The position numbers were made by a program, and so were the translations under genes. Of a DNA stretch of 37,962 nt, positions 1-37,962 are shown piece by piece. Source of the stretch: Chloroflexota bacterium (lineage in GTDB: Bacteria; Chloroflexota; UBA11872; VXNJ01); the NCBI GenBank assembly GCA_030744875.1, contig JASLPR010000033.1:1-37962 (forward strand). The letters run 5' to 3'. The number at the start of each line of letters is the position of its first letter. Positions within the stretch are counted from its first letter, which is position 1. Under the pieces are notes generated by a model. It saw nothing but the letters and a program-made list of their open reading frames with translations, ran no database searches and was not told where the DNA came from.

Positions 1-98
1 CAAAACTCCGGAAACAGCATCCGCGCGGCCCCGGCCGCGATCGCGGCAACGGCGCAGGCCAGCGCCACTTGCAGGTAGGCGGCTATCTGATCCCCCAT
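1..98 (-). CDS. 5' end of a membrane protein gene (truncated by window edge)
   Basis: An ATG at 98-96 opens a frame that runs without a stop off the left edge, giving 32 visible residues beginning MGDQIAAYLQVALACAVAAI. The stretch is rich in Ala, Val, Leu and Ile and looks like a first transmembrane helix. It lies 58 bp downstream of the glycosyltransferase on the same strand, so it is probably co-transcribed and may belong to surface polysaccharide or lipid-carrier metabolism. The family cannot be recognised from so short a piece. A second frame from a GTG at 102 is also open but gives a basic, less protein-like sequence, so it was not chosen. Confidence 0.4.
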   Translation of the reverse strand, partial: MGDQIAAYLQVALACAVAAIAAGAARMLFPEF

Positions 99-156
99 TC
101 ACAAAACGGCAGTCTCGCCCACGGCGCATGCCGCCAGCACGGCCCGTTGGCAGACA

Positions 157-1419
157 CTACTCCAGCAATTCCGCGTACACAGATTCAATCCGCTGGGCGC
201 CGGCGTCCCAGCCGAACCGCTCTGTTGCCCTTTGCCGCAGCGCTGCCCCGTAGCGGGTCCGCTCGTCCGGGTCGCGCAGCAACTGCAACAGCGCCTCGGC
301 TAGGTCATCGGCGCGCGCCGAAACCAGCGAGCCTTCCGTGCCCAGGAACTCCCGCGCCACCGGGCTGTCGAAGGCCACGGTCGGCAGCCCGGCCGCCATG
401 TAATTCAGCAGCTTGCCGTTGCCCTCGGTCTTCGAGCGTTTTGGCGAAACCGCGATATCGGCCAGCGCCAGCAGTTCCGGAGCCCGGTCGTAGGGGACCC
501 GCCCCGGGAAGGAAACGTGATTCTCCAACCCCAACGCCCGCGCCTGTTCTCTGTACAGGTCCTCCCCCGGGAACCCCATCACCAGGAAGTGGCATCCGTC
601 GAACTCGTCCACCACCTGCCGCGCGGCCTGCAAGAGTTCCGGGATTCCCTGGTAGCCGGCCAGCAATCCCAGGTAGCCGATCACTAGCCGGTTCGGCGGG
701 ATTTTGTGCTCGCTGCGCAGCGCTTCAAGGTCAAACCCCGGCAACTCGGCGCGCGGCCGGAACACATCCACATTCACGCAGTCGGAAACCTCCACCACCC
801 GTTCCGCCGCCAGCCCGAACTCCCCGGTCAGCAGTTCCCGCGCGTGGCTGCTGCTGGTGATTATCCGATCCGGTAGCCGGTTGATCACTCGTTCCGTTTG
901 CGCGATCGCCCGTTCTAGCCAACTCCCCTCGGTCAGGAAGTGGTGATCGCGCATTTCGGCCGCCAGGCTGCCCTGGAAATCAAACACCAGTGGGATTCGC
1001 TGCTGCCAGGCCAGGAAGCGCCCGATCAGCGCGCCCTCGTGCAGGTGCGCGTGCACCACGTCGAAGCGAGTGCGAAGGCCATGCCCCAGCACGGTCCCCA
1101 GCAGCGCCAGGTCCAGCGGCAGCTTGCCCCAGTGCGAGCCCACCCGCACCTCGGAACGCCGCTGTTGCAACGGATTGCGCCGCGTCACCACGTCGGCCGG
1201 GTCCTCACCGGTCGGGTACGCAAACGCCACGCTCTCGTGGCCGCGCCGCCGCAGTGCCCGGATCTCCTCGACAATCCGAACGTGGCACCCGTAGTCGCCG
1301 AAGAAGGAAGTCGGTGCGATGTGTGCGATTCGGTAGGCTATGGGCGGCCTCAAGCTCCAGCGGTGGGAGAGAATTGCGGTCGGATCGCGCTCGGATGCAA
1401 CCCGCCGTATGGTAACCAT
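157..1419 (-). CDS. GT4-family glycosyltransferase
   Basis: The product of about 420 residues is a GT-B fold, family 4 glycosyltransferase, which transfers a sugar from a nucleotide-sugar donor to a lipid or polysaccharide acceptor at the inner face of the membrane. The N-terminal acceptor domain has RIAHIAPTSFFGDYG followed by DVVHAHLHEGALIGR. The C-terminal donor domain has VIGYLGLLAGYQGIPELL, then VSFPGRVPYDRAPELLALAD and the nucleotide-binding segment EGNGKLLNYMAAGLPTVAFD. In the usual E-x7-E motif the second Glu is replaced by Asn here (KLLNYMAAG). The ATG at 1419 is the first good start, but it lies only 24 bp from the divergent tsaE. A TTG at 1353, just before the conserved RIAHIAP segment, would leave more promoter space and may be the true start. 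Acceptor and donor sugars cannot be deduced. Confidence 0.85.
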   Translation of the reverse strand: MVTIRRVASERDPTAILSHRWSLRPPIAYRIAHIAPTSFFGDYGCHVRIVEEIRALRRRGHESVAFAYPTGEDPADVVTRRNPLQQRRSEVRVGSHWGKLPLDLALLGTVLGHGLRTRFDVVHAHLHEGALIGRFLAWQQRIPLVFDFQGSLAAEMRDHHFLTEGSWLERAIAQTERVINRLPDRIITSSSHARELLTGEFGLAAERVVEVSDCVNVDVFRPRAELPGFDLEALRSEHKIPPNRLVIGYLGLLAGYQGIPELLQAARQVVDEFDGCHFLVMGFPGEDLYREQARALGLENHVSFPGRVPYDRAPELLALADIAVSPKRSKTEGNGKLLNYMAAGLPTVAFDSPVAREFLGTEGSLVSARADDLAEALLQLLRDPDERTRYGAALRQRATERFGWDAGAQRIESVYAELLE

Positions 1420-1443
1420 CCAGAAGATAGGTAGCGAGCCGGA

Positions 1444-1950
1444 TTGGAAGATGTAACGCCCCACGACGCCGATCTGTTGTTGGCCAGCCACGCTCCCGCC
1501 GAAACCGAGCGCATCGGCCGGCGGCTGGCGGCGGGCCTGAGTCCCGGCCTGATCGTGCTGCTGCGCGGGGAGATCGGCGCCGGCAAGACGGTCCTCACCC
1601 GGGGCATCGCCCGCGGTCTGGGCGTCGCGGGCCGGGTCGCCTCGCCCACCTACACCTTCGTCGCCGAATACCCGGAGGCCGTCCCGCCGCTTTTTCACAT
1701 GGACCTCTACCGCCTGCTTGACGCTGGCGAGAGTGTCGCCGAATTGGGCTTCGATGATTACCTGGAGCGCGGCGGGGTAGTGGTGGTCGAGTGGCCGGCG
1801 GCGGCCGCCGCTCGTTTGCCACTCGATCGCCTCGAAGTGCGCCTCGAGCACGCCGGCGAACTGGAACGCAGCTTGAGCTTCCGAGCGTTCGGCGATGCCG
1901 CCAAAGCCGCTCTCCTGGACCTCCGCGGGTTACCGGAGCCTACAGCATGA
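1444..1950 (+). CDS. tsaE: tRNA t6A biosynthesis ATPase TsaE
   Basis: TsaE is the P-loop ATPase that activates the TsaB-TsaD complex for N6-threonylcarbamoyladenosine (t6A37) formation on ANN-decoding tRNAs in the cytoplasm. The 168-residue product has the Walker A motif GEIGAGKT (about residues 42-49), the SPTYTFV switch segment (68-74), HMDLYRL (85-91) and the VVVEWP motif with Glu116, all typical of the family. The start is a TTG at 1444; no in-frame ATG lies nearby, and the motif spacing fits a full-length TsaE (about 150-170 residues). It is the first gene of the tsaE-tsaB-rimI-tsaD cluster, and its TGA stop overlaps the tsaB ATG (ATGA). Confidence 0.93.
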   Translation: MEDVTPHDADLLLASHAPAETERIGRRLAAGLSPGLIVLLRGEIGAGKTVLTRGIARGLGVAGRVASPTYTFVAEYPEAVPPLFHMDLYRLLDAGESVAELGFDDYLERGGVVVVEWPAAAAARLPLDRLEVRLEHAGELERSLSFRAFGDAAKAALLDLRGLPEPTA

Positions 1951-2645
1951 CTGGGGGACTCATCCTCGGCCTCGACACCACTGGCCGCGGCGGCAGTGCG
2001 GTTCTGGCTACCGAAGACGCGGTCCTCGAAACGCGCGCGTGGCGCGCCGAACCCAGCCACACCCCGCATCTCCACTCCGCCACGACGGATCTCTTGGCGG
2101 TCGCCGGAGCGCGCCTGGCCGCGATTGCGGTCGCCGCTGGCCCCGGCGGATTCAGCGCCGTGCGCGGCGGCATGGCCATAGCGAAGGGAATCTGCCTTGC
2201 ACTTGACATAACGCTGGTGGCAATACCCGGTCTCGAAGCTGTCGCGCTGTCCGCCGCCGCGCTAATCGAAGGGCGCGTGCTGGCCCTCATCGACGCCGGC
2301 GCGCGCGGCTGTTTCGCCCGCGAGTTCACTCTCGACGGCTCAAACGCGATCCCCACCACCGAACCCGGGCTCGCCTCTCCGGACGCGATCGCCCGGGCCA
2401 TCATTTCCGGCGCGCACCCGGTCGGCGATCTCCCACCGGCGCGCCTTGAACAGATCGCCGCCGCGGTCCCCGCCCACCATCAGGCACCACCGATAACTAC
2501 CCGGCAACCCATGGCGGTGGCCGTCGCCCGGCTGGGCTGGTCTAAACTTGCGTCGTCCACCGGCCGGGACGCCTTGGGGGCTGTTCCCATCTATCTGCGC
2601 GAGCCGGATGCGACCCTGCCGAAGAAGGGATGGGGCAGAACTTGA
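1947..2645 (+). CDS. tsaB: tRNA t6A biosynthesis protein TsaB
   Basis: This 232-residue ASKHA-fold protein is the non-catalytic partner that dimerises with TsaD in the t6A synthase. It starts with the phosphate-1 motif LILGLDTTG (residues 5-13) and carries the hallmark GPGGFSAVRGG segment (65-75). The C-terminal half is more variable and ends in a PIYLREPDA motif, as in many TsaB proteins. The start is the ATG at 1947, which overlaps the tsaE stop by the ATGA arrangement; a longer open frame upstream is only read-through inside tsaE. Its 3' end overlaps rimI by 16 bp, so translation of the three genes is probably coupled. Confidence 0.92.
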   Translation: MTGGLILGLDTTGRGGSAVLATEDAVLETRAWRAEPSHTPHLHSATTDLLAVAGARLAAIAVAAGPGGFSAVRGGMAIAKGICLALDITLVAIPGLEAVALSAAALIEGRVLALIDAGARGCFAREFTLDGSNAIPTTEPGLASPDAIARAIISGAHPVGDLPPARLEQIAAAVPAHHQAPPITTRQPMAVAVARLGWSKLASSTGRDALGAVPIYLREPDATLPKKGWGRT

Positions 2646-3289
2646 GCGCCGCGCCCGCCAAACGCCCCACCGACCGGGAGACTTTCATCGTCGAGGCGAT
2701 GACTATCGAGCACGTGGATGAGGTCCGCGAACTCGAGCGCCGCTGCTTCCTCACCCCCTGGCCGAAGGAATCCTTCTACTATGAACTCGAACGCAATTGC
2801 ATGGCCCGCTACATCGTTCTACGGCGCGTCGCCGAGGATGCGGAGGCCCCCGCCGAGGCTGCCGAGTCACCGGGCCTGCTCCAGCGAATCTTCGGTGGCT
2901 GCAACCGGGTCCACAGCAACAGCGTGGTCGGTTTCGCCGGGCTCTGGATGATGGTCGATGAGGCCCACATCACTACGCTGGCCGTCTCCCCGGATCACCA
3001 AGGCAAGGGCCTCGGCGAGCTGCTCCTGGTCGCCATTACCGAAATCAGCGCTGCCCACGGGGCCAAGATGATGACTCTCGAAGTCCGCCCTAGCAATCTC
3101 ATCGCCCAGAAGCTCTACGAGAAGCACGGCTTCAGCGGCCACGGCGTCCGTCCCCACTATTACAGCGACGACGGCGAGGACGCGGTGGTCATGTGGTCCG
3201 AGGAGCTGGGAGCCGCGAAGTCCCGGCAGCGATTCCAGGAGCTACGCGACAGCCTGCGTCGGCGATTGACTTGGGAATCGAAGCTGTAG
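2630..3289 (+). CDS. rimI: Ribosomal protein acetyltransferase RimI-like (GNAT)
   Basis: A GNAT-family N-acetyltransferase placed between tsaB and tsaD, the position where rimI is commonly found. RimI acetylates the N-terminal Ala of ribosomal protein S18. The product has 219 residues against about 150 for typical RimI. The family core is visible: ELERRCFLTPWPKESFYYEL, then ITTLAVSPDHQGKGLGELLL with the acetyl-CoA pyrophosphate loop QGKGLG, then LEVRPSNLIAQKLYEKHGF. The extra length comes from an N-terminal extension, a 25-30 residue insert (about residues 68-95, Ala/Glu-rich then LLQRIFGGCNRV) between strands 2 and 3, and a basic C-terminal tail. The start ATG at 2630 overlaps tsaB by 16 bp; an in-frame ATG nearer the conserved core (AMTIEHVDEV) is an alternative. 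Confidence 0.85.
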   Translation: MGQNLSAAPAKRPTDRETFIVEAMTIEHVDEVRELERRCFLTPWPKESFYYELERNCMARYIVLRRVAEDAEAPAEAAESPGLLQRIFGGCNRVHSNSVVGFAGLWMMVDEAHITTLAVSPDHQGKGLGELLLVAITEISAAHGAKMMTLEVRPSNLIAQKLYEKHGFSGHGVRPHYYSDDGEDAVVMWSEELGAAKSRQRFQELRDSLRRRLTWESKL

Positions 3290-3293
3290 CCAG

Positions 3294-4382
3294 TTGGCTC
3301 TGATCCTCGGTGTCGAGACCTCCTGCGATGAAACTTCGATAGCCGTTATCCGCGGCGACGAAGAACTGGCCCTGGTCACCCGGGCGAATCTTGAGGGCCA
3401 AGCTGAATACGGCGGCGTGGTCCCGGAAATCGCCGCCCGCCAGCACATCGCCGTTATTGGCCCGGTCTACGAGCAGGCGCTCGCGCGGGCCCGGGTGCGC
3501 GCCGACGATCTCGACGCCATCGCCGTCACCTACGGGCCGGGCCTGGCCGGTTCGCTGATCGTCGGGCTGAATCTCGCCCGCGGCCTTGCCACCGGGCTCG
3601 GGATCCCGCTCCTGGCGGTCAATCACCTGGAGGCCCACGTCCTGGCCTCCTGGATCGGACGCCCCGCCACCGATTTGCCCGAACTGCCGGCCGTCTGCCT
3701 GGTGGTCTCCGGCGGGCACACCGACCTGACCCTGATGCGCACCGCGGGGCGCCACGAGCTACTCGGCCGCACCCGCGATGACGCCGCCGGCGAAGCCGTC
3801 GACAAGGTCGCCCGAGTGCTCGAGTTGGGCTTCCCTGGAGGCCCGGCGATCCAGAAGGCCGCCGGCGAACTCCCCGACGGATCCAGCAAGCCCTATGCCC
3901 TGCCCCGGGCCTGGCTGCGCGACACCTACGATTTCAGCTTCAGCGGCGTCAAAACCGCCGTCTACCGCGCCTGGGCCGGCAAACTCGGCCCGGCCGAGGA
4001 GCAGCGCATCTTCCGCGGCGAAGGCGACGAGCCCCTGCGAGAGCGCGAACCCGCCGCCATCGCGCGCATGGCCGCCGGTTTCCAGGAAGCGGTTGTCGAC
4101 GTGCTGGTCGGCAAGACGGCTGTTGCAGCCGAGGAATTCGCCGCGCGCAGTGTGATCCTGGCGGGCGGCGTCGCCGCCAACCTCGCGCTGCGCGAGGCGC
4201 TCACCGCCCGACTCGACATCCCGCTGTTCCTGCCGGCGATACGCCACTGCATGGACAACGGCGCGATGATCGCCATGGCCGGCGCGCGGTTGCTGCAGCA
4301 CGGCCAGCTGGCCCCCGACGACCTCGACATCGACCCGGGCCTCGAACTCACCGCCCGGGAACTCGCCCGCCCCGCCGACTAG
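3294..4382 (+). CDS. tsaD: tRNA N6-adenosine threonylcarbamoyltransferase TsaD
   Basis: TsaD catalyses transfer of the threonylcarbamoyl group from TC-AMP to A37 of tRNA, working with TsaB and TsaE. The 362-residue protein has the expected length and motifs: LGVETSCDETS (residues 5-15), YGGVVPEIAARQH (39-51), the metal-binding pair in NHLEAH (His111 and His115), VVSGGHTDL, FSFSGVKTAV and the C-terminal CMDNGAMIA with the metal-ligand Asp. The start is the TTG at 3294, four bases after the rimI stop and directly before the conserved LILGVETS. It converges with the glgA remnant: the two stop codons share the palindrome CTAG at 4379-4382. Confidence 0.95.
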   Translation: MALILGVETSCDETSIAVIRGDEELALVTRANLEGQAEYGGVVPEIAARQHIAVIGPVYEQALARARVRADDLDAIAVTYGPGLAGSLIVGLNLARGLATGLGIPLLAVNHLEAHVLASWIGRPATDLPELPAVCLVVSGGHTDLTLMRTAGRHELLGRTRDDAAGEAVDKVARVLELGFPGGPAIQKAAGELPDGSSKPYALPRAWLRDTYDFSFSGVKTAVYRAWAGKLGPAEEQRIFRGEGDEPLREREPAAIARMAAGFQEAVVDVLVGKTAVAAEEFAARSVILAGGVAANLALREALTARLDIPLFLPAIRHCMDNGAMIAMAGARLLQHGQLAPDDLDIDPGLELTARELARPAD

Positions 4383-4988
4383 CTGCCGGCCAACTCCGCG
4401 TACAGCCCGGAATACTTACGCGCCGACGGGCCCCATGAGAAGTCGCGGGACATGCAGCGCAACGCCAGTTCGCGAAACGCCGCCGGTCGCCGGTAGAGTT
4501 CGAATCCGCGCGCGATCGCGCCCATGAAATCCAGCACCAGATTCGGGTCGGTTTTCGGGTCGAACAACTCGTCGTCGATGCCGTTCAATAGGCCGTGTAG
4601 GTTTTCGCCGCGATCGCGCAGGAACGAGTCCAGTCGCTCGCCGTATTCCGGCGTGCAGATCTCCTGCGCATAGCGCTCGCCGCCATCCTCGTAGCCGTAG
4701 ATGCCCTCGCGGTCGAAATAGCGCTCGCTGCCCACGAAGTAGGTTGTCGTATCGCAGTTCACCTGCCACAGTGACGCCGGTTCCTGCCAGCGTTCCATCG
4801 GGGTATCGAGGTGCGGGATAATCACATCCAGGCCGTGCTTCTCGCGATCGATCGGCCCGTACAGCGGCGGAAGCAGCGCACGTCGAGGCCCTCACCGGCC
4901 AATTCGCTGGGCAGCGAGGCCAGCACATCGGCCAGCCCGCCGGTTTTGCGTACGGCGCCATCTCCGCCGTGATCATCATGATGTTCAT
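4379..4988 (-). pseudogene. glgA: Glycogen synthase (glgA) remnant with two frameshifts and two internal deletions
   Basis: Pieces of an ADP-glucose-dependent glycogen/starch synthase (GT5, normally about 480 residues) are joined in about 200 codons. The start gives MNIMMITAEMAPYA. A one-base loss in an A-run then shifts the frame, and KTGGLADVLASLPSELAGEG continues in the next frame. A second one-base loss near 4880 moves to the third frame, which holds LPPLYGPIDREKHGLDV, then FVGSERYFDREGIYGYEDGG. That frame jumps at ERYA directly to QEICTPEYGERLD and LHGLLNGIDDELFDPKTD, so about 90 residues, including the expected acceptor-side catalytic region, are missing. It then jumps to FMGAIARGFELYRRP and MSRDFSWGPSA..YSGLYAEL, the normal C-terminus, so almost the whole ADP-glucose-binding domain is missing. 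The product cannot be active. It lies downstream of purH on the same strand. Confidence 0.85.
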
Positions 4989-5051
4989 GAGCAGACCGTT
5001 ATGCTAATCGCTTGCCGCCCAACGTGTCGGATCAAATCCTACCCAGCTCGC

Positions 5052-6608
5052 CTAATGCCGAAAATGGCGCTCGCCGCCCGTAAACACCAGCACTGCGCCG
5101 GCCTTGTCCACCGCCGCGATCACTTCGTCGTCCTTCACCGAGCCGCCCGGCTCGATCAGCGCTTCTATCCCCGCCTCCATCGCCATCTCCGGTCCATCGG
5201 GGAACGGGAAGAAGGCATCCGAGGCCAGGACGCTCCCGGCGGCCCGGTCGCCGGCCCGATAGATCGACATGTGCACGCTGTCCACCCGGCTCATCTGGCC
5301 GGTGCCGATCCCGATCAGATTCATGCCGCTGGCCAACACGATCGCGTTGGATTTCACATGCTTGATCGCCCGCCAAGCAAAGCGCAGATCGCGCTCCTGC
5401 TCGGCGCTGGGCTTCCGCTTGCTCACCACCTCGAACGTCAGGTCATCGTCGGGAAGGCGATCCGGTTCCTGCACCAGCACCCCGCCGGCCACGCTGCGTA
5501 CCTTCAGGTCGCCCAGTCCCGGTACCGCCGCCGCCGGTTCGCGCAACTCGAGCGGGATACGCAGTATCCGCGTGCGACGCCGCTTCTTCAGCAGTGCCAG
5601 CGCTTCGTCCTCGTAGTCCGGCGCGATCACGATATCCAGCAGGGTCCCGCGCATCGTCGTGGCCATCGCCAGGTCCAGCGTGCGGTTGAGAGCCACGATT
5701 CCGCCGAAGATCGACACCGGGTCGCACTCGAAGGTGCGCTGGTAGATCGCCGCCAGGTCATCCCCGCCCACCGCCAGCCCGCAGGGGTTGCCGTGCTTGA
5801 TCGCCGCTACCGTCGGCTCGTCGAAATCGGTCACCAGGTTCCAGCCGGCATCGGCGTCCAAGTAGTTGTTGTAGGAGAGTTGCTGGCCGTGCAATTGCTC
5901 CGCGCCGGCCAGACCGAACGCCGGCAATTCCGCCGGCCCGAACCGGTAGAACGCCGCCGTCTCCTGGTGCGGGTTCTCGCCGTACCGGATCTCCCTGGCC
6001 CGGGTCAGCGGCAGCGCCAGGCGTTCCGGCAGTAGGTCGCCGCCCCGGCCGGCGTAGTAGGCGGCGATCAGCGCGTCGTAGCCAGCGGTGTGGGCAAAGG
6101 CCGTCGCCGCCAGTTCCGCGCGCAGGTCCGCCGGTTCCTCGCCCTCCAGCGCCGCCGCCACCCGGTCATAGTCCTGCGGGTCCACCACCACCATCACGTG
6201 CTCCGCGTTCTTGGCCGCCGCGCGGATCATCGTCGGCCCGCCGATATCGATCTGCTCCACGTTCTCCGCGTGCTCCAGGCCCTTTGCCAGCGTCGCCGCA
6301 AAGGGGTACAGGTTCACCGCCACCACATCGATCGGTGCGATTCCTAGTTCCCCCAGGATCTCCACGTGGGCCGGGTCGTCGCGCCGGGCCAGTACCCCGG
6401 CGTGGACCGCCGGATGCAGCGTCTTTACCCGACCGTCCAGGATTTCCGGAAATCCGGTGATGTCCACCACCGAGCGCACCGGCACCCCGGCCTCCGCCAG
6501 CGCCCGCAGTGTGCCGCCGGTCGAGATGATCTCGTGACCCAGATCGACCAGCCGCGCGGCGAACTCCGCGATTCCGGTTTTGTCATAGACACTGATCAGT
6601 GCGGACAT
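5052..6608 (-). CDS. purH: Bifunctional AICAR transformylase / IMP cyclohydrolase PurH
   Basis: PurH performs the last two steps of IMP synthesis: formylation of AICAR by 10-formyl-THF and ring closure to IMP. The 518-residue product has the N-terminal IMP cyclohydrolase domain (about residues 1-195: SVYDKTG, STGGTLRALAEAG, GRVKTLHP, NLYPF, DIGGPTMIRAAAKN) and the C-terminal transformylase domain with REIRYGENPHQ, QLSYNNYLD, the catalytic KHGNPCG, FGGIVALN and the SNAIVLA/TGQMSRVDS region. The ATG at 6608 is preferred because it begins the conserved MSALISVYDKTG and overlaps the purN stop by one base (TAATG); a longer frame reaches into purN. It is the last intact gene of the purine operon. 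Confidence 0.97.
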   Translation of the reverse strand: MSALISVYDKTGIAEFAARLVDLGHEIISTGGTLRALAEAGVPVRSVVDITGFPEILDGRVKTLHPAVHAGVLARRDDPAHVEILGELGIAPIDVVAVNLYPFAATLAKGLEHAENVEQIDIGGPTMIRAAAKNAEHVMVVVDPQDYDRVAAALEGEEPADLRAELAATAFAHTAGYDALIAAYYAGRGGDLLPERLALPLTRAREIRYGENPHQETAAFYRFGPAELPAFGLAGAEQLHGQQLSYNNYLDADAGWNLVTDFDEPTVAAIKHGNPCGLAVGGDDLAAIYQRTFECDPVSIFGGIVALNRTLDLAMATTMRGTLLDIVIAPDYEDEALALLKKRRRTRILRIPLELREPAAAVPGLGDLKVRSVAGGVLVQEPDRLPDDDLTFEVVSKRKPSAEQERDLRFAWRAIKHVKSNAIVLASGMNLIGIGTGQMSRVDSVHMSIYRAGDRAAGSVLASDAFFPFPDGPEMAMEAGIEALIEPGGSVKDDEVIAAVDKAGAVLVFTGGERHFRH

Positions 6609-7255
6609 TACCCGACCTCCGATGGCTCTGAATTGTCGGCTACGAATACTCTCCGGCCTTCGACCCGCACCCGGCCCTCGGCGAACCATTGCAGGACCTG
6701 CGGGTACAGCCGGTGCTCTTCCACCAGGATGCGGTCCGACAGGGTGTCGGCGTCGTCTCCGTCTCGCACCGGCACCGCCGCCTGGGCCACGATCGGCCCG
6801 GCGTCCAATTCGTCGGTCACCACGTGAATCGTGCAGCCGGTGAACTTCACGCCCCAGTCAATCGCGTCCTGTTGCGGCGCCGGCGCCATCCCGCCGGCGA
6901 ACGCCGGCAGCAACGTAGGGTGAATGTTTAGGATGCGATTCGGAAAGGCCGCCGTCATTTCGGGCGGGGTAATGAGATTGAACCCGGCCAGCACCACCAA
7001 ATCGACGCCGGCCGCCTGCAAGATCTCGGTCATCCTCAATAGTTGCGGACGCCGCCCGCCGGCCGCCTTGCGGCTTATGCACTCCGCCCGGATGCCGCGC
7101 CCGGCGGCCCGTTCGAGCGCCCGGCAGCGCGGCGTGTTACTGACCACCACGTCCACCCGCGCGTCCAGGTTGCCGGCGTCGATGGCGTCTAGGATCGACT
7201 GCAAATTCGAACCCCGCCCCGAGGCCAGCACCCCGAGTTTCAAAACATCGCTCAT
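6608..7255 (-). CDS. purN: Phosphoribosylglycinamide formyltransferase PurN
   Basis: PurN transfers a formyl group from 10-formyl-THF to GAR, the third step of purine synthesis. The 215-residue sequence has GVLASGRGSNLQSI for phosphate binding (residues 8-21), VVVSN, LAGFNLITP and the catalytic triad as Asn110 and His112 in RILNIHPTLLPAF and Asp151 in DELDAGPI. The start ATG at 7255 overlaps the purM stop by four bases (ATGA). Length and motif order are normal for the family. Confidence 0.96.
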   Translation of the reverse strand: MSDVLKLGVLASGRGSNLQSILDAIDAGNLDARVDVVVSNTPRCRALERAAGRGIRAECISRKAAGGRRPQLLRMTEILQAAGVDLVVLAGFNLITPPEMTAAFPNRILNIHPTLLPAFAGGMAPAPQQDAIDWGVKFTGCTIHVVTDELDAGPIVAQAAVPVRDGDDADTLSDRILVEEHRLYPQVLQWFAEGRVRVEGRRVFVADNSEPSEVG

Positions 7256-8313
7256 CGCCGGATCCGCACCCTCTCGCCGCTGTCGTCGGCCTGGATTGTC
7301 CCGACGATCGACGCCCCGGCCGACCGGGTCAGGTCGTCGGCGGTGGCTTGGTCGCAGAAGACCGCCATGCCGATCCCCAGGTTGAAGATGCGCGCCATCT
7401 CGTCCTCGGGCACATCGCCCAGTTCGGCGATGAGTTCGAAGATCGCTGGCACCTGCCAGCGGCCCCAGTCCAGGTCGGCCCGCACCCCGTCCGGCAGGCT
7501 CCGCGGAATGTTGTCCAGCAGGCCGCCGCCGGTGATATGCGCCAGCGCGTGGATGCGCGGCAGGAAGTCGCTGAGATCGTTCAGGTAGCAGCGATGCGGC
7601 GCCAGCAATTCGTCGCCCAGCGGCCGGCCCAGGTCCGGGTAGACGTGATCCAGGGCGACGTCTTCAAACACCCGTCGCACCAGCGAATAGCCGTTGGTGT
7701 GGATGCCGTTCGACGGCAGCGCCACCACTACATCACCGGCGCGCACGTTCGCGACGTCCAGCAATTCGTCCTCCTCGGCCACCCCCACCACCGCCCCCAC
7801 CAGGTCGAATTCGCCCGTGCCGTAGACTCCCGGCAGTTGTGCGGTCTCGCCGCCCACCAGCGGCACTCCAAGCGCCGTGCAGGCCGCCGCCACCCCCAGC
7901 ACCACCCGGGCGCTCTGGACCGTGTTGAAGTCGGCGAAGGCCACGTAGTCCAGGAAGCACAGCGGCCGCGCCCCCGTTACCAGGATGTCGTTTACGCAGT
8001 GGTGCACGATGTCGTGGCCCACCGTGTCCAGCCGCCCCGCCCGCGCCGCTACCGACACCTTGGTGCCCACCGAGTCGATGCTCGACACGATGACCGGTTG
8101 CCGCATTCCGGCCGGCAGGCGAATCGCGCCGCCGAAGCCGCCGAATCCCGAGACCACCTGCGCGTTGAAAGTCCGCCGGACCGATTCCTTGATTGCCGCC
8201 AGGGACTCATCAGCCGCGGCCAGGTCAACCCCGGCTTCCCGGTATGACCGGGCCCCGGGTGAGTCAGCCAATCCGGGTTGAGGTGGGGTGGGGGTCTGCC
8301 GGCGCCGCGCCAT
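7252..8313 (-). CDS. purM: Phosphoribosylformylglycinamidine cyclo-ligase PurM
   Basis: AIR synthetase closes the imidazole ring of FGAM using ATP. The product of up to 353 residues shows the family landmarks SYREAGVDLAAADE near the N-terminus, SSIDSVGTKV, VGHDIVHHCVNDILVTGARP, the LVGGETAQLPGVY signature, LPSNGIHTNGYSLVR and HITGGGLLDNIPR. The ATG at 8313 would overlap purF by 50 bp and add an Arg/Pro-rich leader not usual for PurM. A TTG at 8271 (339 residues) would overlap purF by only 8 bp, like other junctions in this operon, and starts close to the conserved region, so it may be the true start. Neither start has a strong Shine-Dalgarno sequence. Confidence 0.95.
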   Translation of the reverse strand: MARRRQTPTPPQPGLADSPGARSYREAGVDLAAADESLAAIKESVRRTFNAQVVSGFGGFGGAIRLPAGMRQPVIVSSIDSVGTKVSVAARAGRLDTVGHDIVHHCVNDILVTGARPLCFLDYVAFADFNTVQSARVVLGVAAACTALGVPLVGGETAQLPGVYGTGEFDLVGAVVGVAEEDELLDVANVRAGDVVVALPSNGIHTNGYSLVRRVFEDVALDHVYPDLGRPLGDELLAPHRCYLNDLSDFLPRIHALAHITGGGLLDNIPRSLPDGVRADLDWGRWQVPAIFELIAELGDVPEDEMARIFNLGIGMAVFCDQATADDLTRSAGASIVGTIQADDSGERVRIRR

Positions 8314-9841
8314 CGCTCATCGCGGCATCGGCCGCCTGCCCGTCGCTGTTGCCGGGTGACGCCGGCGATTCGACCGTCGGCTCGAACTTCAACTTGTCCA
8401 TCTCCAGCTGCACCGGGATCGGGTATTCGCGGGTCAGGCAACCAGTGCAGAGTTTCTCCCCGGCGATTCCCGTCGCCCGGATCAATCCCTCGATGCTCAG
8501 GTAGCTTAGGCTGTCGGCGTCGACGTGCTCGCAGATCTGCGGCACGGTCATGTTGTTGGCGATCAACTCGTCGGCGTGCTGGATATCGATCCCGTAGAAG
8601 CACGGCCACTTGATCGGCGGGCTGCTGATGCGCAGGTGCACCTCGGCGGCGTTGCCCGAGGTGCGCAGCAGGTTCACGATGGCCTTCGTCGTATTGCCAC
8701 GCACGATCGAGTCGTCGACCACCACGATGCTCTTACCGGCGGTCACCGTTTGCAGGGTGTTCAGTTTCAACTTCACGCCCAGGCGGCGGATGCGGTCGTC
8801 GGGTTGAATGAACGTGCGACCGATATAGCGGCTCTTCACCAGGCCCTCGCCGTAGGGAATGCCGGCCTCCTTGGCGTAGCCAATCGCCGCCGCCGTCGCC
8901 GAGTCCGGCACCCCGATCACCAGGTCGGCGTCCACCGGGTACTCGCGGGCCAGCCGCGCGCCCATCCGCACCCGGGCCTCGTAGAGGCTGGCGCCTTCGA
9001 TCACGCTGTCCGGCCGCGCGAAGTAGATGTACTCGAAAATACACAGTGCCGTCGGCGGGTGGGCTTCCTCGCCGTAGCTGCGCACCCCGGCGTCGTTGAT
9101 TTCGATGATCTCGCCGGCCAGGAAATCGCGCTCAAACCGGGCATCCAGTGCCTCGAAGGCGCACGATTCGGAGGCGATCAGCCAGGTGTTGCCGTAGGTG
9201 CCCAGGCACAGCGGCCGGTTGCCCAGTCCATCGCGCACCCCGATCACGCTGGTCGGCGTCAGGAAAACCAGACTGAACGACCCGCGCAGCCGCGGGAACG
9301 TGTGGCGGATCCGGTCGATCCAGGTCTCACCCGGGGCGTTGACCACCAGCGAGAGAATCAGTTCGCTGTCGGTGGTGGAGTAGAACGTCGGCGAGATCTC
9401 CAGCAACTCCTCACGCAGTTCCACCGAGTTAACCAGGTTGCCGTTGTGGCCCATCGCGATTGGGCCCAGGTCCGACTCGGCGAACACCGGCTGGGCGTTC
9501 TCAATTCGGCTCGAGCCGGTGGTCGAGTAGCGGGTGTGGCCGATCGCCGCGAAACCCTCCAGGCCGTCCAGGTCGCGGTCGTCAAAAACCTGCGCCACCA
9601 GGCCCATCCGTCGATGCATCGCGATGCCGGCGCCATCGGCGACGGCGATGCCGGCGCTCTCTTGGCCGCGGTGCTGCAACGTGTACAGGCCGAAGAAGGT
9701 CTGGCGGGCGACATCTTCGCCGGGGCCGTATATCCCGAAGATCCCGCATTCCTCGAGTAGAACGCGATTCTCCGGGCCGAACCAGTAGGGATCAGGCGCG
9801 GCAGGCAAGCCTTTTCTCCGCGATTGGTCGTAGGCGGTCAA
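8264..9841 (-). CDS. purF: Amidophosphoribosyltransferase PurF (Fe-S, propeptide type)
   Basis: PurF is the first committed enzyme of purine synthesis; it makes phosphoribosylamine from PRPP and glutamine and is usually the feedback-controlled step. The Ntn-hydrolase glutaminase begins at the Cys in LLEECGIFGIYG, so the upstream residues form a propeptide that must be removed, as in the Bacillus subtilis type. All four expected iron-sulfur ligands are present: ALCIFEYIYFARPDS, KWPCFYGID and KLCTGCLT. The PRPP loop is IVVVDDSIVRGNTT. The TTG at 9841 follows an AGGGGC at good spacing and gives 525 residues with a 31-residue propeptide. A GTG at 9895 inside purL is an alternative giving 543. The last 40 or so residues are low-complexity and overlap the proposed purM start. 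Confidence 0.94.
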   Translation of the reverse strand: MTAYDQSRRKGLPAAPDPYWFGPENRVLLEECGIFGIYGPGEDVARQTFFGLYTLQHRGQESAGIAVADGAGIAMHRRMGLVAQVFDDRDLDGLEGFAAIGHTRYSTTGSSRIENAQPVFAESDLGPIAMGHNGNLVNSVELREELLEISPTFYSTTDSELILSLVVNAPGETWIDRIRHTFPRLRGSFSLVFLTPTSVIGVRDGLGNRPLCLGTYGNTWLIASESCAFEALDARFERDFLAGEIIEINDAGVRSYGEEAHPPTALCIFEYIYFARPDSVIEGASLYEARVRMGARLAREYPVDADLVIGVPDSATAAAIGYAKEAGIPYGEGLVKSRYIGRTFIQPDDRIRRLGVKLKLNTLQTVTAGKSIVVVDDSIVRGNTTKAIVNLLRTSGNAAEVHLRISSPPIKWPCFYGIDIQHADELIANNMTVPQICEHVDADSLSYLSIEGLIRATGIAGEKLCTGCLTREYPIPVQLEMDKLKFEPTVESPASPGNSDGQAADAAMSDGAAPADPHPTSTRIG

Positions 9842-9843
9842 TT

Positions 9844-12066
9844 CTAGCCCCTGCCGTTCTGGCTGGCCAAAGCGTCGGCCAGTCCGTATTGCCACGCACC
9901 GTCGGCTTCTTCAAGCGCGACCTCAACCCCGGGCAGCAGCGCGATCCGCGCCCCGCCCACCCGGCCAATTATGGTCAGCGACGCTCCATTCTCTCCGCAC
10001 ATACGTTCCAGGTCCGCCAGGCGATCTGGAGCGGTCGAGACCACAATCCGGCTGGCGGACTCGCCGAACAGCAGCGCGTCGCGCCGGCCGTCGGCGGCGT
10101 CGATATCCAGCGTCGCGCCGATCCCGCCGGCGATCGCGCTCTCGGCCACCGCCACCGCCAGGCCGCCATCGGCCACGTCGTGGGCCGATCTGACTACTCC
10201 TGACCGGATTCCGGCTAGGCACGCTGCCTGCACCCGGGCCTCCAGGTCCAGGTCGATCCCCGGCGCGCCGGCTTCGATCCCGTGGATAAGCTTCAGGTAC
10301 TCGCTGCCGTCCAGGTCCGATTCCAGCGGGCCGATCAGCGCGATCACATCGTCGGTGTCCTTGAAGGCGCTGTCGGAGCGATTGTTGATGTCCTCCAGCA
10401 CCCCCAGCATCCCGATCACCGGCGTTGGGTGGATCTGGCGATTGTTGGCCTCGTTATAGAAGCTCACGTTGCCCCCGGTCACCGGGGTGCCCAGCCGCTC
10501 GCAGGCCTCCGAGATGCCCGCCACCGCCTCGGCGAACTGGTAGTAGACCGCCGGTTCCGTCGGCGAACCGAAGTTCAGGCAGTTGGTGATCGCAATCGGC
10601 TCCGCCCCGGTGCAGACCACGTTGCGCGCCGCCTCGGCCACCGCCCGCGCGCCGCCCCCGCGCGGATTCAGGAAGACGTGCCGCCCGTTGCCGTCGGTGG
10701 CGATCGCGATGGCTCGTTTGGTGCCCTTGATCCGCAGCACCGCCGCGTCGCTGCCCGGCCCGCTCACCGTGTTCGTGCCGACCGTTTGGTCATAAGTCCG
10801 ATACACGCAATACTTCGAGGCGATGTTCGGCGCCGCCAGCAGTTCCAGCAAAGTCGCCGCTAGGTCGTCCGACTCCGGTACCTGCGCCAGGTCCAACGCC
10901 TGCACCCGGTCCAGGTAGTCCGGCCGCACCACCGGCAATTCGTACTCCGGGGCGTCGATCAGGAACTCAATCGGTATCCGCGCCACCTGGTTGCCCTCGT
11001 CGAGCACGGTGACGTGCCCGTCGTCGGTGACCTCGCCGATAATGTCCGAATGCAGGCCCCAGCGGTCAAACAGGGCGATCACTTCCGCCTCGCGCCCGCG
11101 GGTCGCCACCACCAGCATCCGCTCCTGGCTCTCACTTAACATAACTTCGTACGGCGTCAGGTTGGCGGTGCGGCGCGAGACCTTGTCGATATTGAGTTTC
11201 ACTCCCGCCCCACCCCGCCCCGCCGCCTCCACCGCCGAGCTGGTCAGTCCGGCCGCGCCCAGGTCCTGCATCCCGACCACCGCGTCGGTCTCCAGCAGTT
11301 CCAGGCAGGCCTCGATCAACAGCTTCTCCAGGAACGGGTTCCCCACTTGCACCACCCCGCGGGTCGATGCCTCCGGGTCTTCCACCGAGGCGAACGTCGC
11401 TCCGTGCACCCCGTCGCGGCCGGTGTCGGCCCCGACCAGAATCAGCGGATTGCCGGTTCCGGTGGCCGTGGCGCTGGTCAGCCGGTCGTGCGGCAATAGC
11501 CCCACGCACATCGCGTTTACGAGCGGGTTGCCCTCGTAGCTCTCATCTACCACCACCTCGCCGCCGACGGTCGGGATGCCCACGCAATTGCCGTAAAAGC
11601 CCACCCCGCCGATAATCCCGTTGGCCAGGTAGCGATTGCGCGGTTTGTCCAGCGGACCGAAGCGCAGCGAGTCGAAGAGTGCGATAGGCCGTGCCCCCAT
11701 CGTGAAGATGTCGCGAATGATCCCGCCCACGCCCGTCGCCGCGCTCTGGAACGGCTCCACCGCGCTCGGGTGGTTGTGGCTTTCGATCTTAAAGACCACC
11801 GCCAGGCCGTCGCCGATGTCCACCGCGCCGGCGTTCTCCTCACCCGCCGCCACCAGAATGGCCTCCGACTGCGTCGGCATTGTCCGCAGGTGCGGCCGCG
11901 AGTGCTTGTAGCCGCAGTGCTCGCTCCACAGCGCGCCGAAGATGCCCAGTTCCACCTCGCTCGGCGGCCGCCCCATCAGGTCGGTGATGCGCGCGTACTC
12001 GGTCCGATTCAGCGAGATCGCCCGCAGGATGGCGTCGTCGATGGCGGCTGGCGTCATGTCAGCCAA
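9844..12066 (-). CDS. purL: FGAM synthase subunit PurL (small type)
   Basis: This is the synthase subunit of phosphoribosylformylglycinamidine synthase, working with PurS and PurQ to convert FGAR to FGAM using ATP and glutamine-derived ammonia. At 740 residues it is the small PurL form (about 740) rather than the fused 1300-residue form. The N-terminal SEHCGYKHSRPHLR, VFKIESHNHPSAVEPF, ATGVGGIIRDIFTMGARPIA and GGVGFYGNCVGIPTVGGE are typical, and the second half repeats the fold with DVADGGLAVAVAESAIAGG near the end. The ATG at 12066 overlaps the purQ stop by 8 bp. The gene ends two bases before the preferred purF start. Confidence 0.97.
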   Translation of the reverse strand: MADMTPAAIDDAILRAISLNRTEYARITDLMGRPPSEVELGIFGALWSEHCGYKHSRPHLRTMPTQSEAILVAAGEENAGAVDIGDGLAVVFKIESHNHPSAVEPFQSAATGVGGIIRDIFTMGARPIALFDSLRFGPLDKPRNRYLANGIIGGVGFYGNCVGIPTVGGEVVVDESYEGNPLVNAMCVGLLPHDRLTSATATGTGNPLILVGADTGRDGVHGATFASVEDPEASTRGVVQVGNPFLEKLLIEACLELLETDAVVGMQDLGAAGLTSSAVEAAGRGGAGVKLNIDKVSRRTANLTPYEVMLSESQERMLVVATRGREAEVIALFDRWGLHSDIIGEVTDDGHVTVLDEGNQVARIPIEFLIDAPEYELPVVRPDYLDRVQALDLAQVPESDDLAATLLELLAAPNIASKYCVYRTYDQTVGTNTVSGPGSDAAVLRIKGTKRAIAIATDGNGRHVFLNPRGGGARAVAEAARNVVCTGAEPIAITNCLNFGSPTEPAVYYQFAEAVAGISEACERLGTPVTGGNVSFYNEANNRQIHPTPVIGMLGVLEDINNRSDSAFKDTDDVIALIGPLESDLDGSEYLKLIHGIEAGAPGIDLDLEARVQAACLAGIRSGVVRSAHDVADGGLAVAVAESAIAGGIGATLDIDAADGRRDALLFGESASRIVVSTAPDRLADLERMCGENGASLTIIGRVGGARIALLPGVEVALEEADGAWQYGLADALASQNGRG

Positions 12067-12763
12067 CGGGCACGGCCTCCAGGTGGGCCACCAGCGACCG
12101 CCAGATCTGCGCCCCGTCGTCGCCGCCGAGGATCATTTCCGACGCCCGTTCCGGGTGGGGCATCATGCCGAGCACATTGCCCCGCTCGTTGGTGATCCCG
12201 GCGATGTTGTTGATTGAACCGTTGGGATTCGCTTCCGGCGTGGTCTCCCCGGCTTCGTCGCAGTAGCGGAACAGCACCCGCCCCTCGCCCTCTAGTTCGG
12301 CGATCGTCTCCGGGTCGGCGTAGTAGTTGCCGTCGCCGTGGGCGATCGGCATCCGCAGTAGCTGGCCCGGTTCGCAGGCGCTAGTAAATATCGTGTCGGT
12401 GCGTTCGGTGCGCAGCCCCACCCAGTCGTGGCGAAACTCCAGGCCCGCGTTGCGCAGCATCGCCCCGGGCAGCAAACCGGCTTCAAGCAGGACCTGAAAG
12501 CCGTTGCAGACGCCCAGGATCGGCGTCCCGCGCCGCGCCGCCTCCTGCACCGGTCCCATCGCCGCCGCGAACCGCGCCACCGCCCCGCTGCGCAGGTGAT
12601 CGCCGTACGAGAACCCGCCGGGGATCATGATGAGGTCGTAGCCGTCCAGGTCGGTCTCGGCGTGCCAGACGAAATCGGCCTGAAAGCCGGCCACCTCGCT
12701 CAGCGCGTGCTGGGCATCATGGTCGCAGTTACTCCCCGGGAAGACGATCACGCAGGCCTTCAA
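12059..12763 (-). CDS. purQ: FGAM synthase glutaminase subunit PurQ
   Basis: PurQ is the class I glutamine amidotransferase subunit that supplies ammonia to PurL. The 234-residue protein contains the nucleophile Cys86 in ILGVCNGFQVLLEAG and the His203/Glu205 pair in MMPHPERASE, with the oxyanion region IPGGFSYGDHLRSGA. The start ATG overlaps the purS stop by four bases, and the 3' end overlaps purL by eight, so PurS, PurQ and PurL are probably produced in coordinated amounts for the complex. Confidence 0.96.
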   Translation of the reverse strand: MKACVIVFPGSNCDHDAQHALSEVAGFQADFVWHAETDLDGYDLIMIPGGFSYGDHLRSGAVARFAAAMGPVQEAARRGTPILGVCNGFQVLLEAGLLPGAMLRNAGLEFRHDWVGLRTERTDTIFTSACEPGQLLRMPIAHGDGNYYADPETIAELEGEGRVLFRYCDEAGETTPEANPNGSINNIAGITNERGNVLGMMPHPERASEMILGGDDGAQIWRSLVAHLEAVPVG

Positions 12764-13032
12764 GCCGGCGCTCTCGTCACTGCTTCGGTCACCTCGATCT
12801 CGTGGTCCTCGATCACCGGATTGGCCAGCAGTTGCTCGCTCATCGCGGCGGCGTCTTTTTCGGCTTCCGCCAGGCTGCCGGCGGCCAGCGCGAACTCCAC
12901 CACCTTGCCCACCCTGGCGCCCGAGACTCCTTCGAATCCTAGGCTGTGCAGGCTGGCCTCGACCGTCGCGCCCACCGGGTCCACGACCTCCGGTTGCAGG
13001 CGCACCGTCACCTTCACGCGATAGTTGTTCAT
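12760..13032 (-). CDS. purS: FGAM synthase subunit PurS
   Basis: This 90-residue protein is the small structural subunit needed to join PurQ to the small form of PurL. The ferredoxin-like pattern is visible: YRVKVTVRLQPEVVDPVGAT at the start, then LHSLGFEGVSGARVGKVVEF and a C-terminal LANPVIEDHEIEV. Size and context between purC and purQ make the call secure. The start ATG at 13032 overlaps the purC stop by four bases on the same strand. Confidence 0.94.
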   Translation of the reverse strand: MNNYRVKVTVRLQPEVVDPVGATVEASLHSLGFEGVSGARVGKVVEFALAAGSLAEAEKDAAAMSEQLLANPVIEDHEIEVTEAVTRAPA

Positions 13033-13922
13033 ACGGCGGCGATCAACCTCTCCAGGGCTTCTTCGTACTTGCGGGTCGTATTACGTACAACGTCCGCCGG
13101 CAGCGGCGGCGCCGGTGGCTCCCGGTCCCAGCCCGACTCGGTCAGCGCGTCGCGCACGAACTGCTTATCGAAGCTCATCGGCGACGTGCCCACTGCGTAG
13201 GTGCTTTCCTCCCAGAAGCGCGACGAATCCGGCGTCATCACCTCGTCGATTAGTAGCAGTTTGCCCTCGTACATTCCGAACTCAAATTTCGTGTCGGCCA
13301 GGATGAGCCCGCGCGCCCGGGCGTGATCGTGCCCCGTCTGGTAGATCTTCAGGGTAAGTTCGCGCAGCCGTTCCGCCAGTTCCATTCCCACCACCGCCGC
13401 CGTCTCCTCGAAGCCGATGTTCTCGTCATGACCGGATGTCGCCTTCGTCGCCGGAGTAAAGATGGCCTCCGGCAAGATCTCCGACTGCCGCAGACCGGCC
13501 GGCAATTCGATCCCACAGACTGCGCCGTCCACCTGGTAGTCGGCCCAGCCGGAGCCGGCCAGGTAGCCCCGCGCCACGCACTCCACCGGCAGCGGCTCGG
13601 CCTTCTTGACCAGCATCGAGCGCCCGGCCAGTACTTCCCGGTCGGCTCCGCTTGGCAGGTCCATCTTTTCCACGTCGGTCGTTATCAGGTGATCCGGCAC
13701 CAAGTCCTTCAGTAGCCCGAACCAGAACTCCGAAAGCATCGTCAGCACCCGACCCTTACCTGGAATCGGCGTCGGGATGATCGAGTCGTAGGCCGAGACC
13801 CGGTCGGTCGCCACGATCAGCAGATCGTCGCCCAGTTCGTAGATGTCGCGGACCTTGCCGCGTGCCCGCGGTTCCAGTCCCGGGATGTTCGATTCCGCCA
13901 TGCCGATGTCTGCGCTTGCCAT
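13029..13922 (-). CDS. purC: SAICAR synthetase PurC
   Basis: PurC ligates aspartate to CAIR with ATP to give SAICAR. The 297-residue protein matches the longer family form (about 300 residues). Landmarks are RGKVRDIYELGDDLLIVATD, RVSAYDSIIPTPIPGKGRVL, VECVARGYLAGSGW, FTPATKATSGHDENI, LADTKFEFG and LIDEVMTPDSSRFW. A second Met (MAESNIPGLEPRARGK) is a possible later start. The gene follows purB by two bases, so the two are clearly in one operon. Confidence 0.96.
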   Translation of the reverse strand: MASADIGMAESNIPGLEPRARGKVRDIYELGDDLLIVATDRVSAYDSIIPTPIPGKGRVLTMLSEFWFGLLKDLVPDHLITTDVEKMDLPSGADREVLAGRSMLVKKAEPLPVECVARGYLAGSGWADYQVDGAVCGIELPAGLRQSEILPEAIFTPATKATSGHDENIGFEETAAVVGMELAERLRELTLKIYQTGHDHARARGLILADTKFEFGMYEGKLLLIDEVMTPDSSRFWEESTYAVGTSPMSFDKQFVRDALTESGWDREPPAPPLPADVVRNTTRKYEEALERLIAAV

Positions 13923-13924
13923 TC

Positions 13925-15226
13925 CTATCCCTTCATTTCCAATCCAAGCCGTTCGTAGGCGGTATCAATCCAGCGCAGGTGGCGCGCCGGATCAAAGATC
14001 GCGACCAGTTCTTCGCCCGGGAGTTTCGCGTTGACGGCCGGATCGGCCGCCAGCAAGTCCTGCAGGGAGGTCTTCTCGTTGAACGCCCGCATCGCGTGGT
14101 CGTGCACCAGTGCGTAGGCGTCCTGCCGGGACATGCCCTTCTCGATCAGCGCCAGCAACACACCCTGCGAGAAGACCAGCCCGTGGGTGGCGAAGACGTT
14201 GGCCGCCATCCGCTTTTCATTCACCCGCAGCCCGTCGACGATCCCGGTGAAGAGCCAGAGGATGTAGTCCAGCGCGATGCAGGAGTCAGGCAGGATCACG
14301 CGTTCGGCCGAGCTGTGGCTGATGTCGCGCTCGTGCCAGAGGGTAACGTTTTCGAGGCCCGTGCCGGCGTTGTTGCGCACGATTCTGGCCAGCCCGCTGA
14401 CCCGCTCGCAGCGCGAGGGATTCCGCTTGTGCGGCATCGAAGACGACCCGTGGCGGCCTTCCTCAAAGGGCTCTTCGACCTCGCCGATCTCGGTGCGTTG
14501 CAGGTTGCGGACTTCCGTCGCAAACTTGTCCAGCGAGGTCGCCACCAGCGCCAGCGTGGACAAGAAGTGGGCGTGGCGGTCGCGCTGCAGGATCTGGCTC
14601 GACACCGGCGCCGTTGCCAGGCCCAGCAGCCGGCAAACGATCTCCTCCACCTCCGGCGGCACGTTGGCGTGAGTTCCCACCGAGCCGGAGATCTTCCCGA
14701 AGGCGATCTCCGCCCGCGCGGCTTCGAGCCTCCGGCGATTGCGCCGGATCTCGTCCACCCAGATCAAGAGCTTGAAACCAAACGTCGTCGGCTCGGCGTG
14801 GATGCCGTGCGAGCGGCCGATGGACAGCGTGTCTTTGTGCGTAATCGCCAGCCGCGTCACCGACGCCTCCAGCGCTTCCAGGCGGCCGAGCAGCAGATCG
14901 GCGGCGGCCACCAGTTGCAGCGATTGCGACGTGTCCAGCACGTCCGACGAGGTCAGCCCCAGATGCAGCCAGCGCGATTCCGTGCCCAACGACTCGGCCA
15001 CCGCGGTCACGAAGGAGTCCGTCTCGTGGTCGGAGGTCTTCTCGATCTCGTCGATGCGTTCCAACGAGAAGGTGGCGTTGTGAATCAGCGCCGCGTCCGC
15101 TTTCGGGATCACCCCAGTCTCGGCCCAGGCGTCGCAGGCGGCGATCTCCACCCGCAGCTGGAAATCGAAATAGGCCTGCCGCTCCCAGATGGCGCCCATC
15201 TCGGGCCGGGTGTAGCGGGGAATCAC
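13925..15226 (-). CDS. purB: Adenylosuccinate lyase PurB
   Basis: PurB removes fumarate from SAICAR in the IMP pathway and from adenylosuccinate in AMP synthesis. The 433-residue protein begins MIPRYTRPEMGAIW, as in many bacterial PurB proteins. It has HLGLTSSDVLDT, the RSHGIHAEPTTFG active-site segment and the superfamily signature GSSSMPHKRNPSRCE, which bears the mobile catalytic Ser loop. Length is normal (about 430). A 45-bp gap separates it from purD upstream, one of the few real gaps in this operon, in which no promoter is evident. Confidence 0.97.
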   Translation of the reverse strand: MIPRYTRPEMGAIWERQAYFDFQLRVEIAACDAWAETGVIPKADAALIHNATFSLERIDEIEKTSDHETDSFVTAVAESLGTESRWLHLGLTSSDVLDTSQSLQLVAAADLLLGRLEALEASVTRLAITHKDTLSIGRSHGIHAEPTTFGFKLLIWVDEIRRNRRRLEAARAEIAFGKISGSVGTHANVPPEVEEIVCRLLGLATAPVSSQILQRDRHAHFLSTLALVATSLDKFATEVRNLQRTEIGEVEEPFEEGRHGSSSMPHKRNPSRCERVSGLARIVRNNAGTGLENVTLWHERDISHSSAERVILPDSCIALDYILWLFTGIVDGLRVNEKRMAANVFATHGLVFSQGVLLALIEKGMSRQDAYALVHDHAMRAFNEKTSLQDLLAADPAVNAKLPGEELVAIFDPARHLRWIDTAYERLGLEMKG

Positions 15227-15271
15227 GACGTCGCTCCCTGGGCTCTGCGAATCAACTCAAACAGCATCGCG

Positions 15272-16552
15272 CTATGCCTCCAGGATCGCCGGGTCGTGCG
15301 CGGCGATATCGCCACGGTGCTGCGCGCCGTCGAAATCCACCATCTCCAGGTTCGCGTAGGCGGCGGCCCGCGACGCGCTCACGTCATCGCCCAGCCCCAC
15401 CACCGCCAGCACCCGGCCGCCGTTGGTCACCAGTTCCTCCCCGTTCAGCGCCGTTCCCGCCTGGAATACCAGCGCGTCCTCGCCCACATCCGCGACGCCG
15501 GAAATCGGGCAGCCCGTGTCGTACCCGCCCGGGTAGCCGCCCGAGGCCAGCACCACGCAGGTGGCCGAGCTGGCCGCGATGTCCAGGTGCGCCTCGGTCA
15601 GCCGGCCCTGGGCGGCCAGCAGCGCCGCGTCGGCCAGGTCGCCATTTAGCAGCGGCATGATCGCCTGGGTCTCCGGGTCGCCCAGTCGGCAGTTGAACTC
15701 AATCACCTGCGGGCCGTCGGCCGTGATCATCAGGCCGGCATACAGGAAGCCCACGTAGGGGTTCCCCGACGCCGCCAGCGCCTGCAGCGTCGGTTGCATC
15801 ACCACTTCTTCGATTTCCTGTCGCAGCGCGTCGTCCTGTAGCGCCACCGGCGAATAGCAGCCCATCCCGCCGGTGTTCGGCCCGACATCGCCGTCGCCGA
15901 CGCGTTTGAAATCGCGCGCGAAGGGCAACATCAGGTGATTCTTGCCGTCGGTGATCGCGAAGGCTGACAGTTCCTGCCCGAAGAGGCACTCCTCGACCAG
16001 GATCGTATTCCCGGCCGCGCCGAAGACCCGATCCGTCATCATCCCCTCTACCGCCGCCTCGGCCTCGGCGAACTCCCGCGCCACCACCACGCCCTTACCC
16101 AGCGCCAGCCCGTCGGCCTTCACCACCGCCGGGTATTCGATCTGCGCCAGGTAGTCGATCGCGCTGTGGGAGTCGTCAAATACCTCGAAGGCCCCGGTGG
16201 GGATGCCGTTGTCGGCCAGCAGATTTTTCGCCCAGACCTTACTCGACTCGATTCGCGCCGCGCCCTTGTCCGGTCCCAGGCACAGCAAGCCGGCCCGGCG
16301 CAGTTCGTCGCCCACCCCGGCGGCCAGCGGATCTTCCGGCCCCACCACCACCAGGTCGATGGCGTTCTCCTCGGCCCACACCCGCACTTCGACCGGATCG
16401 GCGGTATTCAGCGGCACATTCGTCGCCAGCGTCGCCGTGCCTGGGTTGCCCGGCGCGCAGAACAGGTCGTCCACGGCGGGGCTCTGCGCCAGCTTCCAGA
16501 CCAGCGCGTGCTCACGCCCGCCGCCGCCCAGGACCAGCAATCTCATTCCCAT
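15272..16552 (-). CDS. purD: Phosphoribosylamine-glycine ligase PurD
   Basis: PurD (GAR synthetase) joins glycine to phosphoribosylamine with ATP. The 426-residue ATP-grasp enzyme shows LLVLGGGGREHALVWKLAQS at the N-terminus, FCAPGNPGTA, the ATP-grasp lid PAVVKADGLALGKGVVVA, NTGGMGCYSP, YVGFLYAGLMIT and EFNCRLGDPETQ. Two nearby ATG codons are possible starts, 16552 and 16546; the second overlaps the guaA stop as ATGA and directly precedes the conserved RLLVLGGGG. The choice changes only two residues. Confidence 0.97.
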   Translation of the reverse strand: MGMRLLVLGGGGREHALVWKLAQSPAVDDLFCAPGNPGTATLATNVPLNTADPVEVRVWAEENAIDLVVVGPEDPLAAGVGDELRRAGLLCLGPDKGAARIESSKVWAKNLLADNGIPTGAFEVFDDSHSAIDYLAQIEYPAVVKADGLALGKGVVVAREFAEAEAAVEGMMTDRVFGAAGNTILVEECLFGQELSAFAITDGKNHLMLPFARDFKRVGDGDVGPNTGGMGCYSPVALQDDALRQEIEEVVMQPTLQALAASGNPYVGFLYAGLMITADGPQVIEFNCRLGDPETQAIMPLLNGDLADAALLAAQGRLTEAHLDIAASSATCVVLASGGYPGGYDTGCPISGVADVGEDALVFQAGTALNGEELVTNGGRVLAVVGLGDDVSASRAAAYANLEMVDFDGAQHRGDIAAHDPAILEA

Positions 16553-18186
16553 TCGATCGTCCCCGGCGGCTTCGAGGTGACGTCGTAGACCACCCGGGTG
16601 ATTGCGCTCACCTCGTTCACGATTCGGCTCGAGGTCCGGGCCAGCACATCGTCGGGCAGCCGGTACCAGTCGGCCGTCATGAAGTCATCGGTCGTCACCG
16701 CCCGCAGGGCGGCCACCTCACCGTAGGTCCGGCTGTCGCCCATCACCCCGACGGTGCGAATCCCGGTCAGCGCCGCGAAATACTGGCTGATCTCGCGCTC
16801 CAGCCCTGCCGCCGCCACTTCCTCGCGAAAGATCCGATCCGCCGCCTGTAGCGCCGCCACCCGCTTGCGGGTGATCTCGCCGATCAATCGCACCGCCAGT
16901 CCCGGGCCCGGGAACGGCTGCCGCCAGACCAGGCTCTCCGGCAGTTCCAGTTCCAGGCCCACCTCGCGGACTTCGTCCTTGAACAGCCGCCGCAGCGGTT
17001 CGATCACCTTCAGGTGCAGCCGATCCGGGATGCGGGTGTTGTGATGGGTCTTGATCTTCACCGAACCCAGCCCGGCCGATCCGCTCTCGATGGTGTCCGG
17101 GTAGATGGTGCCCTGCACGAAGAACTCAATCCCATCCAGCTTCGCCGCCTCCTCGATGAAGACCGCGAAGAATTCGTCGCCGATGATCTCGCGCTTTCGC
17201 TCCGGGTCGGCGACACCCTTCAGCTTGTCTAGGAAGCGATCCGCCGCGTCCACCGTTACCAGGTTCAATCCGGTCCCGGTGCGCAGGGACTCCTCAACCT
17301 CGGCCACTTCGTTGGCGCGCAGCAGGCCGGTATCCACGAAGATGCAACGCAGGCGGTCGCCGACGGCCGCGTGTACCAGCGCCGCCGCCACCGCCGAGTC
17401 CACCCCGCCGCTGATTCCCAGCAGCATCCCGGCGTCGGCCACTTGCTCACGGATCGCGCCGACCGTGCCGTCCACGAAGCTGCCGGCATTCCAGTCGGGC
17501 CGGCAACCGCAGATGTCCACCACGAAATTGCGCAGGATTTGGCGCCCGGACTCGGTGTGATTCACCTCCGGGTGGAACTGGATCAGCGTGATTGCGTCGC
17601 GGCTCAGCGCCGCCACCTCGGAGCCGTCGGTCCGGGCGATCTGGCGAAAATCGGCCGGCGCTTCGAGGACCTTGTCGCCGTGGCTCATCCAGACGCGACT
17701 CGATTGCGGGCAGCCGGCGAACAGCGGGTGTTCGGCATCGATGATTTCCAGTTCGGCCGGGCCGTATTCGCGACGCTCGCCCCGCCCCACCGAGCCGCCC
17801 AGCGTGTGCGCCACCAGTTGCAGTCCGTAGCAGATTCCCAGCACCGGCAAGTCCAGTTCAAGGAGCCATGCCGGTAGCCGCGGGGCGTTCTCGTCATGGA
17901 CGCTGGCGTCCGATCCGGACAGCACGATGCCCTTCAGGGCCAGTTCGCGCAGGCGGTCGCGGCTCAAGTCCCAGGGGACGATCTCGCTGTAAACGCCGGC
18001 CTCGCGGATGCGGCGGGCGATCAGCGGGGTGTACTGGGAGCCGTAGTCCAGCACCAGGACGGTATCGAACCGGGTGTCGTCGGGAAGATTGCGAGCGGCT
18101 CCGGCGGAGGTGGTCGTATCCACGCGGGCCACCGTTCTCAAGGGAGGAGGGGCGTACAGTTCACTCCCGCCGTCGCCGCGGGGCAA
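16543..18186 (-). CDS. guaA: GMP synthase (glutamine-hydrolysing) GuaA
   Basis: GuaA aminates XMP to GMP. The N-terminal class I amidotransferase domain has VLVLDYGSQYTPLIARRIRE, the nucleophile Cys in LGICYGLQL and His/Glu in HPEVNHTE. The ATP-pyrophosphatase domain has the P-loop GISGGVDSAVAAAL, and the dimerisation domain ends with the canonical KPPGTIEWE. The frame opens at a TTG at 18186 (547 residues), about 40 residues before the conserved core. GTG codons at 18132 and 18123 give a more usual length near 525-530, so the start is uncertain; none has a clear Shine-Dalgarno. It leads the purine operon, downstream of a good promoter. The absence of guaB here means XMP must come from elsewhere in the genome. 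Confidence 0.95.
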   Translation of the reverse strand: MPRGDGGSELYAPPPLRTVARVDTTTSAGAARNLPDDTRFDTVLVLDYGSQYTPLIARRIREAGVYSEIVPWDLSRDRLRELALKGIVLSGSDASVHDENAPRLPAWLLELDLPVLGICYGLQLVAHTLGGSVGRGERREYGPAELEIIDAEHPLFAGCPQSSRVWMSHGDKVLEAPADFRQIARTDGSEVAALSRDAITLIQFHPEVNHTESGRQILRNFVVDICGCRPDWNAGSFVDGTVGAIREQVADAGMLLGISGGVDSAVAAALVHAAVGDRLRCIFVDTGLLRANEVAEVEESLRTGTGLNLVTVDAADRFLDKLKGVADPERKREIIGDEFFAVFIEEAAKLDGIEFFVQGTIYPDTIESGSAGLGSVKIKTHHNTRIPDRLHLKVIEPLRRLFKDEVREVGLELELPESLVWRQPFPGPGLAVRLIGEITRKRVAALQAADRIFREEVAAAGLEREISQYFAALTGIRTVGVMGDSRTYGEVAALRAVTTDDFMTADWYRLPDDVLARTSSRIVNEVSAITRVVYDVTSKPPGTIEWE

Positions 18187-18233
18187 ACCGTGAATCCGGT
18201 GGGGCTGCTGCCGAAAAAACCGCTCACACCGGC

Positions 18234-18263
18234 ATTATAGTTCCGACGAATCGCGCGAGCCAA
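18234..18263 (-). promoter_or_regulatory. Sigma70-type promoter for the guaA-pur operon
   Basis: Read on the minus strand, TTGGCT (18263-18258), an 18-base spacer and a perfect TATAAT (18239-18234) lie between the thrB stop and guaA. Transcription would start near 18227, about 40 bases before the first possible guaA start. No attenuator-like hairpin plus T-run or recognisable purine riboswitch was seen in that short leader. Confidence 0.7.
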
Positions 18264-18272
18264 CGCTCGTTC

Positions 18273-19172
18273 CTAGAGCACCCGCGCGCCGGTTGCGGCC
18301 GGCTCTGTCACCAGTTGCCGGCAGGCGATTCCGACTCCTTCGCAGGCCGCCTGCATCGCCCGGGCGGCGGGGCCGGCATCGTCGCGGCAGAGCGCGATCA
18401 CGGTCGAACCGGAGCCGCTCAGCGCCGCGCCCGCCGCTCCGTTATCCCGCGCCGCGGCTAGCATCGCGTCCAGGGCCGGGTGCAGCGTCTGCCGGTAGGG
18501 CTGATGCAGGCGGTCTTCCATGGCCCGGCCCAGCAGTTCTAGGCGGTCCTGCTGCACGGCGGCCACCAGGAGCGCCGCGCGCGACAGGTTATGCACCGCG
18601 TCGGCGAACGGCACCGTGTCCGGCAGCACCTCGCGGGCGGCCCGGGTGGTAATGCGCAGGTCGGGGATCGCCACGGCGACCTTGAGCGACGGGGGGCAAT
18701 CCACCGGCAGCCAGTTGAGTTCGTCGCCGGCCGCCACCACCACCAGTCCGCCCACCAGCGCCGGTACGACGTTGTCCGCGTGGCCCTCGATCTCGATCGC
18801 CAGTCCGGCGATCGCGGTCTCCGACAGGCTGGTTTCCAGCAAATGATCCGCCGCCACCAGTCCGGCCACGATTCCGGCCCCGCTGGCGCCCAGGCCGCGC
18901 GAGACCGGGATCACCGAAGTCTGGGTCACGGCCAGTGTGGGCAAGTCGCGCCCGGCGTGGCGGGCCAGGTGCGCGGCCGCGCGCAGGACCAGGTTGTCGC
19001 CGTCGGTCGGCGTCTCGCCGGCGGCCTCGCCGCTGACCGTTACGCTGTCGACGCCGGCGATCGCGAACCTGTACTCATCGTGGATAGCCAGCGCCAGGCC
19101 TAGCGCGTCAAACCCCGGGCCGAGATTGGCCGAGGTCGCCGGCACGCAGACGGTGAATGCGGCAGATTCCAA
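18273..19172 (-). CDS. thrB: Homoserine kinase ThrB
   Basis: A GHMP-family kinase of 299 residues that phosphorylates homoserine on the way to threonine. The N-terminus FTVCVPATSANLGPGFDALG is the classic ThrB signature, followed by the ATP-binding glycine-rich loop VSRGLGASGAGIVAGL (PxxxGLGSSA type) and a C-terminal GAAGAALSGSGSTVIAL loop. The start is a TTG at 19172 with an AAGGGGG Shine-Dalgarno six bases upstream that begins right after the rodA stop codon. This links its translation to rodA, so it reads as the last gene of the mre/rod operon although its metabolic role is unrelated. Other threonine genes are not in the window. Confidence 0.94.
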   Translation of the reverse strand: MESAAFTVCVPATSANLGPGFDALGLALAIHDEYRFAIAGVDSVTVSGEAAGETPTDGDNLVLRAAAHLARHAGRDLPTLAVTQTSVIPVSRGLGASGAGIVAGLVAADHLLETSLSETAIAGLAIEIEGHADNVVPALVGGLVVVAAGDELNWLPVDCPPSLKVAVAIPDLRITTRAAREVLPDTVPFADAVHNLSRAALLVAAVQQDRLELLGRAMEDRLHQPYRQTLHPALDAMLAAARDNGAAGAALSGSGSTVIALCRDDAGPAARAMQAACEGVGIACRQLVTEPAATGARVL

Positions 19173-19183
19173 GTCAGCCCCCT

Positions 19184-20338
19184 TTAAAGACGGTGGCCGG
19201 CGCGCCGGCCGATGGGCAGGTCGCCCCGCGAAGATGCGTGAAACAGCGCCACGTCACGATGCAGCGAGACGCTGAGTAACATACCGAGCGCCACCAGGGT
19301 CATCACCAGCGAACTTCCGCCGGCGCTCATCAGCGGCAGAGTGATGCCGGTCACCGGCGCCAGGCCGATGTTCATCCCGATGGCGATCAGAATCTCGAAG
19401 CCGATCATGGCCAGAATCCCGGTCGCCAGGAAACGGCTGAAATCGTTCGGCGCGCGGATCACAACCACCAGCGAGTAGAGCAGGATGATGAAGAACAGCG
19501 CGATCACCACGACCGAGCCGATAAACCCGAACTGCTCGGCGATCACCGCGAAAATGAAATCGGTATCACGGACCCGCAGGAACTCAAGCTGGCTCTGCGA
19601 CGCGGCGATCCCCCTGCCCCACAGTCCGCCCGAGCCCACCGCGATCTGCGCCTGCAGCACGTTGTAGCCGGCGCCGAGGGGGTCGATGGTCGGATCGAAG
19701 AACGTCACGATCCGTTCGCGCATGTAGGGGCGCATCACAAACCAGGCCACCGGCGTCAGCGCCAGCGCTAGTCCGGCGATGATGCCCAGGTGCAGGAAGC
19801 GCGAACCGGCCACGAAGGCCATGCAGTACCAGATCACCAGGAACACCAGCGAGGTCCCCAGGTCCGGTTCCAGCAGCACCAGCGCCACCGGCACGGCGGT
19901 CAGCACCATGGCCCCCACGAACGCCCAGGCCGCGTGGCGGAACTCGTAGACGGCCGTGTAGTAGCGCGCCAGGACGATGATCAGTGCCACCTTGCCCAGT
20001 TCCGACGGCTGAAACTGCACCGGCCCGAACAGGAACCAGCGCTGCGCGCCGAAGCGCTCGACGCCGAAGAAGAGTACTAACAGCAGGGCCAGCATCGCGA
20101 AGCCATAGACCCCCCAGGCAAAGACGGAGAGCATGCGGTAATTGGTGCTTGACATAAACAAGAAAAGGGCGAGGCCGATGGCCACGAAGACCCCCTGGCG
20201 CACGATCTGACTCTCGAAGCCCTCCGAGACCGGCGCGCTGATCCCGGCCAGGGCCACCAAGCCGGCGGTGATGAGGGCGGCGATGGCCAGGGTCACGGCG
20301 GCGTCGGCCGATTGGATGCGGCGCAGGGCGGCGAACAC
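19184..20338 (-). CDS. rodA: Rod shape-determining peptidoglycan glycosyltransferase RodA
   Basis: RodA is the SEDS-family polymerase that makes glycan strands from lipid II during elongation, paired with PBP2. The 384-residue protein has about ten transmembrane segments. Family motifs are present: RWFLFGPVQFQPSELGKVA, LEPDLGTSLVF, and the catalytic loop FDPTIDPLGAGYNVLQAQIAVGSGG, which holds the essential Asp of the DPxGxGY motif, then WGRG. In the late motif usually reading MSYGGSS the Tyr is Ala here (LPLMSAGGSS). It follows mrdA with two bases between the genes. Confidence 0.95.
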   Translation of the reverse strand: MFAALRRIQSADAAVTLAIAALITAGLVALAGISAPVSEGFESQIVRQGVFVAIGLALFLFMSSTNYRMLSVFAWGVYGFAMLALLLVLFFGVERFGAQRWFLFGPVQFQPSELGKVALIIVLARYYTAVYEFRHAAWAFVGAMVLTAVPVALVLLEPDLGTSLVFLVIWYCMAFVAGSRFLHLGIIAGLALALTPVAWFVMRPYMRERIVTFFDPTIDPLGAGYNVLQAQIAVGSGGLWGRGIAASQSQLEFLRVRDTDFIFAVIAEQFGFIGSVVVIALFFIILLYSLVVVIRAPNDFSRFLATGILAMIGFEILIAIGMNIGLAPVTGITLPLMSAGGSSLVMTLVALGMLLSVSLHRDVALFHASSRGDLPIGRRAGHRL

Positions 20339-20340
20339 GG

Positions 20341-22236
20341 CTAGCCGATCCCTCGCCGGCCGGCGAACGGGGCGTAGCGCATCGCCGGCACCTCACCGGT
20401 GAAGTAGAACTCCACGATGTCGCGGGCCACTGGCGCGGCGGCCTCCGAGCCCTCCCCGCCGTCCCGAATCAGCACCATGAAGGCGATCCGCGGGTGATCG
20501 GCCGGCGCATATCCGGCGAACCACGCGTGGCTGGGCAGGTTGCCGCCCTCCACCAGTCGCCCGGTATACTCGGCCGTGCCGGTCTTGCCCGCTATCACCG
20601 CGACCTCGCTGCGCGCCTTCTTGCCGGTGCCGTTCACGCCGTGAACCGCCTCCAGCAAACCATCGCGGAGCCGTTGCAGGTTCTCTGCCGATAACGGCAG
20701 CCGGCCAATCTCCGCCACCGCTGGAACCTCCACCACTTCGCCCTCCTGCGACTCGATTCGGTCGATCAGGCGCGGCCGGTAGAGGGTGCCGCCGTTACCG
20801 ATAGCCGCGTACATATTCATCAACTGCAACGGCGTCGCCTGCACAAAGCCCTGCCCGATGGCCGCCTGGTAGGTATCGCCGGTGACCCAGGGTTCCTCCA
20901 GGCGGTCCCGTTTCCACTGGTGATCGGGCACCGTCCCGGCCAGTTCGTTCGGTAGATCGATCCCGGTGGCCTGCCCGAAGCCGAAACCCCGTGAATACTC
21001 CGCCAGGCGTTGCTCGCCCAGTCCGGCCAGTTCGGTATACGGATTGCCCCCGGAAACGTTGTAGAAATACACGTTACACGATTCGGATATCGCCCGATGC
21101 ATGTCCACCGGGCCGTGGCCGGTCAGCAACCAGTCATAGAACACCCAGCCGCTGGGCAGGATCAGGTGCCCCGGGCATTCGATCATTTGCTCCGGGTCCA
21201 CGACCTTTTCTTCGAGGCTGGCCCCGGCGGCGATCAGCTTGTAGGTCGAGCCCGGCGGATACAGCCCGGCCACGGCGTGGTTAATGAGGGGGCGGCGCGG
21301 ATCGCTCGCCAGCGCCGAAAAGTCCTTCGTCGAGATTCCCTCCGCGAAAAGCTGATTATCGAACGTCGGGTAGCTGGCCATGCCCACCACGTCGCCGCTG
21401 TCGATGGCGGTCACAATCGCCACCCCGGCGCCTTCCTCGCCCAGGAACCGGCCCATGATCTCGTGCAGCCCGCGCTGGAACTCGACCTCGACGGTCAGGT
21501 AGAGATTGCGCCCCGGCTCCGGCGCCGTGAAAGCAAACTCGCGCCGCTCCTCGCCCAGCGCGCCCACTTCGATCAGGCGGCGGCCGTCCCTGCCGCGCAG
21601 GACGTCCTGGAGCTTGTTCTCGATCCCGGCCAGGCCCACATCCTCATCGAGGCCCACACCGCGCTCCAGGAACTCATCGGCGCGCTCGGCTGAGATCGGC
21701 CCCGTGAAGCCGACCAGTTCGCCCATCACCTCACCGTGGCTGTATTCGCGCCGCGCCGAATCGCGTACCGTCACCCCGGGCAGATCGAGGGCGCGTTCCT
21801 GGATAATCAGCGCCGTCTCGCGGGGGATATCGCGGGCCAGGCGGACGGCGTCCAGCGGCCTTGACCGTGAGATTGTCAGCAGGGTCTCCAGGTCCCCGGC
21901 GTCGCCGTCGGTCAATTCTGCCACCGCCACCGCCACCCCAACGATCCGTTCCTCGGGGACATCACCGGGCATCGCCCACACATCGAAGATCGGCAGGTTC
22001 CGCACCAGCCGGGTTCCGTTGCGGTCGAAGAGCAGGCCGCGCAGCGGCGCTACGGCCTCCTGGCGGGTGCGATTGGCCTCGGCCTCCCCGACATACTCGC
22101 CGCCGCGCACGATCTGCAGGTCGTAGAGCCGGCCGATCAGCGCCGCGCCGCCCGCCGCCACCACCCCGCCCAGAATCAACGCCCGCCGCGAGCTGCTGCG
22201 CGGGCGCCCCGGGCCTCTTCCAGTGATCTCGTCCAC
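20341..22236 (-). CDS. mrdA: Penicillin-binding protein 2 (PBP2, elongasome transpeptidase)
   Basis: A class B PBP that cross-links peptidoglycan with RodA during side-wall growth. The 631-residue protein has an Arg-rich cytoplasmic N-terminus, one transmembrane helix (about residues 18-36), a pedestal domain with LRGLLFDRNGTRLVRNLP, and a transpeptidase domain with the nucleophile in STYK (Ser330, Lys333), the second motif Ser-Cys-Asn in ISESCNVYFYN and KTGTAEY (Lys551). The start is a GTG at 22236. It sits between mreD and rodA in the usual order. Confidence 0.95.
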   Translation of the reverse strand: MDEITGRGPGRPRSSSRRALILGGVVAAGGAALIGRLYDLQIVRGGEYVGEAEANRTRQEAVAPLRGLLFDRNGTRLVRNLPIFDVWAMPGDVPEERIVGVAVAVAELTDGDAGDLETLLTISRSRPLDAVRLARDIPRETALIIQERALDLPGVTVRDSARREYSHGEVMGELVGFTGPISAERADEFLERGVGLDEDVGLAGIENKLQDVLRGRDGRRLIEVGALGEERREFAFTAPEPGRNLYLTVEVEFQRGLHEIMGRFLGEEGAGVAIVTAIDSGDVVGMASYPTFDNQLFAEGISTKDFSALASDPRRPLINHAVAGLYPPGSTYKLIAAGASLEEKVVDPEQMIECPGHLILPSGWVFYDWLLTGHGPVDMHRAISESCNVYFYNVSGGNPYTELAGLGEQRLAEYSRGFGFGQATGIDLPNELAGTVPDHQWKRDRLEEPWVTGDTYQAAIGQGFVQATPLQLMNMYAAIGNGGTLYRPRLIDRIESQEGEVVEVPAVAEIGRLPLSAENLQRLRDGLLEAVHGVNGTGKKARSEVAVIAGKTGTAEYTGRLVEGGNLPSHAWFAGYAPADHPRIAFMVLIRDGGEGSEAAAPVARDIVEFYFTGEVPAMRYAPFAGRRGIG

Positions 22237-22282
22237 CGTATAGTCCTTACCTGGCGAAGGCCGGGCGTTCCGCCCGAACGGC

Positions 22283-22861
22283 CTAGAGAATCCTGTACGG
22301 CCTTCTGCCTCTGGTCAACCGTTCCAGTAGAGATATCGGCCAGTAGAGCACCAGCGTTGCGCCCAGATTGACAACTACGGCCAGCGCCAAGGTGTTGGTC
22401 AGCGCTGTCAACCACAGGATCGTGAAGCCGCACGCTGCCAGGATCACCATGCTGGTTGGGTAGAACACCAGCGTCCCGGCGGCCACCGCCGCCAGTGACC
22501 AGGGCAGATTGGTGCGAAACATCCCCGCCCCGCCCAGCGTCGCTACGTAGGCCGCGAGGGTGATCGCCAGCATGTTCGTGCCGGTCGGCGTGCCGCTGAC
22601 GACGTCCAACAGGAATCCCAGCGCGAAGGCCCACAGCAGCACCCGCGAGCCGCGGGCCACGGTTGCCCAGACGGCGATGAAAATCAGCGGCAGGTCGGGG
22701 CGCATGCCGAAGACCGGAAAGTAGGGGGTGGCCGAAGTCTGCAGGATCGCCAGCGCGAAGATCGCGAAAAGCGTCAGGATCGTCCGCAGCACCGAGCCGC
22801 GATCCGGCGACGGGCGCGTGAAGCTCGGCAGCCCGCCGGTCCGCCGCAAGAGGCTAGCCAT
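22283..22861 (-). CDS. mreD: Rod shape-determining protein MreD
   Basis: MreD is an integral membrane partner of MreC in the elongasome. The 192-residue product has about five hydrophobic segments, starting with ILTLFAIFALAILQTSATPY. It keeps the family-like features of a membrane-embedded MRPDLPLIFIAVWAT segment and LLWAFALGFLLDVVSGTPTG, the FLxDxxxG-type motif seen in MreD. The ATG overlaps the mreC stop by 8 bp. Sequence conservation in MreD is low generally, so position within mreBCD strengthens the call. Confidence 0.9.
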   Translation of the reverse strand: MASLLRRTGGLPSFTRPSPDRGSVLRTILTLFAIFALAILQTSATPYFPVFGMRPDLPLIFIAVWATVARGSRVLLWAFALGFLLDVVSGTPTGTNMLAITLAAYVATLGGAGMFRTNLPWSLAAVAAGTLVFYPTSMVILAACGFTILWLTALTNTLALAVVVNLGATLVLYWPISLLERLTRGRRPYRIL

Positions 22862-23669
22862 CCTCGAAGGCTTTGATCACCTGCACGGTGTCCAGGGTGT
22901 CCGGGCGCACGAATGGCCGCACGTCGGCCTCCTTCAGCACGCTCGAGGCCAGCCGCCGTACGTTCACGATCTGCCCCACCAGGATGCCCCGCGGGAAGGT
23001 ACCGCCGAGTCCTGACGTAATCACGAACTGACCCGGCTCCACCAGGTCGGTCTCGAGGATGTTGCTCATCAATAGCGTCCCGTCGGGCTGCGCCGTCAGC
23101 ACCCCATCGGCGTCGGCGAACTCACCCTGCAACACCACGTTCACCGCGCTGCCGCTGCTGGTGATCGGCAGAATTCGTGCCGTTTCGGCGCTCACCGAAA
23201 CGATCCTCCCGGCCAGCCCGCCCCGCCACACCACCGGCATGCCCTCTTCGAGGCCACTGGAGCTACCGCGGTCGATTATCAGCAGATCCAGCAGGTTCGA
23301 GCTGTCCTTGCCGATCACCTTTGCCGCCGCCAGGTCCAGTTCCGGGTGCTCCAGCGTGTAGCCCACCGCCTCGCGCAGCGACTCGTTCTCGCGTTCCGTC
23401 GCCCGCAGCCGGGCCAATTCCGCGGTCAGTTGGTCCACCTGGGTGTCCAGGCCGGCGTTGTCCTCGCGCAATTCCGAGAACCCGCGCATATCCCCGAGCG
23501 TCCGCGTCGCGCCGGCCGAAATGTCCGCGACTAGGCCCTGCACCGGCGCCGCGATCCGCCCGATCAGGTCCTCCACCGGATGCAGCGCGCCATTGTTGTG
23601 CAGCACCGAGAAACCCAGCGACAGCATTGACAGGAAGATCAGCCAGAAGAGCGATCTTTGTGCGCGCAA
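22854..23669 (-). CDS. mreC: Rod shape-determining protein MreC
   Basis: MreC is a bitopic membrane protein that activates PBP2. The 271-residue product has a short cytoplasmic start, a transmembrane helix (about residues 8-26, LFWLIFLSMLSLGFSVL), a coiled coil (about 65-100, including LDTQVDQLTAELARLRATE) and the double beta-barrel domain with LIIDRGSSSGLEEGMPVV and VITSGLGGTFPRGILVGQIV, the strongest family motif. The start is a TTG at 23669, preceded by AGGGAA that overlaps the mreB stop. Confidence 0.93.
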   Translation of the reverse strand: MRAQRSLFWLIFLSMLSLGFSVLHNNGALHPVEDLIGRIAAPVQGLVADISAGATRTLGDMRGFSELREDNAGLDTQVDQLTAELARLRATERENESLREAVGYTLEHPELDLAAAKVIGKDSSNLLDLLIIDRGSSSGLEEGMPVVWRGGLAGRIVSVSAETARILPITSSGSAVNVVLQGEFADADGVLTAQPDGTLLMSNILETDLVEPGQFVITSGLGGTFPRGILVGQIVNVRRLASSVLKEADVRPFVRPDTLDTVQVIKAFEDG

Positions 23670-23678
23670 ACCGTTTCC

Positions 23679-24734
23679 CTAAGAGATGGGGTAGCCGCTG
23701 TCGGAGATGAAGACCTCGCGATAGGCGGATAGGTTCTGCAGGCAGGCGCCGGTGCCGCGCACCACTGCCTCCAGCGGGTTCTTGGCGGTCACCACCGGCA
23801 CGTCGGTGGCCTGTTCGAGGGCGCGGTCGAATCCGCCCAGCAGCGCCCCGCCGCCGGCCAGATACACGCCGTCCTCCATGATATCGGCCAGCAGTTCCGG
23901 CGGCGTTGCCTCCAGGGCTAGCTTCACGTTGTCGATGATTTCGTTCACGGTCCCCGAGATGGCTTCCCGAATCTCCCCGGAGCTGATCTCCATCGCCCGG
24001 GGCAGCCCGGTGTTGAGGTCGCGCCCGCGCACGAAGGCCGTCGGCTCGTTGCCGTTGGGGAAGGCTGAGCCGATCTCCATCTTGCAGGTCTCGGCGGTGC
24101 GTTCGCCGATCAGCAGGTGATGTCGCTCGCGGATGTAGTTGACGATCCGTTCGTCGATCTCGTCGCCGGCGATGCGAATCGAGTGGCTCACCACGATCCC
24201 GCCCAGCGAGATCACCGCCACCTCGGTGGTACCGCCGCCGATGTCCACGATCATGCTCCCGGCGGCTTCCTGGATCGGTTGCCCGGCGCCGATCGCCGCC
24301 GCCATCGGCTCTTCGATCAGGTACGCCTCGCGGGCGCCGGCCGATAGCGCCGCCTCATGCACGGCGCGCTTCTCGACCGCGGTCACGCCCGAGGGGATGC
24401 CCACGATCACCCGTGGCCGCGGAAAGAACGGGGTCTCCTCGTGGACCCGGTCGATGAAGTAGCGCAGCATCACCTCGACTGTTTCGAAGTCGGCGATCAC
24501 GCCATCGCGCAGCGGCCGCACGGCCACGATATTGGTCGGCGTGCGCCCGACCATCTTCTTGGCTTCGACTCCCACCGCCAGCACCCGGTTGGTGCGGGTG
24601 TTGTTGGCCACCACCGACGGTTCCGAGATCACCACACCCATATCGCGCACGTAAACCAGCGTATTGGCGGTGCCCAGGTCTATTCCCAGATCGCGGGAAA
24701 AGAGACCCATCAGCGTATTAAGGGGTCGAAACAT
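23679..24734 (-). CDS. mreB: Rod shape-determining actin homologue MreB
   Basis: MreB forms membrane-bound actin-like filaments that orient side-wall synthesis. The 351-residue protein has the phosphate-1 loop DLGIDLGTANTLVYV, VGIPSGVTAVEKRAV, YLIEEPMAAAIGAG, the phosphate-2 motif MIVDIGGGTTEVAVI, and the adenosine motif VYLAGGGALLGGFD. The frame opens further upstream at 24806, but the ATG at 24734 (MFRPLNTLMGLF) has an AGGAA Shine-Dalgarno at good spacing and gives the normal length. The short hydrophobic N-terminus may help membrane binding. It is the first gene of the shape operon; lon lies 125 bp upstream on the same strand. Confidence 0.96.
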   Translation of the reverse strand: MFRPLNTLMGLFSRDLGIDLGTANTLVYVRDMGVVISEPSVVANNTRTNRVLAVGVEAKKMVGRTPTNIVAVRPLRDGVIADFETVEVMLRYFIDRVHEETPFFPRPRVIVGIPSGVTAVEKRAVHEAALSAGAREAYLIEEPMAAAIGAGQPIQEAAGSMIVDIGGGTTEVAVISLGGIVVSHSIRIAGDEIDERIVNYIRERHHLLIGERTAETCKMEIGSAFPNGNEPTAFVRGRDLNTGLPRAMEISSGEIREAISGTVNEIIDNVKLALEATPPELLADIMEDGVYLAGGGALLGGFDRALEQATDVPVVTAKNPLEAVVRGTGACLQNLSAYREVFISDSGYPIS

Positions 24735-24796
24735 CGGGGATTCCTGTCCCGAACACAGTCCGGGCGGGTAGCAGGGAGGTACTTGGCGACTCCGGC

Positions 24797-24802
24797 AGTG
24801 TA
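24797..24802 (-). promoter_or_regulatory. Possible -10 element for mreB
   Basis: In the 125-bp gap between lon and mreB the minus strand reads TACACT at 24802-24797, which resembles a sigma70 -10 box. It is placed to start a leader of about 55-60 bases ahead of the mreB ATG. No convincing -35 box lies 16-18 bases upstream. The gap contains no clear terminator for lon, so mreB may also be read from the lon promoter. Confidence 0.3.
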
Positions 24803-24859
24803 GCACGCAAACCGTCTATTTCTGCCTGCCGAAGGGACCCGATTACAGGGATGGAGGCG

Positions 24860-27250
24860 TCATACGGCGGCTCCGCCGGTTACCAGCGCCGAGTCGACTA
24901 CTTCGCTCATGTGGGCCGCGAAGGTGAACTCCAACCCGCGCCGGGCCGAGTCCGGAACGTCGTGCAGATCGCGCTCGTTGCCGGCCGGCAGCACAAAGCG
25001 CCTGATCCCGGCCCGATGCGCCGCCAGCACCTTCTCCTTCACCCCGCGGGTTCGCAGCACCCGGCCCTGCAGCGTGATCTCGCCGCTCATCGCGGTATCG
25101 CGGCGCACCGGCCGCCCGGTGATCGCCGAAACCATCGCCGTCGCCACCGTGATCCCGGCCGTCGCCCCCTCCTTGGGCACCGCCCCGCCCGGGATGTGCA
25201 CGTGGAAATCCAGCCCGTCGAAGTTGGTTGAGCCGATGCCCAGCCGCTCGGCGTCCGCCCGGCAGTAGGTCCGCGCTGTCCGCGCCGACTCCTTCATCAC
25301 ATCGCCCAGCCGCCCGGTCAGGGTCAGCCGGCCGCTGCCGTCGACCATCGAGACCTCCACCGGCATCAGTTCGCCGCCGTAGCGCGTCCAGAAGGCCCCG
25401 GTGGCCGTGGCCACCTGGTCTTCTTCGGCGATTTCGCCGTGGCGGTAGCGCTTCTGGCCCAGGTATTTGTGCAGATTGCCGGCGGTGACGTGCAGCGATT
25501 TCGCCTTGCCCTCGACCTTCAGGTAGGCGGCCCGACGGCAGATATTGGCCAGTTGCCGCTCCAGTTCGCGCACCCCCGCCTCGCGGGTGTACGAGCGCAC
25601 AACCGCCCGGTAGGCACCCTCGGTCAGCGTCACGTGCTCCGATTCGAGGCCGTGCTGCTCGTTCTGCTCGGGCATCAGGAAGCGCCGCGCGATCTCCAGC
25701 TTCTCGTCGTCAGTGTAGCCGGCGATTTCGATGACCTCCATCCGGTCTACCAGCGCCGCCGGCAGGTTGGTCAGCGTGTTGGCGGTAGCGATAAACAGGG
25801 TCCGCGAAAGGTTGAAGGGAATCTCTATGTAGTGGTCCGAGAAGGCGTGGTTCTGCTCTGGGTCCAGCACCTCCAGCAGCGCCGTGGTCGGGTCGCCGCG
25901 GAAATCCAGTCCCAGCTTGTCGATCTCATCCAGCATGAACACCGGGTTCACGGTGCCGGTGCGGCGCATCGTCTGGATGATCCTTCCCGGCAGTGAGCCG
26001 ATGTAGGTCCGCCGGTGCCCGCGGATTTCCGCTTCGTCACGTACGCCGCCCAGCGAAATGCGCTCGAACCGGCGCCCCATCGCCTCGGCGATCGCCTTGC
26101 CCAGGCTGGTCTTGCCCACGCCCGGCGGTCCGACGAAGCAAAGGATCGGGCTGCGCATCCGCCGCGCCAGCTTGCGCACCGCCAGGTACTCCAGGATGCG
26201 GTCCTTGGCCTTCTCCAGCCCGAAATGACTTTCCCCGAGCACGACCTCCGCGTCCTTGATCGAGAGCCGGTCGCGGGTGCGCTTGTACCAGGGCACCTCC
26301 AGCAGCCACTCGACGTAGTTGCGGATCACGTTGATCTCCGGCGAGCCCATCGGCATCGAGTTGAGCCGTCCCAGTTCGCGCTCGATTCGCTCCTGCACGT
26401 ACTCCGGGTAGCGCCTCGCCTCCAGGACCTCCTGGAACTCCTGGATATCGCGGGTCGCGGCGTCCGAATCGCCCAGCTCCTCGGTGATCGCCTGCATCTG
26501 CTCGCGCAGGATAAAGTCGTGCTGGGCCGACTCGATCTGCCCGTCGATCTCTTCCTCGAGGCTGTGCTGGCGTTCCAGGATCTCGATCTCGTCCGAGAGC
26601 AGCGAATGGAGCCTTCCCAGGCGCACCACCGTCTGCTCAATCTCCAGCAACTCCTGTATCCGCACGAACGGCACCGGCAGCCCGTTGGCCACCGTATCCG
26701 CCAGCACCCCCGGGTTCTCGGCGTTCATCGCCCGCACGTAGACGTCGTGGGCGATGGCGTCGCTGAGATCCACCACCCGTTGGAACAGCTGCAACACATC
26801 CGCCGCCAGGTCCTTGGCTTCCTTCGAGGTGTCCTCGAAATCGGACAGCGGCCTTCCCCGGCCCACAATGAACGGCTGCTCCTGCAGGATCTCGTCCACC
26901 ATCACCCGCCGCAGGCCTTCCACCAGCACGCTGGTGGTGCCGTCGGGCAGCTTCAGCATGCGGTCCAGGTTGGCCAGTGTGCCGACTGTGTAGAGATCGT
27001 CGGCGGTCACATCCTCTTTTTCCGGATCCTGCTGGGCGAGCACGATCATGCGGCGGTTGCCGGCCAGGGCCGACTCGATGGCCGCCACCGACCCGGGGCG
27101 CGCCACCAGCAGCGGGGTCATCACCTCCGGTACCGGGAACAACACGGTCGCGCGGACCGGCAGCACCGGCAGGATCTCGGCGTCGCCGGCTGGCAGGGCT
27201 TCGGCGACGGCGTCGGTTTCGGGGGCGTCAGGGGTCTCTGCGTCGGTCAA
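24860..27250 (-). CDS. lon: ATP-dependent protease Lon (LonA) with Thr at the catalytic Ser position
   Basis: LonA is a hexameric cytoplasmic AAA+ protease for damaged and regulatory proteins. The 796-residue product has the usual order: LON substrate-binding domain (about 27-220), helical/coiled-coil region, AAA+ module with Walker [10 protein letters not shown] (374-382) and Walker [11 protein letters not shown], then the protease domain. In the protease motif, where Escherichia coli has PKDGPSAG with nucleophile Ser679, this protein reads PKEGATAG; the codon at 25162-25160 is ACG, so the residue is Thr697. The general-base Lys is present as Lys740 in VKEKVLAAH, at the same 43-residue spacing. 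The preceding PIGG is changed to RTRG. The rest of the domain ([20 protein letters not shown]) is normal. The start is a TTG with GAGG seven bases upstream. It could be an active Thr-Lys protease or an ATP-driven unfoldase with weak proteolysis. Confidence 0.95.
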
Positions 27251-27282
27251 ATCTGGCCTCGATTACTGGGGGGTAGTCGTCG

Positions 27283-27288
27283 ATTATC
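27283..27288 (-). promoter_or_regulatory. Possible -10 element for lon
   Basis: The minus strand reads GATAAT at 27288-27283, about 33 bases upstream of the lon start, a good match to a sigma70 -10 box. No clear -35 box is seen at the right distance, and no CIRCE-like heat-shock operator was found in the roughly 100-bp divergent gap. Confidence 0.4.
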
Positions 27289-27349
27289 GCAGGTCGACGG
27301 CAGCCGCCGCCAGATGACCCCACCCCGGGTAGCCTACCGGTGCTTTGCT

Positions 27350-28021
27350 ATGCTTGGCGATCAGCAACGGAATCCGGCCCGACGCCGGCCCCACCCCGAA
27401 GGCTTGCCATTGAAATCCGACGCCGGGCCGGCCACCCCGGTCGCCGCGCCGCCAACCGGGCGCGCGCGACGGCTGATCCTCACCGGGCTCGGGCTCGCCC
27501 CCATCGCCGCTGTGTTGGCTGTGTTGGGCACCCGCCTGGGCCGCAACGGCGCCGGCGCGCCCGGGGTCAACAGCGACAGCCGCCTGGCCGAAATCCGCCC
27601 CCGTCCCGCCCCCGACTTCCGCCTGACCACATTCGACGGCCTCGACTTCCACCTTTCCGATCACCGCGGCGAGGTCGTGGTGATCAACTTCTGGGCCTCC
27701 TGGTGCGGCCCCTGCCGGCTGGAGGCCGCCCACCTGGAGGCCGCCCACCGCGACCTGGCCCGCGAGGGCCTCACCCTGGTCGGCGTCGACCTCTGGGACG
27801 AGACCGCGGCCGCGCTCGACTTCATCGCCAAGTTCGACGTCACCTACGCTAACGCCCCCGACACCACCGGCGCGACGGCCATCGAATACGGTGTCGCTGG
27901 CATTCCCGAGACCTTCTTTGTCGCTCGTAGGGGCGTGCTGGTGAAGCACTGGATCGGGCCGCTTACCGCCGAGCGTCTGGGGGCGCTGGCGCGGCCCTTG
28001 CTGAGCGAACCGCCCCCGTGA
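27350..28021 (+). CDS. TlpA/ResA/CcmG-like thiol-disulfide oxidoreductase
   Basis: A membrane-anchored thioredoxin-fold protein. After a basic N-terminus there is one transmembrane helix (RLILTGLGLAPIAAVLAVLG), then an extracytoplasmic domain with the PAPDFRLTTFDG segment, the active site WASWCGPCR and the cis-proline loop GIPETFFV. CcmG/ResA-type proteins keep apocytochrome CXXCH cysteines reduced before heme attachment, and the position at the head of the ccm cluster supports that role. Two starts are possible: ATG at 27350 (223 residues) or TTG at 27410 (203 residues), the latter with GAAGG at good spacing and a basic segment just before the helix. A much longer open frame upstream is only the antisense of lon. 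It is divergent from lon. The next gene overlaps its stop. Confidence 0.88.
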   Translation: MLGDQQRNPARRRPHPEGLPLKSDAGPATPVAAPPTGRARRLILTGLGLAPIAAVLAVLGTRLGRNGAGAPGVNSDSRLAEIRPRPAPDFRLTTFDGLDFHLSDHRGEVVVINFWASWCGPCRLEAAHLEAAHRDLAREGLTLVGVDLWDETAAALDFIAKFDVTYANAPDTTGATAIEYGVAGIPETFFVARRGVLVKHWIGPLTAERLGALARPLLSEPPP

Positions 28022-28515
28022 TGGACGTCGGCGTCTGGGCCGTACTGCTCATCGCCAACCGCTGGGCCCACGCCCTCGCCGCCACGCTCTGGGTCGGTGG
28101 CGGGCTGGTCTACCTGCTGGTGATCGTACCGGCGGCCCGGCGACTCCGCGAAGCGGGCCACGAAACCGGCGTCGCCGCCTGGATGAACCGGCAGGCCGGG
28201 CGCGTCCTCGGCGGCGGCATCGGCGTCTTCGTGCTCACCGGCGGCATCATGACCCTGCAACGGCTCTCCGAACCTGAGATCGGCGCCGCCTATATCGTGG
28301 TGCTGGCGGCCAAGATCCTGCTCAGCGCCGCCGCCTTCACGCTGGTCTGGAAGCGCGGCGAGCTGTTCACCGGGCTCTCCGCGGGCCCCCTCGTCGGGCT
28401 GCTGCCTGCGTGGCTGCGCAGCAAGGCTGGCCTGGCCGTCGCGCTCGGCGCCCTCGCCTATCTGCTGGCGATTGTCCTGCAGCGGATCGTTGAGGCGGCC
28501 CTACTGGCGAGCTAG
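28018..28515 (+). CDS. Four-helix membrane protein, CopD-like
   Basis: A 165-residue integral membrane protein with about four transmembrane helices. The first, RWAHALAATLWVGGGLVYLL, matches the WxHxxAaxxWvGG pattern of CopD-like and related heme- or copper-associated membrane proteins, with a His that could bind a metal or heme. Translation can start at GTG 28018 or ATG 28021, both overlapping the stop of the thioredoxin gene, so the two genes are coupled. It lies just upstream of ccmE, which suggests a part in cytochrome maturation or copper/heme handling; that link is an inference from position only. Confidence 0.7.
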   Translation: MMDVGVWAVLLIANRWAHALAATLWVGGGLVYLLVIVPAARRLREAGHETGVAAWMNRQAGRVLGGGIGVFVLTGGIMTLQRLSEPEIGAAYIVVLAAKILLSAAAFTLVWKRGELFTGLSAGPLVGLLPAWLRSKAGLAVALGALAYLLAIVLQRIVEAALLAS

Positions 28516-28531
28516 CCCGACTCGGCGACCG

Positions 28532-28549
28532 TATAATCGGGCGCGCCCG
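28532..28549 (+). promoter_or_regulatory. -10 box (TATAAT) followed by a 12-bp palindrome, upstream of ccmE
   Basis: A perfect TATAAT (28532-28537) lies in the 63-bp gap before ccmE. No good -35 box is found at 16-18 bases. Directly after it comes the perfect palindrome CGGGCGCGCCCG (28538-28549), which would cover the transcription start and could be an operator. In DNA of this GC content such a palindrome may also be chance. Confidence 0.45.
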
Positions 28550-28578
28550 ACCAACCACGTATCAGGAACCCGCCCCCA

Positions 28579-29034
28579 ATGACCGAACAAAGCCTCGCAA
28601 CGGCCCCGCGTCGCGGAGTCTCGCGCCGCCTGCTGGTGCTGGGCCTGGTCATGGTCGTCGCCGTCGCCTACCTGATTTATGCCGCCACCCAGGACGCCTC
28701 GGTCTACTACTACACCGTCGGCGAGGTGCTCGGCGATTCCAGCGCCGTCGAAGGGCGCAGCATCCGCGTGCAGGGCACCGTGGCCGATGGATCGATTTTG
28801 CAGGACGAGACCCGCCTCTGGATCAACTTCGATCTGACCGACGGCGTGCAGCGCATCCCGGTCGTCTATGAAAGCACCCCGCCCGACCTGCTCGGCTATT
28901 CCACCGAAGACCGCTACCAGGACGTAATCGTCGAAGGCAGCCTGGACGCCGAAGGCATCCTGCAGGCGCGCCACCTGCTGGTGCAGCACGGGGCGGACTT
29001 CGAGTCGGTGGATTCGTTCGCCGACGGGGACTGA
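28579..29034 (+). CDS. ccmE: Cytochrome c maturation heme chaperone CcmE
   Basis: CcmE receives heme from the CcmABCD exporter, holds it covalently and passes it to the CcmFH ligase on the outer face of the membrane. The 151-residue protein has one N-terminal transmembrane helix (about residues 17-36) and an OB-fold domain with YYYTVGEVLG and VQGTVADGS. The heme-binding His is His137 in LLVQHGADF. The family motif is His-x-x-x-Tyr; here the fourth residue after His is Phe141, so the conserved Tyr is absent. It is followed after seven bases by the ccmAB fusion. A separate promoter may lie just upstream. Confidence 0.92.
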   Translation: MTEQSLATAPRRGVSRRLLVLGLVMVVAVAYLIYAATQDASVYYYTVGEVLGDSSAVEGRSIRVQGTVADGSILQDETRLWINFDLTDGVQRIPVVYESTPPDLLGYSTEDRYQDVIVEGSLDAEGILQARHLLVQHGADFESVDSFADGD

Positions 29035-29041
29035 GCGGGGA

Positions 29042-30514
29042 GTGGCGGTGGCGGAGTCCGCGGGGGCGGGCGTCGTGACCAGGCCCATCGTCCGGGTAAA
29101 CGGGTTGCGCCGCCGCCTCGGCGCAACCGAGGCGCTGGCCGGCATCTCGTTTGAGTTGCGGCGCGGCGAGATCGTCGTTCTGCTCGGTGACAACGGCGCC
29201 GGCAAGACCACCCTGCTACGTGCCATGAGCGGCCTGCTGCGGCCCGGTTCCGGTGTAGTGCTCACCGCCGGCCGGCCGGTCACCCACAGCGACCCGGTCT
29301 CGCGGGCCGGCGTCGCGTACGTCGGCCACCGGGTCAGCAGCTACGACGAACTGACCGTGCTCGAAAACGTGCGCTTCGCGGCGACGCTCAACGGAATCGG
29401 CCCGGCTGACGCCCGGATCAAGTCCGCCCTGCGGGGCGTGGAGCTGTGGCGGTTCCGCTCGCGGCGCGCCCGGGAGCTGTCCCGGGGGATGCGCCAGCGC
29501 CTCGAGTTGGCGCTGGCCCTGGCCACCGACCCGGCAGTCATTCTGCTGGACGAGCCCTACAACGCGCTGGACGGCAGGTCTCGGGAGGCGGTCGATGCGC
29601 TGCTCCTGGAGCGCAAGGCCAACGCGGTCCTCCTGATCGCCACCCACGACACCGATCACGCCGAGCGCCTGGCCGATCGGGTCCTGCTGCTGCAGCGCGG
29701 CCGGTTGCTTCTGGACGCCCGCCTGGACGAGCCCGGCCGGCCGCCGCTGCGCGAGATGATCGCCAATGCGGTCGCCGCCAAGACCCCGATTCCCGAGGAA
29801 TCAACCCAACCGCCGCCGATGGACAGCTTGGCCCGCCACCGGCCGGGCCCGCTGGCCGCCTGGCGCACGCTGGTGGCCCGCGAATTCCGCGCCGAGTTGC
29901 GCAGCCGCGAATTCATCCCGGCGATGGTCGTGCTCGGCGTACTGATGCTGATGGGCTTCAGCATGGCGTTCATCATCCCCCCCGAAGACGCCGCCGCGGT
30001 GGCCAGCGGTTCGTTCTGGGCCAGCCTGATCTTTGCCACCATCCTGGGCGCGGTCCGTGGCTTTGCGGTCGAACACGACCGCGGCACATTGCAGATGCAA
30101 CTGCTCGCTCCGATCAGCCGCGCGGCCGTCTTCGGCGGCAAATGGGTGGTCAACTTCGTTTCCATCGGGTTGGTCGGCCTGATCGTCGCGGCGGTGACCT
30201 CGGGCTTCTTCCGGGTCCCCTTCGCCGGGCTCGGCATGGTCGCCATCGTGCTCGTCGCCGCCACCGCCCTAGCCACCGTCGCCACCCTCTACGGCGCGCT
30301 GCTCACCAACACCCGCGCCCGCGAGCTGCTGGCCCCGGTGCTGATGTTGCCGGTGATCCTACCGATCATGATCGGCGGCGTCGCCGTCAGCCTGGATACG
30401 CTTGCCGTCACCGCCGATTCCGGCGATCCGCCGTGGCTGGGGTTGGTGCTGGCCTACTGTGCGATTCTGCTAAGTTTGTCGATGCTATTGGTCGATTTCA
30501 TCTTTGAGGACTGA
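29042..30514 (+). CDS. ccmAB: CcmA-CcmB fusion: heme-handling ABC transporter ATPase plus permease
   Basis: One uninterrupted frame of 490 residues joins two normally separate subunits. Residues 15-230 are the CcmA ATPase: Walker A GDNGAGKTT (49-57), signature LSRGMRQRL (146-154), Walker B VILLDEP (166-172) and switch His202. A Pro-rich linker (about 235-265) leads to CcmB: AAWRTLVAREFRAELRSREF, then six hydrophobic segments including FWASLIFATILGAVRGFAVE and the EHDRGTLQMQLLAPISR region. CcmAB with CcmC and CcmD uses ATP to release holo-CcmE. A Met at 260 (ATG 29819) could start CcmB separately but has no Shine-Dalgarno at usual spacing, so a true fusion is preferred. The start is a GTG at 29042. 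Confidence 0.92.
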   Translation: MAVAESAGAGVVTRPIVRVNGLRRRLGATEALAGISFELRRGEIVVLLGDNGAGKTTLLRAMSGLLRPGSGVVLTAGRPVTHSDPVSRAGVAYVGHRVSSYDELTVLENVRFAATLNGIGPADARIKSALRGVELWRFRSRRARELSRGMRQRLELALALATDPAVILLDEPYNALDGRSREAVDALLLERKANAVLLIATHDTDHAERLADRVLLLQRGRLLLDARLDEPGRPPLREMIANAVAAKTPIPEESTQPPPMDSLARHRPGPLAAWRTLVAREFRAELRSREFIPAMVVLGVLMLMGFSMAFIIPPEDAAAVASGSFWASLIFATILGAVRGFAVEHDRGTLQMQLLAPISRAAVFGGKWVVNFVSIGLVGLIVAAVTSGFFRVPFAGLGMVAIVLVAATALATVATLYGALLTNTRARELLAPVLMLPVILPIMIGGVAVSLDTLAVTADSGDPPWLGLVLAYCAILLSLSMLLVDFIFED

Positions 30515-30544
30515 ACCCATCAATACCGCCCGTTCGCCACTCCG

Positions 30545-31243
30545 TTGAGTACGGCCATGAAGGCGGTGCTGGCGCTGACCCTGCTGGCCATCGGCGCGTC
30601 GCAGTACATGATCTTCGGGTACGCGCCGGAGCATCGGGTACAGGGCAACTTGCAGAGGGTCTTCTACGCCCATGTCTCTACCGCTCTGATCAGCTACATC
30701 GCGTTCATCATCGTTGCCATTGGGGGCGGCATGTACCTGGCGCGACGCAACGTGCTTTGGGATCGAATAGCTCGTGCTTCAGCGCTGATCGGAGTTGTCT
30801 TCACGACGATCGTGTTGGCTACCGGCTGCATCTGGGGAACCGGCATTTGGGGCGCCTGCTGGACCTGGGATCCACGCTTGACGACGACGCTTGTGCTCTG
30901 GTTCATCTACGTCGGCTACCTGATGCTGCGCGGCTACATCGATGAGCGCGAGCGCAAACGCCGCGTCGCCGCCGTCGTGGGTATCGCCGGCGCGGTCATC
31001 GTGCCCATCAACTACCTCTCGGTCTACTGGTGGCGCACCCTGCATCCCCCGTCTACTCTGATCTCTGGCGGCAGCGGTGGTCTCGAGCCCCCGATGCTGC
31101 AGACGTTAATTGTCAGCGCCTTCGCGTTTCTCCTACTGTTTGGCGTACTGATCCGGCTACAGGCAAGGTTGGAGCGTCTTTCAGATTCGGTTGAGGACTT
31201 ACGAATGGCCGCCATGAAGAGGGAGATGGAGATGGAAGCGTGA
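30545..31243 (+). CDS. ccmC: Heme-handling membrane protein CcmC
   Basis: CcmC binds heme on the outer face and loads it onto CcmE. The 232-residue protein has six transmembrane helices, the tryptophan-rich WWD loop WGTGIWGACWTWDPRLTT (about residues 97-114) and the two axial-ligand histidines, His43 in VFYAHVSTA and His167 in WWRTLHPPS. The start is probably the TTG at 30545, with an ATG four codons on as an alternative. The C-terminal tail after the last helix is charged. Its codon use is visibly less GC-biased than that of its neighbours. The TGA stop overlaps the GTG start of ccmD. Confidence 0.94.
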   Translation: MSTAMKAVLALTLLAIGASQYMIFGYAPEHRVQGNLQRVFYAHVSTALISYIAFIIVAIGGGMYLARRNVLWDRIARASALIGVVFTTIVLATGCIWGTGIWGACWTWDPRLTTTLVLWFIYVGYLMLRGYIDERERKRRVAAVVGIAGAVIVPINYLSVYWWRTLHPPSTLISGGSGGLEPPMLQTLIVSAFAFLLLFGVLIRLQARLERLSDSVEDLRMAAMKREMEMEA

Positions 31244-31419
31244 ATCCGGACGAAGGTCTCGTCATGCTCCTCATCGGTTACGGGATCGTCTGGGCCGGCG
31301 TGTTCAGTTATCTCGTCTACGCCGTCACCCGGCTGCGCTCGGTGGAGCGCGAATTGCGCGAACTCAGCGGCGCGGGGGGATCCTCAGTCGCCGCGGCGGA
31401 ACTCTCCGGCGACGAGTAG
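31240..31419 (+). CDS. ccmD: Small membrane protein CcmD
   Basis: A 59-residue frame begins with GTG overlapping the ccmC stop (GTGA) and ends at TAG 31417-31419. It has one transmembrane helix (about residues 8-29, including LLIGYGIVWAGVFSYLVYAV) followed by a basic/acidic amphipathic stretch, RLRSVERELREL. This is the layout of CcmD, the small subunit that helps release holo-CcmE from CcmABC. Family sequence conservation is low, so the call rests on size, topology and position between ccmC and ccmF. The next 55 bases up to ccmF hold nothing obvious. Confidence 0.82.
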   Translation: MNPDEGLVMLLIGYGIVWAGVFSYLVYAVTRLRSVERELRELSGAGGSSVAAAELSGDE

Positions 31420-31474
31420 CTGGGGCCATTTGTCCGGGCCGCCACAGGCATGACTCCACCCGAACCGCGCCGTA

Positions 31475-33919
31475 GTGATTGACCTCGCCGACCTGGGCCG
31501 GATCGCACTGGGGCTGGCTCTGGGCGCGGCGGTCTACGCGACGCTGAGCGGGGCGCTGGGCCTGCGGCGCGGGGCGGTTGCCCTGACGCTGAGCGCCCGC
31601 AACGCCCTCACCGGCGCTGCGCTTCTGACCGCCATCGCTTTGCTGATCCTGCTGACCGCCTTCGTCACCCACGACTTCGCGATTGCCTTTGTCGCCGAGA
31701 ACTCCAGCCTCGCCATGCCCGCCGGGCTCACCGCCGCCGCCATCTGGGGCGGCCAGTCGGGCTCGCTGCTCACCTGGGCCTGGATGCTGTCCACACTGGG
31801 CGCCGTGGCCGCCTGGCGGGTGCCGCGCACCGCCCCCGATCTGGCCCCGGCCATGACCGCCGTCCTCGCCCTGTTGCTTACCTTCTTCCTGGGCCTGCTG
31901 GTGTTCGTCAGTTCGCCCTTCGAGGAGGTGGCGGTCGTCCCGGCCGACGGCCGCGGGCTGAATCCGCTGCTCTGGGACACCGCCATGCAGACCCACCCGC
32001 CGGTGCTGACCGCCGGCTACGTCAGTTTCGCGATCCCCTTCGCGCTGGCGTTCGCGGCGCTACTGCGCGGGCGCGTCGATCGCACTTGGCTGCGCGCCAC
32101 CCGCGGCTGGATGTTGCTGGCTTGGTCGTTCCAGGGCGCGGGCTTGATCGTCGGCGCCTGGTGGGCCTACCGGGTTCTCGGCTGGGGCGGCTACTGGGGC
32201 TGGGACCCGGTGGAGAATGTCGCCCTGGTTCCCTGGTTGCTGGCCACCGCCTACCTGCACTCGGCGGTCGTCCAGGAACGCCGCGGCCTGCTCAAGACCT
32301 GGAACGTCATCCTGGCCCTTTCGACCTTCGTGCTTTCGATCTTCGGCACCTTCGTCGTCCGCAGCGGCGTTCTGACCTCGGTGCACTCCTTCGCCACCTC
32401 GTTGATCGGCCCGTTCTTCTTCGGGTTCCTGGGCCTGCTCACCATCTCCGCCGCCTCGCTGGTGCTGTATCGCCGGCCGTTGTTGCGCGCCGACGGGCGG
32501 ATCGAATCGATCACCTCCCGTGAGGCCGGCTTCCTGGTCAACAACCTGCTGCTGGTCTCGATCGCCGCGGCCACCTTCTGGGGCACCATCTTCCCGATCG
32601 TGTCGGAGATCATCCGCGGCACGAAGGTCGCGGTCGGCGCGCCGTTCTACAACCAGGTCAATGGCCCGCTGATGTTGGCGCTGCTGGCGCTTATCGGGCT
32701 TGGTCCGTTGCTCTCCTGGGGGCGGACCCGGGCGCGGCTGGCGCTGCGCCGCCTGGCGGCCCCGCTCGCCACTGGAGTACTGGTCAGCGCGCTGCTGGCG
32801 GCACTGGGCATGCGCCAGGCCTTGGCGGTGCTGGCCTTCGGGGCAGCCGCCTTCGTACTGGTCGCGGTGGTCTTCGAATTCGGGCGCGGCGTCCGCGCCT
32901 ACGCCCGCCACGCCGGAGTCGGCGTGGGCCTGGCCGTGCAGACCGTCATTGGGGCCAACCGGCGGCGCTACGGCGGCTACATAGTCCACCTGGGCATGAC
33001 CCTGAGTGCCTTCGCCATCATCGGCACCGGCTTCTTCAAGAGCGAGCAATCGGCGGTGCTGGTCAAAGACCAGCCGGTGGCCGTGGCCGGCTACGAGCTC
33101 ACCTTCACCGAATTGCGGCTCGCCGCGGCGCCTGATGTGAGCCTGATCGAAGCGATAATCACGGTCGTGCGGCCCGATGGCACGGTGGTCACCATCGCGC
33201 CCGGCCGCCAGGTGCATCGCGGCTGGGAAAGCCAGCCTATCTCGCGAATCGGTATCGACACCGCGCCGCCGGCGCTGGACGACCTCTACCTGCTGCTGAC
33301 CGCCTGGGACGAAGACGGCGCCAGCGCGACGCTGCGGGTGATCGTGAATCCGCTGGTCGGCTATCTCTGGATCGGCGCGGTGGTCTTCTTCGCCGGCGTC
33401 CTGGTGCTGACCTGGCCGGGAGCCACGGTGCGCGGTCCGGGCGCTGGCTCCGGGGGAGGTCACCGCATGAAGTTCTCAAGGGCGCTCCTGGTGGCGTTGC
33501 TGCTGGTGCTGGCGACGCCCTTGTTGCTGGCCGCCGACGAGTATGAAAACGAGATGTGGAACATCAGCGAGGAACTGGCCTGCCCGGTCTGCGCCGGGCA
33601 GAGCATCAAGGATTCCAACGCCCCGCTGGCGCAGCAGATTCGGGCGTTGATCCTGGAGAAGCTCGCGGCCGGCGAGGACCGCGAGGCCATCATCGCTTTC
33701 GTCGTCGAGCGCTACGGTGAGGGAGTCCAACTGGACCCGCCGAAGACCGGCATCCAACTGGCGGTCTGGCTTGGGCCGCTGGTCATCCTGGCCATCGGCC
33801 TTTCGCTGGCCGCGACGATGTTCCTGCGCCGCGCCCGGTCGGCGCCGGCCGACGCCGGGCTCGATGACTACATCGCCCGGCTCGATGCCGATCTCGCCGA
33901 ACGCCGGGACGACCAATGA
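31475..33919 (+). CDS. ccmF: CcmF heme lyase subunit joined in frame to CcmH
   Basis: A single 814-codon frame. Codons 1-664 are CcmF, the core of the cytochrome c heme ligase: many transmembrane helices, QTHPPVLTAGYVSFAIPFAL, the WWD loop GWGGYWGWDPVENVALVPWL, VVRSGVLTSVHSFA and a late extracytoplasmic domain. Codons 665-814 are CcmH: signal-like helix LLVALLLVLATPLLLA, then LACPVCAGQSIKDSNAPLAQ, with the redox pair at Cys703 and Cys706, and a second transmembrane helix. No stop separates them. However, the CcmH part begins with its own ATG at 33467 behind a strong GGGAGGT. So the cell may make a fusion, free CcmH, or both. Topology suits a fusion, because CcmF ends with an Arg-containing cytoplasmic tail. 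The start is a GTG at 31475. Confidence 0.92.
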   Translation: MIDLADLGRIALGLALGAAVYATLSGALGLRRGAVALTLSARNALTGAALLTAIALLILLTAFVTHDFAIAFVAENSSLAMPAGLTAAAIWGGQSGSLLTWAWMLSTLGAVAAWRVPRTAPDLAPAMTAVLALLLTFFLGLLVFVSSPFEEVAVVPADGRGLNPLLWDTAMQTHPPVLTAGYVSFAIPFALAFAALLRGRVDRTWLRATRGWMLLAWSFQGAGLIVGAWWAYRVLGWGGYWGWDPVENVALVPWLLATAYLHSAVVQERRGLLKTWNVILALSTFVLSIFGTFVVRSGVLTSVHSFATSLIGPFFFGFLGLLTISAASLVLYRRPLLRADGRIESITSREAGFLVNNLLLVSIAAATFWGTIFPIVSEIIRGTKVAVGAPFYNQVNGPLMLALLALIGLGPLLSWGRTRARLALRRLAAPLATGVLVSALLAALGMRQALAVLAFGAAAFVLVAVVFEFGRGVRAYARHAGVGVGLAVQTVIGANRRRYGGYIVHLGMTLSAFAIIGTGFFKSEQSAVLVKDQPVAVAGYELTFTELRLAAAPDVSLIEAIITVVRPDGTVVTIAPGRQVHRGWESQPISRIGIDTAPPALDDLYLLLTAWDEDGASATLRVIVNPLVGYLWIGAVVFFAGVLVLTWPGATVRGPGAGSGGGHRMKFSRALLVALLLVLATPLLLAADEYENEMWNISEELACPVCAGQSIKDSNAPLAQQIRALILEKLAAGEDREAIIAFVVERYGEGVQLDPPKTGIQLAVWLGPLVILAIGLSLAATMFLRRARSAPADAGLDDYIARLDADLAERRDDQ
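33454..33460 (+). promoter_or_regulatory. Internal Shine-Dalgarno for the CcmH part
   Basis: GGGAGGT lies six bases before an in-frame ATG (33467) inside the ccmF-ccmH frame. The residues that follow form a signal-peptide-like helix. This is what a stand-alone ccmH start would look like, and it would give a 150-residue protein with Cys39 and Cys42 as the redox pair. Confidence 0.6.
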
Positions 33920-35196
33920 CCGTCCTGTTGGCGGTCGGCCTGCTCGGGGCGGCGTTCGCGGCCATCGCCTGGGCCGCCGAGCCGCTGCTGCGCACCCCGG
34001 AAGACACCGACTTGTTGCCCGAAGGGCCGCCCGGGCGGGACCCGGTCACCGAGGCCACCGCGAGCATCGGAGTATTGGAGCAGGACCTTCTCGAAGGCGC
34101 CATCGCCCCCGAGGACTTTGCCGGGCAACGCGCCGACATCAGCTACGAGGCTGCCGGAGCGCTGGCCGCCGCCGAGCAACGCGAAGCGCGCCTGGACGCC
34201 GCCATCGAACGTCGCGTCGCCGTCCTTGCCGGTTCTGCGCCGGTGGCCGCTGCCCTGGCGGCAACACCCGAACAAGAAGCTGCCGGAGGCAGTCGCGGGC
34301 GCGTCTGGCTGGCCGGTGCCATCACCGCCATCGTCGTCTTCGTCGGCGCGCTGGCGGCGCTGGTCGTGATCTCGAACTCCGGCGCCCGACAGAGCCCGGT
34401 GGCCGAACTGGCGCTGACCGACTACCGGGCGGTGGCTTCTTCGCGAGCATCCTCGGCGGAACTGATTCTGCTGCATTCCGGCGGCCTGCTGCGTAGCGAC
34501 GACGCCGGCCGGACCTGGACCGACAGCGCGATACCGGTTGACATAACTGCGGCAGCTGCCACCGCCGACGGCTTTCTGGTCGCCGGCGACGGCATGGTCA
34601 AGACCGGTCCGGGAGGAGTCGTCACCATCGACACCGCCGACGCCGGGATGACCGCACCCATGCTCGCCCTGGCCACCGATCCGGTCGCGCCGTGGCGGGC
34701 CATCGGCATCGACCGGGGCGGCGGCATGTTTGCCAGTGATGACGGCGGCGAAACCTGGCGACGGCTCCCCGAAACCGCCCCGTCCACCACCACCGCCGTC
34801 GCGGTCATGCGTGACCAGGGCCTCTTCTTCGTGGCCACGCTGGACCAAGGCCTGCTGGCCGGCGACGGCAGCGACGGTTGGGCCGGGGCCAACGGCTTCG
34901 TCAGCGGCGCGCTACCCACGATGCGAATTCACGACATCAGCTACGACCCGGACAGCGGCGACACTTATGAAGATCCCTCCGGACGGCGCTATCGCGGGGC
35001 GCTGTACGTCGCCACCGACCTGGGCCTGTTCAAGAGTATTAACGCCGGTGGTTCGTGGCGGGCGCTGGCTCTGACGGGCGATATCGCCGCCCTCGACGTC
35101 GCTGTCGGGGAACCGGCGGCCATCACGGTGGTCGATGCCCGGGGACGGGTCTATCGCAGTCTCGACGGCGGAGTGACATGGCCCGAATCCGAATAG
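33916..35196 (+). CDS. CcmI-like N-terminus with a C-terminal Asp-box (BNR) beta-propeller
   Basis: The 426-residue product begins like CcmI: a first helix (2-20), a cytoplasmic loop with an acidic helical segment (IGVLEQDLLEGAIAPEDFAG, then a run of Ala/Glu/Arg to about 100) and a second helix (about 130-152). Canonical CcmI then has an extracytoplasmic TPR domain that holds apocytochrome c. Here residues 180-426 are instead beta-rich with four Asp-box motifs: SDDAGRTW (194-201), SDDGGETW (274-281), SINAGGSW (374-381) and SLDGGVTW (415-422), as in sialidase/Ycf48-type propellers. The ATG overlaps the ccmH stop (ATGA), so it is in the ccm operon. A role in presenting apocytochromes to CcmFH is inferred from position and topology. 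The propeller's ligand is unknown. Confidence 0.8.
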   Translation: MTVLLAVGLLGAAFAAIAWAAEPLLRTPEDTDLLPEGPPGRDPVTEATASIGVLEQDLLEGAIAPEDFAGQRADISYEAAGALAAAEQREARLDAAIERRVAVLAGSAPVAAALAATPEQEAAGGSRGRVWLAGAITAIVVFVGALAALVVISNSGARQSPVAELALTDYRAVASSRASSAELILLHSGGLLRSDDAGRTWTDSAIPVDITAAAATADGFLVAGDGMVKTGPGGVVTIDTADAGMTAPMLALATDPVAPWRAIGIDRGGGMFASDDGGETWRRLPETAPSTTTAVAVMRDQGLFFVATLDQGLLAGDGSDGWAGANGFVSGALPTMRIHDISYDPDSGDTYEDPSGRRYRGALYVATDLGLFKSINAGGSWRALALTGDIAALDVAVGEPAAITVVDARGRVYRSLDGGVTWPESE

Positions 35197-36335
35197 CGCT
35201 GCTGGCGTTCGCGCTGCTGCTGGCGCTGCCGGCTACCGCTGGCGCAGCCGGCGACGGCGTCATCAACGGCCGCCTCGAAAACCTGACTCCCGACGGCGCC
35301 GTCGAGGCCGGTGCGACCATCACGCTGCGGATCTTCCGCGACGGAACCTTCGACCGCGAAGACACCGCCGGCGCCGCGCCGGACGGTACGTTCGTCTTCG
35401 CAGCCCTGGACACCGGCCCAGAGTGGGCCTACCGGCTGCTGGCGGTCCACGGTGGCGGTGTCTTCGCCGGCGAAGTCATCACGTTCGGCGCTTCGCCGGT
35501 CATCGAAGCGACCCTTGGTGTCTACGACCCGGCCGCCGCCGATCCCGGTCTGCGGGCGGTGCAGCACTCCGTGGTCCTGACTCCCGGCGGCAACCGCTCG
35601 CTGGGCGCTCTGCACCTGTTGACGCTGGAACTCCCCGGCGACCGCGCCTACACCCCGACGGCGCTCGATTTCGCGATGCCCGCCGGTTTCTTTGATTTCC
35701 GCCCGCTCGGCGGCTTTGAAGCCGCGGAACTGTCCGATACCGACGCCGGATTCGCCGCCGCACTGACCCTGACCCCTGGCACGAACGAGTTCACCTACTC
35801 CTACATGTTCGCCTGGGACCCGGGCGGCAGCGAAATGACGCTGGCGGCCGGCCCGCCCGGCGAGGCGACGATTGTGCTGGCGCAGGCCGGCGACCTGACC
35901 ATCACCGGCGTGACGGTGCAGGTTGAAGAAGTGGTGCCGTTCCAGGGCATGACGCTCGAATCGTGGCGAGTGGGTCCGGCGGCGTCCGGCGCGACCACGG
36001 TGTGGCTGCGCGACACCGCCAGCGTCGGCCTGCTGGCCGCTATCGGCCGGGTCCCGGCTGGTGCCTGGGGCGGGGCCGGAATGCTCCTGTTCAGCCTGCT
36101 GCTGGCGCTCGCCATCGCGCGCGGCGGGTACCGGCGGGCGACACGCCGGCCTGCGGACCGGGCCGACGTCGAGCGCCTGCTCGAAGAAATGGCCGATCTC
36201 GACCGCCGGGCCGCCGAATCCGGCGAGCGCTCGGGCGACCGCGCCCGTCGCGGCTCCGCGAAGTCCGCGCTCCTGGACCGGCTCCGCGCCGACGAATCGC
36301 TGCTGAACCACCTGGAGTTCCCCGGGCCCGACTGA
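35178..36335 (+). CDS. Secreted, C-terminally membrane-anchored beta-rich protein of unknown function
   Basis: The 385-residue product starts at ATG 35178, behind GGCGGAG, overlapping the previous gene by 19 bp. A signal peptide is clear ([20 protein letters not shown]). An extracytoplasmic region of about 270 residues follows, with an N-terminal Ig/carboxypeptidase-regulatory-like pattern ([31 protein letters not shown]). A transmembrane helix follows (around 295-315, [20 protein letters not shown]), then a charged cytoplasmic tail with a probable helix ([20 protein letters not shown]). No Cys pair or heme motif is visible. It is the last gene of the ccm cluster, so it may act in cytochrome maturation or on a cytochrome partner, but no function can be assigned from sequence alone. 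Confidence 0.75.
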
Positions 36336-36336
36336 C

Positions 36337-36382
36337 GGCCCGGCTTGGCGGCGAGCCGCGAACTGCGGGATACTGCCGGGCC
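36337..36382 (+). promoter_or_regulatory. Promoter for thuA-like gene, bracketed by an 8-bp inverted repeat
   Basis: TTGGCG (36345-36350), an 18-base spacer and GATACT (36369-36374) form a good sigma70-type promoter, resembling the guaA promoter. The arms GGCCCGGC (36337-36344) and GCCGGGCC (36375-36382) are a perfect inverted repeat that abuts the -35 box on one side and the -10 box on the other. The arms could be an operator, or a weak hairpin ending the ccm transcript (no T-run follows). Confidence 0.5.
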
Positions 36383-36426
36383 CCGTTGGCGCCCGCCCGG
36401 CCAAATGCCTCGGAAGAAGGCCCCCG

Positions 36427-37185
36427 ATGAGCGACGCGATCCGAGTGACCGTCTGGAACGAGTTCCGCCACGAACGCGACGACGACGTCAAGGCCGTCTA
36501 TCCCGACGGCATCCACAACGTCATTGCTGGCTTCCTGGGCGAGCAGGACGGCGTCGAGACCCGCACGGCCACCCTGGACGAGCCCGAACACGGCCTGACC
36601 CGGGAAGTCCTCGACAACACCGACGTCCTGACCTGGTGGGGGCACCTGCACCACGACGAGGTCGACGACGAGATCGTCGAGCGGGTGCAGCATCGGGTGA
36701 TCAACGGCATGGGCCTGATCTGCCTGCACTCGGCGCACCTGTCCAAGATATTCCGTCGGCTGATGGGCACCGACTGCATGCTGCGCTGGCGCGAGGCTTC
36801 CGAGCGCGAGCGCGTCTGGGTGCTCGAACCGGGGCACCCGATCGCCCGTGGGCTCGGTTCGTACTTCGAGGTGCCGGAGAGCGAGATGTATGGCGAGCGC
36901 TTCGATATCCCGGCGCCCGACGAGTTGATCTTCACCAGCTGGTTCCAGGGCGGCGACGTGTTCCGCAGCGGCTGCTGCTACCGGCGCTCGCTGGGGCGCA
37001 TCTTCTACTTCAGCCCCGGCCACGAGACCTTCCCGATCTATTTCCAGGACGAGGTGCAGACGGTCATCAAGAACGCAGTTCAGTGGGCGGCGCCGACCGG
37101 CGCTGCCTGGCCCATCGAGGGCAACACGCTGCCGCTGGAAGACCTGCCCGGGTACGAGCCGCCTGATTTCGCGCAGAGGATGTAG
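36427..37185 (+). CDS. ThuA-like domain protein (class I glutamine amidotransferase-like fold)
   Basis: The 252-residue product matches the ThuA family, named from trehalose utilisation: [12 protein letters not shown] at the start, [48 protein letters not shown] and [17 protein letters not shown]. These proteins have a flavodoxin/amidotransferase-like fold and usually sit with sugar oxidoreductase genes; their exact reaction is poorly defined. No signal peptide is present. The ATG has GAAGAAGG eight bases upstream, and a promoter lies about 55 bases upstream. The aldo/keto reductase frame follows after 16 bases, so a shared sugar or polyol pathway is likely. Confidence 0.85.
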
Positions 37186-37201
37186 CCACAGGCGGGACCT
37201 G

Positions 37202-37962
37202 ATGGAAAAGCGAACGCTGGGGAAAACCGGAATCGAAGTGACGCGGCTGGGATTCGGCGGCGTCCGAATCGGACTGGACCATGCCACCCAGGAGCAGGCC
37301 AACGATCTGCTCAACGGCCTGCTCGACAGCGGGATCAACTTCATCGACACCGCCTCCGGCTACCTGGAGAGCGAGCGCATGATCGGCAAGGCGATCGCCG
37401 GCCGGCGCAAGGAGTTCTTCCTGGAGAGCAAGATGCCCACCGACGGCGGCGGCGGCTCCGGGCCGACCTGGTCGCGGGAGTCGATCACGGCGGCCATCGA
37501 CGGCTCGCTGCGCGATCTCAAGACCGACTACCTGGACATCGTCCTGCTGCACAGTTGCGACGCCGGCAAGACTCGCCACGTAGGCTACAGCGGCGACGGC
37601 GACAACGCCCTGGCGGCCATCGAGATGGGGGTTTTCGAGGTGCTGCAAACCTCCTGCAACGTGGTCGATCAGAGCGGCCTGGACAAGGTGATCCCGGCGG
37701 CGCAGGCGGCCGAGATGGGGGTGGTTGCCAAGCGGCCCATCGCCAACGCGGCCTTCGCCAAGGACGCATCGCCCTACGGCTACGCCGACGAATACTGGTC
37801 GCGGGCACGCTCGCTGGTGGTCGCCGAGGGCGCGACGGTGGTGATAAGCGCCTACAACAGCTTCGAAGGCTGTGAGGCGCTGGCGGCCGAGATCAATGCC
37901 GACGGTGGGTCCGCCCTGGCGCTGAAGCTGGACTTTCGCCAGGCGGCCAGCGCCCGGGCGAT
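37202..37962 (+). CDS. Aldo/keto reductase frame with internal deletion, running into a short-chain dehydrogenase fragment (partial)
   Basis: The frame opens at ATG 37202 and runs off the window (253 codons seen). Residues 1-120 are an NADP-dependent aldo/keto reductase: RTLGKTGIEVTRLGFGG, the active-site set Asp49 and Tyr54 in FIDTASGY, Lys77 in LESKM and His117 in LLHSCD. After Asp120 the sequence passes straight to AGKTRHVGYSGDGDNALAAI, so about 20 residues expected between these motifs (a helix of the barrel) are missing. Residues 121-204 continue as reductase to KRPIANAAF and DEYWSRARSL. From about 207 the sequence changes to a short-chain dehydrogenase pattern (AEGATVVISAYN, EALAAEINADGGSALALKLD) without its TGxxxGIG start. 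The frame is therefore a probable deletion product and is unlikely to be a working enzyme. Confidence 0.75.
   Translation, partial: MEKRTLGKTGIEVTRLGFGGVRIGLDHATQEQANDLLNGLLDSGINFIDTASGYLESERMIGKAIAGRRKEFFLESKMPTDGGGGSGPTWSRESITAAIDGSLRDLKTDYLDIVLLHSCDAGKTRHVGYSGDGDNALAAIEMGVFEVLQTSCNVVDQSGLDKVIPAAQAAEMGVVAKRPIANAAFAKDASPYGYADEYWSRARSLVVAEGATVVISAYNSFEGCEALAAEINADGGSALALKLDFRQAASARA
37814..37962 (+). other. Short-chain dehydrogenase/reductase fragment within the previous frame
   Basis: From about codon 205 of the aldo/keto reductase frame, the residues AEGATVVIS and ALAAEINADGGSALALKLD match the beta2-alpha-beta3 part of a Rossmann-type SDR. The preceding nucleotide-binding loop is absent. 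The likely origin is an in-frame deletion that removed the reductase C-terminus, the intergenic space and the SDR N-terminus. The fragment continues past the window. Confidence 0.6.

Follow-up and report, generated by a model that had tools for sequence, protein, structure and literature searches.

The window, by which we mean the whole 37,962-nucleotide stretch of Chloroflexota DNA that was analyzed, contained a gene for a LonA-type protein in which Thr stood in the place of the catalytic Ser. We propose that this protein, here called Lon2, is a LonA paralog whose peptidase is being downgraded and that, in this genome, it most likely serves as an ATP-driven unfoldase; we put the chances of this proposal at about even. 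The proposal was favored because the nucleophile had been exchanged on two occasions, the catalytic loops had been loosened, and both the ATPase and a second Lon protein were intact.

Features of the lon2 gene product

The lon2 ORF (24860..27250, minus strand) ran uninterrupted from a TTG start and encoded 796 amino acids. The product was of full length for the LonA type, carrying the N-domain, AAA+, lid, and protease domains in a single chain (Pfam domains LON_substr_bdg, AAA, Lon_lid, and Lon_C), and it scored 841.7 bits against the NCBIfam lon model TIGR00763 (cut-off, 608). The Walker A (GPPGVGKT) and Walker B (VFMLDEIDK) motifs were intact. The marks of LonB and LonC (an Asp before the Ser, a membrane anchor in the case of LonB, and a lack of AAA+ motifs in the case of LonC) were absent from Lon2; the residue before Thr697 was Ala, and LonB models scored far below their cut-off. 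Thus, Lon2 resembled LonA (endopeptidase La; MEROPS S16, TIGR00763) in domain order, length, AAA+ motifs, the equivalent of Lys722, the 43-residue spacing of the dyad, and a score above the equivalog cut-off, but it differed from LonA in having Thr for the Ser nucleophile of PKDGPSAG, Ala for the Pro directly before it, RTRG for PIGG, and Ser for Thr704.

The gene did not appear to be decaying because the frame was uninterrupted and the protein showed no deviation at any of the 110 columns at which all the other Lon sequences in the comparison agreed. Purifying selection on the Lon2 protease domain in a sister genus, which is described below, also spoke against decay, and we ruled it out.

Catalytic residues and their surroundings

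Lon2 was aligned with E. coli MG1655 Lon, for which the identities of Ser679 and Lys722 were confirmed from the gene sequence. In this alignment, the active-site motif of Lon2 read PKEGATAG instead of PKDGPSAG. Thr697 (codon ACG, 25160..25162, minus strand) corresponded to the nucleophile Ser679, and Lys740 (codon AAG, 25031..25033, minus strand) corresponded to the general base Lys722, which was kept in all Lon2 proteins; the spacing between the two was 43 residues, as it is between Ser679 and Lys722. These results bore out what the first-pass annotation of this DNA had claimed about the exchange and the spacing of the Lys, as did the Walker motifs and the clean frame in the case of its claims that the ATPase was intact and that the gene was not decaying.

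Ala696 (codon GCG, 25163..25165, minus strand) corresponded to Pro678, the Pro before the nucleophile that is a defining feature of LonA (PMC9569914). This Pro was lost throughout the Lon2 proteins of the window family, in which the residue before the nucleophile was Ala or Ser. Ser722 (codon AGC, 25085..25087, minus strand) corresponded to Thr704, which was Thr in all Lon1 proteins and in the Lon proteins of the class. The RTRG segment (25043..25054, minus strand) corresponded to PIGG at positions 715-718. The change from PIGG to RTRG had been noted together with the Thr exchange in the first-pass annotation; the change was present, but it was not specific to the Thr protein because an R/K-T-x-G/D segment was common to the Lon2 proteins of the whole family. 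Same-family Lon2 proteins with Ser carried it too, so a coupling of RTRG to Thr was ruled out.

Published work bears on both substituted positions. In E. coli Lon, an S679A substitution abolished proteolysis (PMC5512693). In human LONP1, a P854A substitution, which is equivalent to P678, severely impaired proteolysis and hardly affected ATP hydrolysis (PMC8163871). Both results favor a downgraded peptidase. On the other hand, main-chain angles have been used to argue that catalysis probably depends little on which residue precedes the nucleophile (PMC9569914), which counts against a downgraded peptidase. Of 13 active-site-loop columns that did not vary among E. coli and the class, 5 (P678, S679, A680, T704, and G718) were changed in the Lon2 proteins of the order and 0 were changed in its Lon1 proteins, which also favors the proposal. 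Against it, the loops were not significantly enriched in changes relative to the remaining part of the Lon2 protease domain (Fisher P = 1.0) or relative to the whole protein (P = 0.18).

In the mechanism that we propose, the peptidase center of lon2, an old LonA paralog located upstream of mreBC, would have been relaxed and the ATPase would not. The Ser-to-Thr exchange would have occurred in an active-site loop from which, judging by the whole family, the Pro ahead of the nucleophile and the PIGG turn ahead of the Lys had already disappeared. With an extra methyl group in an altered loop, peptide cleavage would most likely be absent or very slow. The Lon2 hexamer would act as a chaperone or unfoldase that still binds, unfolds, and releases substrates using ATP, and Lon1 would take care of bulk degradation.

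The first-pass annotation had named an unfoldase or a Thr nucleophile as the two possible outcomes; a working Thr-Lys dyad seems unlikely to us. In such a dyad, Lys740 would serve as the base for a Thr697 nucleophile, the extra methyl group would be accommodated by the change of Thr704 to Ser in the same pocket, and Lon2 would be a slower or more selective protease. The retention of Lys740, Glu724, His683, and His685 is consistent with such a dyad, as is the lack of deviation at the 110 invariant columns. Thr704 is close to Lys722 in Lon structures, and its replacement by Ser is the reverse of the exchange at the nucleophile. The proteasome, in which a Thr is the nucleophile, offers a precedent, but the proteasome Thr relies on its own N-terminal amine and not on a distant Lys. 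Moreover, the Thr704-to-Ser change was also found in another genome (G004), in which Ser679 was retained and the Ser codon was TCC rather than AGC. The two cases are most simply read as independent changes, which makes it less plausible that Thr697 requires, or regularly goes together with, Ser at position 704.

Nucleophile exchanges among relatives

We compared 24 genomes of the order, among which the window genome was the only member of its genus. In Lon1, PKDGPSAG was present in 20 of the 20 sequences from the order that covered the site, and Lon proteins of the class from outside the order had Ser in all cases that covered it. In Lon2, Thr was found only in the window genome (G000), which is one genome of its genus; four other genomes of the window family had Ser (codon TCC), and Ser was also found in genus g6. 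Thus, Thr was not fixed in a clade, a point that the first-pass annotation had proposed to check. That annotation had also held that relatives with Ser would point to an error in a single genome, and this applied in part, given the four same-family Ser proteins and a genus represented by one genome.

We considered it improbable that the Thr codon was a one-base assembly error or a private mutation of the strain and that the population really carries Ser (TCG). The Thr codon comes from a single genome, assembled into 97 contigs; only one base separates TCG from ACG; same-family relatives have Ser; and in a screen of about 100,000 genomes, it would not be surprising to meet an error of this kind once. 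However, the Ser codons of the same-family relatives were TCC, so TCG has to be assumed as well, the frame surrounding the codon was clean, and the same site was independently altered in six species of another genus.

This second alteration was found in the sister genus g5, in which Lon2 carried PKEGPASG in 6 of 6 species. Ala was present at the position of the nucleophile and Ser was present one residue later. The codons for this Ser680 varied synonymously among TCA, TCC, and TCG (L026-L031); six species with synonymous variation around the Ala-Ser state indicate that it is not an error. In g5, the protease domain had a dN/dS ratio of 0.081, and that of the AAA+ domain was 0.067. The closeness of the two values indicates that purifying selection still maintains a protease domain that carries Ala679. 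In g5, either the nucleophile would have moved by one residue or the protease would be dead. The wider pattern, including the Ala-Ser state in g5, is a firmer part of our findings than the Thr of a single assembly.

Two exchanges in one paralog of one order (Thr in G000 and Ala in 6 of 6 g5 species) argue for downgrading, and there was no change of the nucleophile in Lon1, in the class, or, given the motif used, in the rest of a 400-genome phylum sample. Several observations pull the other way. The equivalents of Lys722, Glu706, His665, and His667 were kept in all Lon2 proteins, g5 included, and a dead center in g5 might have lost the Lys; the Ser one residue later in g5 gives the impression that the nucleophile was moved and not simply lost; a Ser-to-Thr exchange is the mildest change possible; and the Thr is known from one genome. 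Because the Lys was retained, the exchange was mild, and the Ser was shifted in g5, catalysis may have been altered in Lon2 rather than lost.

In a motif scan that held the flanking residues constant, 7 of 400 phylum genomes had Thr or Ala at the nucleophile position; these were exactly the window genome and the six g5 genomes, and there was no such match outside the order. By this measure, the exchange exceeded background. The same motif with a WSN nucleophile codon, which covers Ser and also Thr and some others, had matches in 321 of the 400 genomes. A scan of 84,980 species genomes for the Thr motif, whose sensitivity was about 60-65% per Lon gene (fetched sets) and about 80% per genome (phylum sample) and which may not show the window genome itself or its near kin, yielded no Thr-Lon. 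The sole match, in a member of the Vicinamibacterales (L050), was read and was not in a Lon gene. The Thr motif had no match in a scan of viral contigs, and we found no literature report of a Ser-to-Thr exchange or a Thr nucleophile in Lon. The species-wide scan and the literature result also count against a working Thr-Lys dyad.

Lon1 and Lon2 as paralogs

The window genome (97 contigs, 2.3 Mb) contained three Lon-type genes. The search for a second lon that had been recommended was positive: Lon1, which was encoded on a separate contig, was canonical, with PKDGPSAG, the catalytic Lys, and AIGG where PIGG stands. Lon1 and Lon2 were about 45% identical, and they co-occurred across the order. 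In a quick-model tree built without the active-site columns, the Lon2 proteins of the order grouped separately from Lon1 in a single starred clade (22 rows), and class-level relatives grouped with both Lon1 and Lon2. Lon2 is an old LonA paralog. The branching order inside the family was not resolved by the quick-model tree, so the Thr exchange could not be dated.

The co-occurrence of the paralogs bears on another explanation, namely that Lon2 is a regulatory subunit in mixed Lon1-Lon2 hexamers, in which it would supply ATPase power or substrate choice and Lon1 would supply the active sites. Loop contacts between neighboring protease domains control Lon activation (PMC8163871), and a Lon2 neighbor could tune Lon1 in this way. 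However, the identity of the two proteins is only about 45%, and their genes are on different contigs; we regarded this explanation as very improbable.

The lon2-mreB-mreC neighborhood

The gene directly downstream of lon2 was mreB (23679..24806, minus strand), which was followed by mreC (22854..23669, minus strand). In the order, mreB directly followed lon2 in 22 of the 22 other Lon2 loci, and a recognizable mreC usually came next; the row of lon2, mreB, and mreC, located at 22854-27250 (minus strand) in the window, was conserved through the order. The lon2-mreB arrangement was not present in the class relatives examined. Gene position suggests a possible link between Lon2 and cell-shape control. 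It is a tentative idea, and one that we hold with less confidence than the downgrading proposal itself, that Lon2 is a natural ATP-powered Lon unfoldase tied to the MreB cell-shape system, with a nucleophile that was exchanged at least two times and a hexameric machine that was kept by selection. The constant lon2-mreB neighborhood, the Ala-Ser state in g5, the lost LonA-defining Pro, and the Thr704-to-Ser change beside the dyad went beyond the first-pass annotation.

Elsewhere in the window, at 28579-30514 (plus strand), a gene for CcmE was followed by a single ORF that fused a CcmA-like ABC ATPase with a CcmB domain.

Comparison with known Lon-type proteins

Lon2 is reminiscent of the engineered "trap" mutants of Lon (such as C. 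crescentus S674A and E. coli S679A), in which the nucleophile is altered and the rest of the machine is intact. Unlike these mutants, Lon2 is natural, has Thr rather than Ala, and occurs alongside an intact Lon; the g5 protein is a natural Ala variant. RadA contains a Lon-type, hexamer-forming P domain that lacks the Ser-Lys dyad and is a scaffold for a motor, and BrxL has a Lon-type domain that was matched by sequence. However, RadA and BrxL have other motors, whereas Lon2 keeps the full LonA architecture and the Lys. LonC of Meiothermus taiwanensis is a Lon-type protein that lost half of its machine, but the missing half is the ATPase, and proteolysis was retained (PMC3391209); Lon2 would be the opposite case. 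Two Lon paralogs with different roles in one bacterium are represented by Lon-1 and Lon-2 of Borrelia (PMC2777506).

The nonproteolytic, chaperone-like work of Lon is known mostly from mutants and from mitochondria. In line with an unfoldase, yeast Lon that lacks proteolytic activity is reported to promote the assembly of complexes (Rep 1996, as cited in PMC8163871). If our proposal is correct, a natural Lon with an altered nucleophile and an intact ATPase, present next to a normal Lon, would allow unfolding to be studied separately from cleavage. If the Thr does cut, Lon2 would show that the Lon fold can work with a Thr-Lys dyad, for which we found no report.

The third Lon-type gene of the window genome, lon3, was about 580 codons long; its product had no N-domain in the Pfam scan and had lost the Walker B acidic residues and the nucleophile. 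Lon3 was present in most genomes of the order (L003, 1498-3228, minus strand, with the same gene in L016 and L082, and contig C11 in the case of the window genome itself). In the window family, Walker B lacked its acidic residues and the dyad was lost differently in each lineage, being Ala/Lys, Val/Arg, Ser without Lys, or Thr/Arg. In most members of the sister family, a Ser and a Lys remained. The lon3 gene of the window genome adjoined a TatB-like gene.
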